NCBI GenBank assembly: GCA_903941105.1 | Contig: CAJANL010000199.1 | Span: 1-64,000 of the forward strand | Source: an uncultured Rhodospirillaceae bacterium | GTDB taxonomy: Bacteria; Pseudomonadota; Alphaproteobacteria; Rhodospirillales; Magnetospirillaceae | Reading direction: 5' to 3' | DNA: 64,000 bases | In this document: positions 1-64,000 of the stretch, piece by piece | How the letters are laid out: the number at the start of each line of letters is the position of its first letter | How positions within the stretch are numbered: the stretch's first letter is position 1 | Notes under the pieces: model-generated | Told to the model about the DNA's origin: nothing | Seen by the model: only the letters and a program-made list of their open reading frames with translations | The model's database searches: none | Position numbers and translations under genes: made by a program

Positions 1-35
1 CCGGCAATTCGCGATTACTCCAACGGGCCATCAAA

Positions 36-54
36 CCCTGGAAAACCGCCAGGG
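36..54. terminator. Weak hairpin after the leftward left-edge operon
   Basis: CCCTGG and CCAGGG pair around a short loop just beyond the stop codon at 55. There is no clear T-run on the minus strand, so termination is only a possibility. Nothing else can be recognised in bases 1-54. Confidence 0.2.
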
Positions 55-483
55 TCAGCGTTCTTCACAGCCGACTTGGTAGTTGGGGCCGGTGAGCAAT
101 TCGACGGGCGTGACGAAGGTCAGGTGGACCACGCCAAAATACGGTCCACTGGTGCCCAGGTGGTGCCAGTGCGAGAAAAGGAGTTCCTCGGGCGAACCGT
201 GGTCGTAGCCGCGCTTGACGACATTGACGGCGCGGCGGCCGTCGGGAAACTCGATCGAAGTCGCCATTCCCTCGCTAATAGCGGTTTCGAAGAGATTGAT
301 GGGACTTGGTTGCTCGCCCTCGGGCGCCCGGAACATATCGAAATCGACCCAGACCGTGCCAGTGTCGTTGTCCGTGTCGTAGCAACCCCAGTGCCCTTCC
401 GGCTCGCGAATGCACTGCCACTGCTCGGGAATGCGGAAGCTGATGGCGTTCCAGAAGGTGACCGGTTTCAGCTTCGCCCCCAT
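55..483 (-). CDS. Hypothetical protein, possible immunity-type protein
   Basis: A complete 142-aa frame with ATG start and TGA stop. I do not recognise the family. The protein is acidic and aromatic-rich, without signal peptide or membrane segment, and has an N-terminal stretch FRIPEQWQ followed by a beta-rich pattern. It starts 11 bp after the stop of the 264-aa gene and is the last gene of the leftward set headed by the large repeat protein at 1321-3396. A small soluble protein directly downstream of a toxin-like protein fits an immunity role, but this rests on position only. It could equally be an unrelated uncharacterised gene. Confidence 0.6.
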   Translation of the reverse strand: MGAKLKPVTFWNAISFRIPEQWQCIREPEGHWGCYDTDNDTGTVWVDFDMFRAPEGEQPSPINLFETAISEGMATSIEFPDGRRAVNVVKRGYDHGSPEELLFSHWHHLGTSGPYFGVVHLTFVTPVELLTGPNYQVGCEER

Positions 484-494
484 TGCCCTGTCCT

Positions 495-1289
495 TCAGTC
501 GCTCGGATCGATACGCAGATTGCTTAGCTTACTGCGGGCGCTCGAGGTCCGGACCTTCGGGGTTTCCTTCGGCTGGGATGCGCGCCAGGCATTGTACTCG
601 GCGGGGGTGGTGCGGTGGACCGGTTCCTTAGAACCACGAATGACCAAGGGGCGTATGGTCGAAGGGTCGTCGTCCCACAGCTCATCACGGTAGTAAGGGC
701 TGTTGTGCGGGAATTTCCACTTCTCTTCTGGACGGTACCACCCTTCGATGGATCCGCGAGGACCACGGGCGAGTGCGTCGCGGATGGCATCGTGTCCCCA
801 TACTTTCCCGCTGGCCCGCGCTCGGCCACGGCCGGCCTTACCGAGGCACCGGTATCCATCGCCCAGAAAAGTATCTATTGCATCGCGCAACGGGTCAAAG
901 TGGGGAACGTAGCCCTCCACTCGCTGTCCGATAAGATATGGCGGGTCGAATGAGTATTTGGAATTTGGCAGCCCGTCTACCCAATAGCAGCGGGTGTAGC
1001 GAAAATGGAAAGGTGACCATCGCCGACTATAACCCAGCAATCTGTCAAATACAAAAATCGGCCGAACGGTGGGTTCCCAATCTCCGGCTGCTACGCAGAT
1101 ATACATGTCGTCCACTGGAAGCGCGCCGATGAGATGCGTCATCGGCACGTCTTCGCAGGGATAAGGCGAGAATGGGATGCAATATAACTTACCGAACCGC
1201 TCCGTGAGGGCGCGGCTGAAGGCCAGCTCATCCCTCACGGTCAACGCGACATGGCATAGCCTAAAGTACCCGTCTCGGCGGTAGCTCAT
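495..1289 (-). CDS. Hypothetical protein (264 aa)
   Basis: A complete 264-aa frame, not recognised. The first 150 residues are rich in aromatic residues and cysteine (for example CYWVDG), and the C-terminal 100 residues are charged and polar (ending RIDPSD), probably flexible. No signal peptide or membrane helix is visible. It starts about 31 bp after the stop of the large repeat protein and is followed after 11 bp by the 142-aa gene, so the three are probably co-transcribed. In polymorphic toxin loci this is the place of the immunity gene or of a second effector; no motif confirms either. Confidence 0.6.
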   Translation of the reverse strand: MSYRRDGYFRLCHVALTVRDELAFSRALTERFGKLYCIPFSPYPCEDVPMTHLIGALPVDDMYICVAAGDWEPTVRPIFVFDRLLGYSRRWSPFHFRYTRCYWVDGLPNSKYSFDPPYLIGQRVEGYVPHFDPLRDAIDTFLGDGYRCLGKAGRGRARASGKVWGHDAIRDALARGPRGSIEGWYRPEEKWKFPHNSPYYRDELWDDDPSTIRPLVIRGSKEPVHRTTPAEYNAWRASQPKETPKVRTSSARSKLSNLRIDPSD

Positions 1290-1320
1290 TCCCCATGGTT
1301 GGCAGTTTGTTCCGACTGCG

Positions 1321-3396
1321 TCAAGGGGATTTTAGCTGCCAGCGCTTAGGTACTAGTACGACATCATGATGGACTTTGTTGTCGTCCTTATCGAAGTCAT
1401 GATCCAATAATCTACGGATGCGTTCGGCATTCTCAAGCTCTCGGCTGGTCGGCTTTCCCGTCCGCGGATCGACATCCACCGTCTGAACGTGGACGAACCG
1501 GCCATCCGGTGTCTGGAATGTCATATCTGTGTATCCGCCGCCCGGGTGCGGGTTATTCCAGACAACACCACGCCCTGGGATATGGTACTCCTTCAATTCC
1601 TTGCCGGTTTCTTGCTCCCTGCCGCCCAGCACATGCGTCCATCCAGGATTCGCTCGCAGAAGCTCGTCCCGCCAGCGATCCATGTCGGCCTTGGTGGCCG
1701 CATTGCCGCGGCGCTCGATGATGTTGGCGTCGGGGTCTTCCGGTTCCGCCGGGAAGATGAGAATGTTCGGGCGTTCGGGATCGATGATCGGTGTTCCATA
1801 GCCCTCGATCTTGACTTGCGGCGGGGTCAGGTCGGTGCCTGAGCGTCCCGGTTTCGAGGGGTCAAGGCCAGGGTTCGGCGGCAACGATGGTGCGGGCTGG
1901 CTTGGCGGCGGCGCCGAAATGTCCGGCATGTCGGGCAGGGTCAGTTCCATATCCGGAAGCAAGGGCGGATTGCCCGGCAGCTCGGGCAATTCGACGGCGG
2001 ATTTTCCCAGCGCCTCGAGCAGCTTCCCCATTTCAATGGTGCCTGCCGCAGCCGCTCCGCCGAATCCCCCTTCGAGGATGAGGTCTCTCTTTTCCCAGGG
2101 GTTCCTCATGTAGGCCAATTGCTCGCCTTCCGGCGTATCCTCGCCATCGGCGAACGGCACCCTCCCGCCGCCGGCATGGTCGATGGCATCCTGCAGGTGA
2201 GCGGCGGAAGCCGGATCGCGCTGGTGCAACCGGCTCAGCAGGTCGGCGACGTCGCCGCGACCCTGGTCGCCGTTGTTCTGGATCACCTGCCCCAATTGCC
2301 CCGGGACGTCGCCGAAGTCGGTGGTGCCGGCCCAGGCCTCGGCCATGCGGTCGTGGGCCTGGATGCCCTCCTCGTCGATACTGTGGCCCCGATCGGCAAA
2401 GGGGTTGTCGCCGCCGGGCACGGTCAGCGCCTCGGGCACCTTTGGCGCCGGTTCGGAGCCATCGAAGCCCTCGCCGAACGGGGCCAGGCGGAAGGGCAGG
2501 TGCTCACCGGTGGCTTCGGCCAGCTGGCCCTGCAGGTCGGCCGCTTTGGCGGGATCAAGCTCGCCCAGGCGCCCCAGCACATCGGCGACGTCGCCGCGGC
2601 CCTGGTCGCCGTAGTCGGCGACGGCACGGGCGAAGGTCGGCACCGCCACCCGGAAGTCGCCGGTCCGCGCCAGCCCGCCGGCCCAGCCCTGGTGCTCGTC
2701 GGCGCCGATCGGGGTGATGGTGTGGCCGGGGAAGGGATCGCGCGGCTCCGCCACCTTGGCGGTGAGCGCCCCGGCGAAGGGTTTCAGTTTGGCGCCGGGT
2801 GGCAGGCCCTCGGCGGCGGCCTTCAGCAGCATGTTGGCCGCGGGCGGCACCCCCAGCTTCTCCAGCAGGCTGGTCTGGCGCTTTGGCGGAGTGTGGGCGA
2901 ACAGGCTGCTGGCCTGCTTTTCATTGGGCGGGCCGAACAGCCCAGTGATCACGCTTTGTTCTTCCTGCTTCAGTTTCGGCGCCGGATTGTCCTCCTTCGG
3001 CAGTGCCTCTGGCCTGGCGCCCGCCACGCCGTAGGGATGGTAGCCGCGCGCCTCGGCCTTAAGCGGCGGGTCAGGTTCGACGGTCTGCTGCGGCAGGCTC
3101 TCCGGCATGTCCAGCAGGCCGCCGGCCTGACTGCCCGGCTCTGCGTTCATGCCGCTGTCGGGCATGCCGATGTTGCCGAACAGGCCGTCCTCCGGCATGG
3201 TCCAGCGGATTAAGTCGGCGGCGGCGGAGACGTTGGGCTCGAAGGCCGGGTCGTAGCCGCCCGTAGGGACATCGGATCCGGAGAAGTCGCCCTCCGGCAT
3301 CTGCTGGATTTCCGTCGCGTCGTCCGTTCCGGCGCCGATGGTGGCCGGCATGGCCTCGGCGACATCCGGCATTTCGCTAGAGGCGAAGCCACCCAT
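1321..3396 (-). CDS. Large proline-rich repeat protein, polymorphic-toxin-like
   Basis: 691 aa from the ATG at 3396, chosen because AAGGAG lies 8 bp upstream; the ORF track start at 3465 has no such site. Residues 1-110 repeat short MPD/MPE motifs in a low-complexity acidic background. Two diverged copies of an about 83-residue module occupy residues 220-302 and 331-415, each with GDQGRGDVAD. Residues 465-530 form a proline-rich linker. The C-terminal domain (about 560-691) is compact and different in composition, with GGGYTDMTFQ followed by VHVQTVDVDP and RELENAERIRR. This long repetitive front, proline hinge and short C-terminal domain is the layout of polymorphic toxins. The C-terminal domain could be a nuclease, but I cannot assign catalytic residues. 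No signal peptide is visible. Function is inferred. Confidence 0.7.
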   Translation of the reverse strand: MGGFASSEMPDVAEAMPATIGAGTDDATEIQQMPEGDFSGSDVPTGGYDPAFEPNVSAAADLIRWTMPEDGLFGNIGMPDSGMNAEPGSQAGGLLDMPESLPQQTVEPDPPLKAEARGYHPYGVAGARPEALPKEDNPAPKLKQEEQSVITGLFGPPNEKQASSLFAHTPPKRQTSLLEKLGVPPAANMLLKAAAEGLPPGAKLKPFAGALTAKVAEPRDPFPGHTITPIGADEHQGWAGGLARTGDFRVAVPTFARAVADYGDQGRGDVADVLGRLGELDPAKAADLQGQLAEATGEHLPFRLAPFGEGFDGSEPAPKVPEALTVPGGDNPFADRGHSIDEEGIQAHDRMAEAWAGTTDFGDVPGQLGQVIQNNGDQGRGDVADLLSRLHQRDPASAAHLQDAIDHAGGGRVPFADGEDTPEGEQLAYMRNPWEKRDLILEGGFGGAAAAGTIEMGKLLEALGKSAVELPELPGNPPLLPDMELTLPDMPDISAPPPSQPAPSLPPNPGLDPSKPGRSGTDLTPPQVKIEGYGTPIIDPERPNILIFPAEPEDPDANIIERRGNAATKADMDRWRDELLRANPGWTHVLGGREQETGKELKEYHIPGRGVVWNNPHPGGGYTDMTFQTPDGRFVHVQTVDVDPRTGKPTSRELENAERIRRLLDHDFDKDDNKVHHDVVLVPKRWQLKSP
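2152..2406 (-). repeat. Internal protein repeat, copy 2
   Basis: Encodes residues 331-415 of the large repeat protein. It shares GDQGRGDVAD, the DPA..A.LQ pattern and a closing VPF with copy 1, and is diverged elsewhere. This indicates an old in-gene duplication. Confidence 0.6.
2491..2739 (-). repeat. Internal protein repeat, copy 1
   Basis: Encodes residues 220-302 of the large repeat protein, with the GDQGRGDVAD signature and ending in LPF. It matches copy 2 at 2152-2406; the DNA stretch gacgtcgccgcgaccctggt/gacgtcgccgcggccctggt is nearly identical in both. Confidence 0.6.
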
Positions 3397-3563
3397 GGGA
3401 AGGTCTCCTTGACTGCTCGCGCCGGGACTGCCCCGGGGCGTCCATGGGACCATATGCAAGGCCACAGGTATTTGTCAAGGAATATGTTCTTGCCTCGCTC
3501 ACGTGAATGGTCTATATCGGGAACATTCGCCCGCTCGGGCGCCATGTCAAAAGGAGGCCCGCC

Positions 3564-4109
3564 ATGGGCGGTTTCGGCAATGAAGCGTTGAGCCCGACGG
3601 CCCTGGCCGGGCCGCTCGGCTCCCCCTTGTCGCTGCAGAAGGGTGCCCAGTCGGCCGCCATGGGTCTGCCGCTGGAAGCGTCACTGCGCAACAAGCAGCT
3701 GCGGCAGGACCTGGGCCAGCACCTGACCACCTTCCAGACCATGGAGGCGATCCAAGCCCGCCGCGAGGGCCGGCAGCCCGGCGTGGCGGCGACGGTGGCG
3801 CCAATGGTGGGGGCGGCGGTCGCCTCGTACTTCGTGCCGCCGATGGCGCCGACCTTCATGAAAATGGGCATGGCCGCCTCCGCCGCCAGCCGTGCGCCCC
3901 TGCCAGCGCATTCGGCGGCGCAGGGACTGCAGTTGCAGCTGACCCATCGGGCCCCGGCGCAGAGCGTCAACCTGCTTGAAAGCGCCCAGGCGACCCAGCG
4001 GGCCAAGCTGTCGGCGATCGGCATCGGCTCGGGCGGCGGCTCTTCGGTGGCGCTGCAGGAAGGCCTGACCCGGAAGGCGGCCAAGAACGGCTACGACATC
4101 GGGGCATGA
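3564..4109 (+). CDS. Hypothetical alanine-rich protein divergent from the repeat protein
   Basis: 181 aa from the ATG at 3564, which has AAGGAGG 6 bp upstream; the longer track start at 3507 lacks such a site. It opens with MGGF, as does the divergent repeat protein. A small hydrophobic stretch lies near residues 70-95 (AATVAPMVGAAVASYF), flanked by helical, Gln- and Ala-rich sequence. No family is recognised. Divergent arrangement over a 167-bp gap and the shared MGGF start suggest a common origin or co-regulation with the leftward set. A small membrane-interacting or structural partner is possible but unproven. Confidence 0.55.
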   Translation: MGGFGNEALSPTALAGPLGSPLSLQKGAQSAAMGLPLEASLRNKQLRQDLGQHLTTFQTMEAIQARREGRQPGVAATVAPMVGAAVASYFVPPMAPTFMKMGMAASAASRAPLPAHSAAQGLQLQLTHRAPAQSVNLLESAQATQRAKLSAIGIGSGGGSSVALQEGLTRKAAKNGYDIGA

Positions 4110-4555
4110 CACGAGGCTTGGCCGGGCGATATCTTTCAAGCTGCATCGACCACAGGCTTCGCCCGTTCCTTGATCAGTAGCGTCAAATTCCCTGTTCCCC
4201 GTCGCAGGGAATTTCCCGCCCGCACGAGGGAAAGTGCCGGTTCCGCCCAAGCCGCGATCCGCCCTATGCCCACTCGGCTTCGGATTTCCCTGTATTTTCC
4301 CAGGAAATCAGGGAGCCGGCGCTGGAGACCGGTTCGCCCCAGACTGCCCCCTCCGCCATCTAGTCTTGATGACCTGCGATTTTCCGAGACCCTGCGCCGA
4401 AAGGCGCGGGGTTCCGGCGCTATTCGCATGTGTCTCCGGAACGGAGAGAGCCTCCGACCAGGCCTCGGGCCTCTCCAATTCTCCCATTTTCTCCGTTGCC
4501 CATATCGGCGGTCCACCGCCCAGCGACGCGTTCGCGGCACGGTGTCTGGGTCGCC
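4110..4555. other. Non-coding stretch with repeated TTTCCCTG/CAGGGAAA motifs
   Basis: No convincing gene. Between about 4185 and 4315 the motif AATTCCCTG or its complement appears several times (aaattccctgttcccc, cagggaatttccc, gagggaaag, atttccctgt, aaatcaggga), giving partial inverted repeats. Similar motif clusters occur next to integrated or decayed elements in alphaproteobacteria, from memory. The ORFs listed here by the track are arginine/proline-rich shadows. Confidence 0.4.
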
Positions 4556-4705
4556 TTCCCACCCAAGGGGCTTGGTGAAGCCGGCCGCATTCTTATGGCC
4601 TCCCCCGCCGTATCGACTAGCGATGGTCGACACATCGAAGTTGCCCAAAGATCTCAGGCTGAAGGTCCGCACTCCCGGTCGGTCATAGTAGATGCCGGCG
4701 AATGG
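4556..4705 (-). pseudogene. Remnant of a DHH-family phosphoesterase (DHHA1 end)
   Basis: Within a minus-strand frame the stretch FAGIYYDRPGVRTFSLRS followed by YGGGGHKNAAGF is the typical end of a DHHA1 nucleic-acid-binding domain of DHH phosphoesterases. There is no DHH catalytic half upstream in frame; the sequence to the right (4706-4858) has no matching frame, and the frame to the left runs into arginine-rich shadow sequence. I read it as the 3' fragment of a decayed gene. The GGGGH motif is well known for the family; loss of the remainder is seen directly. Confidence 0.5.
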
Positions 4706-4858
4706 CGGGGTCGTGCCTCTGGCGTCACCCCCGCATAGGGCATGACCGGCATCCGATGCCATGGTGTAGGGAAGTTTGGCGATGGGGACGCGATTGCCAC
4801 GGTGTCCCTGTTGCCAACGGCCAAGACCTCAACCCCCACATCTTCTGACACAGTGGAG

Positions 4859-5962
4859 CTAAACCACCTGGCGCAGCAGGGCGGCGGTCTGTTGTGCGGT
4901 CTTCTCCCACGAGAACTGCTGCGCCCGTTCGAGGGCACGGGCCGTCATGTCGCGGCGCAATTCGGCGTCGACCAGCAGTGACTCCACCTTGATCGCGATG
5001 TCCTCGGGATCATCGGGATTGAACAGCAGTGCCGCATCGGCCACCAGTTCCGGCATGGCCGCGGCATCCGAGCACGCGATGGCGCAGCCCGATGCCATGG
5101 CCTCGACCACCGGGTTGCCGAAGGTCTCAACGGTGGAGGGGAATACGAAGACGGTGCATTTGCGGTAAAGCTCGGCCAGCTTGTCGGGCGAGCAGCGGCC
5201 CAGGAACTGCACGTTCTTCTCCAGACCCCAGATTTCGATCTGTTCCTGCAAGCCGGCCATGTGCCCGGTATCCAGCGGCGCCCCGGCGATGAACAGTTTG
5301 ATGGCGGGAAAGCTGTGGCGCAGGAACTGCAGCGCCTCGATGAGGGCGGGATAGTTCTTCTGGATGTAGATGTCGCCCACCGCCAGCAGGGTCAGCGGCT
5401 CGCGCTGCTCAATGGATGCCGGCGGACTGAAATGAGGGCCGACGCCGTGGTGGATGATGGAGATGCGGTCATCGTCTTTCCTCTGGAAGCTCTCCAGGAA
5501 CATCTGCTTGGCGTAGCCCGAAACGGTGATCGCGCGCTTGCAGACGGCAAAGGATGCCTGGCTGAGCCAGAACACCGCCTGCCAATAAAGCTTCTTGCTG
5601 AAGTCACTCTCCAGCGCCGCGACGCCGAAGGCGTTGCGCAGCAGGATTACCGAGTGGCGCGACAGCAGCGGGCCGAAATTGGCCGGCGAATAGATGACGT
5701 CGGCGCCGATCTTCATCGCCAGCCAGGGCACCACCACTTGCTCCTGCACCGTCACCGTCGACATGCGCGACCAAGTCGGCAGCACGTGCAGCGCCGTGTT
5801 GGGGCAGAGGCTCTCGACCAGATATTTCTGGTCCTCCTGGATGACGACGTGAATATCCAGGTCTTCGATGCGGCAGAGATGCGGCAAGATATTGGTGATG
5901 TAGGTCACCCCGCCGCCGCTTTTGGCATGAATGGAATTGATCAGGACCCGCGTGCGCTTCAT
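4859..5962 (-). CDS. Glycosyltransferase, GT4 family
   Basis: 367 aa, the usual length of a GT-B retaining glycosyltransferase. The N-terminal Rossmann half begins RVLINSIHAKSGGGVTYI, with the glycine-rich acceptor loop. The C-terminal half has the GT4 signature: a VGDIYIQKNY segment, the FVFPSTVETFGNPVVEAMA stretch carrying the E-x7-E motif, and a nucleotide-sugar pocket. No signal peptide, so it acts at the cytoplasmic membrane face. It is the last gene of a leftward run of four glycosyltransferases and a deacetylase-like gene, 53 bp after the previous one, probably for a cell-surface polysaccharide or LPS part. The sugar specificity cannot be read from sequence. Confidence 0.85.
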   Translation of the reverse strand: MKRTRVLINSIHAKSGGGVTYITNILPHLCRIEDLDIHVVIQEDQKYLVESLCPNTALHVLPTWSRMSTVTVQEQVVVPWLAMKIGADVIYSPANFGPLLSRHSVILLRNAFGVAALESDFSKKLYWQAVFWLSQASFAVCKRAITVSGYAKQMFLESFQRKDDDRISIIHHGVGPHFSPPASIEQREPLTLLAVGDIYIQKNYPALIEALQFLRHSFPAIKLFIAGAPLDTGHMAGLQEQIEIWGLEKNVQFLGRCSPDKLAELYRKCTVFVFPSTVETFGNPVVEAMASGCAIACSDAAAMPELVADAALLFNPDDPEDIAIKVESLLVDAELRRDMTARALERAQQFSWEKTAQQTAALLRQVV

Positions 5963-6015
5963 CGGCTCAACCTAAGAGAACGGCGGGGCGGTTGCAAAAC
6001 GAAAATACGGCGCCG

Positions 6016-7053
6016 TCAGGCCAATCCGGCAATGCGCTCGAACTCCACTGCGGCGTGGGTCCACCGCCAGTGGCGCTGGTGGTCGAGGCAGTTGCGGTGC
6101 TGGACCTGCCACAAGGCGTCGTCGGCCAACAAGCGAATTGCTGATTCGGCGAAGGCATCCTCGCCCTTGACCACGAAGCCGGTCTCCCCGTGGCGGATAC
6201 GTTCCTTCATGCAGGCGATGTCCTCGATGACGCCGGGCACGCCCATGGCCTGGGCCTCGGCCACCGCCGAGCAGAAGGTCTCGCCGATGTCGCCGCGGTA
6301 GAGCTGAACGCGGGCCTGGGCCAGTTCCTCCACCAACTGCGACTTGGGCACCGGACCGCGCAGCACCACCCCCAGCGGCGCCATGGCGGCGGCGCGCTCC
6401 AGCACCGGCCCCATTCGCGCCGCCTTGGCGTCGCCCGCCGTGCCGTAGGTGGCGCTGCCGGCGAAGATGTGCAACTCGGCGGCGGGCACCACGGGGCGGA
6501 TGCGGCTTTCCCAGCGGTCGAGCAGCCAGTCCAGTGAGCGCATGGGGTTGGAGGTGAACACGGCGCGGGGCGGCGGCACCGGCCGCTCCGCGGCGTGGCA
6601 GAAAATGTCGGTCAGGCCATAGGGCACCACCGCGCGGCCACCGGCGAAGGCCCAGCCGGGATAGGTCGAGGCGTGGCTGGCCCCCGAAAACACGATCACC
6701 GGCCGCCGCCAGGCCAGCTTCCACTGGTAGCGCCATTTCAGCAGGTAGCCGGCGGGATTGTGAATCCAGAAGATGACGCGGCCGGCCCCCCGACACAGTT
6801 TCAGCAGCTTGTCGCCGCGATTGGGGATGTAGAGGTCGGCGGAGTCGGGCACCCCTTGCGCCAGCGGCCGCCAGGTGACGCCCCGGTGCACCACCTCGGC
6901 GTCGCACTTGTTGCACACCAGCACCTCGTGGCCGCGCGCCGCCAGGGCGTTGGCCATCTCGATGAACGAGGTCTCGGCGCCGCCCAGCGGCCGCTCTTCG
7001 AGGGTGCGGCCGTCGAAGCGGATGCCGTCGTCGGCCATGACGATACGGGCCAT
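6016..7053 (-). CDS. Glycosyltransferase, GT4-like
   Basis: 345 aa from the ATG at 7053, which has AAGGAG just upstream inside the end of the previous gene; the 447-aa track frame includes shadow sequence. The start MARIVMADDGIRFDG is followed by LGGAETSFIEMANALAARGHEV, the typical acceptor-side start of GT4 enzymes. The donor side is weaker: YRGDIGETFCSAVAEAQAMG replaces the usual E-x7-E segment but keeps the spacing. Six bases separate it from the preceding GT2 gene, so it is in the same operon. A surface glycan enzyme; substrate unknown. Confidence 0.8.
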   Translation of the reverse strand: MARIVMADDGIRFDGRTLEERPLGGAETSFIEMANALAARGHEVLVCNKCDAEVVHRGVTWRPLAQGVPDSADLYIPNRGDKLLKLCRGAGRVIFWIHNPAGYLLKWRYQWKLAWRRPVIVFSGASHASTYPGWAFAGGRAVVPYGLTDIFCHAAERPVPPPRAVFTSNPMRSLDWLLDRWESRIRPVVPAAELHIFAGSATYGTAGDAKAARMGPVLERAAAMAPLGVVLRGPVPKSQLVEELAQARVQLYRGDIGETFCSAVAEAQAMGVPGVIEDIACMKERIRHGETGFVVKGEDAFAESAIRLLADDALWQVQHRNCLDHQRHWRWTHAAVEFERIAGLA

Positions 7054-7058
7054 GCCGG

Positions 7059-7814
7059 TCACTCCTTCTCGTATTTGGCCTTGAGGTGCGACAGCATGGG
7101 GTAGAGGGCGGCGCACACCGCGATGATGAAGCCGTAGCCGCCTTCCTTCCACCCCTTCCGCGCCACGTAGCACTTGAAGAAGCGGCTGACCATGCGGCGG
7201 ACATTGCTGGCGGTCGAGCCCCAGGTCTCGCCGCGCTCGCGCAGGTCGCGGGCACGGGCCGAGGAATAGCTGTCCAGCCGCCGGATCATGTCCGAGATGT
7301 TCTTGTCGACGTAGTGGTTGATGCGGCAGGTCAGCATCGGTCCCTTCCGCCCCGTCCATTCCAGCCGGGGATGGACGCGGTCGCGGCCCCAGGTCTTGGC
7401 GCCCTTGCGGAACAGGCCGGGATAGGCCGGCTTGCCGTAGGAGGCGCCCCAGCCGTGGCGCACCAGCCGTTCGCCGACATAGTTATCCACCAGGATCTCG
7501 TGCCAGTCGAAGGCGGTGGTGGCGATGACGCGGCGGATTTCGGCGGCCAGGTCGGGCGGAACATGCTCGTCGGCATCCACCTCCAGCACCCAGTCGGAGG
7601 TGCAGGCGGCGATGCCGGCGTTGCGCCGGTCGCCCTCCACGTCCCAGGCGCCCTCGATGATGCGGGCGCCGTGCGCCAGCGCGATATCCTTGGTGCCATC
7701 GGTGCACTTGTCCAGCACCACCACGATCTCGTCGGCGAAGGCCAGCCGCTCCAGGCAGGGGCCGAGCCGCTTCTCCTCGTTGCGGGCGGTCACCAGGGCC
7801 GAGAGCGAGGTCAT
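7059..7814 (-). CDS. Glycosyltransferase family 2 (WaaE/KdtX-like)
   Basis: 251 aa. The GT-A fold start LSALVTARNEEKRLGPCLERL is followed by ADEIVVVLDKCTDGTKDIA and the metal-binding DVD-type motif LEVDADEHVPPDL. A second half with YGKPAYPGLFRKGAKTWGR resembles WaaE/KdtX-type enzymes that add sugars to LPS inner core. A hydrophobic patch near the C-terminus (GFIIAVCAALYP) suggests membrane contact. The start overlaps the stop of the upstream GT4 gene by ATGA, which implies translational coupling. LPS core modification is an inference from family resemblance. Confidence 0.82.
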   Translation of the reverse strand: MTSLSALVTARNEEKRLGPCLERLAFADEIVVVLDKCTDGTKDIALAHGARIIEGAWDVEGDRRNAGIAACTSDWVLEVDADEHVPPDLAAEIRRVIATTAFDWHEILVDNYVGERLVRHGWGASYGKPAYPGLFRKGAKTWGRDRVHPRLEWTGRKGPMLTCRINHYVDKNISDMIRRLDSYSSARARDLRERGETWGSTASNVRRMVSRFFKCYVARKGWKEGGYGFIIAVCAALYPMLSHLKAKYEKE

Positions 7815-8950
7815 GGGTGGCGCTTCAGGTAGGGCGGAAAGGCGCGGGCCTTGGCGCGGTCCATGGCAGTGCGATAAATGGCCAGGGTCTCCTCCATGCG
7901 GTGGTCGAAGCGCATCGCCTTTTCCGCCATGCGCCGCGCGCCGGCGGCGACCCGGGCGCAGGTGGCGGGATCGGTCAGCAGCCGCTCCAGGGCCGCCGCC
8001 AGGCGTTCGGGGTCGGCCGGCGGCACCAGCCAGCCGGTCTCGCCGTCGATGACGATCTCGGGCACGCCGCCGACGCAGCTCGCCACCACCGGCTTGCCGG
8101 TGGCGAAGGCCTGGACGGCGACGCGCGGCTGCGCCTCGGTCAGCGACGGGATCACCACCGCGTCGCCCATCTGCATCAGCTCCGAGACGTCGTCGCGGTA
8201 GCCGGTGAACAGCACCCGCCGGCCGGCCGCCATCCGCCTGAGCCTGGCCTCGTAGTCGGCGCACTCCGAGGTGGCCGAGCCGACGACCACCAGATGCGGC
8301 TGATGACCACGTTCGGCCAGCAGCGCCAGCGCGTCGAGCAGATGGTCCTGGCCCTTGTCGGGGCGGATCATGCCGACGCAGACCAGCACGAAAGCGTCGT
8401 CGGGCAGGCCCAGTTCGGCGCGCAGGCGGGCCCGGGTGGCGACCGGGTCGGGCAACTCGAAGAAGCGCTCGTCGGCCCAGCCGCCGATGGAGGTGGAGCG
8501 GCGCTCGTCGATCAGGCCGATGTGAACGAGGTCGCGCCGAGTGCATTCGGCCACGGTGATGATGTGGTCGGCGCCCAGGCGCCATTGCAGCCGGCGGATG
8601 ATGGACGGCTTCAGCGGCTGGTTGACGTGGCGCGAGCGCACCACGGCGCACAGGTCGAGGCAGGTCAGCGCCGTCTTGGCGTCGCGGGTGACATGGGCGT
8701 CGATGACTTCCACCTGATTGTCGCGGACGAACTTGCGCAGCATCCTCACGGTGGAGACCCGCCACGGCCGGTCGAAGTCCATGGCCACCACCGGCAGACC
8801 GGCGGCGGCGGCGCGGCGATAGGATTCGCCGTCCCCGGGCGTGCCCAGCCACACTGCCTGTCCGTGGCCCACCAGCCAGCGCAACTGTTCCAGCACGCGA
8901 TGCTCCATGCCGCCCCAATTGCGGCCGGGAATGGTGTGAAGGATTCGCAT
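7811..8950 (-). CDS. Glycosyltransferase, GT4 family
   Basis: 379 aa. The N-terminal MRILHTIPGRNWGGMEHRVLEQ carries the glycine-rich acceptor loop. The donor half shows VGMIRPDKGQDHLLDALALL, VVIPSLTEAQPRVAVQAFATGKPVV and the closing GWLVPPADPERLAAAL, all typical of GT4. Full-length for the family. It starts 14 bp after the deacetylase-like gene and overlaps the GT2 gene by 4 bp (ATGA), so the genes form one transcription unit. It is cytosolic and membrane-peripheral. Sugar donor unknown. Confidence 0.87.
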   Translation of the reverse strand: MRILHTIPGRNWGGMEHRVLEQLRWLVGHGQAVWLGTPGDGESYRRAAAAGLPVVAMDFDRPWRVSTVRMLRKFVRDNQVEVIDAHVTRDAKTALTCLDLCAVVRSRHVNQPLKPSIIRRLQWRLGADHIITVAECTRRDLVHIGLIDERRSTSIGGWADERFFELPDPVATRARLRAELGLPDDAFVLVCVGMIRPDKGQDHLLDALALLAERGHQPHLVVVGSATSECADYEARLRRMAAGRRVLFTGYRDDVSELMQMGDAVVIPSLTEAQPRVAVQAFATGKPVVASCVGGVPEIVIDGETGWLVPPADPERLAAALERLLTDPATCARVAAGARRMAEKAMRFDHRMEETLAIYRTAMDRAKARAFPPYLKRHP

Positions 8951-8964
8951 CGCCCTTGTCCCCC

Positions 8965-9696
8965 TCAGGTCAGCGCGAACCGCCGCCACCAGTCGGTGGG
9001 GGCGGCGGCGGGCAGGACGACGGAGGCCAGGCCGGCGCGGCCGAGACCTTCCAGCAGTAGCCGCATCAAGGTGATGGTGACGGCGGGCTTGAATTGACCA
9101 CCGGGTCGCTCGTTGATGGGCTGGTCGTGCATCAGGATGACTCCGCCGGGCAGGCGCGGGTCGGCCAGCAGGCGCTCGACCTCGCGGCGGCACTCGGGCT
9201 CGACGTCCTCGGGACGGGTGCAGCGGGGGGAGATCATGTGGTCCTCGGTGGACGGCCCCCAGTGCACCATCTGGCAGCCGGGACGCCAACCGGCCAGGGT
9301 GCGGTGAATCCTGTCATTGCGCCAGCCGCCGTTATAGGGCAGCCGCACCAGATAGGGATCGGGGGTCGGGCGGTGCTTGGCCAGCAGCGCCTCGCAGCGC
9401 TCCATGTCGGCGATCAGGCGTTGCGGCCCCTCGCGGTCGAGCCTGACATGGTCCCAGCCATGGGCGTAGACGGCATGGCCGCGCCGTACCGTCTCGGCCA
9501 CCAGTTCGGGAACGGCGACGGCACGGCAGCCGCTCATGAAGAAGGTCGCCTTGGCGGAATGCCGGTCGAGCAGGTCGAGCATGGCCGGCATGGTGTCGGG
9601 CATGGGGGCGTCGTCGACGGTGATGGCCACCGTGCCGGCATCCGGCAATTGCCGCATCACCGGGCGCCAACCACCCAAGGACCATGAAATGCGCAT
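8965..9696 (-). CDS. Polysaccharide deacetylase-like protein (CE4/NodB fold)
   Basis: 243 aa. [12 protein letters not shown] stands where NodB-type enzymes have TFDDGP, keeping the catalytic and metal Asp pair but with Ala-Pro instead of Gly-Pro. AHGWDHVRL fits the second metal motif (H-x3-H). [13 protein letters not shown] corresponds to motif 3 (usually R-x-P-Y/F), and ILMHDQ near the C-terminus to motif 5. No signal peptide, so the substrate may be a cytosolic lipid-linked sugar. It starts 4 bp after the DUF2478-DUF364 gene and leads into the glycosyltransferases. Deacetylation of a glycan intermediate is inferred. Confidence 0.75.
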
Positions 9697-9700
9697 TGGC

Positions 9701-10918
9701 CTACGGCGCCCGCCGCAGCGTCACCGGGCGGCAGTGGCGCTTGAGATCCTTGGCGCCGCCGCCTTCCGCCACACAGCGGGCGAGGCCGTCGGCGTCCTCG
9801 GCCACCAGCCCCGACGAGGCCTCGATGCCGTAGGTGAACAGGCGGTCGGTCAGCGGCGCCCCCGGCCCGACCAGCGCCACCCGCGACGAGCGGGCCAGCG
9901 ACAGCAGGCGCGGCAGCGAGTGGTTGGCCAGCGCCGAAGCGGTGATGATGGCGGCATCGGCCCGCGGCAGCAGCCACTCGGCGGCTTCTTCGGGGTATTG
10001 GCCGGGACCGGGGCGACGGTCGATCACCGCCGCGTCCGGCAGGCGCTCGGCCAGGGCGGGGAAGGCGCCCACCACCACCATGCGGCCGTCCAGCCGGCCG
10101 AAGGCGTCCAGCCCGTTGAGCCGTTCGCCCTCAAGGTCGAAGCGGTTGTAATGGGCATTGCACGCCGCCAGCCCGAGGGCGGCCTCGAACGGGTTCCACG
10201 AACCGACCAGCGCCGCCAATTGCCGCAGCGTCCGCCCGCCCGGCGGCACCAGCCCCTTGCAGCCGGGGGCGCCGCGTTCCGGTGTCTGCGCCAGACCGAT
10301 GCCGTTCGGCCCCTGCACCATGGTCCAGTTGAGCCCGACCACGGTCCGGATCACCGCATCGTCGGGCACTCCCAACGCCAGGTCGTCGTAGAGACGCCGC
10401 GCGCCCCACCATTGCCACAAGGCCTCGGGGGTGGGGGCCAGCAGGTCGGCGCGGCCGCCGGTGAACTCGGTCCAGTCCTCGATCAGCACCCCCGGCACCG
10501 CCAGGATCAGCGGGATGCCGTCGGACATGGCGGCCAGCATTTCGGCGGCAAGGCCCTGCCCGCCCCGCTCCGCCTTGGAGAACTTGTTGACGAAGACCAC
10601 GTCGACGCGGCCCTCGACGGCCCGCCGCAGCGCCGCCGAGGTCTCGGCCAGGGCGCCGCTGTCGAGCATGCAGGCCTGGGAGTCGCGCCCCAGGCTCTGG
10701 GCGATGGAGAGGCTGCGGCCGGTGTCGAGCTCGGTCAGCACCATATCGTCCTTGCGGCCGTCGGGACCGAACGTCGTATGCTGCAACAACCCACCCACCC
10801 GGAAGCCGCGGGCCTTCAATGCCTCGGCGAAGCCGGCAAGCAGGGACTCGGGCGGACGGTTGGGTGGATAGACGACGGCGCCGACGGCGGGCGCGGCAAG
10901 GGAATGGTCGATGGACAT
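9701..10918 (-). CDS. DUF2478-DUF364 fusion protein, molybdenum/metal-related
   Basis: 405 aa from the ATG at 10918. Residues about 10-155 look like DUF2478, an NTPase-like domain ([28 protein letters not shown]) often found near molybdenum uptake genes. Residues about 170-405 look like DUF4213/DUF364, a putative metal-chelation domain ([40 protein letters not shown]). It is divergent from moaA across 120 bp, and 4 bp upstream of the deacetylase-like gene. Both halves and the moaA neighbour point to molybdenum handling; the fused form is the odd part. Domain names are from pattern recognition; the role is inferred. Confidence 0.65.
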
Positions 10919-11038
10919 GGCGGCCACACTACGCCAGACGAAGGCATTGATCAAAGCCAAGACTCTTCGGCGGAGAACTCCTATATAACCATTATCCCAG
11001 GATCCCACCCCGACAGGTGGGAAGCGACGAGAAGCACC

Positions 11039-12022
11039 ATGATCGACCCGTTCGGACGTAGCGTCAGTTACCTGCGTGTCTCGGTCACCGACCGTTGCGA
11101 CCTGAGATGCGTCTATTGCATGTCCGAGGACATGACCTTCCTGCCCAAGGTCGACGTTCTGACGCTGGAGGAACTCGACCGCCTGTGCGGCGCCTTCGTC
11201 GCCAAGGGCGTGCGCAAGATCCGCCTGACCGGCGGCGAGCCGCTGGTCCGCCGCAACATCATGACCCTGGTGGAAAGCCTGGGGCGCCACGTCGCCGCCG
11301 GCCGCATGGACGAGCTGACGCTGACCACCAACGCCACCCAGCTGACTAAATATGCCGAGGGGCTGAAGGCCGCCGGGGTGCGCCGCCTCAACGTCTCGCT
11401 CGACACCCTCGACGCCGCCAAATTCACCGCCATCACCCGCTGGGGCAAGATCGAGCAGGTGATGGACGGCCTGATGGCCGCCAAGGCCGCCGGCCTTGCC
11501 ATCAAGATCAATACGGTGGCCCTGAAGGGCGTCAACGAGGACGAGCACGACGATCTGGTGGCGTGGTGCGGCGAGCACGGCTTCGACCTCTGCTTCATCG
11601 AAACCATGCCCATGGGCGAGGTGCAGCACCGCGCCGGCCAATACCTGCCGCTGTCGGCGGTACGCGCCCGACTGGAGCGGCGCTGGCGGCTGACCGACAG
11701 CGATCATCGCACAGGTGGCCCCGCCCGCTACGTCAGCGTGGGCGAGACCGGCGGCCGCATCGGCTTCATCACCCCCTTCACCCACAACTTCTGCGAATCC
11801 TGCAACCGGGTGCGGGTGACCTGTACCGGCACGCTCTACATGTGTCTGGGCCAGCAGGACGCCGCCGACCTGCGCACACCCTTGCGGGCCAGCGAGTCCG
11901 ACGGTCCGCTGAATGAGGCCATCGACGCCGCAATCGGACGCAAGCCCAAGGGCCACGACTTCATCGCCGAGCGCGCCGGCACCGCGGCGGTGCCGCGTCA
12001 CATGAGCGTTACCGGGGGTTGA
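11039..12022 (+). CDS. moaA: GTP 3',8-cyclase MoaA
   Basis: 327 aa, normal length. A radical-SAM enzyme that with MoaC converts GTP to cyclic pyranopterin monophosphate, the first step of molybdenum cofactor synthesis, in the cytosol. The N-terminal cluster motif is CDLRCVYC (CX3CX2C), the SAM-binding motif TGGEPL, and the C-terminal cluster [18 protein letters not shown]. The protein ends in Gly-Gly, essential in this family. The start is the ATG at 11039 ([20 protein letters not shown]). No moaC or other moa gene is adjacent; the divergent neighbour is the DUF2478-DUF364 protein. No molybdenum-cofactor riboswitch is visible in the 120-bp leader. Confidence 0.96.
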
Positions 12023-12193
12023 GACAACGCCTTGGTGCCGCACCCGGTCCGGCACACCCGGTCCGCCCCCCCGGGCCGTTAACCTGGACTCGTGCGGCAA
12101 GACCGAATCTACAAGGATTGCCATAAGCGCGCCGTGCACTTAACATCCCCTCTTTAGGAGACGCTTGCGGGCGCCACCTGGAAAGGGGAATGG

Positions 12194-14710
12194 GTGATTT
12201 CATCAGATTCGACCATCGCCGCCGCCAACCGAGACGACGTGGCCGCCCGCCTGTTGCGTGAGGCGGAGGCGCGTCTCGACGGCATAGCGGCCTGCGTACC
12301 CGGCCTGGTGTTCCAGCGGGTGATGTCGGCCGACGGCAGCATCGGCTATCCTTACTTCTCCGAGATGGTGCGCGAGGTCCTGGGCTTCCTCCCCTCCGAC
12401 ATGGGGGTCAACTCCAAGGGTTGCCTGCACGTCATCCACTGGGCCGACCGCGACGGCCACATCGACACCATCCGCCGCTCCGCCGAAACGCTGGCGCCCT
12501 GCGACGAGGAATTCCGCGCCATCACCGCCGACGGTTCGGTGCGCTGGCTGCGTGGCGCCTCGCGACCGCGGCGCACGGATGGCGGCGACATCATCTGGGA
12601 CGGCGTGCTGGTCGACATCACCGCCGCCAAGCGCGCCGAGCTGCGGCTTGAAATGCTGATGGACCATGCGGGCGAATCCATCGTCGTGATGGACGCAGAG
12701 GGGCGCATCGACGCCGCCAACGCCGCGGCACAGCAGCTGTTCGGCTGGACCGCCGACGAGCTGGCGGGCAAGCCGTTCGATGAACTGCTCCCCGATACGC
12801 TGCGCTGCCCCACCCTGCTGGAGTCCGAGTCCGAGTGCGAGTCCTGCATCGTCGGCCGCGGCCCGCGTGAGCTGCAAGGCTTGCGCAAGGACGGTTCGGT
12901 GTTCCCGCTGGAGCTGTCCACCAGCGAGGTTCGCCTCGAAGGCCACCGCCTGTTCGTCGGCATCGGCCGCGACATCACCCAGCGCAAGAACACCGAAACG
13001 GCGCTGCGCGAGACCGAGCACCGCCTGCGCGCCATCGCCGCCAACATGCCGGGCATGGTATTCCAGCGCCTGCTGCGCGCCGACGGCAGCATCGAATACA
13101 CCTATGTCAGTGACGGCTGCCGCGCCGTGCTGGGGGTGGAGCCGAACCAGCTGATGGCCGATCCCGACATCCTGCTGGAGGCCATCCCGGCATCGGAGCG
13201 ACAGAATTTCCTGGCGGCGCTGGGCAAATCAGCCCGCACCATGGAACCGTTCGAGGAGGATCTTGGCGTGTTCGGCCCCGATGGCCGGCGGCGCTGGCTG
13301 CGCGGCCAGTCGCGCCCGACCAAGCGCGAGGGCGGCGACATCATCTGGGATGGTGTGATGCTCGACGTCACCGACCGCAAGCTGGCCGAGCAGCGCCTGT
13401 CCTTCCTGGCCTATTACGACCCGCTGACCCGCCTGCCCAATCGGGCCGCCTTCGTCGACCGCTTCACCGAGGCCCGCGAACAGGCCAAGCTGCGCCACGG
13501 ACTGATCGCCGTGGTCAGCGTCGGCATCGACCGCTTCGGCATCATCAACGCCACCATGGGCCACGCCATCGGCGACCAGGTGCTGATGGCGGTGGCCGAC
13601 CTGATGCAGGCGGCGCTGGGACGCTACGACGTCATGGCGCGCGCCTCGGGCGACCGCTTCCTGCTGCTGGTCACCGGCTACGCCTCGAAACGCGAGCTTC
13701 AGGATGCGGTGGAGAAATTGCACGCCGCCGCCCAGGCCACGGTCACCGTCGCCGGCCAGGACTTCGACATCTCGGCCAGCATGGGCAGCGCCGCGTTCCC
13801 GCGTGACGGCGAGGACAGCGAGACACTGATCAAGAACGCCGACGCCGCCCTGCAGTTGGCCAAGGCGCAAGGCGCCGCAACGCTTCGCTTCTTCACCAAG
13901 GAGATGAACGACCGCGCCACCAAGACCCTCAGCATGCAGACCCGCCTGCGCCGCGCCGTCGAGCATGGTGAACTGTTCCCGTTCTACCAACCGCAGGTCG
14001 ACCTGATCAGTGGCCAGGTGGTGGGGATGGAAGCACTGGTGCGCTGGAACAGCGCCGATCTCGGCATGGTCTCGCCGGTGGAATTCATCCCCGTCGCCGA
14101 GGAATCCGGCCTGATCGATGCGGTGTGCGAGGCCATGCTGACCGAGTGCGCCCGCCAGAACAAGGAATGGCAGGACCAAGGCTTGTCGGCGATCCCGGTG
14201 GCGGTCAACGTCTCGGGACGACAGTTCCAGTACGCGCGGCGGCTGCTGTCGGCCTGCGAGAGGGTGCTGTCCACCAGTGGCCTCGACCCGCGCTATCTCG
14301 AAGTGGAACTGACCGAGAGCTCGGCCATGCGTGACGCCGACAACGCCATCGCCGTGGTGCAGCAGCTCAACGATATGGGCATCAACTGCGCCATCGACGA
14401 CTTCGGCACCGGCTATTCGTCGCTGTCGGTGCTGAAGCGTTTTCCCATCCGCAAGCTGAAGATCGACCGCTCGTTCGTCATGGACATCACCACCGACCCC
14501 AACGACGCCGCCATCGTCGCCGCCATCATCGCCATGGCCAAGGCGCTGAAGCTCAAGGTGGTGGCCGAGGGCGTCGAATACGCCGCCCATCTCGACTTCC
14601 TGAAGAGTCTGGGCTGCGATCAGATGCAGGGCTATTTCTTCAGCCGCCCGCTGCCCGCCAAGGAAATGGGCGAGTTGCTCGCCAAGGGCCGCCGGCTGGA
14701 AGTGGCGTAG
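12194..14710 (+). CDS. PAS-PAS-PAS-GGDEF(degenerate)-EAL phosphodiesterase
   Basis: 838 aa from a GTG preceded by AAAGGGG. Three PAS domains (about 20-145, 150-270, 275-400) precede a GGDEF domain (405-560) and an EAL domain (575-835). PAS1 and PAS3 are near-duplicates (PGLVFQR/PGMVFQR; GGDIIWDGV in both). The GGDEF active site reads ASGDR, so cyclase activity is unlikely. The EAL domain keeps EALVRW, the NVSG and ELTES metal ligands, DDFGTGYSS, and VVAEGVE. It should therefore hydrolyse c-di-GMP in response to a PAS signal. There are no membrane helices. A monocistronic gene followed by a MITE-like repeat. Confidence 0.9.
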   Translation: MISSDSTIAAANRDDVAARLLREAEARLDGIAACVPGLVFQRVMSADGSIGYPYFSEMVREVLGFLPSDMGVNSKGCLHVIHWADRDGHIDTIRRSAETLAPCDEEFRAITADGSVRWLRGASRPRRTDGGDIIWDGVLVDITAAKRAELRLEMLMDHAGESIVVMDAEGRIDAANAAAQQLFGWTADELAGKPFDELLPDTLRCPTLLESESECESCIVGRGPRELQGLRKDGSVFPLELSTSEVRLEGHRLFVGIGRDITQRKNTETALRETEHRLRAIAANMPGMVFQRLLRADGSIEYTYVSDGCRAVLGVEPNQLMADPDILLEAIPASERQNFLAALGKSARTMEPFEEDLGVFGPDGRRRWLRGQSRPTKREGGDIIWDGVMLDVTDRKLAEQRLSFLAYYDPLTRLPNRAAFVDRFTEAREQAKLRHGLIAVVSVGIDRFGIINATMGHAIGDQVLMAVADLMQAALGRYDVMARASGDRFLLLVTGYASKRELQDAVEKLHAAAQATVTVAGQDFDISASMGSAAFPRDGEDSETLIKNADAALQLAKAQGAATLRFFTKEMNDRATKTLSMQTRLRRAVEHGELFPFYQPQVDLISGQVVGMEALVRWNSADLGMVSPVEFIPVAEESGLIDAVCEAMLTECARQNKEWQDQGLSAIPVAVNVSGRQFQYARRLLSACERVLSTSGLDPRYLEVELTESSAMRDADNAIAVVQQLNDMGINCAIDDFGTGYSSLSVLKRFPIRKLKIDRSFVMDITTDPNDAAIVAAIIAMAKALKLKVVAEGVEYAAHLDFLKSLGCDQMQGYFFSRPLPAKEMGELLAKGRRLEVA

Positions 14711-14714
14711 ACTC

Positions 14715-14894
14715 TAACAGGGTGCGGAAAACTCAACTTTCCTTTCGTCATTCCCGCGAAGGCGGGAATCCATGCGTCCAGCAGCACAGCATATGGGGGC
14801 AAATGCCAGTCATTGCCCCAACATGGACCCCCTAGCCTTCGCGGGGGTGACGAGATGAAGGATGGTGGGAAGAGTTTTTCCGCACCCTGCTAAG
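14715..14894. repeat. MITE-like element with long terminal inverted repeats
   Basis: The left end TAACAGGGTGCGGAAAA and the right end TTTTTCCGCACCCTGCTA are inverted copies, and the match continues inward (gtcattcccgcgaaggcggg against gtcacccccgcgaaggc when reversed). The whole 180 bp is thus one imperfect palindrome without coding capacity. A TA dinucleotide lies at each edge, as for IS630/mariner-type insertions. The inner CATTCCCGCGAAGGCGGGAATCC is a well-known dispersed palindrome type in proteobacteria. Confidence 0.6.
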
Positions 14895-14944
14895 CCTTTT
14901 GCCGCTGACGTGACGCGCCTTTTTGCCGGGCGGGGCCGCCGGTT

Positions 14945-16168
14945 TCACATGCTGGGCTGAATCACCTTGCAGGCCTTCCTGGCACGCTCCAGGCGAGTGC
15001 AGGCGGCGCGGGCCTGATCCTCGGTGAAGCCGCCGACGCGGGCGCGGAACAGGGTTTGCTTGCCCTGGCGGGCGCGATCCACGTCGATGGTCGCCTTGGT
15101 CACCAGGCCGCCCAGCTTCTTGGCGGCGTCGGTGGCGGCACGGTGGGCCACCTTGTAATCGCTGAAGGCCCCCACCTGGATGGTCCACGGGCTGGGCTCG
15201 GTATCGCCCACGGCATCGTCACGGGCCGGCGGCGCAAGGGCCTTGCCCTTGGCGGGGGTGCGGGCGGCCACCGCCACCGCCTTCAGTTCGTCCATGTCGG
15301 GCAGCGGCGGCTCGTCGAGCTTGGCGATGCGGGTGACCCCGCCGCCCTTCAGGCGCGAGAAGCCCTTGTCCAGCAGCGACACCATGTGGGTGTCGCGCCA
15401 CGAGGCCGAGTCGCCGCCGAACACCACGCCGATCACCCGGCGGCCATCGCGCTTGGCCGAGGCGATGAGGTTGAAGCCCGAGGCGTGGATGTAGCCGGTC
15501 TTCATCCCGTCGGCACCGGAATAGCGCAGCATCAGGCGGTTATGGGTGGGGATGATCTGGCCGCGCCAGTTGAAGGTGCGCGTATTGAAGTAGTGATAGT
15601 ACTTGGCGTGGGTGCGCACCATGGCGCGGGCGAGCGCTGCCTGATCGCGCACGGTGGAAACCTGGCCCAGGTCGGGCAGGCCGGAAGCATTGCGGTAGGT
15701 GGTCTGCAGCATGCCCAGCGCCCGCGCCTTCCGGGTCATCATCTGGGCGAAGCCGGACTCGGAGCCACCCACCCCTTCCGCCAGCACCACGGCGACGTCG
15801 TTGGCCGACTTGGTGACCAGGGCCTGCACCGCGTCCTCGACGCTGATGCGCTCGCCCGGTTCGAGGGCCAGCTTCGAGGGCGACTGGGCGGCTGCATGGG
15901 CCGACACCGGCAACTGGCTGCCCAGCTTCAACCGCCCCTGCTCCAGGGCGTCGAACACCAGGAACAGCGTCATCACCTTGGTCAGGGAGGCGGGATAGCT
16001 GCGCTTGTCCGGATTGGCCGAATGCAGGATGGCGCCACTGTCGGAGTCGATGACGATCGAGGCATAGCGGGAAGGAGCAGCCGTAGCGGGCTCGGGCGCC
16101 ATGCAAAGGGCGGCGACGGCTACGACGAGGCAAGAGGCAAATCTGGTCACGACCCGGGTCAATGTCAA
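14945..16168 (-). CDS. D-alanyl-D-alanine carboxypeptidase with SPOR domain
   Basis: 407 aa. The signal peptide (residues 1 to about 30, ending ATAA) sends it to the periplasm. The PBP5/6-type S11 peptidase domain follows, with SLTK near residue 64, SAN near 123 and KTGY near 222, all three active-site motifs intact. A linker leads to a C-terminal SPOR domain (about 330-407, WTIQVGAFSDYKVAHRAA), which binds denuded septal glycan. It trims the terminal D-Ala of peptidoglycan stem peptides, probably at the division site. It stands alone between the MITE-like repeat and a divergent lipoprotein gene. Confidence 0.9.
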   Translation of the reverse strand: MTLTRVVTRFASCLVVAVAALCMAPEPATAAPSRYASIVIDSDSGAILHSANPDKRSYPASLTKVMTLFLVFDALEQGRLKLGSQLPVSAHAAAQSPSKLALEPGERISVEDAVQALVTKSANDVAVVLAEGVGGSESGFAQMMTRKARALGMLQTTYRNASGLPDLGQVSTVRDQAALARAMVRTHAKYYHYFNTRTFNWRGQIIPTHNRLMLRYSGADGMKTGYIHASGFNLIASAKRDGRRVIGVVFGGDSASWRDTHMVSLLDKGFSRLKGGGVTRIAKLDEPPLPDMDELKAVAVAARTPAKGKALAPPARDDAVGDTEPSPWTIQVGAFSDYKVAHRAATDAAKKLGGLVTKATIDVDRARQGKQTLFRARVGGFTEDQARAACTRLERARKACKVIQPSM

Positions 16169-16388
16169 TTTCCCGACCTTCCGCTCGGCAGCGATTTTCG
16201 GCTAGCTTAGGGCGCGAAAGATAAAGATTTTGCGAATCCCTGTCCAGCGGCCCGCGGAGGTGTCGCCGGCACATTCCGGTGCCCCCCGTTGCGGTAGCTT
16301 GAGGCATAGGGCGGCGACCGGCACCCGATGGTATGGTGCACGCGGCCAGACCTCCCTGTCCCACGGCAGCAAACAAAGGCAGACGACC

Positions 16389-17066
16389 ATGAAGAAAGTC
16401 TTTCCGGCCACGACCTTGGCCCTATGCGCCACCATTTTCGTGGCGGGGTGCGCCTATCGCGGCGGCGACATCGGCGATCCGGCGGTGCGCAAGTTCAGCT
16501 GGTTCTCCTTCGTCGGCGGCAACGACATCCGGGCCCAGTGCGAGCCCGGCCTGCCCGACCGCGTGCGGCTGGTCTACAACGCCATCTACGACGAGCAGGT
16601 GCGGATCTACGAATGGGACGGGCTGCGCAAGCTGGTGTCCATCAAGGTCATCGGCTCGGGCAACGCCCTGGCCTTGACCAGCGACGACCTGCTGGGTCCC
16701 TGGCGCGCCACCGCCGAGAAGGTGCAGCTCGACGACAAGACCTATGACCTGCTGGCCTCGGCGCTGCAGGCCGACGGCGCCTTCGGCCCGCCGGCGGTGG
16801 GGCTGGAACTGCCGTCGCGCGGCTATTACTGGAGCGCCGCCACCTGCCGCGGTGGCCGCTTCACCATGACCGGCTGGCGTCACCCGTCCGAGGCCTTCGA
16901 TCGGCTGCAGGCGCCGGGCGTGCTGTTCGCCCTCGACCCCACCGGCATCGCGGTGAGGCCGGCGGCGCCGGTGCCCTACGATGTCATCTGGGAGGACAAG
17001 CGCAAGCGCGGCCAGGCGGTCGACTTCACCCTCAAGATCGGCAGTAACGGACTGGTCGGCCAGTAG
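16389..17066 (+). CDS. Hypothetical lipoprotein
   Basis: 225 aa from the ATG at 16389. The N-terminus MKKVFPATTLALCATIFVAGC is a lipoprotein signal with a lipobox ending at Cys21. The mature part is not recognised; it has two more cysteines (in RAQCEPG and AATCRGG) that could form a disulfide, and a beta-rich look. It is probably attached to the outer membrane facing the periplasm. It is divergent from the carboxypeptidase gene and about 145 bp upstream of the phasin gene; the phasin appears to have its own promoter. Confidence 0.75.
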   Translation: MKKVFPATTLALCATIFVAGCAYRGGDIGDPAVRKFSWFSFVGGNDIRAQCEPGLPDRVRLVYNAIYDEQVRIYEWDGLRKLVSIKVIGSGNALALTSDDLLGPWRATAEKVQLDDKTYDLLASALQADGAFGPPAVGLELPSRGYYWSAATCRGGRFTMTGWRHPSEAFDRLQAPGVLFALDPTGIAVRPAAPVPYDVIWEDKRKRGQAVDFTLKIGSNGLVGQ

Positions 17067-17076
17067 CGGCGGAAAA

Positions 17077-17149
17077 TGCTGCACTGCAAAACGAGCTTGA
17101 CTCCTGGACAGGGGGTACGGCATACACAGCGATATGTTGCGGTGCAGCA
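17077..17149. promoter_or_regulatory. Inverted repeat upstream of the phasin gene, candidate PhaR operator
   Basis: TGCTGCACTGCAA (17077-17089) is matched in inverted orientation by TTGCGGTGCAGCA (17137-17149), 12 of 13 bases. PhaR/AniA repressors of PHA metabolism bind TGC-rich sites before phasin genes in other alphaproteobacteria. The position, 64 bp before the phasin start, fits such an operator. Confidence 0.45.
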
Positions 17150-17212
17150 TACACCCTTGGTGATGCCCCGCGCCCCATTGACCCGCACGCAGTTGCCAAG
17201 GAGTTGATTATC

Positions 17213-17824
17213 ATGGCCACCCCGAAAGCCAAGCCCGCCGCTGCCGCCCCCGTCGCCACCGTGGTGGCTCCCGTTGCACCCGATGTCGTCGCTCCCGTGG
17301 TCGAGGTCGCCGCCGAGGCCGCCAAGGCCATCGAAGAGGTTGTCGCCGTCGGCAAGGAGACCATCGAGACGGTGGTCAAGGCCTCCACCGACGCCGCCAG
17401 CAAGGGCTACGACCAGGCCGTGGCCCTGACCAAGGATCAGGTGGCCGCCGCCCATAAGGCGCAGAACGTCGCCTTCAAGTCCTATGAGGACGTGGTCCAG
17501 GTGACCAAGGACAACATCGACGCCGTCGTCAAGGCCGGGTCGATCCTGACCAAGGGCCTGCAGGACATCTCCAAGCAGGTGTTCGGCCTGACCCAGGAGA
17601 GCATCGAGGAGGGCGTGTCGGCCTCCAAGGCCATGTTCGCCGCCAAGACGCTGCGCGAGGTGTTCGACCTGCAGTCCAGCCTGGCCCAGGCCAGCCTCGA
17701 CAAGATGTTCGCCCAGGGCACCCTGCTTTCGGATCGGTCGGCCAAGCTGTTCGAGCAGGCCTTCGCCCCCATCAACAGCCGGGTGACCGCCACCGTCGAC
17801 AAGATTGTCAAGCAGGCGGCATAA
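17213..17824 (+). CDS. Phasin family protein (PHA granule-associated)
   Basis: 203 aa from the ATG at 17213, with AAGGAG upstream. The N-terminal 35 residues are Ala/Pro/Val-rich, and the remainder is almost wholly amphipathic helix of the phasin type, with YDQAVALTKDQVAAAHKA, FGLTQESIEEGVSASKAMFAAK and FAPINSRVTATVDKIVK. Such proteins coat polyhydroxyalkanoate granules in the cytosol and control their size and number. No PHA synthase gene is in the window. A GC-rich hairpin follows. Regulation by a PhaR-type repressor is suggested by the inverted repeat upstream. Confidence 0.85.
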   Translation: MATPKAKPAAAAPVATVVAPVAPDVVAPVVEVAAEAAKAIEEVVAVGKETIETVVKASTDAASKGYDQAVALTKDQVAAAHKAQNVAFKSYEDVVQVTKDNIDAVVKAGSILTKGLQDISKQVFGLTQESIEEGVSASKAMFAAKTLREVFDLQSSLAQASLDKMFAQGTLLSDRSAKLFEQAFAPINSRVTATVDKIVKQAA

Positions 17825-17855
17825 GCCGCTCGGGGTTGCCGGCAAGCCCCCCCAG

Positions 17856-17893
17856 ACGGCCCGGTGGGACCCCCCGCCGGGCCGTTGCCGTTT
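17856..17893 (+). terminator. Terminator after the phasin gene
   Basis: ACGGCCCGG and CCGGGCCGT form a perfect 9-bp stem, followed by TTGCCGTTTCG with a short T-rich tail. It lies 30 bp after the phasin stop and before clpS. Confidence 0.6.
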
Positions 17894-18013
17894 CGTCCGA
17901 ATGGGCACTCCCTCTCGCCATCGACACACCAATCCACGTGGGGCCTTTTCGGCGGCCCCCAAGACCCAATATGATAGGTGTGTAACGAGGGCGACCACCG
18001 AGCATGCGAAGCG

Positions 18014-18346
18014 ATGAGCGACGACCGAGACGATAGGAAGAACGACGACGGCGGACAGACCGGGGTGGTCATCAAGACCAAACCGAAAACCAAGAAGCCG
18101 GCTATGTACAAGGTTCTGATGTTGAATGACGACTACACTCCCATGGAGTTTGTCGTGCATGTGCTCGAACGCTTTTTCAGCAAATCCCGCGAGGATGCCA
18201 CGCGCATTATGCTGCACGTGCACACACGGGGGGTCGGTGTCTGCGGCGTGTACACATACGAAGTAGCGGAGACCAAGGTCACCCAGGTCATGGACCTGGC
18301 ACGCCAGAACCAGCATCCGCTTCAGTGTACGATCGAGAAGGATTAG
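18014..18346 (+). CDS. clpS: ATP-dependent Clp protease adaptor ClpS
   Basis: 110 aa from the ATG at 18014. ClpS binds N-degron substrates and delivers them to ClpAP. The charged flexible N-terminal tail (1-27) is typical. The core has [24 protein letters not shown], with the Asn-Asp-Asp substrate pocket, [15 protein letters not shown] and the ClpA-contact region [19 protein letters not shown]. It is directly followed by clpA (18 bp), the usual arrangement, so both are co-transcribed. Confidence 0.96.
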
Positions 18347-18364
18347 CCCTGGAAGGAACCTGAC

Positions 18365-20659
<2,295 letters not shown>

Positions 20660-20667
20660 AGGCAGCC

Positions 20668-20697
20668 GGGGGGGCATTCCATGCGGAATCCCCCCCT
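20668..20697 (+). terminator. Terminator after clpA
   Basis: GGGGGG-CATTCC and GGAAT-CCCCCC pair around ATGC just after the clpA stop. The stem is strong, with only a weak T tail. Confidence 0.6.
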
Positions 20698-20699
20698 CG

Positions 20700-21035
20700 C
20701 CATTCAGCAACTTGACTCTCGGCGAAAATAAGCGGCATAATTAGTCATAACAAAGGAGGTGCGGGGCTACATCTCAACAATCCACAACATAATATCCGTA
20801 CAGTCAGCGACACTCCAAGTGGGGGTCGCGGTCGCGGGTAGGAGGGTGTGAACCGGCATGACGCCACCCGGTAGAGTGTGAGGTGCCACTGAAGTCGGCA
20901 TCGGTAATTATCAAAGAACTGGCGATACTCACCGGCCGTTGAGCCGGATCAATCGGGCCCTGGCGCCCGGATAGACATCAAAGCCCCGCGATGTGCGCTA
21001 CGCCGCCCGCGGGGTTTCGATTTTCACCGTCCCCA
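20700..21035. other. Gene-free, hairpin-rich stretch between clpA and the Hsp70 gene; possible small RNA
   Basis: No supported ORF. It contains an isolated AAAGGAGGT (near 20753) with no start codon at a usual distance. Further on are hairpins CCGGC-cgttga-GCCGG and CGGGC-cctgg-CGCCCGG, and then a terminator-like stem at 20981-21017. The base composition (taattagtcataacaaagg) is less GC-rich at its left. A structured non-coding RNA is possible, but I recognise no known family. Confidence 0.3.
20981..21017. terminator. Terminator-like stem, possibly bidirectional
   Basis: CCCCGCG (20984-20990) pairs with CGCGGGG (21008-21014), followed on the plus strand by TTTCGATTTT. It may end a plus-strand transcript or the leftward mutL/Hsp70 transcript. 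A second hairpin, GCGGCTT-ctgaa-AAGCCGC at 21037-21055, lies closer to the Hsp70 stop. Confidence 0.45.
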
Positions 21036-21065
21036 TGCGGCTTCTGAAAAGCCGCCCCCGCAACC

Positions 21066-22352
21066 TCACCCCCGGAACGCCTCGCGGGCGCGCTGGGCCA
21101 GGCCGCTGGCCACCGAGATGAACTCACCGCCGGCGCTGATGCGGTCCTCGCCGAAGCGGCGGGCGAAGATGGCCCGCACGGCGGGCACCAGCGACGAGCC
21201 GCCGGTGAGGAAGACGCGATCGACCTTGGCGGTGGGCGTGGCGGTGACGGCCAGCAGGTCGTCGACGCAGGTCTCGATAGCCACCAGTTCGTTGCCGATC
21301 CAGCCCTCGAACTCGCCCCGGGTGATCCGCCGCGACACGGTGACGGGGTCATGGTCGAAGCTGAACACGGTCTCGCCCGCCCGCGACAGCTCCAGCTTGG
21401 CCTGTTCCACCGCGCGGTAGAGGTGGTAGCCGAGATTGTGCTCGATCAGCGCCAGCAACTGCTCGACCTGATGGGGATGCTCCACCTGACGCTGCAGGTC
21501 ACGCAGCAGCCTGAGCGTCTGCGGCGCATTGAGGAAGGCGATGTGGTGCCAGCGCTCCAGCTTGGCGTAGACCCAGGCCGGCATGGGCAGCACCTTGCCG
21601 TCGTTCTCGTAGGTGGTGTACTTGCCGAAATGCTCCGACAGGCCGTGCTCGACCATGCGGCGGTCGAAGGCGTCGCCGGCGATGCCGACACCGGCGGTCC
21701 CGATGATGGCGTCCTCGGGGCGGGCCAGCCGGGCGCGGCCGGGTCCCAGCCGGATCAGGCAGAAATCGCTGGTGCCGCCGCCGAAGTCGGCCACCAGCAC
21801 GGTCTGGTCGCGGTCGAGGGTGCTCTCGTAGTAATAGGCGGCGGCGATGGGCTCGAACTCGAACACCACCTCGCCGATGCCGGCCTTGGCGAAGGCCTCC
21901 ACCAGCCGGCCGGTGGCATAGGCGTCCTCGGTCTCGCCACCCTCGGCGACGAAGCGCACCGGCCGCCCCGCCACCACCCGCTCGATGCGGCCGCCACCGG
22001 CCTCGGCGGCGCGGCGCAGATGGCCGACGATCAGCGCCACCAGATCCTCAAGGCTGTAGGTCGCCCCCAGGATCGAGGTGCTGCTGAACGACCGGCTGGT
22101 CAGGTAGGACTTGAACGACTGCAGGAAGCGGCACTCGCCGTCGCCGTGCAGATAGGCCTCGATGGCGTCATGGCCGACCAGCGGCCGGATACGGCGGTCG
22201 GCGTCCCGATGCGCCTTGTCGAACGACAGCACCGAGCGCAACGTCGACGCCGGCCCGGTGGTGGTGGCGAAGCGGACCACCTCGGCCACTCCCGCATCAT
22301 TGGCCACCGCGACGGCGCTGTTGGTGGTGCCGAAGTCCATTCCGACGAACAT
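21066..22352 (-). CDS. Hsp70 family protein, YegD-like
   Basis: 428 aa. It has the Hsp70/actin ATPase fold: phosphate-1 motif VGMDFGTTNSAVAVAN, phosphate-2 ADFGGGTSDFCLIRLG and adenosine motif VFLTGGSSLVPAVRAIF. The C-terminal peptide-binding domain of DnaK is missing, as in the YegD group, so classical chaperone cycling is unlikely; the substrate is unknown. It is cytosolic. It starts 20 bp downstream of mutL and is probably co-transcribed with it. The start at 22352 gives the expected MFVGMDFGTTNS beginning. Confidence 0.88.
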   Translation of the reverse strand: MFVGMDFGTTNSAVAVANDAGVAEVVRFATTTGPASTLRSVLSFDKAHRDADRRIRPLVGHDAIEAYLHGDGECRFLQSFKSYLTSRSFSSTSILGATYSLEDLVALIVGHLRRAAEAGGGRIERVVAGRPVRFVAEGGETEDAYATGRLVEAFAKAGIGEVVFEFEPIAAAYYYESTLDRDQTVLVADFGGGTSDFCLIRLGPGRARLARPEDAIIGTAGVGIAGDAFDRRMVEHGLSEHFGKYTTYENDGKVLPMPAWVYAKLERWHHIAFLNAPQTLRLLRDLQRQVEHPHQVEQLLALIEHNLGYHLYRAVEQAKLELSRAGETVFSFDHDPVTVSRRITRGEFEGWIGNELVAIETCVDDLLAVTATPTAKVDRVFLTGGSSLVPAVRAIFARRFGEDRISAGGEFISVASGLAQRAREAFRG

Positions 22353-22372
22353 TCAATATCCTTGGCTTAAGT

Positions 22373-24163
22373 CTAGCGCCGCCCGAACAACTTCTCGATG
22401 TCGGACAGCTTGAGCGCCACATGGGTGGGGCGGCCGTGGTTGCACTGGCCGGACAGCGGCGTCGCCTCCATCTGGCGCAGCAGGGCGTTCATCTCGGCCA
22501 CCGACAGGCGGCGGCCGGCGCGGACGCTGCCGTGGCAGGCCATGGTGGCGGCGACGGCGTTGAGCCGCTCGGCCAACGCCAGGGTGTGGCCCCATTCCGC
22601 CAGCTCGTCGGCGAGGTCACGCACCAGCCGCTGCACGTCACCGTCGCCCAATGCGGCGGGAACCTCGCGCACCACCACCGCGCCGGGGCCGAACGCCTCC
22701 AACCCCAGCCCCAGTTCAGCCAGTTCGCCGGCATGCCCGGCGAGGCGGGCGGCGGCGGCCTCGCCCAGCTCGACCACCTCGGGCAGCAGCAGGCCCTGGC
22801 ACGGCACGCTGCCCTCGGCCATGCCCCGGCGCAGGCGTTCCAGCACCAGGCGCTCGTGGGCGGCGTGCTGGTCGACGATCACCAGCCCGTCGGCGGTCTC
22901 GGCGACGATGTAGGTGTCGTGCAATTGGGCCCGCGCCGCCCCCAGCGGATAGTCGCGGTCGACGGTGGTTTCCGGTGCCTCGCTTGGTGCCTGCGGCGGC
23001 AGGCTGAGTCCCGGCAGCGCCTCGGCCAATCCCCAAGGAGCCTGGGCGGCCACCGCCGCCTCGACCAGCGACGGCGACGGTCGGCGGGTTCCCCAGTGCT
23101 GCGATGATGACGAGGCCCCCAGGGCGCCCAGCGCCTGGGTCGCCATGGTGGAGCTGGCGCGGTGGCCGGCGGCGGCCAGGGCGTGGCGGATGGCGCCGAC
23201 GATCAGGCCGCGCACCAGTCCGGCGTCGCGGAAGCGCACCTCGGCCTTGGCGGGATGGACGTTGACGTCGACGACGTCGGGCGGCACATCGAGGAACAAC
23301 GCCACCACCGGATGGCGGTCATGCGCCAGCACGTCCTGATAGGCACCGCGCACCGCGCCCACCACCAGCCGGTCCCTGACCGGGCGGCCGTTGACGAAAA
23401 GATACTGCGCCGTCGCCGTGCCCCGGTTGAAGGTGGGCAGCCCAGCCCAGCCGGTGAGGCGCACCCCGTCGCGCTCGGCATCCAACGCCAGGGCGTTGTC
23501 GGCGAAGTCGCGCCCGACCACCGCCGCCACCCGCGCCAGCCGTGCCGCCGCCGCTTCACCGTGGCTCGCCGCCAGTTTCAGCACCGACCGGCCGCCATCG
23601 GCGAGGGAGAAGGCCACCGTGGGATGCGCCATGCCCAGCCGTTCGAGGACATCGACGGCGTGCGCCAGTTCGATGCGCGGCGCCTTGAGGAACTTGAGCC
23701 GGGCCGGTGTGGCGTAGAACAGGTCGCGCACCTCGACACGGGTGCCGGAGGGATGGGCGGCGGGGTGGGGCCGGCCCTTGGCACCGCCCTCGACGGCGAG
23801 GCTCCACGCCGCCTCGGCACCCTTGGGCCGCGAGGTGATGGTCAGGCGCGACACCGAGGCGATGGAGGGCAGCGCCTCGCCGCGAAATCCCAGGAAACGG
23901 ATGCGCACCAGATCGTCGTCGGGCAGTTTCGAGGTGGCATGACGCTCCACCGCCAGGGCCAGCCCGTCGGCGTCCATGCCGCAGCCGTCGTCGGTCACCG
24001 AGATCAGCGCCTGGCCACCCTCGACCAGCACCACCTCGATGCGCGTGGCACCGGCGTCGAGCGCGTTCTCCACCAGCTCCTTGACGGCGGAGGCCGGCCG
24101 CTCGACCACCTCGCCGGCGGCGATGCGGTTGACCAGGGTGGGGGGGAGGAGGCGGATCAGCAT
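22373..24163 (-). CDS. mutL: DNA mismatch repair protein MutL
   Basis: 596 aa. The N-terminal GHKL ATPase has [31 protein letters not shown] and the [12 protein letters not shown] lid. A proline-rich linker (about 335-395) follows. The C-terminal dimerisation domain has [12 protein letters not shown], the DQHA-X2-E-X4-E endonuclease motif, near residue 428, and ends with [14 protein letters not shown]. This is the nicking type of MutL found in organisms without MutH. It couples MutS mismatch recognition to strand removal. It is followed by the Hsp70 gene after 20 bp and preceded by the HepT/MntA-like pair. Confidence 0.96.
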
Positions 24164-24172
24164 GGCGGGAGT

Positions 24173-24493
24173 TTATTCCGCGTCGTCCAGGTTGGCCATG
24201 ACTGCGGCAAGGCGAGCGATCAGGCCGGGAGGGAAGACCGTGGCGGTGTCATAGACAATGCGCAGGTCGGCTCCATCGTAATGTTGCGCCAGCCCGTTAC
24301 GCTTACCTATGATCCGGCGCCAGGGGATGTCCGCGTAGCACTGCGGGACGTCCTCGAAAATACGGCGGGCCGTCGCGAAGCAGGTCTTGGTATCGGTCTG
24401 AAACGCGGCCCAGTCCATCTCACCGACGAAGGCCTGCGCCTGCCTGGCGTCGGCCAGCATGTCATCAAGAAAATCACGATAGTCGCGGGTCAC
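24173..24493 (-). CDS. HepT-like protein with altered RX4HXY motif
   Basis: 106 aa, all helical, of the HepT/DUF86 family, the HEPN toxin partner of MntA-type nucleotidyltransferases. The family signature usually reads R-N-x-L-V/A-H-x-Y. Here the segment is IIGKRNGLAQHYDGADLRIVYD, so the motif His is replaced by Gln and a His occupies the next position. RNase activity may be lost or changed. Its start overlaps the stop of the mntA-like gene by ATGA, so the two are translated together. It ends 9 bp before mutL. Assignment to the family is confident, toxicity is not. Confidence 0.8.
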   Translation of the reverse strand: MTRDYRDFLDDMLADARQAQAFVGEMDWAAFQTDTKTCFATARRIFEDVPQCYADIPWRRIIGKRNGLAQHYDGADLRIVYDTATVFPPGLIARLAAVMANLDDAE

Positions 24494-24747
24494 AGGGGCC
24501 GAACCTCGGCCTTGTTGGCCATGTCGACGGTGAGTCCCAACGCATCCGACAATTCAAGCTGAAGGCCGACATAGTCGATCAGGGTGATGCCGTCGCCGAG
24601 TTCCACCAGCAGGTCGAGGTCGCTGTCTTCCCGCTGTTCGCCCCGGGCATAGGACTCGAACACCCCCATCTCACGGATCGGATAGCGGCGTTTCAGGTCG
24701 GGCTGCATTGCCCGAAGCTGGCTCATGATGTCGTCGAGAGTGCGCAT
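24490..24747 (-). CDS. MntA-like minimal nucleotidyltransferase with altered GS motif
   Basis: 85 aa from the ATG at 24747. The fold of the minimal nucleotidyltransferase (MNT) family is visible: MGVFESYARGEQREDSDLDLLVEL. The family motif is G-S-X10-D-X-D; here the Gly is Glu, while Ser and both Asp are kept. MntA proteins neutralise HepT by AMPylating a tyrosine; the missing Gly at the nucleotide phosphate-binding turn makes this doubtful. It overlaps the HepT-like gene by 4 bp. A longer frame reaches 24882, but the upstream part looks like shadow of the LysR gene. Confidence 0.78.
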   Translation of the reverse strand: MRTLDDIMSQLRAMQPDLKRRYPIREMGVFESYARGEQREDSDLDLLVELGDGITLIDYVGLQLELSDALGLTVDMANKAEVRPL

Positions 24748-24821
24748 ATGGACCTGTCGTTCCTGTCCCCCCGAGACTATATGGGGTTGACGCGACAGAT
24801 GCCAGCGGCCGGAACCGCCGT

Positions 24822-25679
24822 TCAGTCCTCGCTCTCCAGCGATGCCACATAGCGCAACCCGTCGAGGGCGGTGTGGAACCACTCCTCGCGGGCGTCGTCC
24901 TGGGCGTAGACCAGCGAGGCAGGGCGGCGGAATTCGGGGGCGCCGGCAACCTCGAACAGGCGTCCCGAGGCGAGGTAGCCGCGCACCACCCGCATGGCGA
25001 AATAGCCGGTGCCGCCATAGGCCAGGATGTGTTGCAGCCCCAGGGCGCCGAGTCCCACCGAGACCGCCGGGGTCTTCATGTCGGTAAAGGCCTGGCCGTG
25101 GGCGGCGCGGAATTCGGGACCCCAGTCCACCAGCACGTAGTCATCGTCCCAGTCGTCCACCGTGCGGCGCTTGGTGGAGACCATCACCAGGCGCTCCTCC
25201 AGCAGTTTCTCGATGTGCAGGCCGGGTCGGCTTTGCGGCGAATACATGACGCAGAGATCGATCAGTCCCTCGGACAGGCCGCGCATCAGCCCCTCGGACA
25301 GCCCCACCTCGGCCCGTAGCGCCACGTCGGGCATGGCGGTGCGCATCCAGGGGATCCACTGTACCAGCAGGCGGTCCCACAGCGAGAACTGGCCGCCCAC
25401 CGTCAGCACCGTGCGGAAGCCCTTGGGCAGCGCCAGCTCCTGGCGCGCCTGCTCCCACACCCGCACCAGCGAGGTGGCGTAGCGGCGGAACTGCGTCCCG
25501 GCGGCGGTCAGCTCGGTGCCGGATTTCGAGCGCAGGAACAGGGGCCGGCCAAGCTCGTCCTCCAGGGCCTTGATGCGCATGCTGACCGTCGACTGGGTGA
25601 CGTGCAGGCGCTCGGCGGCCTTGTTGAAGTTGCCGGTCTCGACGATTTCGAGGAAGGTACGGGCGAGGTCGATGTTCAT
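24822..25679 (-). CDS. LysR-family transcriptional regulator
   Basis: 285 aa. The N-terminal winged HTH reads MNIDLARTFLEIVETGNFNKAAERLHVTQSTVSMRIKALEDELGRPLF, classic for LysR. The C-terminal periplasmic-binding-protein-like domain (about 90-285) would hold an inducer. Tyr/Trp-rich segments such as WDDDYVLVDWGPEF give no ligand clue. The gene is 74 bp upstream of the MNT-like gene; co-transcription is possible but not compelling. No divergent metabolic gene next to it identifies the target. Confidence 0.92.
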   Translation of the reverse strand: MNIDLARTFLEIVETGNFNKAAERLHVTQSTVSMRIKALEDELGRPLFLRSKSGTELTAAGTQFRRYATSLVRVWEQARQELALPKGFRTVLTVGGQFSLWDRLLVQWIPWMRTAMPDVALRAEVGLSEGLMRGLSEGLIDLCVMYSPQSRPGLHIEKLLEERLVMVSTKRRTVDDWDDDYVLVDWGPEFRAAHGQAFTDMKTPAVSVGLGALGLQHILAYGGTGYFAMRVVRGYLASGRLFEVAGAPEFRRPASLVYAQDDAREEWFHTALDGLRYVASLESED

Positions 25680-25828
25680 GTCGGTTCCGGGCGCGGTGCA
25701 TTATGCTGCAACCGCGAACACGGCAGCCTTCTAACGCAACCGGACGACAACATCAATCGCTCAAGCGGGGCCGATCAATTTTTTTGATCGGCCCGGCCGA
25801 AACAATCAGCGCGCCACGTGCGCCGAGA

Positions 25829-26191
25829 TCAACGCGCCACGTGCGCCTTGACGTCGCCACGCTGGCGGGCGGCGAATTCCTTGAGTTGACGCTCCATGGC
25901 GCCGAAGGCATCGCGCAGCGCCACGTAGACATCCTCATGGACATGGCTGTCCTTGGGATCGCGCTTCACCACCAGTTCGGTGCCGGGCACCGTCAGGTCG
26001 ATACGGATGTGGAACGGCTCGCCCTTGTGATGCAGGTTCGAGGTGTTCTTGTGGTGCGACTCGATCACGACCCGGCAACTGGTCACCCGGTCGTAGAGCT
26101 GCTCCAGTTTAGCCACCTTTTCCCGAATGCGGGTCTCGACGGCGTCCGAATGATCGATGCCGTGAAAGGTGACCTGGAGGGGAATCTGCAT
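25829..26191 (-). CDS. hpf: Ribosome hibernation-promoting factor, HPF/RaiA family
   Basis: 120 aa from the ATG at 26191, chosen because TGGAG lies 6 bp upstream; ATG 26203 and GTG 26215 are alternatives. MQIPLQVTFHGIDHSDAVETRIREKVAKLEQLYDRV is the typical start of the S30AE domain, followed by CRVVIESHHKN. It is of short type, without the C-terminal dimerisation domain of long HPF. It binds the 30S decoding region in stationary phase and blocks translation. It is divergent from htpG. The bases just after the stop repeat GCGCCACGTGCGCC from the gene end. Confidence 0.85.
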   Translation of the reverse strand: MQIPLQVTFHGIDHSDAVETRIREKVAKLEQLYDRVTSCRVVIESHHKNTSNLHHKGEPFHIRIDLTVPGTELVVKRDPKDSHVHEDVYVALRDAFGAMERQLKEFAARQRGDVKAHVAR

Positions 26192-26319
26192 CAACGTCTC
26201 CATGACTATCTTCACCCGATCCGCGTTCTTCCGGCGGCGGGGAGGCTATACATACAGATTTGCATCCGGGCAGGCAACGCCCATGCGCCTCATCCACATT
26301 CTTCCGGAGAACGGAGGCA

Positions 26320-26348
26320 CTTGCAACCTTGCTTCGCCTGCCTCATAT
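26320..26348 (+). promoter_or_regulatory. Candidate heat-shock (RpoH) promoter of htpG
   Basis: CTTGCAA, 14 bp, then CCTCATAT. The sigma-32 consensus is CTTGAAA-N11-16-CCCCATNT, so there is one mismatch in each box. It ends 42 bp before the htpG start, a suitable distance. Confidence 0.55.
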
Positions 26349-26390
26349 CAAGGCGCCCTTGATTTACTACCCTAGGGGAGGAGTGCCGGC

Positions 26391-28247
26391 ATGGCCGAAG
26401 AGAAGCGTGAATTCCAGGCCGAAGTGGCCAAGCTGCTGGATATCGTCGTCCACTCGCTTTATTCCAACAAGGAAATTTTCCTGCGGGAATTGATTTCCAA
26501 TGCCTCGGATGCGTGCGACCGCCTGCGCTATGCCGCGGTGACTCAGCCCGAGCTGCTGGCCGGCGACCCCGATTTCCGCATCCGGCTGCTGCCCGACCGC
26601 GAGGCCGGCACCCTGACCATCGCCGACAACGGCATCGGCATGAACCACGACGATCTGGTGGAGAACCTGGGCACCATCGCGCGCTCGGGCACCGCCGAGT
26701 TCATGCGGCAGCTGTCGGGCGACGCCAAGAAGGACGTCAGCCTGATCGGCCAGTTCGGCGTCGGCTTCTATTCCGCCTTCATGGTGGCCGAACAGGTCAC
26801 CGTGGTGACCGCCAAGGCCGGCGACGCCCATGGCTGGCGCTGGGACTCCGACGGCAAGGGCAGCTTCACCGTCACCCCCGAGCCCAACGCCACCCGCGGC
26901 GCCACCATCACCATGAAACTGCGGCCCGACGAGGGCGAGTTCTTCGAGGCCTCACGGCTGAAGTCCATCGTCAAGCGCTACTCGGACCACATCGCCATCC
27001 CGGTCACCCTCACCGACGGCGACAAGGAGGAGACGGTCAACTCGGCCAGCGCCCTGTGGACCCGCGCCAAGTCGGAGATCACCGTCGAGCAGTACAAGGA
27101 ATTCTATCACCACGTGGCGCATGCCTTCGACGAGCCGTGGCTGACGCTGCACTACAAGGCCGAAGGCGCCATCGAGTATACCGGGCTGCTGTTCATCCCC
27201 GGCTCGAAGCCGTTCGACATCTTCCACCCCGACCGCAAGCAGCACGTCAAGCTGTACGTCAAGCGGGTGTTCATCACCGACGACTGCGACGAGTTGCTGC
27301 CGTCCTACCTGCGCTTCGTCAAGGGCGTGGTGGACAGCCAGGACCTGCCGCTCAACATCAGCCGCGAGATGCTGCAGCACAACCCGGTGCTGGCCAAGAT
27401 CAAGGCCGGGCTGGTCAAGCGCGTGCTGTCCGAGCTGAAGAAGAAGGCCGAGGACGCCCCCGCCGACTACGCCACCTTCTGGGAAACCTTCGGCGCCGTG
27501 CTGAAGGAAGGCATCTACGAGGACTTCGAGCGCCGCGACGAGGTGCTGGCCCTGTCGCGCTTCCGCTCGACGGCCGGCGACGAGCTGGTGACGCTCGACG
27601 CCTATGTGGCACGGATGAAGGAAGGCCAGGAGGCCATCTACACCATCACCGGCGACGACCTCGCCGCGCTGAAGCGCAGCCCGCAACTGGAGGGCTTCCT
27701 CGCCAAGGGGATCGAGGTGCTGCTGCTCACCGACCCCATCGACGAATTCTGGCTGCCCGCCGTCGGCCGCTGGAAGGACAAGGAGTTCCGCTCGGTGGCC
27801 AGCGCCGCCGCCGATCTCGGCACGGTCAAGGACGACGGCGCCGCCGAAGCCAGGACGGACGAGGCCCCCGCCGACGAGATCTCCACCCTGATCGCCGGCC
27901 TCAAGCTGGCGCTGGGCGACCGGGTCAAGGATGTGCGGGTCTCGCAGCGCCTGACCGCATCGGCGGTCTGTCTGGTGGCCGAGTCGGGCGACATGAGCAT
28001 CCACCTGGAGAAGATGCTGCGGCAGCATCGCCAGATGGAGCAGGAAATGACGCGCATCCTCGAAATCAATCCCGGCCATGCCCTGATCAAGGGACTGGCG
28101 GCCAAGGCCAAGGCCAGCGGCACCGATGGGCTGGAGGACGCCGCCTTCCTGCTCTACGACCAGGCCCGCATCGTCGAGGGCGAACCCCCCAGCGACCCGG
28201 TGGCCTTCGCAAGACGGCTGGCGGCGATGATGGAGAAGGGGCTGTAG
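26391..28247 (+). CDS. htpG: Molecular chaperone HtpG (Hsp90)
   Basis: 618 aa, normal length. The N-terminal GHKL ATPase shows FLRELISNASDACDRLRY, IADNGIGMNHDDLVENLGTIARSGT and IGQFGVGFYSAF. The middle domain has DLPLNISREMLQ, and the C-terminal dimerisation region ends at the track stop. It is a cytosolic homodimer that refolds late-stage clients. The ATG at 26391 follows GGGGAGGAG at good distance. A heat-shock-type promoter lies upstream. The stop TAG shares its last base with the GTG start of the MFS gene, so these are coupled. Confidence 0.97.
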   Translation: MAEEKREFQAEVAKLLDIVVHSLYSNKEIFLRELISNASDACDRLRYAAVTQPELLAGDPDFRIRLLPDREAGTLTIADNGIGMNHDDLVENLGTIARSGTAEFMRQLSGDAKKDVSLIGQFGVGFYSAFMVAEQVTVVTAKAGDAHGWRWDSDGKGSFTVTPEPNATRGATITMKLRPDEGEFFEASRLKSIVKRYSDHIAIPVTLTDGDKEETVNSASALWTRAKSEITVEQYKEFYHHVAHAFDEPWLTLHYKAEGAIEYTGLLFIPGSKPFDIFHPDRKQHVKLYVKRVFITDDCDELLPSYLRFVKGVVDSQDLPLNISREMLQHNPVLAKIKAGLVKRVLSELKKKAEDAPADYATFWETFGAVLKEGIYEDFERRDEVLALSRFRSTAGDELVTLDAYVARMKEGQEAIYTITGDDLAALKRSPQLEGFLAKGIEVLLLTDPIDEFWLPAVGRWKDKEFRSVASAAADLGTVKDDGAAEARTDEAPADEISTLIAGLKLALGDRVKDVRVSQRLTASAVCLVAESGDMSIHLEKMLRQHRQMEQEMTRILEINPGHALIKGLAAKAKASGTDGLEDAAFLLYDQARIVEGEPPSDPVAFARRLAAMMEKGL

Positions 28248-29500
28248 TGTTCAATTGCGGGAGCGCGGGCCTCCCGCCCGCGCTCCAGGTGAGGCTTCTC
28301 CCTCCCTCGGCCGGGCCGGCGGCGTGGCGGTTGTTGTGCGCGCGGGCGTTGCGCGCCTTCGCCGACGGTTTCGTTTCGGTGCTGTTGCCGGTCTACCTGC
28401 TGGCCCTGGGCCATGACGCCGTCGCGGTCGGCGTCCTGGCCACGGCGACTCTGCTGGGTTCGGCGGCGCTGACCCTGGCGGTGGGCTTCGGCGCCCATCG
28501 CCGCGACCGCCGCCTGCTGCTGCTCGCCGCCGCCGGGCTGATGATACTGACCGGGCTGGGCTTCGCGGCGCTGACCGAGTTCTGGCCGCTGCTGCTGGTG
28601 GGCTTCGTCGGCACGCTCAACCCCAGTTCCGGCGATGTCAGCGTCTTCCTGCCGCTGGAGCAGGCGGTGCTGGCCGGGCAGGTCGATGGCAAGGACCGCA
28701 CCGCCCTGTTCGCCCGCTACACCGTCGCCGCCCAGATCACCGGTGCCCTGGGAGCTCTGGCCGCCGCCCTGCCCGCCCTCGCCACCGACCATTTCGCCGT
28801 GCCCGAGCTGGAGGCGCAGCGGGCCATGTTCCTGCTCTATGCCGCCCTGGGCGCCGCCGCCGGGCTGCTCTATCGCGGGCTGCCGCCGCTGCGCCCCACC
28901 ACCCATGCGCCGGAGGCGGCGCTGGGGCCGTCCAGGGATACCGTCTATCGTCTGGCGGGCCTATTCAGCCTGGACTCGTTCGGCGGCGGCTTCGTGGTGC
29001 AGTCGCTGCTGGCGTTGTGGCTGTTCCAGCGCTTTCACATGGAGCTGCCGACGGCGGCGGCCCTGTTCTTCTGGTCCAACCTGCTGATGGCGGCGTCACA
29101 GATGCTGGCGGTACCGCTGTCCAAGCGCATCGGGCTGGTGAACACCATGGTGCTCACCCATCTGCCGGCCAATGTCTGCCTGATCGCGGCGGCCTTCGCC
29201 CCTTCGGTGGAGGTGGCGGTCGTCCTGCTGCTGGTGCGCGCCGCCCTGTCGCAGATGGACGTGCCGACCCGCACCTCCTACGTCATGGCGGTGGTGACGC
29301 CGGCCGAGCGCCCCGCCGCCGCCTCGATCACCGCGGTGCCGCGCAGCCTGGCCGCCGCGGTCGGCCCGGTGCTGGCCGGCGGGCTGCTGGCCGCCACCTC
29401 GTTCGGCTGGCCGCTGGTGATCGCCGGTGGGGCCAAGATCGTCTATGACCTGCTGCTGCTGCGGGGCTTCCGCCACCACAAGCCGCCCGAGGAGCATTGA
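28247..29500 (+). CDS. MFS transporter
   Basis: 417 aa from a GTG that shares one base with the htpG stop (TAGTG); AGAAGGGG inside htpG is its ribosome site. About 12 hydrophobic segments can be counted, in two sets of six, with the basic loop GAHRRDRRLLL after the second helix as in the MFS A-motif region. A long loop with PPLRPTTHAPE separates the halves. It sits in the inner membrane. The substrate is unknown; translational coupling to a chaperone gene is unusual but gives no clue. The track shows it as the end of a 995-aa frame, of which the first part is htpG shadow. Confidence 0.82.
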   Translation: MFNCGSAGLPPALQVRLLPPSAGPAAWRLLCARALRAFADGFVSVLLPVYLLALGHDAVAVGVLATATLLGSAALTLAVGFGAHRRDRRLLLLAAAGLMILTGLGFAALTEFWPLLLVGFVGTLNPSSGDVSVFLPLEQAVLAGQVDGKDRTALFARYTVAAQITGALGALAAALPALATDHFAVPELEAQRAMFLLYAALGAAAGLLYRGLPPLRPTTHAPEAALGPSRDTVYRLAGLFSLDSFGGGFVVQSLLALWLFQRFHMELPTAAALFFWSNLLMAASQMLAVPLSKRIGLVNTMVLTHLPANVCLIAAAFAPSVEVAVVLLLVRAALSQMDVPTRTSYVMAVVTPAERPAAASITAVPRSLAAAVGPVLAGGLLAATSFGWPLVIAGGAKIVYDLLLLRGFRHHKPPEEH

Positions 29501-29552
29501 GCCGGAGGCGGCCTTCTGTTCAAATGCGGCGACACTCCGCCCGAGGACCCTG

Positions 29553-30170
29553 ATGGACGACAAGAGCCGGCGCCTTTTTTCCTTCCTTGAGAGCCTGCAC
29601 GGCGACCTCTATCCCGAGACGCAGTCCGAGCTTCACAGCAACATCAGCCGCCAGGTGATCGAACGCTGCGTCGCCGACGGCACTCTGCGCCGGGGGGACC
29701 GGCTGCTGGACATGGGCTGCGGGCAGGGCGTGGCGCTGGCGCTGTTCCGCCGGCACGGCATCGACGCCATCGGCATCACCATGGGCGAGGACTATCGCGT
29801 CTGCCGCGACGCCGGATACGACGTGCGCGAGATGGATTTCTCGTTCCTCGACTTCGAGGACGCCACCTTCGACTTCGTGTGGTGCCGCCACGCCCTTGAA
29901 CACAGCGTGTTCCCCCTGTTCACCCTGCATGAGATTCGCCGGGTTCTGAGGCCGGGCGGGCGCGCCTATGTGGAGGTGCCGGCCCCCGATACGATCGTCC
30001 GCCATGAGAACAATCCCAACCACTACAGCGTCTTGGGGATGACCATGTGGTTGAGTCTGTTCGACAAGGCGGGATTCACCCTTGTCGGCAAGCAGGACAT
30101 CGTCTTCCGGCTCAAGGTCGGCCCCGACGCCTACCATTCTTTCCTGCTGCGCAACGGGAACGACCAATGA
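29553..30170 (+). CDS. Class I SAM-dependent methyltransferase
   Basis: 205 aa. The SAM-binding motif I is LLDMGCGQGVALALF, followed by the acidic end of beta-2 (GITMGEDY) and motif III near FDFVWCRHALEH with LRPGGRAYVEVPAPD, typical of the Methyltransf_11/23 group. Cytosolic. It overlaps the FkbM-type gene by ATGA. The pair could methylate the sugars of a surface glycan, since FkbM-type enzymes and such small methyltransferases occur in glycan loci; this is inferred. Confidence 0.82.
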   Translation: MDDKSRRLFSFLESLHGDLYPETQSELHSNISRQVIERCVADGTLRRGDRLLDMGCGQGVALALFRRHGIDAIGITMGEDYRVCRDAGYDVREMDFSFLDFEDATFDFVWCRHALEHSVFPLFTLHEIRRVLRPGGRAYVEVPAPDTIVRHENNPNHYSVLGMTMWLSLFDKAGFTLVGKQDIVFRLKVGPDAYHSFLLRNGNDQ

Positions 30171-31036
30171 GCCTTGAAACCTTCACCCTGTCCTATGGCC
30201 GCGCCGGCAGGAAGGGCAAGACCTTCCGCTTTTCCATCGACACCGCCTATCCCGGCCAGTCGTTCCTGAAGCCGTTCCTCGCCAGGAACGAGGTCTGCGA
30301 CCCGCCGCTCACGGCGGCCATCGCCGGCTTTCTCGACGAGGGTGACGTGGTTTTCGACGTGGGCGCCAATGTCGGCTACTACACCATGCAAGCGCTGCAG
30401 AACGTCGGCAAGACCGGCGCGGTCTATGCCTTCGAGGCCAATCCCGAGATGTTCCGCATCCTGACCTTGAACGGGGTGCAGAACCGGGCCGCCAACCTGC
30501 ACGCCTTCAACGTCGCCGTCTCGGATCGCCCCGGCACTGCCACCTTCTATGTCAATCCCCAGGAGGAAGGCACCAGCTCGCTGCACGACCCCCGGCCCTA
30601 TGCGCCGCAGGGCAGCCTCTACGACACCATCGAGCCGATCAGCGTCGCCGCCATCACGCTGGACGAATACTTCCTCGACGCCGGCCTCAAGGCGGTGAAG
30701 CTGATCAAGATCGACGTCGAGGGCTTCGAACCGCAGGTTCTGGAGGGCGGCCGGCGGTTCATCCAGAAGTACAGGCCCGACCATATCGTCTTCGAGGTCA
30801 GCTCACTGATGCCGGGCATTCCTGCCGGCACCGACCTGCCCATCCGCCATGCCCTGGCGACGCTGGGCTACACCTGCCACCTGATCCGGCCCATGCAGGA
30901 CAATGATCAGGTCCGCGCCGTCTTCCGCGATAAGATGTTCCTGCACATCCCGGAAAGCGTGGCCATGCAGATCCGCTACGGCAACGTCATCGCCACCCGG
31001 CAACGCATCGACAGCATGACGGGGTATGGGCCGTAA
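30167..31036 (+). CDS. FkbM family methyltransferase
   Basis: 289 aa. The FkbM signature is clear: VVFDVGANVGYYTMQALQNVG as motif I, AFEANPEMFRILTLNGVQN, and LIKIDVEGFEPQVLEGGRRF followed by IVFEVS. Members methylate hydroxyls of polyketides or sugars. It is coupled to the upstream methyltransferase by a 4-bp overlap. Substrate not identifiable. After the stop comes a poorly conserved stretch without a clear terminator. Confidence 0.88.
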   Translation: MSLETFTLSYGRAGRKGKTFRFSIDTAYPGQSFLKPFLARNEVCDPPLTAAIAGFLDEGDVVFDVGANVGYYTMQALQNVGKTGAVYAFEANPEMFRILTLNGVQNRAANLHAFNVAVSDRPGTATFYVNPQEEGTSSLHDPRPYAPQGSLYDTIEPISVAAITLDEYFLDAGLKAVKLIKIDVEGFEPQVLEGGRRFIQKYRPDHIVFEVSSLMPGIPAGTDLPIRHALATLGYTCHLIRPMQDNDQVRAVFRDKMFLHIPESVAMQIRYGNVIATRQRIDSMTGYGP

Positions 31037-31465
31037 CTGGGGCAAAGCCCCGAGTGGCGGAGGCAAAGACTCACATGTGGCTGAGTCTGCCAGCCATTCG
31101 TGAGTCGGTGAGGCCATCGGCAATGAACAAGGAGGAATGGCTGCGCGTTCTCGACCTCCGCGAGATCAGCGGCATTCCTGTGAATAGGGCGGCCTAGCCG
31201 GACTAGACATTCTCGATGAAGTTGATGATTGACATATGCAGATGGCGTTTCCGCTTGCTGCCTATGGCTTTGATCACGACGCTTGAAAACAACTTTATGA
31301 TATATACAGATATATTATTGACGAATGACGCTTGTCGACAAGGATCGGCACTGTCTGACGTTGTCACCGCCCTCGCTTCGCGTCCAGTCGCGCCCCCTCA
31401 CTTTTGCGCCGCAGAACCGGCGCGAACGCCTTGCAATCGGCGCTACGCCGCCTGATTCTGGTGCC
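31037..31465. other. Gene-poor stretch before the helicase gene
   Basis: A possible 40-aa frame runs from ATG 31075 to TAG 31197 (ending EISGIPVNRAA), with no known family; it may be a remnant. From 31210 to 31325 the DNA is AT-rich (aactttatgatatatacagatatattattg), unlike the surroundings, and probably holds the promoter of the helicase gene. Confidence 0.35.
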
Positions 31466-33907
31466 ATGAACACGCATCGGGGCCGCACCGTCGCGGTGCT
31501 GGGGCCAACCAACACCGGCAAGACCCACTTTGCGCTCGAGCGTATGCTGGGGCATGCCTCGGGCATGATCGGGTTCCCGCTGCGGCTGCTGGCGCGCGAG
31601 AACTACGACCGCATCGTCCGCCTCAAGGGTGCCGCCCAGGTCGCGCTGGTCACCGGCGAGGAGAAGATCGTGCCGCCGCGCCCGCGCTGGTGGGTGTGCA
31701 CGGTGGAATCCATGCCGCTGGACCGCCGCGTCGCCTTCCTGGCGGTGGACGAGATCCAGCTCTGCGCCGACCCCGATCGCGGCCACGTCTTTACCGACCG
31801 CCTGCTGCACGCCCGCGGCGAGGCCGAGACCCTGTTCCTAGGCGCCGAGACCATCAAGCCGCTGCTGCGGCGGCTGGTGCCGGGGATCGAGTTCCTCAGC
31901 CGGCCACGGTTCTCCGAACTCAGCTACACCGGCGCCCGCAAGCTCAACCGGCTGCCGCCGCGCACCGCCGTGGTGGCGTTCTCGGCCGCCGAGGTCTATG
32001 CCATGGCCGAATTCGTCCGCCGCCAGCGTGGCGGCGCCGCGGTGGTGCTGGGGGCGCTCAGCCCGCGCACCCGCAACGCCCAGGTCGGCATGTACCAGGC
32101 CGGCGAGGTCGACTACATCGTCGCCACCGATGCCATCGGCATGGGGCTCAACATGGATGTGGACCACGTCGCCTTCGCCGCCCTACGCAAGTTCGACGGC
32201 CGCACGCCACGCGACCTGGAGCCCGCCGAGATCGCCCAGATCGCCGGCCGCGCCGGGCGCCACATGAACGACGGCACCTTCGGCACCACCGCCGATGTCG
32301 GCGGCATCCCGCCCCTGGCGGTGGAGGCGGTGGAGAACCATCAGTTCGCGCCGCTGAAGGCGCTGTCGTGGCGTAATGCCGAATTGCGCTTCGCCACCGT
32401 GCCGGCCTTGCTGGCCAGCCTCGACAAGGCACCCGATGCCGCCGGGCTGATCCGTGCCCGCGAGGCCGACGACCATCTGGCGCTGGGCATCCTGGCCAAG
32501 GAGCCCGAGATCGCCGCCAAGGCCAACCATCCCGAGCGGGTGCGGTTGCTGTGGGATGTCTGCCAAATTCCCGACTTCCGCAAGGTGATGGCCGATGCCC
32601 ATACCCGCCTGTTGGGTCAGGTGTTCCGTCATCTCACCGGGCCGGGCCGACGCCTGCCCGCCGACTGGCTGGATAATCACGTGACACGGCTCGACCGCAG
32701 CGACGGCGAGATCGACACCATCGTCGGCCGCATCGCCAATGTGCGCACCTGGACCTATGTGGCACACCGCGCCGACTGGGTGGCCGACCCGGCGCACTGG
32801 CAGGAGCGCACCCGCGCCATCGAGGACCGCCTGTCCGATGCGTTGCACGAGCGCCTGACCCAACGCTTCGTCGATCGCCGCACTTCGGTGCTGGTGCGCG
32901 GCCTGCGCGGCGAGGGCGAGTTGCTGTCGGCGGTGACCGGCGGTGGCGAGGTGGTGGTGGAAGGCCACTTCGTCGGCAGCCTGTCCGGCTTCCGCTTCGT
33001 CCCCGACCCGTCGGAGACCGCCGGTGCCGCCCGCGCTGTGCTGGCGGCGGCGACGCGGGCCTTGAAGGGCGAGATCGGCGGCCGCATCGAGCGGCTGGCC
33101 GGCGATGGTGACGATGCCTTCCGGCTGTCCGAGGACGGTTATGTGCTGTGGCGCGACGAGCCGGTGGCCCGCCTGCTGCCCGGCACCGAGCCGTTGCGGC
33201 CGCTGGTCGAGCCGCTGGCCTCCGATCTGCTCGACCCGGTGGGCCGCGATCGCATCCGCCGCCGTCTCGCCGACTGGCTGCGGGGGGAGGTGGAGAGCGC
33301 CTTCAGGCCTCTTGCGGTGGCGCGGGTGGCCCCCCTGTCGGGCGCGGCGCGCGGCCTGATGCACCAACTGGCCGAGGGGCTCGGTTCGGTGGCGCGCGGC
33401 ACCGTCGCCGCCCAGGTCGCCGCCCTGTCCGAGGAGGATCGCCGGTCACTGGCGCGGCTGGGCATCCGGCTGGGGATGGACGGTGTCTACCTGCCGGCAC
33501 TGCTGAAGCCGGGGCTGCAGCGGCTGCGCGCCCTGCTATGGTCGGTGCATGGCGGCCATCCTTATGTGGACCCGCCCGGCGGCCGGGTGTCGCTGGCGGC
33601 GACGGCGCCGGCCGAGGCCTACGAGGCGATGGGCTACCGGGTGGTGGGCGGACGCGCCATCCGTCTCGACATGCTGGAACGCTTCGCCGCCGAGGTCCGC
33701 CGTCTGGGCCGCGCCGGGGCCTTCGAGCCGCCTCCGCAACTGGCGTCGCAGTTGGGGATGACCGTGACCGAGGCCGCCGGAGTGCTGGCGGCCATGGGCT
33801 TCCGCCGCCGGGAGGACGGCTTCTTCCTGTCGCCGCGCAAGGCACCGCCCAAGCGAGCCACCGGGCACCGGGAGGACTCGCCCTTCGCGGTGTTGCGCAA
33901 GCTGTAG
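31466..33907 (+). CDS. Suv3-like DExH/D RNA helicase
   Basis: 813 aa from the ATG at 31466; the track start at 31325 adds 47 residues of unlikely composition. Walker A VLGPTNTGKTHFALERML and the DEIQ box (FLAVDEIQLCADPDRGHVF) are those of the Suv3/mitochondrial degradosome helicases. Motifs V and VI read ATDAIGMGLNMDVDHVAF and QIAGRAGRH. The C-terminal 400 residues are helical and carry a basic tail (PRKAPPKRATGH). It unwinds RNA, probably to assist exonucleases such as PNPase. Alphaproteobacteria commonly carry this relative of mitochondrial SUPV3L1. Convergent with the hybrid kinase gene, 6 bp apart. Confidence 0.87.
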   Translation: MNTHRGRTVAVLGPTNTGKTHFALERMLGHASGMIGFPLRLLARENYDRIVRLKGAAQVALVTGEEKIVPPRPRWWVCTVESMPLDRRVAFLAVDEIQLCADPDRGHVFTDRLLHARGEAETLFLGAETIKPLLRRLVPGIEFLSRPRFSELSYTGARKLNRLPPRTAVVAFSAAEVYAMAEFVRRQRGGAAVVLGALSPRTRNAQVGMYQAGEVDYIVATDAIGMGLNMDVDHVAFAALRKFDGRTPRDLEPAEIAQIAGRAGRHMNDGTFGTTADVGGIPPLAVEAVENHQFAPLKALSWRNAELRFATVPALLASLDKAPDAAGLIRAREADDHLALGILAKEPEIAAKANHPERVRLLWDVCQIPDFRKVMADAHTRLLGQVFRHLTGPGRRLPADWLDNHVTRLDRSDGEIDTIVGRIANVRTWTYVAHRADWVADPAHWQERTRAIEDRLSDALHERLTQRFVDRRTSVLVRGLRGEGELLSAVTGGGEVVVEGHFVGSLSGFRFVPDPSETAGAARAVLAAATRALKGEIGGRIERLAGDGDDAFRLSEDGYVLWRDEPVARLLPGTEPLRPLVEPLASDLLDPVGRDRIRRRLADWLRGEVESAFRPLAVARVAPLSGAARGLMHQLAEGLGSVARGTVAAQVAALSEEDRRSLARLGIRLGMDGVYLPALLKPGLQRLRALLWSVHGGHPYVDPPGGRVSLAATAPAEAYEAMGYRVVGGRAIRLDMLERFAAEVRRLGRAGAFEPPPQLASQLGMTVTEAAGVLAAMGFRRREDGFFLSPRKAPPKRATGHREDSPFAVLRKL

Positions 33908-33913
33908 CGGCCC

Positions 33914-36706
33914 CTAAGCCCCCACCTTTTCGCCCCATTGCGCCAGTTTGGCCAGCAGGTTGTCGGGGCGGAAGGGCTTGCCGATGTAGTCGTCCATGCC
34001 GGCCTCGCGGCAGCGTTCCTCGTCGCCGGCCAGCACGTTGGCGGTCATGGCGATGACGGGGATGCGGGCGGCGGCGCCGGGCAGCGCGCGGATACGCCCC
34101 GTCGCCTCGAAGCCGTCCAGCTCCGGCATTTGCACGTCCATCAGGACGACGTCGAAGGTCTGGCTGCGCACCAAATCCACCGCCTGAATGCCGTTCTCCG
34201 CCCCCACCACCCTATGGCCGGCCCCTTCCAGCAGGACCCGGGCCAGCTTGGCGTTGACCGGATTGTCCTCCACCAGCAGCACCGTCAACGGGCGGCCGGG
34301 ACGAGACAACGGCTGCGCCGCGGGACGAATCGGTTCGGCGGTGGCGGTTGCGGTCATGGGCAGGGTGAACCAGAAGCGGCTGCCCTTGCCCAGTTCGCTG
34401 TCGACGCCGATTTCGCCGCCCATTACCTCCACCAGCCGCTTGCAGATGGCCAGCCCCAGCCCGGTGCCGCCGAAACGCCGCGAGATGGAGCTGTCGGCTT
34501 GGCTGAACGAGGTGAACAGGCGGCCGATGGCGTCTTCGGGAATGCCGACACCGCTGTCGGTGATCTCGAACCGCAGTACCAGCGCATCGCCACGCCGCGA
34601 TACCAGCCACGCCGACACGGTAACGGCACCCCTTTCGGTGAACTTGACGGCATTGCCCACCAGGTTGAGCAGCACCTGGCGCAGCCGCGCCACATCCCCC
34701 GACAGCAGCGGCGGAATATCGGGGGCCACGTCCACCGACAGCGCCACCTGCTTGTCGCGGGCGCGCGGACTGATCAGGGCCGCCACCCGCCGCAGGGTGT
34801 CGTGCAGTTCGAAGGTCACCGCCTCGACGGTGACCCGGCCGGATTCGAGACGCGAGAAGTCGAGGATGTCGTTGAGGATGGTGAGCAGCGCCTCGCCCGA
34901 CTCCATGATGGTCTCGACATAATCACGCTGGTCGCCGTCCAGTGGCGTGCCGCGCAGCACATGGGTCATTCCCAGGATGCCGTTCATGGGGGTACGTATT
35001 TCGTGGCTGATCACCGCCAGAAATTCCGACTTGGCGCGACTGGCAGCCTCGGCGGCCTCCTTGGCGGCAAGCAATTCGTCCTCGGCGGCGATGCGCTCGG
35101 TGATGTCGACCATGGCCCCCACCACGCCGCCGATCTGCCGGTCGGCGGTGGCCAGCGGCGCCTTGAACAGCAGCACGGCGCGCCGGCTGCCGTCCGGCCG
35201 CTTGATATAGCTCTGGTAGACCTTGGACGTCTCGCCGGCCAGCAGCTCACGGTCGCTGTCCTCGGCCTGGAGTGCCACGTCCAGTGGCGCCAGCTGCCGG
35301 GCGGTGCGGCCGAGAATGTCGGCGCGCGACAATCCCAGCAATTGGTCGAAGGCCTTGTTGCAGCCCAGCACGCGGCCCGACATGTCCTTGTAGTAGATAC
35401 CGTTGGGAATGGTATCGATGACCGTCTGGTGCAGGCTGAGCTGGTCGCGCAAGGCTTGCTCGGCGAGCTTGCGGGCGGTGATGTCGTTGGCCGCCACCAG
35501 CAGCGCCGGCTGGTCGCCGTGGTCGAGCGGGATCATGGACACCAGTGCCCAGAACGGCACTCCGGTGGTGGTGCGCAGCCGCGCCTCGAAATCCGCCACC
35601 TGCCCCTGGCGGGCGAGCAGCCGCAGGATGCGGGCCAGGTCGCGGCGATGGATGCACTGCGGCGGCAGCGGCCGCCCCACCAGCATGCGCGAATCCGACG
35701 CCAGTTGCGCCGCCGCCCGGTGGTTGGCGTAGAGCACGGTGCCGTCGTTCCTGCGGATCAGCACCAGTGGCAGCGGCGCCGCCGCCAGGATGGTGGACAG
35801 CCGCTCCTCGCTGAGCGACACCTGTTGGCGGCCCTGCCGCTGGGCGTCGAGATAGCGGACCGAGAACCACCCCAGCGCCCCGGCCAGGGCGGCCAGCGCC
35901 GCGCCCAGCGAGCGCAGCAGGGTCATGGTCGCCGGCGGCCGTGCGTCCCAACCGCCGGAGGGCGTGGCGGCAATCTGCCACGAGCCGCCGGGTAGGGTGA
36001 TGTCCAGGATCACCGGGTTGTCTCCGAACACCGACGGCTCGCCGTGGAACACCCCGCCCTGTGCCCCCAGGCCATCGGTGCCGCGGATCGCCACCTTCAG
36101 CGACGCGCGCGACTCGGATACCCCGGCGGCGTCCAGCAGGGTGTCGAAGTTGATGGGAATGGCCACCAGTCCCCAGGGCGGTCCGCTGCCCGGCGGGCCG
36201 TCGGGCAGGGAGTCGAAGATGGGGGTGCGGCCGATGACGGCATTGCCGCCCTGAAGCAATCGAACCGGGCCGGCCAGCACCGGCTGGCGGGTTTCGAACA
36301 TGCGCTGGATGGCCGGCCACTGGTCGGGCAGGTCGCGGTAGTCGCGCCCCACCGCGGAGGCATTGCCCTCATGGGGGTAGACGTAGGTGATGGTGGTGCC
36401 GCGGGCCAGCGTGACGTTGCGGATGTGGCGGCGCTGCGCCATCACCTCGCGGGCGATGGTCTCGAATTCGCCACGGGTCAGGTCGCGGTGCAGGGCGACG
36501 GTGGCCACCAGGGCGCGGGCCAGCGCCAGGGTGCCGGTCAACTCGCCTTCCAGCCGGGCTCGCATGGTCGACAGGCGGTTCAGCGTGTCGAGGCGCAGCT
36601 CGTGGCCGTGGCGCTGCCATTCCAGCCGCTCGACGATCAGCAGCCCGCCGGCCACGATCGCGGTGGACAGGATGGCGACGAGCCAGGGCCGGGTCTTTGC
36701 GCGCAT
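33914..36706 (-). CDS. Hybrid sensor histidine kinase (CHASE-like, PAS, PAS, HisKA, HATPase, REC)
   Basis: 930 aa. TM1 (about 8-26) and TM2 (about 260-282) enclose a periplasmic domain of CHASE type ([20 protein letters not shown]). Two PAS domains follow (about 295-415 and 425-545). HisKA has [14 protein letters not shown], with the phospho-His near 564; the ATPase has N-box [13 protein letters not shown] and G-boxes [10 protein letters not shown] and [10 protein letters not shown]. The REC domain near 790-925 starts [13 protein letters not shown], with the phospho-Asp in MDVQMP near 856. No Hpt domain or separate regulator gene is next to it, so the phosphorelay partner is elsewhere. Confidence 0.93.
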
Positions 36707-36787
36707 GAGTCACATTCCCGCCGGTCGGAGTTCCGACAACAGCTTACTCCGCCATTGCCATCAGCGCAGTCGGGTCGAATCCCTATT

Positions 36788-37798
36788 TCACGGGTTTGCC
36801 GGCACCCCCGACGTGGTGGAATACTCGAAGTGCAGCGCCTCGCCGGGATGCACCACGTCATAGGCAGAGTGGGCGGCGCGGGCCGCTTCGGCGAAACCGG
36901 ACAGGATCAACTTCAGCTTGCCGGGATAGCTGCAGATGTCGCCGGCCGCGAACACGCCCGGCGCCGAACTGGCACCGGTGGCCGGGTCGACGGCGATCAG
37001 GCTGCGATCCATGCCCAGGCCCCAGTCCGCGATGGGCCCTAATTCCATGGCGAGGCCGAAGAACGGCAACAGCACGTCGGCGTCGAGGCGCCGGGTCTCG
37101 CCCTCCAGGGTCGCCACAATCACGGCGGAGAGGCGTCCGCCCTCGCCCTCCAGCCCATGCAGCTGATAGGGCACCACCAGCTCGACGGCACCCGAGGCGG
37201 CCATCTGCTTGAGGCGGGCTTCCGATTCGGGCGCGGCGCGGAACTTGGGGCGGCGGTGCACCACCATCACCTTGGCCGCAACCTCGGCCAGCGACACTGC
37301 CCAGTCCACCGCCGAATCGCCGCCGCCGGCGATCACCACCCGCTTGCCGCGGAAATCTTCGCGCTTGCGCACCATGTAGAACACGCTGGTGCCCTCATAG
37401 CCGGTCAGGCCCTCCAGCGGCGGCCGGTTGGGGCCGAAGGCGCCGCAGCCGGCAGCGATGATCACCACTGGCGCCAGGATGGCCTCGCCGTTGGACAGGC
37501 CACAGCGCCAGCGCTGGCCGTCGCGCTGCAGCGAGATCACCTGCACCCCGAAATGATAGGTGGGCGAGAAGGGCGCCGCCTGCTCCGCCAGCTTGTCGAT
37601 CAGCTCGGCGGCCAGGATGCGGGGATGGCCCGGGATGTCGAAGATGGGCTTCTCCGGATAGAGCGCTTGGCACTGGCCGCCGATCCCTTCCAGCGCGTCG
37701 ACCACATGGCACTTCAGCTTGACCATGCCGCATTCGAACACCGCGAACAGCCCCACCGGGCCTGCTCCGATGATGACGGCGTCGGTTTCATGCCGCAT
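36788..37798 (-). CDS. Ferredoxin--NADP reductase, thioredoxin-reductase-like type
   Basis: 336 aa from the ATG at 37798, which has AAGGAGG 5 bp upstream; an ATG at 37819 (MNSKEEV) is an alternative with a weaker site. FAD motif VIIGAGPVGLFAVFECGM, then GIGGQCQALYPEKPIFDIPG, typical of the TrxR-like FNR group (Bacillus YumC type), and the NADPH motif VVIAGGGDSAVDWAVSLAE. The redox CxxC of thioredoxin reductase is absent. It transfers electrons between NADPH and ferredoxin or flavodoxin in the cytosol. It lies 29 bp after the HAD gene and is probably in the pyrD transcript. Confidence 0.9.
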   Translation of the reverse strand: MRHETDAVIIGAGPVGLFAVFECGMVKLKCHVVDALEGIGGQCQALYPEKPIFDIPGHPRILAAELIDKLAEQAAPFSPTYHFGVQVISLQRDGQRWRCGLSNGEAILAPVVIIAAGCGAFGPNRPPLEGLTGYEGTSVFYMVRKREDFRGKRVVIAGGGDSAVDWAVSLAEVAAKVMVVHRRPKFRAAPESEARLKQMAASGAVELVVPYQLHGLEGEGGRLSAVIVATLEGETRRLDADVLLPFFGLAMELGPIADWGLGMDRSLIAVDPATGASSAPGVFAAGDICSYPGKLKLILSGFAEAARAAHSAYDVVHPGEALHFEYSTTSGVPANP

Positions 37799-37827
37799 GA
37801 CTTCCTCCTTGGAATTCATAGTTCCTT

Positions 37828-38688
37828 CTACCACGCGAACGTCGCCATGGCCGCCGTCGGCGTCTCACCGTGGTCGGCGATCACCTGCTCCAGCCGCGCC
37901 GGGTCGGGCGTCTCGCCCCAGGCAATGCCCAACTCCTCGGCGTGGATGCCGCCGGTGACCAGCACCGAATCGATGCCGGCGGCATTGGCGCCCTTGACGT
38001 CGGTGTGCAGCGCGTCGCCGATGGCGCAGACCCGGGCGCAACCCAGCATGGCGAGCGCCACGGCGTAGATGGCCGGATCGGGCTTGCCACGCTGGCTGAC
38101 CACGCCGCCCATGGCGGCATAGCGGGCGGCGATGGCCCCGGCGCAGGTGATGCGGGCGCCCTGGCGGATCACCACGTGGTCGGGATTGGCGCAGATCATC
38201 GGCAGGCGCCGCGCCAGGGCCTGCTCCAGCACCGGCAGGTAGTCCTCGACGGTCTCGGTCAGCTCCCACGGCCCGGTGTTGAGCACGAAATCGGCCGCGT
38301 CCAGGGCCACCGAGGCGTAATCCAGCCCCTCGAAGACGTTGCGGTCGCGCTCCGGCCCGAGATGGTAGAGCCGGCGGCCGAGGGCGGCATAGAACGGATC
38401 GCCGCGGCGAGCCAGTTCCAGGTGCACCGCCTCGCCCGAGGACAGCACCTCGTCATAAAGCTCGCGCGGCAGCCCCATGCGGGTCATCTGCGCTTCGAGG
38501 GCGGCGGCGCGGCGCGGCGCGTTGGACAGCAGGATGCTGCGCTTGCCGGCCCGGCGCAGGGCGGCCAGGGTGTCGCCGACGCCGGGATAGGCCTCGACGC
38601 CGTCGTGGATCACACCCCACAGGTCGAGCACGAAGCCGTCGTAGCGGTCGGCCACCGCCGACAGCCCGGCGATCCAGGGCGTGGTCAT
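37828..38688 (-). CDS. HAD-superfamily hydrolase, class IIA
   Basis: 286 aa. Motif I is FVLDLWGVIHDGVEAYPG, motif II ILLSNAPRR and motif III/IV GKPDPAIYAVAL with CAIGDALHTDVKGANAAGIDS, as in the TIGR01459-type HAD IIA proteins of alphaproteobacteria. The nucleophile Asp and the acid/base position are changed to D-x-W, as usual in this subgroup. A sugar-phosphate or nucleotide phosphatase is likely; substrate unknown. It overlaps pyrD by 4 bp (ATGA). Confidence 0.87.
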   Translation of the reverse strand: MTTPWIAGLSAVADRYDGFVLDLWGVIHDGVEAYPGVGDTLAALRRAGKRSILLSNAPRRAAALEAQMTRMGLPRELYDEVLSSGEAVHLELARRGDPFYAALGRRLYHLGPERDRNVFEGLDYASVALDAADFVLNTGPWELTETVEDYLPVLEQALARRLPMICANPDHVVIRQGARITCAGAIAARYAAMGGVVSQRGKPDPAIYAVALAMLGCARVCAIGDALHTDVKGANAAGIDSVLVTGGIHAEELGIAWGETPDPARLEQVIADHGETPTAAMATFAW

Positions 38689-39761
38689 GCCGCCTCGTGG
38701 CGATGATCGGCGCCCACCGCCTGGGCGATGGCGGTGAAGCCGTCGCGCTTCAGCAGGCCGCACAGCTCGCGGTTGATGCGGCCCACCAGCCCCGGCCCCT
38801 CGTAGACCATGGCCGAGTAGAACTGCACCAGCGAGGCCCCGGCGCGGATCTTGGCATAGGCCTCGGAGCCCGAGCCGATGCCGCCGGCTCCCACCAGGGG
38901 CAACTTGCCGTCGGTCAGCTCGTACATGCGGCGCAGCATGGCGGTGGAGGGCTCGAACAAGGGCGCCCCCGACAGGCCGCCGGTTTCCCGCGCATGGGGG
39001 GAGCGCAACCATTTCGGCCGGGCGATGGTGGTGTTGGAGACGATCAGGCCGTCCAGCATTCCCGCCAACGCCACCGCGGCGATATCGTCCAGGTCTTCCC
39101 AGGCGAGATCGGGGGCGATCTTCAGCAGCAGCGGCGGACGGGTGCCCTGGGGCACCGCGCCATCCAGCGCGGCGCGGGTGCGCGTCACCAGCGCCGCCAA
39201 CTGGTCGCGGCCCTGAAGCGCCCGCAGGCCGGGGGTATTGGGCGAGGAGACGTTGATCACCAGATAATCCGACAGCGGCGCCAGCCGGGCGGCGCCCGTC
39301 TCATAATCGGCGGCGGCGTCCTCGGTGTCCTTGTTCTTGCCCAGGTTGGCGCCGACGATGCCGCGCCGCGGCCGCGCCTGCAGGCGGGTGGCGACCGCGT
39401 CCAGCCCCTCGTTGTTGAAGCCCATGCGGTTAACCAGGGCGCGGTCCTCCACCAGGCGGAACATGCGCGGCCTGGCATTGCCCGGTTGCGACCGGGGGGT
39501 CACGGTGCCGATCTCGGTGAAGCCGAAGCCCTGCGCCAGCATGGCGTCGGGGATCTCGGCATTCTTGTCGAAGCCGGCCGCCAGGCCCACCGGGTTGGGG
39601 AACTCGCGGCCCCACACGGTGGTGCGCAGCGCGGCATCGTCGAAGCGGCAGGACGGCGGCACCACACCGCTTTTCAGGGCTCGGACGGCCAGGGTGTGGG
39701 CCGTTTCGGGGTCGAGCAGGCGGACCACCGGCCAGGCGAAATTTCGGTAATAATCGAACAC
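38685..39761 (-). CDS. pyrD: Dihydroorotate dehydrogenase (quinone), class 2
   Basis: 358 aa from a GTG start (MFDYYRNFAWPVVRLLDPETAH). FMN enzyme of the fourth pyrimidine synthesis step, passing electrons to ubiquinone at the inner membrane. The N-terminal helices (1-40) that reach into the membrane mark class 2. PVGLAAGFDKNAE, NVSSPNTPGLRALQ (with the catalytic Ser) and the FMN phosphate motif VGAGGIGSGSEAY are intact. It lies 5 bp after the DUF952 gene and overlaps the HAD gene. Confidence 0.95.
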   Translation of the reverse strand: MFDYYRNFAWPVVRLLDPETAHTLAVRALKSGVVPPSCRFDDAALRTTVWGREFPNPVGLAAGFDKNAEIPDAMLAQGFGFTEIGTVTPRSQPGNARPRMFRLVEDRALVNRMGFNNEGLDAVATRLQARPRRGIVGANLGKNKDTEDAAADYETGAARLAPLSDYLVINVSSPNTPGLRALQGRDQLAALVTRTRAALDGAVPQGTRPPLLLKIAPDLAWEDLDDIAAVALAGMLDGLIVSNTTIARPKWLRSPHARETGGLSGAPLFEPSTAMLRRMYELTDGKLPLVGAGGIGSGSEAYAKIRAGASLVQFYSAMVYEGPGLVGRINRELCGLLKRDGFTAIAQAVGADHRHEAA

Positions 39762-39766
39762 GGTGC

Positions 39767-40111
39767 TTAGTCCTCAAGCGGCGGAAAGAGATGGCGTTCG
39801 GTCACGGCGTCGAGCGGCAGCGGCTGGCTCCAGGTTACCGCACTCAGCGGCAGCGGGCCGTAGAGATGGGGAAACAGGGCGCCGCCGCGCGACAGCTCCC
39901 ACTTCAGGGCATCGCCCAGCCGGGCCGGGTCGACGGCCACCAGCACCAACCCGTCCTGGCCGGCGCGGTGCTTGGCGGCGCTCGCCACGATCTGGGCGGC
40001 GGTGGAGAAGTGGATGAATCCGTCGGCCTGGTCCTGCGAGGACCCGGGATGGCTGCCCGTCGCCTCGGCGGCCCGCCATTCGTCGGCGCGACAAATATGG
40101 TATATGATCAT
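39767..40111 (-). CDS. DUF952 family protein
   Basis: 114 aa. MIIYHICRADEWRAAEATG, DGFIHFSTAAQIVASAAKH and LFPHLYGPLPLSAV are typical of DUF952, a small soluble family with an ADP-ribosyltransferase-like fold whose activity is not established. It is the first gene of the leftward pyrD transcript and is divergent from the GST gene (50 bp). No signal peptide. Confidence 0.88.
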   Translation of the reverse strand: MIIYHICRADEWRAAEATGSHPGSSQDQADGFIHFSTAAQIVASAAKHRAGQDGLVLVAVDPARLGDALKWELSRGGALFPHLYGPLPLSAVTWSQPLPLDAVTERHLFPPLED

Positions 40112-40161
40112 GGCGGCGGACCTTAAACGAAGGTGCGGCCGAAGACCAGAGAGGCTCTCAC

Positions 40162-40767
40162 ATGAAACTGCGCACTTCCCCCACCTCGCCCTATGCGCGC
40201 AAGTGCGCCGTCGTCGCCATGGAATGCGGCCTGTCCGATCGCGTCGAGCCGGTGCCCACCAACGCCTTCGCCGCCGACACCGACCTGGGAAAGGACAATC
40301 CCCTCGGCAAGGTTCCCTGCCTGATCACCGACGGCGGCGAGGCCTTGTTCGATTCGCCGGTGATCTGCGAGTACCTGGATTCATTGCATGACGGCGTCAA
40401 GCTGTTCCCGGCCTCGGGCGGCACCCGCTGGGCGCAACTTCGATTGCAGGCGCTGGGCGACGGCATCCTGGACGCCGCCGTGGCCAAGCGGGTCGAGACC
40501 GTCATGCGCCCCGAGGACAAGCGCTGGCCCGGCTGGATCGAACGCCAGGACGCCGCCATCCGCCGCGCCCTCGACCTGCTGGAGCAGGAGTGCGGCGGCT
40601 GGGGCAGCGACTTCCTGATCGGCCAGATCACGGTGGCCTGCGCCCTGGGCTATCTCGACCTGCGCTTCAAGGACGACGACTGGCGCCGCACCCGCCCCGC
40701 CCTGGCCGGCTGGTACGCCACCGCCGAGGTGCGGCCCTCGGTGGCAGCGTCGGCGCCAAAGGACTGA
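40162..40767 (+). CDS. Glutathione S-transferase family protein
   Basis: 201 aa. The thioredoxin-fold N-terminal domain begins MKLRTSPTSPYARKCAVVAME, with the SPY/R-K segment that binds glutathione, then the cis-proline GKVPCLI and the Asp-Ser pair FDSPVICEYLDS. The helical C-terminal domain has the FLIGQITVACALGYLDLRF N-capping box. Cytosolic detoxification or disulfide role; exact substrate unknown. A monocistronic gene by position. Confidence 0.9.
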   Translation: MKLRTSPTSPYARKCAVVAMECGLSDRVEPVPTNAFAADTDLGKDNPLGKVPCLITDGGEALFDSPVICEYLDSLHDGVKLFPASGGTRWAQLRLQALGDGILDAAVAKRVETVMRPEDKRWPGWIERQDAAIRRALDLLEQECGGWGSDFLIGQITVACALGYLDLRFKDDDWRRTRPALAGWYATAEVRPSVAASAPKD

Positions 40768-41061
40768 GTGGGGCCACGACAGCGGCCTGTTGCAGCGATC
40801 CGCGAGGGACCTCGCCCGGGGTTTTGCCGTTGCGCTCGATCGGGCCGATGCTGGCAAGGCCGGTTGTGCGACCACGACCATGGCCGCCCGCTATCTCGTG
40901 GCGACGGTCGATGAATCTCATTTTCAGCAAATCCGGAATCCCGTTCAGATTTGAATAGTTCTAGCGAAAGCCTTGCGAAGGAACCACCTTGCACTCTGGT
41001 CCCTGATCGAATACCCCTACCCTCCGGCCGCTTCGTCGGCGTCGTAACGGTATGGAACGCC
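40768..41061. other. Intergenic stretch upstream of ribF
   Basis: No supported gene. The track ORFs here are shadows. I looked for an FMN riboswitch before ribF and see none of its conserved core. The part at 40950-41000 (gaatagttctagcgaaagcc) is less GC-rich and may contain the promoter of the ribF-ileS-lspA operon. Confidence 0.4.
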
Positions 41062-42054
41062 ATGCGCCTCATTCGACATTGTGGGGAGTTGGACCAAGGG
41101 CACCGCGGGTGCGTGGTGGCGCTCGGCAACTTCGACGGCGTCCATCTCGGCCATCAGGCGGTAATCGGTGCCGCGCGGTTCATCGCCGCCGAATTGGGCG
41201 CCCCCAGCGCCGCCATGACCTTCGAGCCGCATCCGCGCACCCTGTTCAACCCGGCGCAGATGCCGTTCCGCCTGACCCCCTTCCGCGTCAAGGCCCACCT
41301 GATCGAGGCCCTGGGCGTCGACCTGCTGATGCAACAGCATTTCGACGCCGAATTCGCCACCATGACCGCGCACGACTTCGTCACCCAGGTGCTGGTGGAG
41401 TGCCTGGCGGTGCGCCACGTGGTGGTGGGATACGATTACGTCTTCGGCAAGGCGCGCCAGGGCACCGGGGCACTGTTGCAGCGCATGGGCGACGAGGCCG
41501 GCTTCGGCGTCACCGTGGTGCCGCCGGCGGTGGCCCCCACCGGCGAGGTCTATTCCTCGACCATGGTGCGGGAATATCTGGTGGGCGGTCGCCCCGCCGA
41601 CGCGGCCCAGCTGCTCGGCCATTACTGGGAAGTGGAGGGCCGCGTCGAGCACGGCGACGCCCGCGGCCGCTCCATCGGCTTCCCCACCGCCAACCTGCAT
41701 CTCGGCGAGTACCAGCGCCCGGCCACCGGGGTCTACGCGGTGCGGGCCGGCGTCGATCTGGGCGGCGCCACGGTATGGCACGACGGCGTCGCCAATTTCG
41801 GCCGCCGCCCCACCTTCGACAAGACCGACGAGACCTTCGAGGTCCACCTGCTCGATTTCAACGCCGACCTCTACGGCCGACATCTGAGGGTGGCGCTGGT
41901 GGACCATATCCGCCCCGAGCGCCGCTTCTCGGGCATCGACGAACTGAAGGCGCAGATCGCCGCCGATGTGATCGAGGGCCGCCGCCTGCTTGCCTGCCAC
42001 CATTTCCCCCCGTCTCCCGGCCCCATGGTGCGGGTCGACCCTTCTGCCCGATGA
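41062..42054 (+). CDS. ribF: Bifunctional riboflavin kinase/FAD synthetase RibF
   Basis: 330 aa from the ATG at 41062. The N-terminal FMN adenylyltransferase has VVALGNFDGVHLGHQAVI (the GxFDGxHxGH nucleotidyltransferase motif) and MVREYLVGGRPADAAQLLGHYWEV. The C-terminal flavokinase has GRSIGFPTANL and the DxxFEVHLLDF segment. It makes FMN and FAD in the cytosol. The stop overlaps the first possible ileS start by ATGA; ribF-ileS-lspA is a common order in proteobacteria. Confidence 0.96.
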   Translation: MRLIRHCGELDQGHRGCVVALGNFDGVHLGHQAVIGAARFIAAELGAPSAAMTFEPHPRTLFNPAQMPFRLTPFRVKAHLIEALGVDLLMQQHFDAEFATMTAHDFVTQVLVECLAVRHVVVGYDYVFGKARQGTGALLQRMGDEAGFGVTVVPPAVAPTGEVYSSTMVREYLVGGRPADAAQLLGHYWEVEGRVEHGDARGRSIGFPTANLHLGEYQRPATGVYAVRAGVDLGGATVWHDGVANFGRRPTFDKTDETFEVHLLDFNADLYGRHLRVALVDHIRPERRFSGIDELKAQIAADVIEGRRLLACHHFPPSPGPMVRVDPSAR

Positions 42055-44885
42055 GCCCAATCATGAGCGTGGACTACAAGACCACCGTCTTCCTGCCCAA
42101 GACCGATTTCCCCATGAAGGCCGGCTTGCCGGCCCTGGAGCCCAAGCTGCTGGAGCGCTGGAAAAGCCTCGGCCTCTATGGCCGCCTGCGCGAGGCCGGC
42201 CGGGGGCGCGACAAGTTCGTCCTGCATGACGGCCCGCCCTACGCCAACGGCCATCTCCACATCGGCCACGCGCTGAACAAGATCCTCAAGGACGTCATCA
42301 CCCGCAGCCAGCAGATGCTGGGCAAGGACGCCGACTACGTCCCGGGCTGGGACTGCCACGGCCTGCCCATCGAGTGGAAGATCGAGGAGAAGTACCGCGA
42401 GGCCGGCCGCGACAAGGACGAGGTCGACGTCGTCCAGTTCCGCGAGGAATGCCGCCAGTTCGCCGCCGGCTGGATCGACATCCAGCGCGAGGAGTTCAAG
42501 CGCCTGGGGGTCGAGGGCGATTGGGCCAGGCCCTACACCACCATGACCCATGCCGCCGAGGCCGCCATCGTCGCCGAGCTGGGCAAGTTCCTGATGGACG
42601 GTTCGCTGTACAAGGGCGCCAAGCCGGTGATGTGGTCGGTGGTGGAGAAGACCGCCCTGGCCGAGGCCGAGGTCGAGTATCACGACCACACCAGCATCAC
42701 CATCTGGGTCAAGTTCCCGGTGGTCAGGCCCAGCGTCCCCGAACTGGACGGCGCCAAGGTGGTCATCTGGACCACCACGCCGTGGACCATGCCGGGTAAC
42801 CGCGCCGTCGCCTTCGGCCCCGCTTTCGACTACGCCGTGGTCGAGGTCGAGGGCAGCGGCGAGCGGCTGGTGGTGCTGAAGGACCTCGTCGAGCAGGTCG
42901 CCGCCGACGCCAAGGTAACCTTCCGCGAGTTGGCCGTGGTCAAGGGCGAGACCCTGGCCGGCACCGTCTGCCACCACCCGCTCAAATTCCACCCCGAGGC
43001 CAAGGGCGGCTACGACTTCGAGGTGCCGCTGCTGGCGGGCGATTTCGTCACCACCGACACCGGTACCGGCTTCGTCCATATCGCCCCCGGCCATGGCGAG
43101 GACGACTGGCATCTCGGCAAGGCGCACGGCATCGCCATTCCCGACACGGTGCAGCCCGACGGCCGCTACCACCCGCACGTCGCCCTGTTCGCCGGCCAGG
43201 AGGTGCTGGCCCAGGGCAAGAACGGCAAATACTACAGCCCGGTGGCCAAACCGGTGATCGCCGCCATGACCGAGTGCGGCAATCTGCTGGCCCACGGCAA
43301 GGTCGAGCACTCGTATCCCCATTCCTGGCGCTCCAAGGCGCCGCTGATCTTCCGCAACACGCCGCAGTGGTTCATCTCCATGGAGACCACCGGGTTGCGG
43401 GCCAAGGCGTTGGCCGCCATCGACGAGACACGCTGGGTACCGGCCCAGGGCAGGAACCGCATCGGCGCCATGATCGAGAGTCGCCCCGACTGGTGCGTGT
43501 CGCGCCAGCGTGCCTGGGGCGTGCCCATCGCGGTGTTCGTCGACCGGAAGACCGGCCTGCCGCTGCAGGATCAGGCGGTGATGGACCGCGTCGTCGCGGC
43601 CTTCAAGGCCGAGGGGGCGGATGCCTGGTTCACCTCGAAGCCCGAGCGCTTCCTGGGCGAGGCATACGATCCCGCCGATTACGAGCAGGTGCGCGACATC
43701 CTCGACGTGTGGTTCGACTCCGGCTGCACCCATGCCTTCGTGCTGGAGAGCGGCGTGTGGCCCAACCTCACCTGGCCGGCATCGCTGTACCTGGAGGGCT
43801 CGGACCAGCATCGCGGCTGGTTCCATTCCTCGCTGCTGGAATCCTGCGGCACCCGGGGACGCGCCCCCTATGACGCGGTGCTGACCCACGGCTTCGTGCT
43901 CGACGAGGCCGGGCGCAAGATGAGCAAGTCGCTGGGCAACGTGGTCAGCCCGCAGGAGGTGGTCGACAGCATGGGCGCCGACATCCTGCGCCTGTGGGTC
44001 GCGGGCTCCGACAGTTCCGACGACCTGCGCATCGGCCCCGAGATCCTCAAGACCCAGGTCGACATCTATCGCCGCCTGCGCAATACGCTGCGCTACCTGC
44101 TGGGCGCGCTGGACGGCTTCACCGCGGCGGAAAAGCTGCCGGTGGCCGAGATGCCCGAGCTGGAGCGCTGGGTGCTGCACCGGCTCAGCCAAATGGACGG
44201 CGCCGTCCGCCGCGCCTGCGGCGATTTCCAGTTCCACGGCCTGTTCACCGAGTTGCACACCTTCTGCGCCGTCGACCTCTCGGCGTTCTATTTCGACATC
44301 CGCAAGGATGCGCTGTACTGCGACGCGCCCGACTCCGTGCGCCGCCGTGCCGCCCGCACCGTGTTCGACATCCTGCTCGACACCCTGTGCACCTGGCTGG
44401 CGCCGTTCCTGTGCTTCACCGCCGAGGAAGCCTGGCTGGCGCGTCATCCCTCCGAGGATGGCAGCATCCACCTGGAGGCCTTCCCCGCCATTCCCGCCGA
44501 ATGGCAGGATGACGCACTGGCCGCCAAGTGGGAGACGGTGCGCGGCGTCCGTCGCGTCGTCACCGGCGCCCTGGAGCTGGAGCGCGCCGCCAAGCGCATC
44601 GGCGCCAGCCTGCAGGCCGATCCCGTGCTGTATGTGGCGGCTGGACTGCTACCCGCGCTGGCCGGACTCGACCTGGCCGAGATCTGCATCACCTCCGGGC
44701 TGCGGCTGGTGGAGGGCGAGGCGCCCGCGGGCGCCTTCCGCCTGGCCGAGGTGGCCGGCGTCGGCGTCGTTCCCGATCCCGCCGCCGGAGACAAATGTCC
44801 GCGCTGCTGGCGGGTGCTGCCCGAGGTGACCACCGACGGCGTGTGCGGCCGCTGCGCCGAGGCCGTGAGCGGGATGGGGGGCTGA
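42051..44885 (+). CDS. ileS: Isoleucine--tRNA ligase
   Basis: 944 aa from the ATG at 42051, which overlaps the ribF stop; the ATG at 42063 (MSVDYKTT) is equally possible. Class I synthetase: PYANGHLHIGHALNK near residue 67, the CP1 editing domain with TTTPWTMPGNRAVAFGP, KMSKSLGN near 622 and the C-terminal zinc finger CPRCWRV/CGRC near 915. The C-terminal zinc finger and MSKSLGNVVSP place it in the bacterial type 1 group. lspA follows after 4 bp. Confidence 0.97.
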   Translation: MSPIMSVDYKTTVFLPKTDFPMKAGLPALEPKLLERWKSLGLYGRLREAGRGRDKFVLHDGPPYANGHLHIGHALNKILKDVITRSQQMLGKDADYVPGWDCHGLPIEWKIEEKYREAGRDKDEVDVVQFREECRQFAAGWIDIQREEFKRLGVEGDWARPYTTMTHAAEAAIVAELGKFLMDGSLYKGAKPVMWSVVEKTALAEAEVEYHDHTSITIWVKFPVVRPSVPELDGAKVVIWTTTPWTMPGNRAVAFGPAFDYAVVEVEGSGERLVVLKDLVEQVAADAKVTFRELAVVKGETLAGTVCHHPLKFHPEAKGGYDFEVPLLAGDFVTTDTGTGFVHIAPGHGEDDWHLGKAHGIAIPDTVQPDGRYHPHVALFAGQEVLAQGKNGKYYSPVAKPVIAAMTECGNLLAHGKVEHSYPHSWRSKAPLIFRNTPQWFISMETTGLRAKALAAIDETRWVPAQGRNRIGAMIESRPDWCVSRQRAWGVPIAVFVDRKTGLPLQDQAVMDRVVAAFKAEGADAWFTSKPERFLGEAYDPADYEQVRDILDVWFDSGCTHAFVLESGVWPNLTWPASLYLEGSDQHRGWFHSSLLESCGTRGRAPYDAVLTHGFVLDEAGRKMSKSLGNVVSPQEVVDSMGADILRLWVAGSDSSDDLRIGPEILKTQVDIYRRLRNTLRYLLGALDGFTAAEKLPVAEMPELERWVLHRLSQMDGAVRRACGDFQFHGLFTELHTFCAVDLSAFYFDIRKDALYCDAPDSVRRRAARTVFDILLDTLCTWLAPFLCFTAEEAWLARHPSEDGSIHLEAFPAIPAEWQDDALAAKWETVRGVRRVVTGALELERAAKRIGASLQADPVLYVAAGLLPALAGLDLAEICITSGLRLVEGEAPAGAFRLAEVAGVGVVPDPAAGDKCPRCWRVLPEVTTDGVCGRCAEAVSGMGG

Positions 44886-44889
44886 CGCC

Positions 44890-45390
44890 ATGCGCCTCGG
44901 CCTGCTCGTCGCCCTGGTGGTGATGCTGCTCGACCAGCTGACCAAGTGGCTGGTGGTCGAAAAGGTGCTGCGGCCCGAGGGGGTGTGGGAGACGCCGTTC
45001 TACACCCACACCCGCATCGAGATCGGCCCCTATCTCGAAATCGTCATGGCGTGGAACCGCGGCGTCAGCTTCGGCATCTTCAGCAATGACGGCATGCTCA
45101 ACGTGATCCTGCTGTCGGGCATGTCGCTGCTGATCACCGTCCTGCTGGTGATCTGGATGCACCGCAATCCCGCCCTTCTGGTGCGGCTGGCGCTGGGGCT
45201 GATCGTCGGTGGCGCGCTCGGCAACGTGGTGGATCGGCTGCGCTTCGGGGCGGTGGCCGATTTCCTCTATTTCCACTGGGGCAGCCACTACTGGCCTGCC
45301 TTCAATTTGGCGGATTCGGCCATTACGGTCGGCGCCTGCGTGCTGGTACTGGATTCCTTGTTTGCCGGCCGTCAATCGTCTAAGAATTAA
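44890..45390 (+). CDS. lspA: Lipoprotein signal peptidase (signal peptidase II)
   Basis: 166 aa. An aspartyl protease with four membrane helices that cleaves the signal peptide of prolipoproteins in the inner membrane. DQLTKWLV, AWNRGVSFGIF, GNVVDRLRFGAVADFLYF and FNLADSAITVG carry the conserved residues, including the two catalytic Asp. It lies 4 bp after ileS and just upstream of a lipoprotein gene that would be one of its substrates. Confidence 0.96.
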   Translation: MRLGLLVALVVMLLDQLTKWLVVEKVLRPEGVWETPFYTHTRIEIGPYLEIVMAWNRGVSFGIFSNDGMLNVILLSGMSLLITVLLVIWMHRNPALLVRLALGLIVGGALGNVVDRLRFGAVADFLYFHWGSHYWPAFNLADSAITVGACVLVLDSLFAGRQSSKN

Positions 45391-45394
45391 GGCC

Positions 45395-45976
45395 ATGATC
45401 AAGACCAACTCCATAGGCCATCCGGTCCTTCGCACCGCCGCCCTCGGCCTGCTGCTGACGCTGTCGCTTTCGGGCTGCGGCGAAACCAAGCGCGCCCTGG
45501 GATTCGAGAAGACGCCGCCGGACGAATTTCAGGTGGTGCAGCGCGCCCCCCTGACCCTGCCGCCCGACTTCGCGTTGCGGCCGCCCGCGCCGGGTGCCAG
45601 TCGCCCGCAGGAGAGCAGCACGCGGGAGCAGGCCCGCCAGGTGCTCACCGGCACCCGCCAGGTCAATCCCATCAGCAGCCAGGGCCGCACCAACGGCGAC
45701 ATGGCGCTGTTGAAGCGGGCCGGCGCCGAAAACATCCAGCCCGACATCCGCTCCCTGGTGAACAAGGAATCCCAGGCGCTGGCGGATGCCGACAAGACCC
45801 TCGGCGACAAGATCGTCTTCTGGCGCAAGCCCGAACCGACCGGCGAAATCCTCAACCCGTCGGCCGAGTCACAGCGTCTGCGGCAAAATCAGGCTTTGGG
45901 CAAGTCGCTGTCGGACGGCGAGACCCCGCTCATCGTCCGCCGCAAGAAGGGCTGGCTTGAGGGCGTGTTCGACTGA
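45395..45976 (+). CDS. DUF3035 lipoprotein, BamF-like
   Basis: 193 aa from the ATG at 45395. The signal peptide ends in the lipobox LSGC. The mature protein starts with a BamC-like unstructured stretch (DEFQVVQRAPLTLPPDFALRPP), then has DUF3035 features with Gln/Ser-rich helices and ends with KKGWLEGVF. In alphaproteobacteria this family has been described as BamF, an accessory subunit of the outer-membrane BAM complex. It is the last gene of ribF-ileS-lspA-bamF, 4 bp after lspA. The family is clear, the BAM link comes from knowledge of the family. Confidence 0.83.
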   Translation: MIKTNSIGHPVLRTAALGLLLTLSLSGCGETKRALGFEKTPPDEFQVVQRAPLTLPPDFALRPPAPGASRPQESSTREQARQVLTGTRQVNPISSQGRTNGDMALLKRAGAENIQPDIRSLVNKESQALADADKTLGDKIVFWRKPEPTGEILNPSAESQRLRQNQALGKSLSDGETPLIVRRKKGWLEGVFD

Positions 45977-46249
45977 ACCGAATGCTGTCGATGGGCCGGA
46001 TCAATGACCGCTCCGGTCCACCGCCATCCGCGGGAACGACCGCAGCCGCCATGGTCTGTTTTTTCATGGGGTTGCGGATCCCCCCCCCCCCGAGCTCCAG
46101 GGGTGGGGTGGGCATTTTCAACATCGACCGGGACATCCCCGACGGCGCTGCCAATTGGGGATTGCGGGACGGCAAAGTCCTGTGATAGAAGATCCGCCTC
46201 CCACGGGGTGCCAACCCGTGGATGGACCCCCCATCGGGTCCTCCCCTGC
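45977..46249. other. Intergenic stretch before tRNA-Gln with a 12-C tract
   Basis: No gene. A run of about 12 consecutive C lies at 46080-46091 (gatcccccccccccccgag), followed by GGGGTGGGGTGGG, which may fold back on it and end the operon. Nearer to the tRNA is the hairpin CCACGGG-gtgccaa-CCCGTGG (46200-46221). The tRNA promoter should lie within the last 100 bases; I cannot define its boxes. Confidence 0.4.
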
Positions 46250-46323
46250 TGGGGGATCGTCTAACGGTAGGACAGCAGACTCTGACTCTGCTTATCGGGG
46301 TTCGAATCCCTGTCCCCCAGCCA
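46250..46323 (+). tRNA. tRNA-Gln (anticodon CTG)
   Basis: A full cloverleaf can be drawn: acceptor TGGGGGA/TCCCCCA, D arm GTC...GAC with AACGGTAGG, anticodon stem GCAGA/TCTGC with loop CTCTGAC (anticodon CTG), T arm CGGGG/CCCTG with loop TTCGAAT, discriminator G and encoded CCA. It reads CAG codons. Its 3' end serves as the integration site of the mobile element to its right, which restores the end of the gene. Confidence 0.97.
46299..46323 (+). repeat. Attachment site copy attL (tRNA-Gln 3' end)
   Basis: GGTTCGAATCCCTGTCCCCC followed by AGCCA, 25 bp covering the T arm to CCA. It is identical to 52685-52709. A tyrosine integrase gene begins 117 bp further on. Confidence 0.9.
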
Positions 46324-46439
46324 CTTTCTTCCGCACCCCCTCGGAATCCCTCGGTCTAGGCCATCGCCACCGCCGCCGGGCGCCCGCCTGTAGCACATTG
46401 GTGTCGCACATCCGGCCGCGGCCACCCGAGGCCGACACC

Positions 46440-48368
46440 ATGCCGACCCTTGCACACCTCTCGATTCGCGGGCACACCTATACGTGGCGGCGGCGCCTGC
46501 CGGTGGCCGTTGCCGCCATCGCCGGTCGCAGCCATGTCGCCCGGTCGCTGCGGACCACCGACCGACGCCGGGCCCGGCTGGCGGCGCTGAAATTGGACTT
46601 AGCCTACGAGGAAGCGATGACCAAGCTGCTGATGACCTGGGGCGCTACCCCTCCGACCAAGCTGGAGATCGACGCCATCCTCGCCGACCTCTGCCGGGTC
46701 CTCATGGATGAGGTCGAAACCTGGGCGGCCACCCGGACACCCTTCGCCAATGCCCAGACCTTCGCCGATGAAGACGACTTTTTTGCCAACGGTGGCGACA
46801 TCATCGAGGAGCAGTTTTATTCCCCCATCGGGCAGCAAGACCATTGGGAGGCGTTGCTAGAAATCGCCGACTACGACGAGGCCAAGACACGGCTCAAACC
46901 GATCCTGATGGCGCGCGGCTATTCGGTCAATGAGGGTGACGTCGCCTTCAAGAAGTTGGCCTTGCAAGCCATGAAGACGGGCATCGCCGTATTCCGGCGG
47001 GCGTCGAAGGATGTCCTCGCTGCCCCCACCGACGATGATGTGGCGGAGCTATTAGGAGAGGCCACCCCGCCGGCCAGCTTGCCGGCGGTGGTTCCGCCGT
47101 CACCATTGCCCGTTGCTGTCCAGCCCGCCGCACCGACGGCGCCCGCCGTGAACCCCGATCCCACCCTGGCGGAGGCGTTCGACAATTTCATCGCCGACAA
47201 GATCGTCGCGGATTGGAGCCCCAAGGCCAAGCGAGAGGCGCAGACTACCAAGCGCTTGGCTCTCGACTACTTCGGAGCCGATTGCCGCGTCGGCGCCATC
47301 ACCAAGAAATGGGCTAAATCCTTTCGATCCGACTTGGCCGGCATCCCCAAGCTCCAAGGCAAAGGCCGTTTCGCCGGGCTGACAATGGCAGAGGTCATTG
47401 CGGCGGCGGAAGCCCTCAACGCCGCCTACGATGAGTTCGGGGTGCCCGAGGAGGACCTGGAGTGGCCGGGTCTCACGGGTGATGGGCGGGTAGCGAGGTT
47501 GGCGCTCAAGACCGTCAACAAGCACCTGAGCTACCTCTATGGCCTGTTTGAGGCCCTGGTCGCCGAGGAGGAAACGGTCAAGCAGAACCCGTTTGCCCGC
47601 CTTCGCTACAGCAAGGCGTCGATCGCCAAAAAGGTCAATGAGCAGCGGCAGGCCTGGAGCGACGTGGACATTCAGGCGCTGCTCGCCACCCCGATTTGGC
47701 AGGGTTGCGCAACCGAAGCTCGCCCGTCCTGGTCGGGCGATAAAGTTTACAAGAACGCTGGCTACTGGACGCCGCTACTCGGCATGCTGGCCGGGCTGAG
47801 GCTAGAGGAGGCTTGCCAGCTTGCCCCCGCCGACATCGAAGACATCCATGGCATCCCCTGCATCCACATCCGGCCCGGCGAAGGAAAGACGCTCAAGACC
47901 GCCGCCGCCATTCGGCAAATCCCAATCCATCCGCTGTTGATCAAAGCCGGCCTGCTGGATCACGCCGCCGCGATGCGGAAGGCGGGGCATCGCCAGCTCT
48001 TCCCCGAGCTCGAACGGGGTGGCCAGTTCCAGCTCCTAGGCTACCGTGTCTCGCGGCGGTTCACCGATTACCGACGTCAGTGCGGCCTCTACGAACCCGG
48101 CAAGGACTTCCATAGCCTGCGACACAGCTTTAACACTCACCTTTTCCACCGGAAGATCCCAGCCGAGATGATCAGCGTCTTGATGGGGCACAAACTCGAC
48201 GGTGAGACGGCTGGCCGCTACTTCAAAGGCTACGAGGGCGAGCACTTGGCTGAGGCCATCAGCAGGATCGACTACGGAATTGACGATCGCATTCTCAAGC
48301 CGATGGGCTACGTCAAAACCGACAATTGCTCAGCAAACGCAGAGCAAATGCACCCCGATGCCCTTTGA
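46440..48368 (+). CDS. Tyrosine-type site-specific integrase
   Basis: 642 aa from the ATG at 46440, just inside attL; the track frame starting at 46155 runs through the tRNA and is not meant. The N-terminal part (LSIRGHTYTWRRRLPVAVAAIAGRSHV) resembles DUF6538, found at the front of large integrases of proteobacterial islands. A Pro/Ala-rich linker lies near 220-245, then a SAM-like core-binding domain. The catalytic domain has Arg in LAGLRLEEACQL, Lys in GEGKTLKTA, H-x-x-R in FHSLRHSF, LMGH and Tyr in GRYFKGY, all present. It should catalyse integration at and excision from tRNA-Gln. Confidence 0.93.
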   Translation: MPTLAHLSIRGHTYTWRRRLPVAVAAIAGRSHVARSLRTTDRRRARLAALKLDLAYEEAMTKLLMTWGATPPTKLEIDAILADLCRVLMDEVETWAATRTPFANAQTFADEDDFFANGGDIIEEQFYSPIGQQDHWEALLEIADYDEAKTRLKPILMARGYSVNEGDVAFKKLALQAMKTGIAVFRRASKDVLAAPTDDDVAELLGEATPPASLPAVVPPSPLPVAVQPAAPTAPAVNPDPTLAEAFDNFIADKIVADWSPKAKREAQTTKRLALDYFGADCRVGAITKKWAKSFRSDLAGIPKLQGKGRFAGLTMAEVIAAAEALNAAYDEFGVPEEDLEWPGLTGDGRVARLALKTVNKHLSYLYGLFEALVAEEETVKQNPFARLRYSKASIAKKVNEQRQAWSDVDIQALLATPIWQGCATEARPSWSGDKVYKNAGYWTPLLGMLAGLRLEEACQLAPADIEDIHGIPCIHIRPGEGKTLKTAAAIRQIPIHPLLIKAGLLDHAAAMRKAGHRQLFPELERGGQFQLLGYRVSRRFTDYRRQCGLYEPGKDFHSLRHSFNTHLFHRKIPAEMISVLMGHKLDGETAGRYFKGYEGEHLAEAISRIDYGIDDRILKPMGYVKTDNCSANAEQMHPDAL

Positions 48369-48835
48369 AATTTAACGAAAATCCGACTCGGTGTCGTGGT
48401 TTAACGGCGCAGGCCAATGCGGCGGTGGATGGCGCCAACGGTTCGGAATTGGTGTTTCTTGGGGGGCAGGCAGGCCATCGCCTGCCCAAGCCCACCTGTT
48501 CGATAATTCTCGTTTGGCGTGTCCTTGCTTGAGGAATATCGCGTAAAGGCGGATAATTTCGATTAATAATTGCCGGTTCATTGACTTGGCGCGTTATGGT
48601 TGATTTCGGATAGGGCTGTTTTTTCGCCCGTGAGGGCGGTTGCGCGCCCCCCTTGGCACCTATGTTCCACGGGCCTTTTGGGCCGCTCTCTGTGATGCGG
48701 GTTGTTCCTCGCCGACGGGGATCACCCGATACTCACAGTTCTTCACATTATCATCCCGCCACCGACAGGAATACAGCCGCCACCATTTCCACGACACCAA
48801 TATCCGTAACTAGTAACGCAGCTAGGAACGGATCA
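48369..48835. other. Gene-free stretch inside the mobile element
   Basis: After the integrase stop a hairpin GGGCAGGC-aggccatc-GCCTGCCC (48463-48486) may act as terminator. From 48500 to 48620 the DNA is AT-rich (gcggataatttcgattaataattgcc), unlike the rest of the window, with TTGACT at about 48581 as a possible -35 box. No frame is convincing. This is a natural place for a promoter or control region of the element. Confidence 0.45.
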
Positions 48836-49276
48836 ATGCTCGAAAACATTCACAATGACCCCGACGAATCCGATGATGACGCCGCTCACAACGACGCTAT
48901 CTCTGACGACGATCTCCGTGCCCGTGGGCTGACCAAAGTAATGGCATGGGTCGAGGACAAGTCCGGCATCGAGACCAAGTCCAAGGCTGCCGGCCGGACG
49001 AGCCGACATCGTCAAAAATTGGCCGCGCTCGGTATCGTGCAATTTAATCTTGACGCCCCCGCCGCTGATGACGCCCGCGCCGCCCTTAAGGCCGCTGCCG
49101 CCGCGCTCATTAACGGTCAACTCGACTCCGGAACTCTCCACACCGTCGCCCTCGGCGCGGTGCCCGACCAAGGGGCGGCCGAAGGGCTGTCGGCCGATCT
49201 CGCGGCTTGCCAGCGGGCGTTAGAAGCCGGTGGGTGGCGGGGCTGGGCGGTGCGCCGCCTCGTCGGGATTGCTTAA
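48836..49276 (+). CDS. Hypothetical element protein, possible RHH-type DNA-binding protein
   Basis: 146 aa from the ATG at 48836, with AGGAA upstream. The first 25 residues are very acidic (DPDESDDDAAHND). The middle AGRTSRHRQKLAALGIVQFNL resembles the ribbon-helix-helix start of small antitoxin or MobC-like DNA-binding proteins, where R-x-R-L-x-x-x-G-h is followed by a beta strand. The C-terminal half is Ala-rich helix. It converges with the serine recombinase gene, the stops overlapping by 4 bp. A regulator of excision or mobilization is a guess. Confidence 0.55.
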   Translation: MLENIHNDPDESDDDAAHNDAISDDDLRARGLTKVMAWVEDKSGIETKSKAAGRTSRHRQKLAALGIVQFNLDAPAADDARAALKAAAAALINGQLDSGTLHTVALGAVPDQGAAEGLSADLAACQRALEAGGWRGWAVRRLVGIA

Positions 49277-49956
49277 TCGCCCGCGCATCGGGCGACCACA
49301 TTGCGGACGGTCGTCGGGTACCAGCGCCGGCCCCGGGCGGTGCGGATGCCGCGCGCGTTCAGGGCCTCGGCCACACCGGCAAACGTGGCGATGCCGGCCG
49401 CCTCAATCTGCTGGATGACGGGTCTTAGGGCGAGGGCAAACGAATCGGCGCGGTCACGTCCAGCGGCGGCTCCCCTGGCCGATGCCCGGCGCTGTTCTTC
49501 GTGGCGGCCGGGAATCGACCATCCGAGCCGCTGGCCGCGCGCCTTGGCCGCACCAAGGGCGGCCGATGTCCGGGCGCTAATCGCCTCGGCCTCGTGTTCC
49601 GCGACAGCCGCCATGATGTGGATCGTCAGCCTGTTCGCCTCTGGATAATCGCAAGCCAGGAATTCAACCCCGGCCACCATCAAACCTGAGATGAAGTGGA
49701 CGTTACGGGCTAGACGGTCGAGCTTGGCGATGACCAAGATGGCGCCATCCTGCCGGCAGCGGTCGAGGGCACGGGCGAGCGCCGGGCGGTCCACACGGCG
49801 TCCGGTTTCGATCTCAGTCTCCTCGCCGTTGACCACACCACCGACGCCCCGAACGTAGGCAGTGACCGCCGCCTGCTGGGCTTCAAGGCCTAGGCCGGAT
49901 TGCCCCTGGCGGTCGGTGCTGACGCGGTAATATGCGATGAACCTCTTGGCCTCCAT
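49273..49956 (-). CDS. Serine recombinase, resolvase/invertase family
   Basis: 227 aa from the ATG at 49956 (GGAG 8 bp upstream); a GTG at 49983 would add 9 residues. The catalytic domain has YRVSTDRQGQSGLGLEAQ with the nucleophile Ser, LVIAKLDRLARNVHFISGL with the active-site Arg pair, and AEHEAEAISART. The C-terminal HTH part has GIATFAGVAEALNARGIRTARG and the minor-groove segment WYPTTVRNVV. It is of resolvase size, not a large serine integrase. It may resolve dimers of the excised circle or relaxed intermediates. It lies 45 bp after the relaxase gene. Confidence 0.92.
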   Translation of the reverse strand: MEAKRFIAYYRVSTDRQGQSGLGLEAQQAAVTAYVRGVGGVVNGEETEIETGRRVDRPALARALDRCRQDGAILVIAKLDRLARNVHFISGLMVAGVEFLACDYPEANRLTIHIMAAVAEHEAEAISARTSAALGAAKARGQRLGWSIPGRHEEQRRASARGAAAGRDRADSFALALRPVIQQIEAAGIATFAGVAEALNARGIRTARGRRWYPTTVRNVVARCAGD

Positions 49957-50001
49957 GGCCGTTCTCCGTTCAGTTAGAAACACGCTACGTTCGTTGGGGA
50001 T

Positions 50002-51273
50002 TTACAACTCGGGGCCGGCCCGCTGATGCGCCCGCATAGGGGTCGCCGGCGGCGGCGCCTTCGGCCCCCATGACGCGGTTGATCGGCTCGGGGTGATGCG
50101 GCGCCAATCCACCCGGCCGAACACGGCGGCCATCGCCGAGCCGGCGGCGGCAACCGACTGCCCAACCCGCCGTCCGACTGCTTCGGCCTGGGCGATCAGT
50201 GCCACCAGCGCAGAAGGACGGTAGCGGCCAGGGCGATCCCGGCGCCGGTCGTCAGCCACAGCAGGGGCGTCCCCACCCTCGGCGACACCGGCGGCCGGGC
50301 CGCAAGGCGGCTCAACTGCGCGGTCAACTCGGAAAGCTGCTGAGTCACCGCCTGAAGCGACCTGACCGGCTCCTTGAAGCCGGCCAGCGTCGCCTGCGTC
50401 TGCTGTGCCAATCGGTCGATACCCTGGGCGGCCGTGGCGATCCGGGCCTGGGCTGCCCTTGTGTCCGCAAGGTTGTGAACGAAGAATTCCGTCGGGTCCT
50501 GATCCATGATCGTCGTGCTCCTGCTGCTGAGCGTGGGCGGCGTTGAGGCGCCGCACCAGCGCGTTGGTTTCGGCGCGGGTGCTGCCCTCGTCGATCTCGG
50601 CCCAGGCACGATTGCCGGGGCCGGAAGTGGTCTTGCTGGTGGCGGCCTGGCCCTTGTCGGCGATGGCGCGGGCGCGCGGCCCCTCGTGGATCGTGGGCAG
50701 GCGGTCGATGCCGCGATCTCGGTACGATCGATGGTCGATCATGCTCTCGGGGCCGTAGCCCCAGGCCGTCATCATCCCGTTATGGATTTCTGTCCAGGCG
50801 GCCCGAAGGGCCTCCAGCGCCCCCTTGCGGGACATGCCGATGATCTTCGAAGGCCGTCCGCCCTTGCCCCCCGGCGGGCGCGGCCATGGCTCGTCGTAGG
50901 CGGCGATGTGGGCGTGCGGGTTGGCGGCCGCCCTGCCCTGGGCGTGGAGGACGGCAACGTAGGGAGCGGCGCCCTGGGTAATGTGCTCGGCCAGGGCGGT
51001 CATCAGCGCCACTTGTTGCGCCCTCGTCGCCTCCAGCGGCAACGCGACGATGATTTTTTCGACGATGCGGCCGTTCTTCCCCGCAGCGGCCGCCCGCGCG
51101 GCACAATATTCCCGCAATGCGGGTCTGCTGTGGTCGGCGAGGCCGGTGCGTTGATCGACCACCTCGACCGTCGTCCGCGAGTGAACGATGTAGATCAGGT
51201 GCCCGGCCGTCCGGCCCTTGGCCCCCAGCTCATGGATGGCGATGTGGTCGTGGTCGAGGCTGTAGAGGGCCAT
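50002..51273 (-). CDS. MobA/MobL-like relaxase
   Basis: 423 aa. MALYSLDHDHIAIHELGAKG is the N-terminal segment, in which relaxases carry the catalytic Tyr; AVLHAQGRAAANPHAHIAAYDE near residue 119 is the H-...-N-P-H-x-H metal motif. It should nick at oriT and lead the strand to a recipient. Residues about 260-355 overlap another gene in a different frame and look like arginine/glycine-rich shadow; the last 65 residues (VALIAQAEAVGRR...) again look like real protein and might be a separate product from a GTG near 50207. It overlaps the 130-aa gene by TGATG. Confidence 0.78.
   Translation of the reverse strand: MALYSLDHDHIAIHELGAKGRTAGHLIYIVHSRTTVEVVDQRTGLADHSRPALREYCAARAAAAGKNGRIVEKIIVALPLEATRAQQVALMTALAEHITQGAAPYVAVLHAQGRAAANPHAHIAAYDEPWPRPPGGKGGRPSKIIGMSRKGALEALRAAWTEIHNGMMTAWGYGPESMIDHRSYRDRGIDRLPTIHEGPRARAIADKGQAATSKTTSGPGNRAWAEIDEGSTRAETNALVRRLNAAHAQQQEHDDHGSGPDGILRSQPCGHKGSPGPDRHGRPGYRPIGTADAGDAGRLQGAGQVASGGDSAAFRVDRAVEPPCGPAAGVAEGGDAPAVADDRRRDRPGRYRPSALVALIAQAEAVGRRVGQSVAAAGSAMAAVFGRVDWRRITPSRSTASWGPKAPPPATPMRAHQRAGPEL
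50196..50507 (-). CDS. Small membrane protein nested in the relaxase gene, MobB-like
   Basis: 103 aa from the ATG at 50507 (AGGAG upstream), in another frame inside the relaxase gene. MDQDPTEFFVHNLADTRAAQ leads into a long Gln/Leu-rich helix of coiled-coil type (LAQQTQATLAGFKEPVRSLQ), then one C-terminal membrane helix (LLWLTTGAGIALAATVLLRWW). Composition is natural, whereas the relaxase frame is shadow-like here. In RSF1010 the mobB gene is nested in mobA and encodes a membrane protein that helps contact with the transfer machine; this has the same layout. No sequence kinship is claimed. Confidence 0.7.
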   Translation of the reverse strand: MDQDPTEFFVHNLADTRAAQARIATAAQGIDRLAQQTQATLAGFKEPVRSLQAVTQQLSELTAQLSRLAARPPVSPRVGTPLLWLTTGAGIALAATVLLRWWH

Positions 51274-51665
51274 CAGCGGGTAACCCCGAATGGGGTTACC
51301 CTGAGGTGCGCCCTCCTCCCTCCTTCTTGTCCTGCCTTCCTCCCGGTCCCTTCCCAGCCAGGGCGCCGGAACCGCCCGGCCAACCGGGCGGCAATGTGGA
51401 GGTCATGGGCGAAGACGTCGGCAGCGACCCCCCAGGCGCGAACGGCGAGCCAGACGGCAACGGCGTTGTCGTTGTCGAAGTTGGCGTCCAGGGCGACAGC
51501 GAGGTCCGCGAGGTCGCGGTTATCCGGCTGTCCTGTTTCGACGATCCGGCGAACGAGGCCGACGAAGGCGGTGGCGTGTTGGTGCTGCACGGGGTATCTC
51601 GATTGGTGGCTCCAATCGGGATATGGGCGCAGCGCGAAGGCGCCGAAGGGTGTTTTTGCGGCCAC
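51273..51665 (-). CDS. Hypothetical protein, first gene of the mob operon
   Basis: 130 aa from a GTG at 51665. The core (LADLAVALDANFDNDNAVAVWLAVRAWGVAADVFAHDLHIAARL) is helical, and the C-terminal 30 residues are basic and Gly-rich (GRFRRPGWEGTGRKAGQEGGRR). Its end overlaps the relaxase start (TGATG), so it is translated with it. Position directly after the oriT candidate and before the relaxase fits a MobC-type accessory protein, but no MobC motif is seen. Confidence 0.55.
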   Translation of the reverse strand: MAAKTPFGAFALRPYPDWSHQSRYPVQHQHATAFVGLVRRIVETGQPDNRDLADLAVALDANFDNDNAVAVWLAVRAWGVAADVFAHDLHIAARLAGRFRRPGWEGTGRKAGQEGGRRAHLRVTPFGVTR

Positions 51666-51684
51666 CCCGGCTACGAGCCGGAAG

Positions 51685-51736
51685 CCAGGGCCATAGCGTC
51701 CGCCGTCAGGCGGAGGCTTAAATCCCCTTGCCCTGG
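51685..51736. other. Nested inverted repeats, candidate oriT
   Basis: CCAGGGC (51685-51691) pairs with GCCCTGG (51730-51736), and inside lies TCCGCC-gtca-GGCGGA (51699-51714). The site is between the leftward mob operon and the rightward permease gene, where oriT regions of mobilizable elements usually lie. It could instead be a terminator or operator. Confidence 0.4.
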
Positions 51737-51801
51737 GTCCAAGGCGGCAGCATTATCAACCTCGCTCAACACGCAGTCGCATAATTTTTCGGGAGTTGAA
51801 C

Positions 51802-52401
51802 ATGGGCAGATTCATTAAGATCATTGGCGCGGCGGTCGCCGTCGTTCTGGCCTCCGGGGCCGCCGAAGCTCATACTTTCGGTTTGCATGGGGCCGGTTTC
51901 GAACACGGTTTCGGCCACCCCTTCGGTGGCCTTGATCACCTTCTGGCGATGGTGACCGTTGGCTTATGGGCTGCCCAGCGCGGCGGCAGGGCCGTCTGGT
52001 TGGTCCCGGCCACCTTCATGGCTGCGATGGTCTTTGGCGGCCTGCTCGGACTGGAAGGTATCGCGCTGCCGATGGTCGAACTCGGCATTGCGGCGTCGCT
52101 GATGGTCCTCGGCTCCGTCGTGGCCTTTTCGTTCCAACCGCCGCTGTGGGTTGGCATGAGCATGGTGGCGGCGTTCGCCATCTTCCATGGGCACGCACAT
52201 GGCGCCGAAATGCCCGAGGCTGCATCGCCGGTCCTCTATGCGGTGGGTTTCCTGCTCGCAACGGGCCTACTTCATTCCATCGGCGTCTCCGCCTGCCTGT
52301 TGGCTCGCCGCAAGGAAGTGTTTGCCACCTTCGCGGATCGGGCGATTCGCTCGGCCGGCGCCGTTGTCGCCGCCAGCGGGGTGCTGTTCGCGTTTCTATG
52401 A
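51802..52401 (+). CDS. HupE/UreJ family metal permease
   Basis: 199 aa from the ATG at 51802 (GGGAG 7 bp upstream). A cleaved signal-like first helix ending AEAHTFG is followed by HGFGHPFGGLDHLLAMVTVGLWAAQ, the His/Asp motif of HupE/UreJ, and AIFHGHAHGAEMPEA, the second His-rich metal motif. Six to seven membrane segments. Members move nickel or cobalt, often for hydrogenase or urease, neither of which is in the window. It is the only evident cargo of the mobile element. A hairpin follows. Confidence 0.9.
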   Translation: MGRFIKIIGAAVAVVLASGAAEAHTFGLHGAGFEHGFGHPFGGLDHLLAMVTVGLWAAQRGGRAVWLVPATFMAAMVFGGLLGLEGIALPMVELGIAASLMVLGSVVAFSFQPPLWVGMSMVAAFAIFHGHAHGAEMPEAASPVLYAVGFLLATGLLHSIGVSACLLARRKEVFATFADRAIRSAGAVVAASGVLFAFL

Positions 52402-52684
52402 CATGATTGGGGTGGGGTAGCGCGCTGGTTGCCTGCCTCACCTCCTCAGTCAAGGGGGGCAGGGCACCGCCCTGCGGCGAGCATCATCGCCATATCCGCC
52501 CCCACCTGGTCGGCCCGCGCGGTTGGCCTCGCCGCCCCACCGCCGTCCTCGCGTCCTGCCGAGCAATCCGGCGTAACCGCCGGCACAGCCGCCGTTGCCT
52601 GTGGCACACCGTTGTGGCACATTTCACCCCATCCCTGTTGGCCTTCACCCTGGAGGCCGAGGAAATGTGCGACGCTGCGGGACC
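52402..52684. other. Right arm of the mobile element without a gene
   Basis: Apart from the hairpin at 52459-52475 nothing can be recognised. The track ORFs are Arg/Pro-rich shadows. The stretch ends at the right attachment repeat. Confidence 0.4.
52459..52475 (+). terminator. Hairpin after the HupE-type gene
   Basis: GCAGGGC-acc-GCCCTGC, a perfect 7-bp stem 58 bp after the stop, without a T-run. Confidence 0.4.
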
Positions 52685-52709
52685 GGTTCGAATCCCTGTC
52701 CCCCAGCCA
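52685..52709 (+). repeat. Attachment site copy attR
   Basis: A 25-bp exact copy of the tRNA-Gln 3' end (GGTTCGAATCCCTGTCCCCC plus AGCCA) without the rest of a tRNA. It marks the right junction of the element; the sequence beyond should be the original flank of the tRNA gene. Confidence 0.9.
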
Positions 52710-52724
52710 ACTTTTGCTGAAATC

Positions 52725-52752
52725 AAGCGGCTCCCGCGCCGCGAGGCCGCTT
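52725..52752. terminator. Hairpin between attR and the histidine kinase gene
   Basis: AAGCGGC pairs with GCCGCTT around a CG-rich loop. It was probably the original terminator of tRNA-Gln and also ends the leftward kinase operon, whose last stop overlaps it. Confidence 0.45.
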
Positions 52753-53780
52753 CATCGAGGTGCGGTCTCAGGCGCCACCTTCGGGAAGAGCACGGTGAAG
52801 GTCGTCCCGTGGCCCACCGTGCTGTCGCAGGATAATGTACCGGCCAGCGGGCCGGTGGCCAGGTTGTAGGCGATGTGCAGGCCGAGGCCGGCGCCGCCGC
52901 TGCCGCGTCGGGTGGTGAAAAAGGGGTCGAAGATGCGCTTCAGGTTGGTCTCGGGGATACCCTTGCCGTCGTCGGAATAGACCAACCGTACCAGTTCGCC
53001 CTCCAGCCGCACCACCAGCGACAACCGCCCGCGCCGGCCGGGCTCGTAGGCATGCACCACTGAATTCATCACCAGATTGGTCAGAATCTGCGACAGGGCG
53101 CCGGGAAATCCGTCGACGCTGACCCCCGGCTGGCAGTCCAATTCCACCGTGTGGCCACCCAGGCGAAGGCCTGGGCTGAGGCTGGACATGGTCTCGCGGA
53201 CACTGGCGGCGACGTCGAAGGGGCGACGCTCGGCGCTGGTCCGGTCCACCGCCACCTGCTTGAAGCTGCGGATCAACGCCGCCGCCCGCTCGCAGTTGGC
53301 CAGCACCAGCCGCGAGGTATCACCGGCGGTGGCCATGAAGCGCTCGAACTCGTCGATGGCGATGTCGTCGGCCTCGAACAGGCGGCGCATCTCGCGCACG
53401 GCGTCGTCGAGGTGCGACGCGCAGGACAGGGCGATTCCCACCGGCGTATTGATCTCGTGCGCCACCCCGGCCACCAGGGCTCCCAGCGAAGCCAGCTTTT
53501 CCGACTGCACCAGGTTCGCCTGGGTCTCTTCCAGACGGGCCAGGGCGTCTTCGGCTTCGGTGCGGCGGCGCTCCAGTTCGTGATTGAGGTTGGCCAACTG
53601 ACCCTGCAGGCGGTCGGACACCTTTACCAGCCGACGCTGCTCGCGCACGCTGCGGCGGAAAGCCTCCATCAGGGCGACGACACCGTCCCGCACCTCCTCG
53701 GGCTGGTCCGCCACGCGGAGCCGCAGCGCCTCGGCCTCTTCAAGGATGCGGTCCTCGGCGGCGAAAAGGTTGAAGGCCAT
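52752..53780 (-). CDS. Cytosolic sensor histidine kinase
   Basis: 342 aa, no membrane helix. Residues 25-95 are a coiled coil (LEEAEALRLRVADQPEEVRD to LARLEETQANLVQSEKLASLG). HisKA has ALVAGVAHEINTPVGIALS, with His near 107. The ATPase has N-box LTNLVMNSVVHAY, DDGKGIPETNLKRIFDPFFTTRRG and GAGLGLHIAYNLA. It is the HAMP-less 4-type kinase often used with phosphatase-like partners. It overlaps the SiaC-like gene by one base region (stop/start at 53780), so it is coupled to the SiaB-SiaC pair and may take input from it. Confidence 0.9.
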   Translation of the reverse strand: MAFNLFAAEDRILEEAEALRLRVADQPEEVRDGVVALMEAFRRSVREQRRLVKVSDRLQGQLANLNHELERRRTEAEDALARLEETQANLVQSEKLASLGALVAGVAHEINTPVGIALSCASHLDDAVREMRRLFEADDIAIDEFERFMATAGDTSRLVLANCERAAALIRSFKQVAVDRTSAERRPFDVAASVRETMSSLSPGLRLGGHTVELDCQPGVSVDGFPGALSQILTNLVMNSVVHAYEPGRRGRLSLVVRLEGELVRLVYSDDGKGIPETNLKRIFDPFFTTRRGSGGAGLGLHIAYNLATGPLAGTLSCDSTVGHGTTFTVLFPKVAPETAPR

Positions 53781-54178
53781 CAGCCGCCTCCCTTGATCTC
53801 CACCAGACGGAAGGAGACATGGGCGAGATCCTCGGAGAAATCCTCGCCGAACTCCTTCATGGTCTCGTCATCCGCAGCATAGCGCCAGTCAACCGTGACC
53901 GAGGTGCCGCCGCCGGCGGCGCGATCGAGCAATTGGAAAATATTCATCAACGCCTTGGCGCTGGAACTGTTGAAATAGACCAACTCGAATTCGACAGCCA
54001 CCGGCTCGCGGCCGCCGTCGGCGAAGAATTGGTTGAGCCAGGCGAAGATCGGCCCGAATACCGCCGAAGCGTCCTCCGGGTAGGATTCACCGCGAATAGC
54101 GAGCGTCCGGGCGACGGCGTCGAACCGCACTTCGGGGGAGCGCTCGAAAGCATCGATAATCAGGCTGTCCATGGTCAA
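53780..54178 (-). CDS. SiaC-family regulatory phosphoprotein
   Basis: 132 aa. VRFDAVARTLAIRGESYPEDASAVFGPIFAWLNQF and the core ELVYFNSSSAKALMNIFQLLD are typical of SiaC (DUF1987). In Pseudomonas SiaC is switched by phosphorylation on a residue in this core: the kinase SiaB phosphorylates it, the PP2C phosphatase SiaA removes the phosphate, and unphosphorylated SiaC activates the diguanylate cyclase SiaD. Here the core has three Ser in a row. It overlaps siaB by 4 bp (ATGA). No SiaA or SiaD gene is next to it; a histidine kinase follows instead. Confidence 0.85.
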   Translation of the reverse strand: MTMDSLIIDAFERSPEVRFDAVARTLAIRGESYPEDASAVFGPIFAWLNQFFADGGREPVAVEFELVYFNSSSAKALMNIFQLLDRAAGGGTSVTVDWRYAADDETMKEFGEDFSEDLAHVSFRLVEIKGGG

Positions 54179-54735
54179 ATCAGCACCTTGAGGCAGAAGA
54201 AGGTGGTGTCGGCGTCAATGGGCTCGAAGTCGAACTGGATGGGTTCGCTGGCGCGGCGGGCGATTTCGATCAGGCCGATGGTCGCCCCCTTGCTATCCTC
54301 GTCTGGCGCCTCGCGCAGTTGCTCCTTGTAGTAGGCCTTGATCGCCTCGGGAGCCATGGCCTGGAGTTGCCCGAGGCGGCCCTTGAGCTTGGGAACGTCG
54401 CCACAGCGCATGGTATTGGCGCAGACGATGAAGAACCGCCCCCGTTCGCTGCCGATGGCGATCATGCCCGATGACAATTCGACGGGGCGGCCACCCGGCG
54501 CGGTGTCAGCGTGCAGCTTGTCGGCCGAGTAACGGATGATGTTCTGGGCCTGCTCGACGAACACCGAGAACACCTTCTTGACGGTGGTGACGTCGGCATC
54601 CTCGATGACCATCTTCTGGCGCAACGCCTCACCTAGGGAATACAGAATTCCCTCGGAGAGATAGCCGCTGAAGGAGAAGATGATTCCCCTCTCATCCAGC
54701 TCTTTCTTGAATGTTCTGTACACCTGGGCAAGCAT
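54175..54735 (-). CDS. SiaB-family protein kinase
   Basis: 186 aa from the ATG at 54735 (AGGGG 7 bp upstream). It has the HATPase-like fold of SiaB (DUF6272): IIFSFSGYLSEGILYSLGEALRQKM, FSVFVEQAQNIIRYSADK with the Glu/Asn of the N-box, SSGMIAIGSERGRFFIVCAN and GATIGLIEIARRASEPIQFDF. In the known system it phosphorylates SiaC. Translationally coupled to the siaC-like gene. It lies 44 bp after the REC-histidine kinase gene, so the whole leftward set may be one operon. Confidence 0.85.
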   Translation of the reverse strand: MLAQVYRTFKKELDERGIIFSFSGYLSEGILYSLGEALRQKMVIEDADVTTVKKVFSVFVEQAQNIIRYSADKLHADTAPGGRPVELSSGMIAIGSERGRFFIVCANTMRCGDVPKLKGRLGQLQAMAPEAIKAYYKEQLREAPDEDSKGATIGLIEIARRASEPIQFDFEPIDADTTFFCLKVLI

Positions 54736-54779
54736 CGGAGAACCCCTGGTCAAAACGGAGGCTAATCAACGTCGCGACA

Positions 54780-56090
54780 TCACCGCCTCTTCCTTGCGGA
54801 CGTGCGTGGCAGGCACAGGCTGAACACCGAGCCATGGCCGACCTCGCTGTCCACGGAAACGGTACCGTTGTGCAGGTCGACAATCTGGCGAACCATATGC
54901 AGGCCGATGCCCGACCCCGGCAGGCCACGCGCATTGGTGGCGCGGTGAAATCGCTTGAACAGCTGCGGAATATCCTCGGCCGGAATACCGATGCCGTGAT
55001 CGGCCACCGTCACCGCCACGCCGCCGTCGCGCTTGCCCACCGCCACCACGACCGGCTGGCCTTCCGGGGAATACTTGACGGCGTTACCGATCAGGTTGCC
55101 CACCGCCAGCTCCAGCATTTGCGGATCACCCCAGGCCGGGACAGGCGACGGGGCCGCGAGATGAATCTCGCGCGACGGATTGGCGGCACGCTGGCTGGCC
55201 ACCACGCCGCCCAGCATCTCGGCCAGATCGAAGACCTGTTCCTTGAGGGTGAGGGTCTCGCTCTCCAACTGCTCGTCGGCCAGGCAATTGTCGATCAGAC
55301 CGATCAGGCGCAAGACGCTGCCGCGAATGGTGTCAAGCCGGCGCTGCGTGCTTTCGTCGGCGCCGCGCATGCCGAGAATCTGCGCCGCCGAATCGATAAT
55401 GGCCAAGGGGGTGCGGAACTCGTGCGACACCATGGAGAGAAACTGGCGCTGCCGATGCTTGGCCTCGGTCTCGCGGGCCAGCGCCAGCTCCGTGCACTCC
55501 TTGGCATGCGCCAAGGCCTCGCGGCTGGCCATCAGTTCGGCGGTGCGGCACTCGACGCGGGTCTCCAGGGTGGAATTGGCCTCCACCAGCTGGCGATTGA
55601 GCCGCTCGATGGTGACGATGTCCCGCCACGCCCGCAACGCCCCCACCAGGGCGGTGAACAGCTTCTGGGCGGTCAGCTCACCCTTGCTCTTGTAGTCGTT
55701 CACGTCGTAACCGACCACCACATCGCGTTCGGGGGCGTCGCCCGGCTGTCCGGTGCGCAGGATGATCCGGACGGTGCGATTCTTGAGGTCGTCACGAATA
55801 TGGCGCACCAGCCCGAGGCCGGCGTCGGGGGTCTCCATCACCACGTCAAGCAGCACCACCGGGATTTCGGGGCGCTGGGCCAGAATGGGTGCCGCCTCGG
55901 CCGCCGAGGCGGCGCTGATCATATCGAAGCTGCGGCCTTCGAAGCGGAAGTCGCGCAGCAGAACCTGAGTCATCTCGTGCACCTGGGGATCGTCGTCGAC
56001 CACCAGCACCGGCCACGACTCGACAACAACCTGCTGTGCCGTATCGCGCCGGCGCAAACGAAGCTTTGGCAAGGGTGCCGCCTCAGTCAT
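54780..56090 (-). CDS. REC-histidine kinase (response regulator fused to HisKA-HATPase)
   Basis: 436 aa from the ATG at 56090. The N-terminal REC domain has PVLVVDDDPQVHEMTQVLL and the phospho-Asp in VVLLDVVMETPDAG near residue 79. A linker with a coiled coil (LNRQLVEANSTLETRVECR) leads to HisKA SMVSHEFRTPLAIIDSAAQ, His near 220, N-box VGNLIGNAVKYSPEG and DHGIGIPAEDIPQLFKRF. Soluble. It can receive phosphate on REC and pass a signal from its own kinase. It overlaps the OmpR-type gene upstream by 8 bp, so the latter is a likely partner. Confidence 0.92.
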   Translation of the reverse strand: MTEAAPLPKLRLRRRDTAQQVVVESWPVLVVDDDPQVHEMTQVLLRDFRFEGRSFDMISAASAAEAAPILAQRPEIPVVLLDVVMETPDAGLGLVRHIRDDLKNRTVRIILRTGQPGDAPERDVVVGYDVNDYKSKGELTAQKLFTALVGALRAWRDIVTIERLNRQLVEANSTLETRVECRTAELMASREALAHAKECTELALARETEAKHRQRQFLSMVSHEFRTPLAIIDSAAQILGMRGADESTQRRLDTIRGSVLRLIGLIDNCLADEQLESETLTLKEQVFDLAEMLGGVVASQRAANPSREIHLAAPSPVPAWGDPQMLELAVGNLIGNAVKYSPEGQPVVVAVGKRDGGVAVTVADHGIGIPAEDIPQLFKRFHRATNARGLPGSGIGLHMVRQIVDLHNGTVSVDSEVGHGSVFSLCLPRTSARKRR

Positions 56091-56799
56091 GGCGGCACAG
56101 ATTGACCACCGGGGCTGCGAAGGCGTAGCCGACGCCGTGCACCGCCTCGATGGGCAGCGGTCGCCCCAGCGTCTGTTCGCTCTTGGCACGCAGACGGCGC
56201 ACCAGCGAGTCCACCGAGCGGTCGTCCGGGCTCCAGGTCCGCTTGCCCAGGGCGGCGAACAGGTCATTGCGCGACACTGCCTCACCCGGCTTGGACACCA
56301 ACAGCGAAACGAAGACGCGTTCGTTGCCGGTGAGTTTCAGCGAGACTCCGTCGGGGGCGATCAACAGCCAGCCAAGCTGGTCAAAGGTCCACTCGGCACC
56401 GGACGGCTTGGCCGTGGCGGTCGCCCCGCTGGCGCCCAGCTTCATGCGCCGGGACAAGGTGCGCACCTGGGCCTCGATTTCGCGCAGATCCACCGGCTTC
56501 ACCAGATAGACGTCTGCACCCAGTTCCAGTCCGACCACCCGGTCGATGCCGAGACTGCGCGCCGTCAGCATGATGATGCCGATTTCGGACTTGTCGCGCA
56601 GCCGGGCGGCGATGGAAAAGCCATCCTCTCCCGGCAGATTGACATCAAGAATGAGAATGTCGACCGTGTGTCCGGCTAAGGTGGCATCCAAAGCCGCACC
56701 ACCGTCGCACCCCACCACCTGATGCCCGCATCCCGACAGATACTCGACCAGATCCCCACGCAGGGCGGCTTCGTCTTCGACGACGGCGATTGTCGCCAT
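56083..56799 (-). CDS. OmpR/PhoB-family response regulator
   Basis: 238 aa from the ATG at 56799 (AGAGGAA upstream). REC domain: IAVVEDEAALRGDLVEYL, phospho-Asp in LILDVNLPGEDGF, Thr in MLTARS and Lys in LVKPVD. The C-terminal winged helix has LTGNERVFVSLLVSKPGEAVSRNDLF, then VDSLVRRLRAKSEQTLGRPLPIEAVHGVGYAF. It is a DNA-binding transcription factor and the first gene of the leftward signalling cluster. The upstream 250 bp contain an A-run (aaaaaaaatgaatatc) and no other gene. Confidence 0.93.
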   Translation of the reverse strand: MATIAVVEDEAALRGDLVEYLSGCGHQVVGCDGGAALDATLAGHTVDILILDVNLPGEDGFSIAARLRDKSEIGIIMLTARSLGIDRVVGLELGADVYLVKPVDLREIEAQVRTLSRRMKLGASGATATAKPSGAEWTFDQLGWLLIAPDGVSLKLTGNERVFVSLLVSKPGEAVSRNDLFAALGKRTWSPDDRSVDSLVRRLRAKSEQTLGRPLPIEAVHGVGYAFAAPVVNLCRHD

Positions 56800-57048
56800 G
56801 GATATTCCTCTGCTTGATGCGGCAGCAGCCAAAAAAAATGAATATCGGCACCGCACTTGCTTCGATATGCGTTCGCCCAGTCCGCGCCCGAATGACGAGA
56901 ACCATGATCCCATCGTTGTGCAACAAGGTCCAGGATGCCAGCCACCTTTGGAACCGAATTGTGACGAAAGGTCACGTAACATTGCCTTAAGGGCGATACG
57001 CTATCATATGCGGAGGGAAAGGGCGGTTTTGCTTCACGGGAGAATCCG

Positions 57049-57504
57049 ATGATCGGCCGTCAGACGATGTCAACGCCGCACCCGCCGCGGCATGGGGCTC
57101 CGCCCCGCCGCCCGATGCCGCGCCATCGCGGCAGGACAGCACTGGTGACAGGCCTCGCGGCCATGGCGGCAGCCGCCGCGCTGGCCGGATACCTGATCAA
57201 CCGCGACACCAGCGGGCCGGGCGCATCCCCCGATGCCCTGGCGACGCAGATGGAGGCCGCGCTGCATGGCGCAGCGCCGTCGCTCAACGTCTATGGCGGC
57301 CCCCTGATGGTCGATCAGGGAAGCGTCACCGCCGCCGGCATCCCCCCCGGCGCCTGCGTCTCCGTCGGCTGGCAACTGGTGCGCAAAGGCCTGCTCAGCG
57401 TCAATGGCGTGATGCCGTCAAGGGTTTCGGCGGCAAAGCTATCGGAGCTGTGCAACCTCTACGACATCGCCACTATTTCGTGGACGCCCAAGCAGGCTGA
57501 TTAG
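57049..57504 (+). CDS. Hypothetical membrane-anchored protein with pilin-like C-terminus
   Basis: 151 aa. A Pro/Arg-rich cytosolic N-terminus (1-28) is followed by one membrane helix (TALVTGLAAMAAAAALAGYLI, about 31-52), then an outside domain. Its end, GIPPGACVSVGWQLVRKG... SELCNLYDIATISWT, with two cysteines and a closing Ile-Ser-Trp-Thr, resembles the C-terminal disulfide region of type IVb pilins (PilS). The pilin leader (G-F-x4-E) is missing. I rate this resemblance as weak. Standing alone upstream of the Crp/Fnr gene. Confidence 0.55.
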   Translation: MIGRQTMSTPHPPRHGAPPRRPMPRHRGRTALVTGLAAMAAAAALAGYLINRDTSGPGASPDALATQMEAALHGAAPSLNVYGGPLMVDQGSVTAAGIPPGACVSVGWQLVRKGLLSVNGVMPSRVSAAKLSELCNLYDIATISWTPKQAD

Positions 57505-57590
57505 GCTCCCCATACTTCCTTCCAGATACAAAGCAATTGACGAAAGGCAAATCCAGGCCGAATGATCATGTCGGCCAAAAAGGAATCAAT

Positions 57591-58292
57591 ATGAAAGCAT
57601 TCCAAGCTTCGTCTCTGGATTGTGTGTTGGTCGGTTCGGAGTGCTCGCACGTTGCAATGGGGGCGCATCCGGGCTGTCTGTTTCCGCAGCGCGGCAAGCT
57701 GAGGAAATCCGGCGCGCGCGAGGTGGTGTTCCACCAGGACAGCGGCTGCCGCGGGCTCTACCGCCTGCGCGAGGGCCTGTTGGCGCTGCGCCGCTACCAT
57801 CCCGACGGCGAGCGATCCATCGTTCGGGTGGTGCGGCCGGGCGAGATCGTCGGATGGTCCGACGCCTTCATCACCGGGGTGCACCGCTGGGAGGGCTGGA
57901 TGCTGACCGCCGGGTCCATGTGGTACATGCCGGCCACCGAATGGTCGGCGCTGCATCCCGGCGACGCCCATGCCCACATCCTCAGCCTTGCCTACGCCGA
58001 GAGCCAGCGACTGGAGAGTGCGCTGCTGGGACTGTCCAAGCTGAAGGCGGAAGATCGCTTGCTGTTCTTCCTGTTTTCACTGGCCGAACACCCCGAGACC
58101 TTCCCGGCGGTGGTTCACATTTCGGTGCGACGTGGCGACATGGCCGAGGTGGCGGCGATCACCCCGGAATCGTGCTCGCGGGTATTGCAGCGGCTAGAGA
58201 AACGCGGCTGGGTGACGTGGACCAACCCCAGCACCATGGTGCTCAACGAGGCCGCCGCCGCCCGCATCGCCGAGGTTGTCGATTGGTACTGA
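57591..58292 (+). CDS. Crp/Fnr-family transcriptional regulator
   Basis: 233 aa from the ATG at 57591 (AAGGA 6 bp upstream); the track start further upstream lacks a site. The cyclic-nucleotide-type beta barrel (about 30-130) has GLYRLREGLLALRRYHPDGERSIVRVVRPGEIVGW. The dimer helix precedes the HTH: RGDMAEVAAITPESCSRVLQRLEKRGWV. Cysteines at about 11, 18, 29 and 53 could hold an iron-sulfur cluster as in FNR, though the spacing differs. cAMP-binding residues are not evident. The target is unknown. Confidence 0.87.
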   Translation: MKAFQASSLDCVLVGSECSHVAMGAHPGCLFPQRGKLRKSGAREVVFHQDSGCRGLYRLREGLLALRRYHPDGERSIVRVVRPGEIVGWSDAFITGVHRWEGWMLTAGSMWYMPATEWSALHPGDAHAHILSLAYAESQRLESALLGLSKLKAEDRLLFFLFSLAEHPETFPAVVHISVRRGDMAEVAAITPESCSRVLQRLEKRGWVTWTNPSTMVLNEAAAARIAEVVDWY

Positions 58293-58323
58293 AGCATGAT
58301 CCGATCACCTCGATCATGCTTCA
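58290..58323. terminator. Bidirectional terminator between the Crp/Fnr gene and the 62-aa gene
   Basis: TGAAGCATGATC and GATCATGCTTCA form a perfect 12-bp inverted repeat overlapping the stop of the Crp/Fnr gene. It lies between two convergent genes. Confidence 0.55.
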
Positions 58324-58333
58324 GCCCGCGGCC

Positions 58334-58522
58334 TCAGGCAGCCGCCTTCAGCGGTGCGAAACGATCGATGATGCGGCCCATGGTGCCGGCAATCTCGGGG
58401 TATATTTGCGACAGCCTGGCGGCAACCCGGCAGGCCTCATCGGCATCGACTGCAACGCCCAGCGCTTCGGCCTCGAGCAGAACCGACAACTGCTCGATTT
58501 CTTCCCAGGTAAACGATGCCAT
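58334..58522 (-). CDS. Small helical protein (62 aa), unknown
   Basis: 62 aa from the ATG at 58522 (MASFTWEEIEQLSVLLEAEA); the 224-aa track frame is mostly shadow of the RND gene. It is acidic and helical, with IYPEIAGTMGRIIDRF at the end. No family is recognised. It is between convergent and co-directional genes, about 110 bp downstream of the RND pump gene and possibly with its own promoter. Natural composition for a real small protein. Confidence 0.55.
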   Translation of the reverse strand: MASFTWEEIEQLSVLLEAEALGVAVDADEACRVAARLSQIYPEIAGTMGRIIDRFAPLKAAA

Positions 58523-58632
58523 GGTCAAATCCCCATACAGGTAGCCATGGGTGTAGATATTGGGCGGCGTCATGCTGCAGTGCAATACGGTGAAGACCCT
58601 GGAAACCGGTGACTTTTTTTTGACGGCTCCTG

Positions 58633-61600
58633 CTATCGGCGGTCCGAGGCGATCAAGGTATAGATGGCGGGCAGCACGAACAGGGTGAACAGCGTGCCGA
58701 TGCCCATGCCGGCGACGATCACCACCGCGATGGAAAAGCGGCTGGCGGCACCGGCGCCGCTGGCGAACAGCAGCGGCACCAGCCCGGCCACCATGGCGGC
58801 GGTGGTCATCAGGATGGGCCGGAACCGCAGTCCGGCCGCCGCCTTCACCGCCTCCAGCCGCGACAGCCCGGCGATCTGGCGTTCGCGCGCCACTTCGCAG
58901 ATCAGAATGCCGTGCTTGGTGATCAGGCCGATCAAGGTGACCAGCCCCACCTCGGAGTAGATGTTCATGCTGACCACCCCCAGCGCCAGGGGGATCAGGG
59001 CGCCGCACATGGACAGCGGCACCGTCACCAGGATCACCAGCGGATCACGGAAACTCTCGAACTGGGCCGCCAGCACCAGGAAGATGATCACCAGGGCGAA
59101 CACGAAGGTCAGCAGCAGCGCGTTGCCCTCCTGCATGAACTGGCGCGACTGCCCGGCGTAATCGACGGCGTAGCCCTGCGGCAACACCTCGTCGGCGGCG
59201 CGGCGCATCAGGTCGAGCGCCTGTCCCAGCGTCACCCCCGGCATGGGGAAGCCCTGGATGGTGACGGAATTCAACTGGTTGAACTGGTTGAGCGACACCG
59301 GCTGGACCACATGCCCCAGCGTCACCAGCGACGACAGCGGAATGGCCGAGCCATCGGTGCTGCGCACATGGAAGCGACCGAGTTGGCGGGGATCGAGGCG
59401 CCAGTTGCGCGGCACCTGCGGGATGACCTGATAGGAGCGGCCTTGCAGGTTGACCAGATTGACGAAATTGCCGCCGGTCATGGTCGCCAGGGCGTCGCCG
59501 ATCTGCTGCATGGAGATGCCGTAGGCGGCGGCCTTGTCGCGGTCGATCACCACCTTGGTCTGCGGGCTTTCGTATTTCAGGTCGGCATCGACAAAGGCGA
59601 ACATGCCCGAGGCCTGGGCGCGCCGCACCATCTCGGCCTGCAACTCCTGCAACTGCCGATAATCGGCGATGCCGCTGATGACGAACTGCATCGGCAGGCC
59701 ATCCACCCCGGGCAGCGGCGACGGCGGGAACACCGAGGCCTTGACGCCCGATACCGTGTTCATGGCGAGCTGGAACTCGGCGGTAAGCTGCTTGGCGGCC
59801 CTCTGCCGCTCGTCCCAGCCCTTCAGCACCGCGCCGCCGAACCCCTGGCTGGGCGAGCCCATGCCGTTGATCAAAAAGACGTCGCGGGTCTCGGGAAAGG
59901 CGCGCAGCTTGGTATCGATCTGGCCGGAAAATACCTCCATGAAGTCGGTATTGGCCGAGGCCGGGCCATTATAGGCGGTGAACACCACCCCCTGGTCTTC
60001 CTCGGGAGCCAGCTCGGTAGCCGCCGCCAGGAACAGGAACGGCAGGCTGGCCAGCACGATGGCGGCGAAGGCCAGGGTGGTCGGCCGGTCGGCCAGGGCC
60101 GCGGCCAGCGCCCGCTCGTAGCGGCTCCGCACCCGGTCGAAGGTGCGGTCGACAAGGGCCGGCAGCCCCTTGCGGACGGGTTCATGCTTGAGGATTTTCG
60201 ACGTCATCATCGGCGACAGGGTCAGCGCCACCACTCCCGAGATGATCACCGCCCCGGCCAGGGTCAGGGCGAACTCCTTGAACAGCGAGCCGGTCAGGCC
60301 GCCCATGAAGGCGATGGGGGCATAGACGGCGGCCAGGGTGATGGTCATGGAGATGACCGGCCCGGCGATCTCGCGCGTTCCCATGATGGCGGCATCGAAC
60401 GGCGAGGCGCCGTCCTCGATGTGGCGATGGACGTTCTCCACCACCACGATGGCGTCGTCCACCACCAGCCCGATGGCCAGCACCATGGCGAGCATGGTCA
60501 ACAGGTTGATGGAAAAGCCCAGGGCCAGCAGGAACAGCGCCACCCCCACCAGCGACAGCGGCACCGTCACCACCGGAATGGCCACCGAGCGCAGCGACCC
60601 CATGAAGAAGAAGATCACCACCATGACGATAATCGTGGCCTCGGCGATGGTGATGCCGACCTCACGGATGGCGGCGTCGATGAAGATGGTGGAATCGTAG
60701 GCGATCTTGGCGGTCAGGCCGGGGGGCAGCTGGGCCTGGATGGCCGGCAGCGTCTCCTCCCGCACCTGGCGGATCACCGACAGCGGATTGGCCTCGGGGG
60801 TGGTGAAGACACCGACGAAGATGGCGCGCTCGCCACTGGCGAACACCGACATGTCGTCGTTCTCCGGCCCCATCTGCACCTCGGCCACGTCGCCCAGCCG
60901 GACCAGCCGGGGGCCGTCATGCTTGATCACCAGCTGGCGGAACTCGTCCACCGAGCGCAGATCGGTATCGGCCTGGGTGTTGACCACGTCATAGGCGCCC
61001 TTGGTCGAGCCGGCGGCCGAGGTGTAGTTGTTGCGGGTCAGCGCCGCCTTGAGGTCTTCGGCGCCCAGCCTGTACTGGGCCAGCTTCTCGGGGTCCATCC
61101 AGACCCGGATAGAGAACTTCTGGCCGCCGAACAGCTCGGGATTGGCGACGCCCGGCACCGCCGCCAGCTTGGGCTGCACCACCCGGGTGACATAGTCGGT
61201 GATCTGCTGCTGGCTGAGGCGATCCGACGAGAATGCCAGATAGGCCGAAGCGAAGGACTGCCCGGTCTCCTTCTTGATCACCGGATCGTTGATGCCCTTG
61301 GGCAGCAGGGCGCGCACCTCGTTGGCCTTGCTCATGACCTCGGTCATGGCGCTGTCGGGGTCCTCGTTGAGGCGGACATAAGCCTTGACCTCGGACATGC
61401 CTTGCAGCGAGCGCGAGGTCAGGTAGTCCAGCCCCGAGGCGGTGGCCACCGCCTTCTGGATCGGCTGAGTGACGAAGCCCTGTACCAGATCGGCGTCGGC
61501 GCCGGGAAAGGTGGTGGTGATGGTGATCACCGTATTCTTCATCTCGGGATACTGCCGCACCGGCAGCATCATCAGGGCACGCAGCCCGATGAACAGGATC

Positions 61601-61653
61601 AGCAGGCTGACCACCGAAGCCAGCACCGGGCGCTTGATGAAAATATCGAACAT
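58633..61653 (-). CDS. RND efflux transporter, HAE1 family
   Basis: 1006 aa from the ATG at 61653. It begins MFDIFIKRPVLASVVSLLILFIGLRALMMLPVRQYPE, the typical first helix of hydrophobe/amphiphile efflux pumps. Twelve membrane helices with two large periplasmic loops are seen; the proton-relay Asp pair lies in AIGLVVDDAIVVVENVHRHI. It forms the inner-membrane trimer of a tripartite pump. The adaptor gene is 12 bp upstream; no outer-membrane channel gene is in the operon, so TolC or similar is shared. Confidence 0.95.
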   Translation of the reverse strand: MFDIFIKRPVLASVVSLLILFIGLRALMMLPVRQYPEMKNTVITITTTFPGADADLVQGFVTQPIQKAVATASGLDYLTSRSLQGMSEVKAYVRLNEDPDSAMTEVMSKANEVRALLPKGINDPVIKKETGQSFASAYLAFSSDRLSQQQITDYVTRVVQPKLAAVPGVANPELFGGQKFSIRVWMDPEKLAQYRLGAEDLKAALTRNNYTSAAGSTKGAYDVVNTQADTDLRSVDEFRQLVIKHDGPRLVRLGDVAEVQMGPENDDMSVFASGERAIFVGVFTTPEANPLSVIRQVREETLPAIQAQLPPGLTAKIAYDSTIFIDAAIREVGITIAEATIIVMVVIFFFMGSLRSVAIPVVTVPLSLVGVALFLLALGFSINLLTMLAMVLAIGLVVDDAIVVVENVHRHIEDGASPFDAAIMGTREIAGPVISMTITLAAVYAPIAFMGGLTGSLFKEFALTLAGAVIISGVVALTLSPMMTSKILKHEPVRKGLPALVDRTFDRVRSRYERALAAALADRPTTLAFAAIVLASLPFLFLAAATELAPEEDQGVVFTAYNGPASANTDFMEVFSGQIDTKLRAFPETRDVFLINGMGSPSQGFGGAVLKGWDERQRAAKQLTAEFQLAMNTVSGVKASVFPPSPLPGVDGLPMQFVISGIADYRQLQELQAEMVRRAQASGMFAFVDADLKYESPQTKVVIDRDKAAAYGISMQQIGDALATMTGGNFVNLVNLQGRSYQVIPQVPRNWRLDPRQLGRFHVRSTDGSAIPLSSLVTLGHVVQPVSLNQFNQLNSVTIQGFPMPGVTLGQALDLMRRAADEVLPQGYAVDYAGQSRQFMQEGNALLLTFVFALVIIFLVLAAQFESFRDPLVILVTVPLSMCGALIPLALGVVSMNIYSEVGLVTLIGLITKHGILICEVARERQIAGLSRLEAVKAAAGLRFRPILMTTAAMVAGLVPLLFASGAGAASRFSIAVVIVAGMGIGTLFTLFVLPAIYTLIASDRR

Positions 61654-61665
61654 GGACGGCAATCC

Positions 61666-62790
61666 CTAACGCAGCGACGCCTCGGCCGCGCCACCCAACG
61701 GAGTTTCGCTGGAGACCTCGACGTGGCTGCCGTTCTCCAGCTTGATCTGCCCCGACGTCACCACCAGCTCGCCGGCGGCGAGGCCGCGGCGCACCACCAC
61801 CAAGCCGTCGCGGCGGTCACCCAACTCGACCACGGCCCGCTCGACCAACTGGACCGGTTTGCCGTCGGGGGCGGCGGTGGTTCGGACCACGAACACCGCG
61901 TCACCGTGCAGGTTGTAGGACACCGCCGAGGCCGGCACCGTCACCACCCGCTGGCCGGTGGGGCGGATGATCTCGATGCGGGCGAACATGCCGGGGCGCA
62001 GGACGCGGTCGGGATTGGGGAAGCGGGCCTGCACCGCCACCATGCCGGTCCTGGCATCGACCAACGGCTCGATGGCGGCGACGACGCCCTCGAACAGCCG
62101 GCCGGGCCAGGCGTCGGTGGTCAGGCGCACCGGCTCGCCGACGCCCAGCGCCGCCAGCTCCTTCTGCGACACCGAAAAGTCGCACAGCATCAGCGTCAGG
62201 TCCTGGAGGTTGACGATGGCCTGCCCCGGCTGGAGGTACTGGCCGAGATCGACCTTGCGCACCCCGAGCACCCCGTCGAACGGCGCCGACACCGTCTTCC
62301 TGCCGATCATCGCCTGCAACCCGGCGACACGGGCCGTCTTGACGCTGAGTTCGGCCTCGGCCTTCTCCAGCGCCGACTGGCTGACGGTGTTGGAGCGGAT
62401 CAGGGTCTGGGTCCGGTTGAACCCCGTCCGGGCCAGTTCAAGCTCGGCCTGGGCACTGCGCAGGTCGCCCATCTCCACGTCGGTGTCGAGCCGCACCAGC
62501 GGCTGGCCGCGGCGTACCTCCTGGCCCGACTGGAACGAAATATCCCTGATCAAGCCGGCGGCCGAGCCGGCCACGTCGACACCGTTGACCGCCTGCAGGG
62601 TGCCGACCGCCGGCACCACCTCGCGCCACTCGCTCTCGCGCGCCGCCGTGGCGGTCACCGCCACCACCGGCTTGGGCATGTTGGCGAAGAACTGCTTCAT
62701 CATGTGCTGGCGGAAGACGATAAAACCGAACACGCCGCCGAACACCACGCCGCAGACCGCCAGCATGATGACCATGCGCCTGATCCTCAT
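61666..62790 (-). CDS. RND efflux periplasmic adaptor subunit (MFP)
   Basis: 374 aa. One N-terminal membrane anchor (MVIMLAVCGVVFGGVFGFIVF) is followed by the split lipoyl domain (GLIRDISFQSGQEVRRGQPLVRLD and TVSAPFDGVLGVRKVDLGQYLQPGQ), between them an alpha-hairpin, and then beta-barrel and membrane-proximal domains. It links the RND pump to the outer-membrane channel. It overlaps the TetR gene by 4 bp (ATGA) and is 12 bp before the pump gene. Confidence 0.94.
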   Translation of the reverse strand: MRIRRMVIMLAVCGVVFGGVFGFIVFRQHMMKQFFANMPKPVVAVTATAARESEWREVVPAVGTLQAVNGVDVAGSAAGLIRDISFQSGQEVRRGQPLVRLDTDVEMGDLRSAQAELELARTGFNRTQTLIRSNTVSQSALEKAEAELSVKTARVAGLQAMIGRKTVSAPFDGVLGVRKVDLGQYLQPGQAIVNLQDLTLMLCDFSVSQKELAALGVGEPVRLTTDAWPGRLFEGVVAAIEPLVDARTGMVAVQARFPNPDRVLRPGMFARIEIIRPTGQRVVTVPASAVSYNLHGDAVFVVRTTAAPDGKPVQLVERAVVELGDRRDGLVVVRRGLAAGELVVTSGQIKLENGSHVEVSSETPLGGAAEASLR

Positions 62791-63329
62791 GAGTCCACTC
62801 CCTCGCCCAGAACATCCAGGGCGGCTTGCATCAGGCGCGCCTCGCCCGCCACATCGCCCAGCCTCAGCCCCAGCACCCGTTGCAGGAACAGCCCGTCCAT
62901 GGCGGTGCAGACCAGTGCGGCGCGCTCCATGTCCGGGCTGTCGCTGCGCAGCCGCTCCTGCCATTCGTCGTACTTGACCTTCAGCGGCGCCACCAGTTCC
63001 CGGTTGACCGCCACCGCCGCCAGCAGGGCGCCGCCCACCGGGTTGTTGGCCGGGCCGGCGGGGTCGAAGGCACTGCGCACCATGGTGCGGGCCCAACGAT
63101 AGGGCCCCTCCGGCTCGCGCTCGTAATAGGCGCGATGCAACGAATCGCACTGGTCGATCAGCCGACCCACCATGGCGCGGATCAGGTCGTCCTTGCCCTT
63201 GAAGTGATAGAGCACGCCGCCCTTGCTGACTTCGGCCACCCGGGCCGCCTCGTCAAGGGTGAGCCGCGCCACGCCGCTGTCGCGCACGATGGCCATGGCC
63301 GCGTCGATGATCTTGTCCCTGGCGCTCAT
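62787..63329 (-). CDS. TetR-family transcriptional regulator
   Basis: 180 aa from the ATG at 63329. N-terminal HTH: MSARDKIIDAAMAIVRDSGVARLTLDEAARVAEVSKGGVLYHFKGKDDLIRAM. The C-terminal helical ligand domain resembles the TetR_C group with QRVLGLRLGD. It is the first gene of the efflux operon; two palindromic sites directly upstream suggest autorepression and control of the pump by its substrate. Confidence 0.93.
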   Translation of the reverse strand: MSARDKIIDAAMAIVRDSGVARLTLDEAARVAEVSKGGVLYHFKGKDDLIRAMVGRLIDQCDSLHRAYYEREPEGPYRWARTMVRSAFDPAGPANNPVGGALLAAVAVNRELVAPLKVKYDEWQERLRSDSPDMERAALVCTAMDGLFLQRVLGLRLGDVAGEARLMQAALDVLGEGVDS

Positions 63330-63339
63330 GACTCTCCAT

Positions 63340-63373
63340 ACCGTCCGGACGGTGGTGTACCGACTGGACGGTA
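63340..63373. promoter_or_regulatory. Tandem palindromic operators of the TetR/efflux operon
   Basis: ACCGTCCGGACGGT (63340-63353) is a perfect palindrome, and TACCGACTGGACGGTA (63358-63373) a near-copy 18-20 bp away. The minus strand reads TATACCGTCCAG toward the TetR gene, whose start is 11 bp after the first site. Typical for TetR self-regulation. Confidence 0.65.
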
Positions 63374-63542
63374 TATAATGGGGAGCCGGCGGCGTACAAC
63401 CCTTCCGGCGCATGGCTCATCTGCATTTCCGCCGGGACTTAGAGCGTCGTGCCCATAATATGAAACACGGCGCTCATGCGAGCATTGAGCGAGCGGCCAA
63501 GCGGCCGGAGGGCCGCGCCCGGCGAGGGCGAAATCATAAAGG

Positions 63543-63579
63543 TTAGAGCGTGATGCACATTTAGGGCATCACGCTCTAA
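63543..63579 (-). terminator. Terminator of the response regulator gene
   Basis: TTAGAGCGTGATG (63543-63555) and CATCACGCTCTAA (63567-63579) form a perfect 13-bp stem with an 11-nt loop; the stop codon of the regulator gene lies in the stem. Confidence 0.6.
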
Positions 63580-63941
63580 GGGCGGGCGGCATCCGCGACG
63601 ACGGCCACCAGCTCGGTGGCTTCGAACGGCTTCGACAGCATCCGGCCGTGGGCGTGGGAGGCCGGCAGGGTCTCGCGGCCATAGCCGGTCAGGAAGACGA
63701 AGGGAATACCGCGCGCCGCCAGCGCGTCGGCGACAGGAAAGACCGGATGGCCGCGCAGGTTGACATCCAGCAGGGCCACGTCGACCTCCTCGGTCGCCGC
63801 CGCGGCCATCGCCTCGTCGAGGCGCCCGATGGGCCCCACCACGTGGCAGCCGGCGTCGGTCAGGACCATTTCCAGGCCCATGGCGACCAGAAGCTCATCC
63901 TCGACCACAAGTACGCGTTTACCGGCGGCGGCATCGGTCAT
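63576..63941 (-). CDS. Single-domain response regulator
   Basis: 121 aa, only a REC domain: RVLVVEDELLVAMGLEMVL, phospho-Asp in VALLDVNLRGHP, Thr in FLTGYG and Lys in MLSKPF. Such regulators follow HWE/HisKA_2-type kinases in alphaproteobacteria and act by protein contact. It overlaps the upstream partial gene by 4 bp (ATGA), so that gene is its likely kinase. Confidence 0.9.
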   Translation of the reverse strand: MTDAAAGKRVLVVEDELLVAMGLEMVLTDAGCHVVGPIGRLDEAMAAAATEEVDVALLDVNLRGHPVFPVADALAARGIPFVFLTGYGRETLPASHAHGRMLSKPFEATELVAVVADAARP

Positions 63942-64000
63942 TTCGGCGGTTCCTCATCCAAATGCATCGTGTTGTCGGTGGCGGGGATGCTGAGCGTCAC
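63938..64000 (-). CDS. 3' end of an upstream gene, probably a histidine kinase (partial)
   Basis: Only the last 20 codons are inside the window: VTLSIPATDNTMHLDEEPPK and a TGA stop overlapping the regulator start. A closing beta strand of the type V-x-L-x-I-P fits the end of a HATPase domain, and the coupled REC gene supports a kinase. The rest is outside. Confidence 0.45.
   Translation of the reverse strand: MTLSIPATDNTMHLDEEPPK

Follow-up and report, generated by a model that had tools for sequence, protein, structure and literature searches.

What kind of element separates an intact tRNA gene from a second copy of that gene's own 3' end, and how could so small a unit move? The window analyzed here is a 64,000-nucleotide stretch, and the unit in question lies internal to one 64.9-kb contig of a draft genome with an estimated contamination of 6.3%. 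At the left end, ARAGORN and Rfam (RF00005, 60 bits) both called an intact tRNA-Gln(CTG) gene (46250..46323, + strand), so the target gene has been preserved, with the element supplying a new copy of its 3' end. The 25 bp from the T-arm to CCA, GGTTCGAATCCCTGTCCCCCAGCCA, form the attL core (46299..46323, +) and recur exactly as the attR core (52685..52709, +), 6,386 bp away from start to start; a genome search found only these two copies in the host's draft genome. A sequence-only reading of this DNA had proposed a compact element in tRNA-Gln with exact 25-bp att repeats, and these results uphold it.

That proposal had itself raised the objection that the right repeat might be native DNA. No copy of the repeat was found beside the homologous histidine-kinase gene in relatives, and the flank that follows attR (ACTTTTGC...) is similar to the native post-tRNA-Gln sequence in other genomes of the family, consistent with attR being the displaced native tRNA 3' end. 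Neither DUF3035 nor the kinase was found adjoining tRNA-Gln in other genera, so the empty-site comparison by flanking genes failed and the comparison is limited to the short post-tRNA sequence; none of the available genomes combined these flanks with an unoccupied site. On the repeat and flank evidence, the 6.4-kb unit in tRNA-Gln, bounded by tRNA-derived repeats, is a mobile-element insertion.

The enzyme best placed to carry out this insertion is a tyrosine integrase with an N-terminal DUF6538 domain (46440..48368, +; Pfam PF20172, 9.4e-13, and PF00589, 2.1e-10), which bears out the integrase named in the earlier reading and specifies its type. Its relatives lie beside tRNA-Gln, and tRNA-Gln islands that carry attR repeats occur in genomes G139, G143, G149 and G122. 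Each end of the element also holds a tandem pair of candidate arm-type integrase sites that the earlier reading had missed: TGTAGCACA-TTGG-TGTCGCACA (46389..46410, +), 66 bp inside attL, and TGTGGCACA-CCGT-TGTGGCACA (52600..52621, +), 64 bp inside attR. The pattern TGTnGCACA-N4-TGTnGCACA occurs exactly twice in the 64-kb window, against an expectation of 0.03 even with two mismatches allowed, and many related loci have equivalent 13-bp-spaced site pairs. These pairs probably mark the integrase arm sites. A predicted model of DUF6538 (pLDDT 87) gave no significant PDB match in a fold search, no excisionase gene was recognised in the element, and the viral contigs searched held no relatives of the integrase or the relaxase.

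The second recombinase is a small serine enzyme of the resolvase/invertase type (236 aa; 49273..49983, −; PF00239, 3.2e-24), whose gene directly follows that of the relaxase in the same orientation. Could this enzyme, and not the tyrosine integrase, have integrated the element? Large serine recombinases do occur in some relatives (L230, L236); however, the present protein has only 236 aa and a short C-terminal recombinase match, whereas the large serine integrase of L230 has 554 aa. A 25-bp core at a tRNA 3' end flanked by arm sites is typical of tyrosine integrases, and it is the tyrosine integrase whose relatives adjoin tRNA-Gln, so that integration by the serine enzyme is hardly credible. 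Plasmid proteins are 53-59% identical to it, and since similar small serine recombinases are common on small (5-20 kb) alphaproteobacterial plasmids, it is most likely a plasmid-type accessory resolvase. Viral contigs yielded 16 relatives of the enzyme, 7 of them with at least 50% identity, and no dedicated res site was seen near the gene in the intervals checked. The closest relaxase locus, L230 (Azospirillum), likewise pairs a tyrosine with a serine enzyme, which shows that the combination of recombinases is not unique; screening of the relaxase relatives revealed no small serine recombinase.

Mobilization functions are encoded on the same strand as the serine recombinase. The MOBQ relaxase (MobA/MobL; 50002..51273, −; PF03389, 3.3e-17) is similar to R1162 MobA, its best profile match in the PDB is 2NS6, Mobilization protein A (5.9e-12), and its catalytic Tyr and His triad (Y28, H110, H120 and H122) are invariant in five aligned relaxases. 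Nested in the +1 frame of the relaxase gene is a 103-aa ORF (50196..50507, −), coiled-coil-like with a C-terminal membrane helix and mobB-like, another feature that the earlier reading had missed; 21 of 26 relaxase genes, including this one, have such an ORF in the same frame and position (20 of 25 at the other loci). In RSF1010, the membrane protein gene mobB likewise lies within the relaxase gene in the +1 frame. Upstream of the relaxase, the ORF list gives a co-directional 130-aa ORF (p130; 51273..51665, −), a possible mobilization accessory whose 3' end overlaps the oriT. A small divergent gene occupies the mobC-like position in Rhodobacteraceae relatives, and no divergent mobC was recognised in the element. 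Homology of p130 to the upstream gene in L056 and L057 was not supported; its similarity to the correspondingly placed L056 gene was not significant. The "relaxase operon" of the sequence-only reading does contain a relaxase, but it is made up of p130, the relaxase with its nested ORF, and the serine recombinase.

A short distance upstream of the relaxase gene lies an oriT of the RSF1010 type (51278..51317, +), a further feature absent from the earlier reading, consisting of a perfect 10-bp hairpin, GGGTAACCCC-GAAT-GGGGTTACCC, followed by TGAG and the nic core GTGCGCCCT (51306-51314). It matches 15 of the 17 specified positions of the published MOBQ1 oriT consensus, NWACCNNTAAGTGCGCCCTYNN, which follows an inverted repeat (PMC3832669). 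The hairpin and nic motif were present in all 27 loci examined (26 others and this one), with compensating changes in the hairpin arms, and gave no match in 1.18 Mb of control loci away from relaxases.

Two further genes complete the unit. The small protein p146 (48836..49276, +) belongs to no significant family and has three weak homologues in 297 genomes; a homologue in L310 lies in another tRNA-Gln island with an integrase and a MOBQ relaxase. A role as partner of the plasmid serine recombinases was rejected, because the genes that converge on those recombinases are unrelated and p146 itself matched nothing on plasmids. The cargo is hupE, encoding a HupE/UreJ family membrane protein of the nickel/cobalt permease type (51802..52401, +; PF04955, 2.6e-56). 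This is the sole copy in the host genome, and Rfam showed no riboswitch ahead of it. The earlier gene content (integrase, serine recombinase, relaxase, one cargo gene, no secretion genes) therefore stands, with p146 added to it.

An IncQ plasmid is rejected because the RepA/RepB/RepC replicon is absent among the element's ORFs, an ICE because the 6.4 kb hold no type IV secretion gene, and a prophage or phage satellite because PHROGs matches were confined to integrase, invertase and transposase families and weak unknowns, with no structural or packaging genes. Nor did any element protein match a coupling or secretion family. The unit has an integrase, direct repeats with a preserved target, its own relaxase and oriT, and no coupling or mating-pair genes, as expected of a canonical integrative mobilizable element (IME); its MobA/MobL relaxase with Tyr and His triad, hairpin oriT and nested membrane gene are those of a MOBQ1 module. 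From these features, and from relatives with tRNA repeats, we conclude that the element is very probably a canonical IME with an IncQ/RSF1010-type (MOBQ) mobilization module, presumably capable of excision and transfer, and a member of an IncQ-like alphaproteobacterial family.

Including this one, 27 relaxase/oriT loci were found, in Magnetospirillum, Azospirillum, Thalassospira and many Rhodobacteraceae, and in 13 relatives (7-14 kb) the relaxase is enclosed by tRNA-derived direct repeats. The integrases of other members differ, being of Arm-DNA-bind_3, DUF6538 or large serine types. An undescribed alphaproteobacterial family had been suggested from this sequence, with two recombinase classes as its mark. 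We found no description in the literature, and the IncQ-like IME family is widespread and apparently undescribed; however, it is defined by the relaxase, the oriT and the nested ORF, and not by two recombinases.

These relatives bear on two other histories. A small mobilizable plasmid might have been captured once in the chromosome, in which case the serine recombinase and relaxase would derive from the plasmid and the tyrosine integrase would have been acquired later: the serine recombinase is of the plasmid type described above, and the relaxase relatives L056 and L057 lie on small contigs and may be plasmids. Yet no replication gene was found in the element, and the 13 relatives bounded by tRNA repeats indicate that integration is a family habit; a single capture is quite improbable, although plasmid capture may be the ultimate origin of the element. 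Alternatively, the locus might be a decayed remnant, either a once-mobile IME now fixed or a larger ICE minus its secretion genes. VirB4 was not found in the host draft genome, suggesting no resident helper now, and the element has neither a rep gene nor the AAA_25 (RepA-like) gene found only in other family members. Against decay, all main ORFs are open, the repeats are exact, the arm pairs and oriT are perfect, and relatives of comparable length (7-10 kb) share this compact organisation, which makes small size a family trait; we consider a remnant unlikely.

For the mobile IME, we propose the following cycle. The DUF6538 integrase would bind the paired TGTnGCACA sites and recombine the 25-bp cores, so that a 6,386-bp circle is released while tRNA-Gln stays intact. 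The predicted circular attP junction is ...CCCTGTCCCCCAGCCA joined to CTTTCTTCC..., with right-end sequence ahead, and the predicted empty site is ...CAGCCA joined to ACTTTTGCTG..., with the tRNA ahead. Nicking by the relaxase would occur at the hairpin/GTGCGCCCT site, on the strand that lies opposite the relaxase gene. Because the element has no secretion system, it would depend on that of a conjugative plasmid or ICE in the same cell, to which the nested membrane protein may help to dock the relaxosome. Once in the recipient, the circle would be inserted by the integrase into the tRNA-Gln(CTG) gene there. The most likely task of the serine recombinase is to resolve multimeric forms of the transient circle, and HupE (metal uptake) would travel as cargo.

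More broadly, we lean towards a widespread, undescribed alphaproteobacterial family of tRNA-targeting IMEs built on an IncQ-type cassette (hairpin oriT, relaxase with nested membrane gene), in which integrase modules and cargo are freely swapped and DUF6538 integrases recognise 13-bp-spaced TGTnnCAC arm sites. The arm-site pattern offers a concrete hypothesis for DUF6538, a domain present in many integrases, which, if true, would make it a new arm-DNA-binding domain. With its common oriT motif, the family is easy to find and test, and since many helpers mobilize RSF1010-type modules, islands of this kind could carry genes widely among host bacteria.

Among known systems, the IncQ1 module of RSF1010/R1162 (MOBQ1) shares the MobA-type relaxase (2NS6), the hairpin and GTGCGCCCT oriT upstream of the relaxase gene, and the nested membrane gene, but the present element is tRNA-integrated and has no RepABC replicon, primase fusion or recognised divergent mobC. 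The MOBQ1 module of pHAE1 from Paracoccus (oriT CATAAGTGCGCCCTCCC; PMC3832669) also has an alphaproteobacterial MOBQ1 relaxase, on a plasmid and not in an integrated element. Mesorhizobium IMEs (PMC8627217) are alphaproteobacterial, adjoin tRNA genes and can be as small as 5.8 kb; nearly all, however, have Ti-type TraACD relaxase regions, classed as MOBF in that paper, and the single MOBQ IME is 98.9 kb and lies in tRNA-Trp. Like canonical IMEs (Guedon et al. 2017, PMC5704250), the element has an integrase, a relaxase and an oriT of its own, lacks a coupling protein and a mating pore, falls within 5-15 kb and is site-specific. According to that review, none of the Proteobacteria IMEs then described was canonical in having its own relaxase and no coupling protein; the present element provides an anatomically complete example, together with 26 related relaxase/oriT loci.

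The element is bounded by two copies of an exact 25-bp repeat (46299-46323 and 52685-52709), 6,386 bp apart, and a search of the 4.48-Mb draft host genome returned these two only. An intact tRNA-Gln(CTG) gene (46250-46323) has the left copy as its 3' end. Between the repeats are encoded a 642-aa tyrosine integrase with an N-terminal DUF6538 domain, a 146-aa protein (p146, 48836-49276, + strand), a 423-aa MobA/MobL relaxase, a 236-aa serine recombinase, an ORF of 130 aa and a HupE/UreJ protein; none of these proteins matched coupling, pilus or phage structural proteins. The hupE gene, single-copy in the host genome and absent from most relatives searched, thus fits the expectation for cargo, and its product may serve metal uptake.

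Most genomes of the host's family have an A following the tRNA CCA, several of them ACTTTT; in the window, CTTTC follows the left repeat and ACTTTTGCTG the right. For the tRNA-Gln island of genome G139, the attR flank (ACTTTTGCCAATAAATACAATGCGTTAGCAGA) is almost the same as the sequence that immediately follows tRNA-Gln in G136 (ACTTTTTACAACAAATACAATGCGTTAGCAGA). These post-tRNA sequences favour reading the right repeat as the native end of the tRNA, now displaced, with the left 3'-end copy probably supplied by the element. In relatives, the kinase gene region lacks the right repeat. A DUF3035 lipoprotein gene (45209-45973) and a histidine kinase gene (52755-53780) flank the tRNA and element in the window. 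This chromosomal junction seems lineage-specific, since neither gene was seen adjoining tRNA-Gln in the family's other genera and the distance between the two is ~15 kb in G149 and ~130 kb in G143.

Within the host's family, tRNA-Gln(CTG) serves as an integration hotspot, where tRNA 3'-end repeats delimit islands of 9-18 kb (loci L161, L163, L175 and L160); the repeat distance is 8.8 kb in G139, 18.3 kb in G143, 15.6 kb in G149 and 15.0 kb in G122. In the G122 island (L175), a serine recombinase gene adjoins the tyrosine integrase gene. DUF6538 integrases stand beside tRNA-Gln genes in many genomes. The joint search for integrase and relaxase proposed by the sequence-only reading is answered by L310, in a same-family genome (G140 contig 44, 14000-26000), where ~6 kb hold a DUF6538 integrase adjoining tRNA-Gln(TTG), together with a homologue of p146 and a more distant, divergent MOBQ relaxase. 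An oriT-like hairpin there is followed by TAAATGCGCCCT; no right repeat was found at this locus.

The window contains exactly two occurrences of TGTnGCACA-N4-TGTnGCACA (46389-46410 and 52600-52621), 66 and 64 bp inward of the cores in identical orientation, with 0.03 expected even allowing two mismatches. These pairs are candidate arm-type integrase sites. Among related integrase loci, roughly one in two tRNA-proximal intervals contains a 9-mer repeated at 13-bp spacing (at least 8/9 identity), compared with 2% of random intervals from the window; at the other spacings from 10 to 17, 8/9 was reached once or never. Many genomes have pairs of TGTnnCAC-like 9-mers at exactly this spacing in the stretch from the tRNA to the DUF6538 integrase (L130, L132, L133, L137, L143, L144, L147, L152, L154 and L158), as in TGTCGCACA-CATG-TGTCGCACA at L132 (tRNA-Asn). 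Their recurrence suggests that DUF6538 may be an arm-DNA-binding domain that binds the paired sites. The predicted structure (strand-strand-helix-strand, then long helices; pLDDT 87) had no significant PDB match in a fold search and no mention of DUF6538 was found in open-licence literature, so we offer this role as a hypothesis.

A profile of the window relaxase and four relatives matched Mobilization protein A (2NS6, 5.9e-12), and all five aligned sequences share Y28, H110, H120 and H122. Immediately upstream of the relaxase gene, and on the other strand, is the oriT GGGTAACCCC-GAAT-GGGGTTACCC-TGAG-GTGCGCCCT (51278-51314), at which the relaxase would nick; of the 17 positions that the published MOBQ consensus NWACCNNTAAGTGCGCCCTYNN (PMC3832669) specifies, it matches 15. 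In each of the 27 relaxase loci examined, a hairpin and, after it, TGCGC(C/A)(C/T)T were found no more than 200 bp upstream. The hairpin arms vary (12 different 5' arms) with pairing maintained, the fourth pair being TA, AT, GC or CG. In 1.18 Mb of other loci the strict motif matched solely next to relaxases of this family, and in mononucleotide shuffles of the window it was never found (0/30).

A single scan covering 84,980 species genomes yielded 24 close relaxase loci, nearly all alphaproteobacterial, in Azospirillum, Magnetospirillum moscoviense, Thalassospira and many Rhodobacteraceae; one Flavobacteriaceae-labelled MAG may be mis-binned. At 13 loci, the relaxase lies between direct repeats of a tRNA 3' end (14-53 bp), in units of 7.0-14.2 kb at tRNA-Ser, -Phe, -Met and -Asn. 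Integrase types vary (Arm-DNA-bind_3, DUF6538, large serine). L231 and L240 carry an extra AAA_25 (RepA-like) gene, with similar ORFs in L222, L232 and L244; the window element, the shortest bounded unit found, has none. By eye, an IS21-like ORF pair appears to interrupt the integrase region of the tRNA-Asn member in Falsirhodobacter deserti (L244, 3815-8357). In a Thioclava plasmid relative (L223, 7343-16107), the relaxase-flanking cargo is annotated as reverse transcriptase plus SLATT protein and a methyltransferase-helicase pair, which points to possible defence genes in some members.

The serine recombinase gene lies on the same strand as the relaxase gene and starts 18 bp downstream of it. 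Its closest plasmid relatives (53-59% identical) reside on plasmids of 5-20 kb and also larger ones, some adjoining rep or par genes, and the enzyme probably resolves multimers of the circular form. Small serine recombinases went undetected in the remaining relaxase loci screened, and the Azospirillum locus L230 carries a large serine recombinase plus a tyrosine recombinase. Having two recombinase classes is therefore not what marks the family.

Among described proteobacterial IMEs, none was canonical in a 2017 account (PMC5704250); Mesorhizobium IMEs mostly carry Ti-type TraA, with one MOBQ element of 98.9 kb (PMC8627217, 2021). No description of the present family was found in open-licence literature, which leaves room for one in a subscription journal. 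The sequence itself shows the site, the repeats, the arm-like sites, the genes, the oriT, the nested ORF and the family; excision, and transfer by a helper, would be the further steps. With no VirB4 match in the host draft genome, such a helper would need to come from elsewhere.

Within 21 of 26 relaxase genes, a +1-frame ORF of ~105-150 aa opens near codon 220-255 (50196-50507 in the window). The products look coiled-coil-like by eye, most with a hydrophobic helix at the end, and probably have a role in docking on the helper's secretion system. The same nesting is known from RSF1010, where mobB lies within mobA.

Follow-up and report, generated by a model that had tools for sequence, protein, structure and literature searches.

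The locus and the mobilizable island

The window (the whole stretch analysed, 64,000 nucleotides from an uncultured Rhodospirillaceae bacterium) carries an island whose features are given in Table 1. Judged from its sequence, the island is an integrative mobilizable element: it has an integrase, tRNA end repeats, a relaxase and a putative oriT, and no secretion system. No match to VirB4 or to a coupling protein was found in the host genome; transfer would therefore need a helper. The HupE/UreJ gene is probably cargo of the island.

Table 1. Coordinates of the island, of its genes and of the sites discussed (window positions)
Feature	Coordinates	Strand	Remarks
Island	46299-52709		About 6.4 kb, bounded by exact 25-bp tRNA-Gln repeats
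Left end repeat	46299..46323	(+)	3′ end of tRNA-Gln (tRNA 46250-46323); exact 25-bp repeat
Tyrosine integrase of the island	46440..48368	(+)	Adjoins tRNA-Gln
Serine recombinase (resolvase) gene	49273..49956	(-)	Downstream of the relaxase gene
MOBQ (MobA/MobL) relaxase gene	50002..51273	(-)	423 aa; PF03389 domain, 3e-17; profile match to 2ns6 (R1162 MobA relaxase structure), 6e-12; Foldseek fold match to 2ns6, probability 1.00
Predicted C-terminal relaxase helix	50116..50214	(-)	Residues 354-386; mostly past the nested stop
Nested gene (mobB-like)	50196..50507	(-)	ATG at 50507, stop ending at 50196; 103 aa + stop; two predicted helices and a predicted C-terminal membrane helix (residues 81-99)
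Shine-Dalgarno-like AGGAG	50518..50522	(-)	10 nt upstream of the nested ATG
Putative MOBQ oriT core	51297..51315	(+)	TACCCTGAGGTGCGCCCTC; 2 mismatches to the published consensus
HupE/UreJ family gene	51802-52401	(+)	Nickel/hydrogenase-type accessory membrane protein; PF04955, 3e-56; beside the right end repeat
Right end repeat	52685..52709	(+)	Exact 25-bp copy of the left repeat

The putative oriT core is a site of the TAAGTGCGCCCT type (consensus from PMC3832669) found near the relaxase gene; 0.24 such sites per 64 kb are expected by chance at 3 or fewer mismatches. At four other loci (L027, L041, L047 and L004), equivalent oriT-like sites precede the relaxase by 63-82 bp, and RSF1010 has one too. 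The putative core and the lack of VirB4 and coupling-protein matches fit an element that needs a helper.

Two further ORFs of the island were considered. The 130-aa ORF at 51273-51665 (-), upstream of the relaxase and a candidate partner, contains the putative oriT; no family and, among the loci read, no homologue was found for it, and it was rejected as probably not a gene. The 146-aa ORF at 48836-49276 (+), of unknown family, runs convergently to the serine recombinase gene, the end of which it overlaps. The promoter scan gave no signal above chance.

The host relaxase

The relaxase is of the MOBQ (MobA/MobL) type by its domain, its fold and its motifs I and III. The catalytic tyrosine of motif I (Y28) and the three metal-binding histidines of motif III (H110, H120, H122) are invariant in 20 relatives; the corresponding residues of R1162 are given in PMC6856555. 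The nuclease domain and the helix at residues 354-386 are modelled confidently. Residues 257-352 have a pLDDT below 50, which may partly stem from poor alignment there; this stretch coincides with the part of the relaxase covered by the nested frame (residues 256-358). The tail of Rhodobacterales relaxases carries the motif RRVYRELxMLRDTLRARL.

The nested frame in the window

The first-pass annotation had proposed a small membrane-protein gene, with its own ribosome site, lying out of frame inside the relaxase gene. Its coordinates, strand and length were confirmed, and an AGGAG precedes its ATG by 10 nt (Table 1). The frame is +1 relative to the relaxase ORF (51273-50002) and lies entirely within it: its first codon falls at relaxase residue 256, and 63 aa of the relaxase follow beyond its stop. 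The C-terminal membrane helix that had been claimed is borne out by two predictions. A single hydrophobic segment is found at nested residues 81-99 (Kyte-Doolittle mean 1.75; over the same stretch, at most 0.35 in the relaxase frame and at most 0.10 in the third frame), and AlphaFold2 gives helices at 5-43 and 45-70 and a C-terminal helix at 81-102 (mean pLDDT 75.7). The nested protein is thus predicted to be helical, with a C-terminal membrane helix.

The window alone gives mixed evidence for a gene. When the relaxase codons of the overlap were permuted, the +1 frame stayed open in 80% of trials (p 0.80), and the open length of the nested frame was dropped as evidence. A segment as hydrophobic as nested residues 81-99 arose in 7% of trials (p 0.07, borderline). 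The codon-phase signal is clearer. At codon positions 1, 2 and 3 of the relaxase frame, the domain has a GC content of 0.69/0.53/0.87, the overlap one of 0.86/0.67/0.54 and the tail one of 0.73/0.70/0.81; the nested frame shows 0.67/0.54/0.85 in the overlap, a coding pattern. Since the third-position GC of the relaxase frame goes from 0.87 to 0.54 and back to 0.81, the coding phase shifts to the nested frame and then returns. This signal supports the nested frame.

Homologues and conservation

A scan of genome contigs with the relaxase alignment yielded 24 loci of the same type (L027-L050; nearly all alphaproteobacterial, 36-49% identity). Searches of plasmids and whole genomes added L014, L018, L003 and others; in the viral contigs scanned, no relaxase was confirmed. 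All 20 homologues with an intact relaxase frame and the C-terminal region have, at the same place, a +1-frame ORF of 95-116 aa with a start codon and a ribosome site. These ORFs start between relaxase residues 234 and 249 (in the window, at 256) and leave a relaxase tail of 32-65 aa. When the window is included, the +1 frame is open and the +2 frame closed in 21/21 intact loci. The comparative evidence, as read from these sequences, is what removes the doubt left by the single-sequence chance tests.

Frameshifts or truncations are found in five loci (L014, L032, L040, L045, L049). L040 and L014 combine a broken relaxase with an intact nested frame; one indel disrupts both frames in L032. The reverse case, a broken nested frame beside a conserved relaxase, had been named beforehand as the one that would speak against the gene; it was looked for and found in none of the homologues having the C-terminal region. 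In a close relative from Magnetospirillum moscoviense (L002/L041), the relaxase C-terminus is unrelated and the nested frame is absent.

L040 (275-1367) comes from Pseudoponticoccus marisrubri; its relaxase frame is broken early, through decay or sequencing error. On the Thioclava plasmid p3 (L014, 3527-3835), the nested frame is annotated as 'hypothetical protein', and the relaxase, the frame of which is interrupted upstream, bears no annotation. The contig of L044 is labelled as a Flavobacteriaceae MAG, yet carries a copy of the Rhodobacterales type; it is probably misbinned. At L004 (1153-1602), a relaxase that comes from the family of the window, but from another MOBQ branch, has at the same place a +1-frame ORF for a predicted helical membrane protein.

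The window's nested protein shows no clear similarity to the nested proteins of Rhodobacterales (hhalign 7.6%) or to that of the nearest homologue (BLASTP E 0.09). The link between them therefore rests on position, frame and topology in homologous relaxases.

Selection in the two frames

dN/dS was obtained as a counting estimate, in which differences are classed by their effect in each frame; the synonymous classes are near saturation and the ratios are approximate. The sample consists of Rhodobacterales-type homologues: the window's own branch has distant relatives only, and no closer one was found in the collections searched. In the overlap, the best-sampled clade gives 0.17 (0.11-0.24) for the nested frame and 0.63 (0.46-0.86) for the relaxase frame. 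Applied to the relaxase domain as a control, the same method gives the relaxase a ratio of 0.08-0.09 and the pseudo +1 frame one of 0.74-1.00. In the relaxase tail the nested signal is gone (+1 frame 0.87-1.04, relaxase 0.49-0.78). The constraint therefore moves to the nested frame across its own stretch, and these estimates indicate that the nested protein is under purifying selection in the window's relatives.

The comparison of both frames in homologues, suggested in the first-pass annotation as a check, thus favours the nested frame. The same annotation had described the relaxase frame as shadow sequence in this stretch. This holds to the extent that its constraint is much weaker in the overlap than in the domain; the frame is not lost, however, but resumes past the nested stop with a conserved helical tail. 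The relaxase would tolerate a second gene here since the part that is overlaid is a predicted disordered linker, the residues of which hardly matter if the frame stays open.

Proposed function and alternatives

The nested frame is quite probably a real gene, translated from its own ribosome site on an integrative mobilizable element and encoding a functional counterpart of RSF1010 MobB. In RSF1010, mobA/repB contains mobB in a different frame, and mobilization cannot do without MobB (PMC2200642). The transport signals of R1162 MobA were located in residues 204-323 and 322-387 (PMC10025392); they are said, in the title of Parker and Meyer 2007, to need MobB. By its coordinates, RSF1010 MobB covers MobA residues about 250-387, nearly the same stretch. 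A MobB-like anchor is therefore the best explanation.

From the island elements and from the position, frame, conservation and selection of the nested gene, all of which can be read in the DNA, we infer a role made up of anchoring, binding and presentation. The C-terminal helix would serve as a tail anchor in the inner membrane, the N-terminal helices lying in the cytoplasm. The protein would bind the relaxase, probably at the linker or the C-terminal helix of the relaxase, and could stabilise the relaxosome at oriT and hold it at the inner membrane. It may also present the complex of relaxase and DNA to a helper's type IV secretion system, at the coupling protein.

A selected gene with another role (exclusion at the surface or on entry, a defence against incoming elements, or a membrane toxin retaining the island) is improbable, even though the protein belongs to no recognisable family and a small protein with a single C-terminal membrane helix suits several roles. 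Throughout, the nested gene accompanies the relaxase gene, at one fixed point and in one frame; this arrangement is documented for a relaxosome partner, and RSF1010 has a required relaxase partner at that very place. Still less probable is a row of three consecutive genes (a short relaxase followed by the membrane protein and by a separate small downstream ORF), the open relaxase frame in the overlap being accidental. Such a row would agree with the nearly neutral relaxase frame of the overlap (0.63-1.04) and its predicted disorder. It is opposed by the absence of stops in that frame across the overlap in 21/21 loci, in each of which the +2 frame has stops, and by a tail that aligns without a conserved start codon, shows some constraint in the relaxase frame (0.49-0.78) and includes a predicted helix. 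That only the relaxase is translated and the nested frame is open by chance in GC-rich DNA would suit the permutation results in the window (open length p 0.80, hydrophobic segment p 0.07), but has a negligible probability given the frames open in +1 and closed in +2 in 21/21 intact loci, the conserved start and ribosome site, the GC phase switch, and the selection test in relatives, which contradicts it (nested dN/dS 0.17, controls near 1).

Significance

The nested gene, for which the role of a MobB-like partner is preferred, is real, conserved and unannotated; its place is of a known kind, its sequence its own. In the open-access literature searched, no earlier account of the alphaproteobacterial nested set was found. 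Few fully nested bacterial gene pairs have clear evidence of selection. With 21 elements and a constraint measurable in each frame, the set is a natural case for the onset of overprinting, to which a disordered linker gives room, and for the survival of both products. It adds a MobB-like partner for mobilizable islands of alphaproteobacteria that is absent from the family libraries searched, and it indicates that helpers of the MobB type can be found by position once sequence similarity is lost. Gene callers that bar long overlaps miss either the nested gene or the relaxase; on Thioclava p3 it is the relaxase that is uncalled, its frame also being interrupted upstream.

Comparison with known systems

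The mobB-in-mobA plan of RSF1010, to which the first-pass annotation had likened the locus, is matched in frame and almost to the residue. Like RSF1010/R1162 MobB (IncQ1; PF17511), the window's nested gene lies in a MOBQ relaxase gene, in the +1 frame and with its own ribosome site. It starts at relaxase residue 256 (about 250 for RSF1010 mobB), with AGGAG 10 nt before the ATG (GGAGG at 9 nt in RSF1010). Both proteins have N-terminal helices and a C-terminal membrane helix (predicted in the window's protein), and an RSF1010-like oriT core lies upstream. The differences are as follows. The window's nested protein has 103 aa and no tail beyond the membrane helix; RSF1010 MobB has 137 aa. The window's relaxase has a short helical tail and no primase domain, unlike that of RSF1010. 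Genes of the window's type are carried by chromosomal islands, and RSF1010 mobB by a plasmid with IncQ replication genes.

Neither the window's nested protein nor 19 homologues match PF17511 (Mobilization_B), for which the RSF1010 MobB control gives 1e-61, and the profile comparison of the nested proteins with IncQ/RSF1010 MobB gives an hhalign probability of 0.4%. The proteins are classed by their presumed MobB-like function and kept apart from the PF17511 family. The nested proteins have no match among Pfam and NCBIfam mobilization families (Pfam: 20 members searched), and tblastn on plasmids found nothing.

MbeB and MbeD of ColE1 (MOBP5) are encoded within mbeA. They are likewise small mobilization proteins encoded in another frame inside a relaxase gene, but the relaxase belongs to another family, and the nested proteins of the window's type match none of the Pfam mobilization families.

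Alphaproteobacterial MOBQ relaxases with a related domain (L016, L105-L111) have an adjacent gene for a VirD4-type coupling protein and no nested frame. Conversely, no coupling-protein gene was found in the sequence read around the nested-gene loci, which spans about 3 kb at most. Few independent lineages are involved, and this contrast is a lead only.

The locus had been proposed as an independent or distant case of the RSF1010 plan. No sequence link to RSF1010 MobB is found, and a single origin is not rejected. In the relaxase tree (38 rows), the nested genes require three changes. A first AU test, in which all nested rows formed one clade without L041, rejected that clade; the reason is that L041 sits among these rows, although the region has been lost or replaced in it. 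With L041 included, a single origin comprising RSF1010 is not rejected (p 0.12). It is conceivable, though somewhat doubtful, that overprinting in the disordered MOBQ linker gave rise to a membrane helper more than once, each time at this site and in the +1 frame, plasmids of the RSF1010 type and alphaproteobacterial islands being separate cases. If so, relaxases that lack their own coupling protein would acquire a MobB-like anchor in this way again and again.
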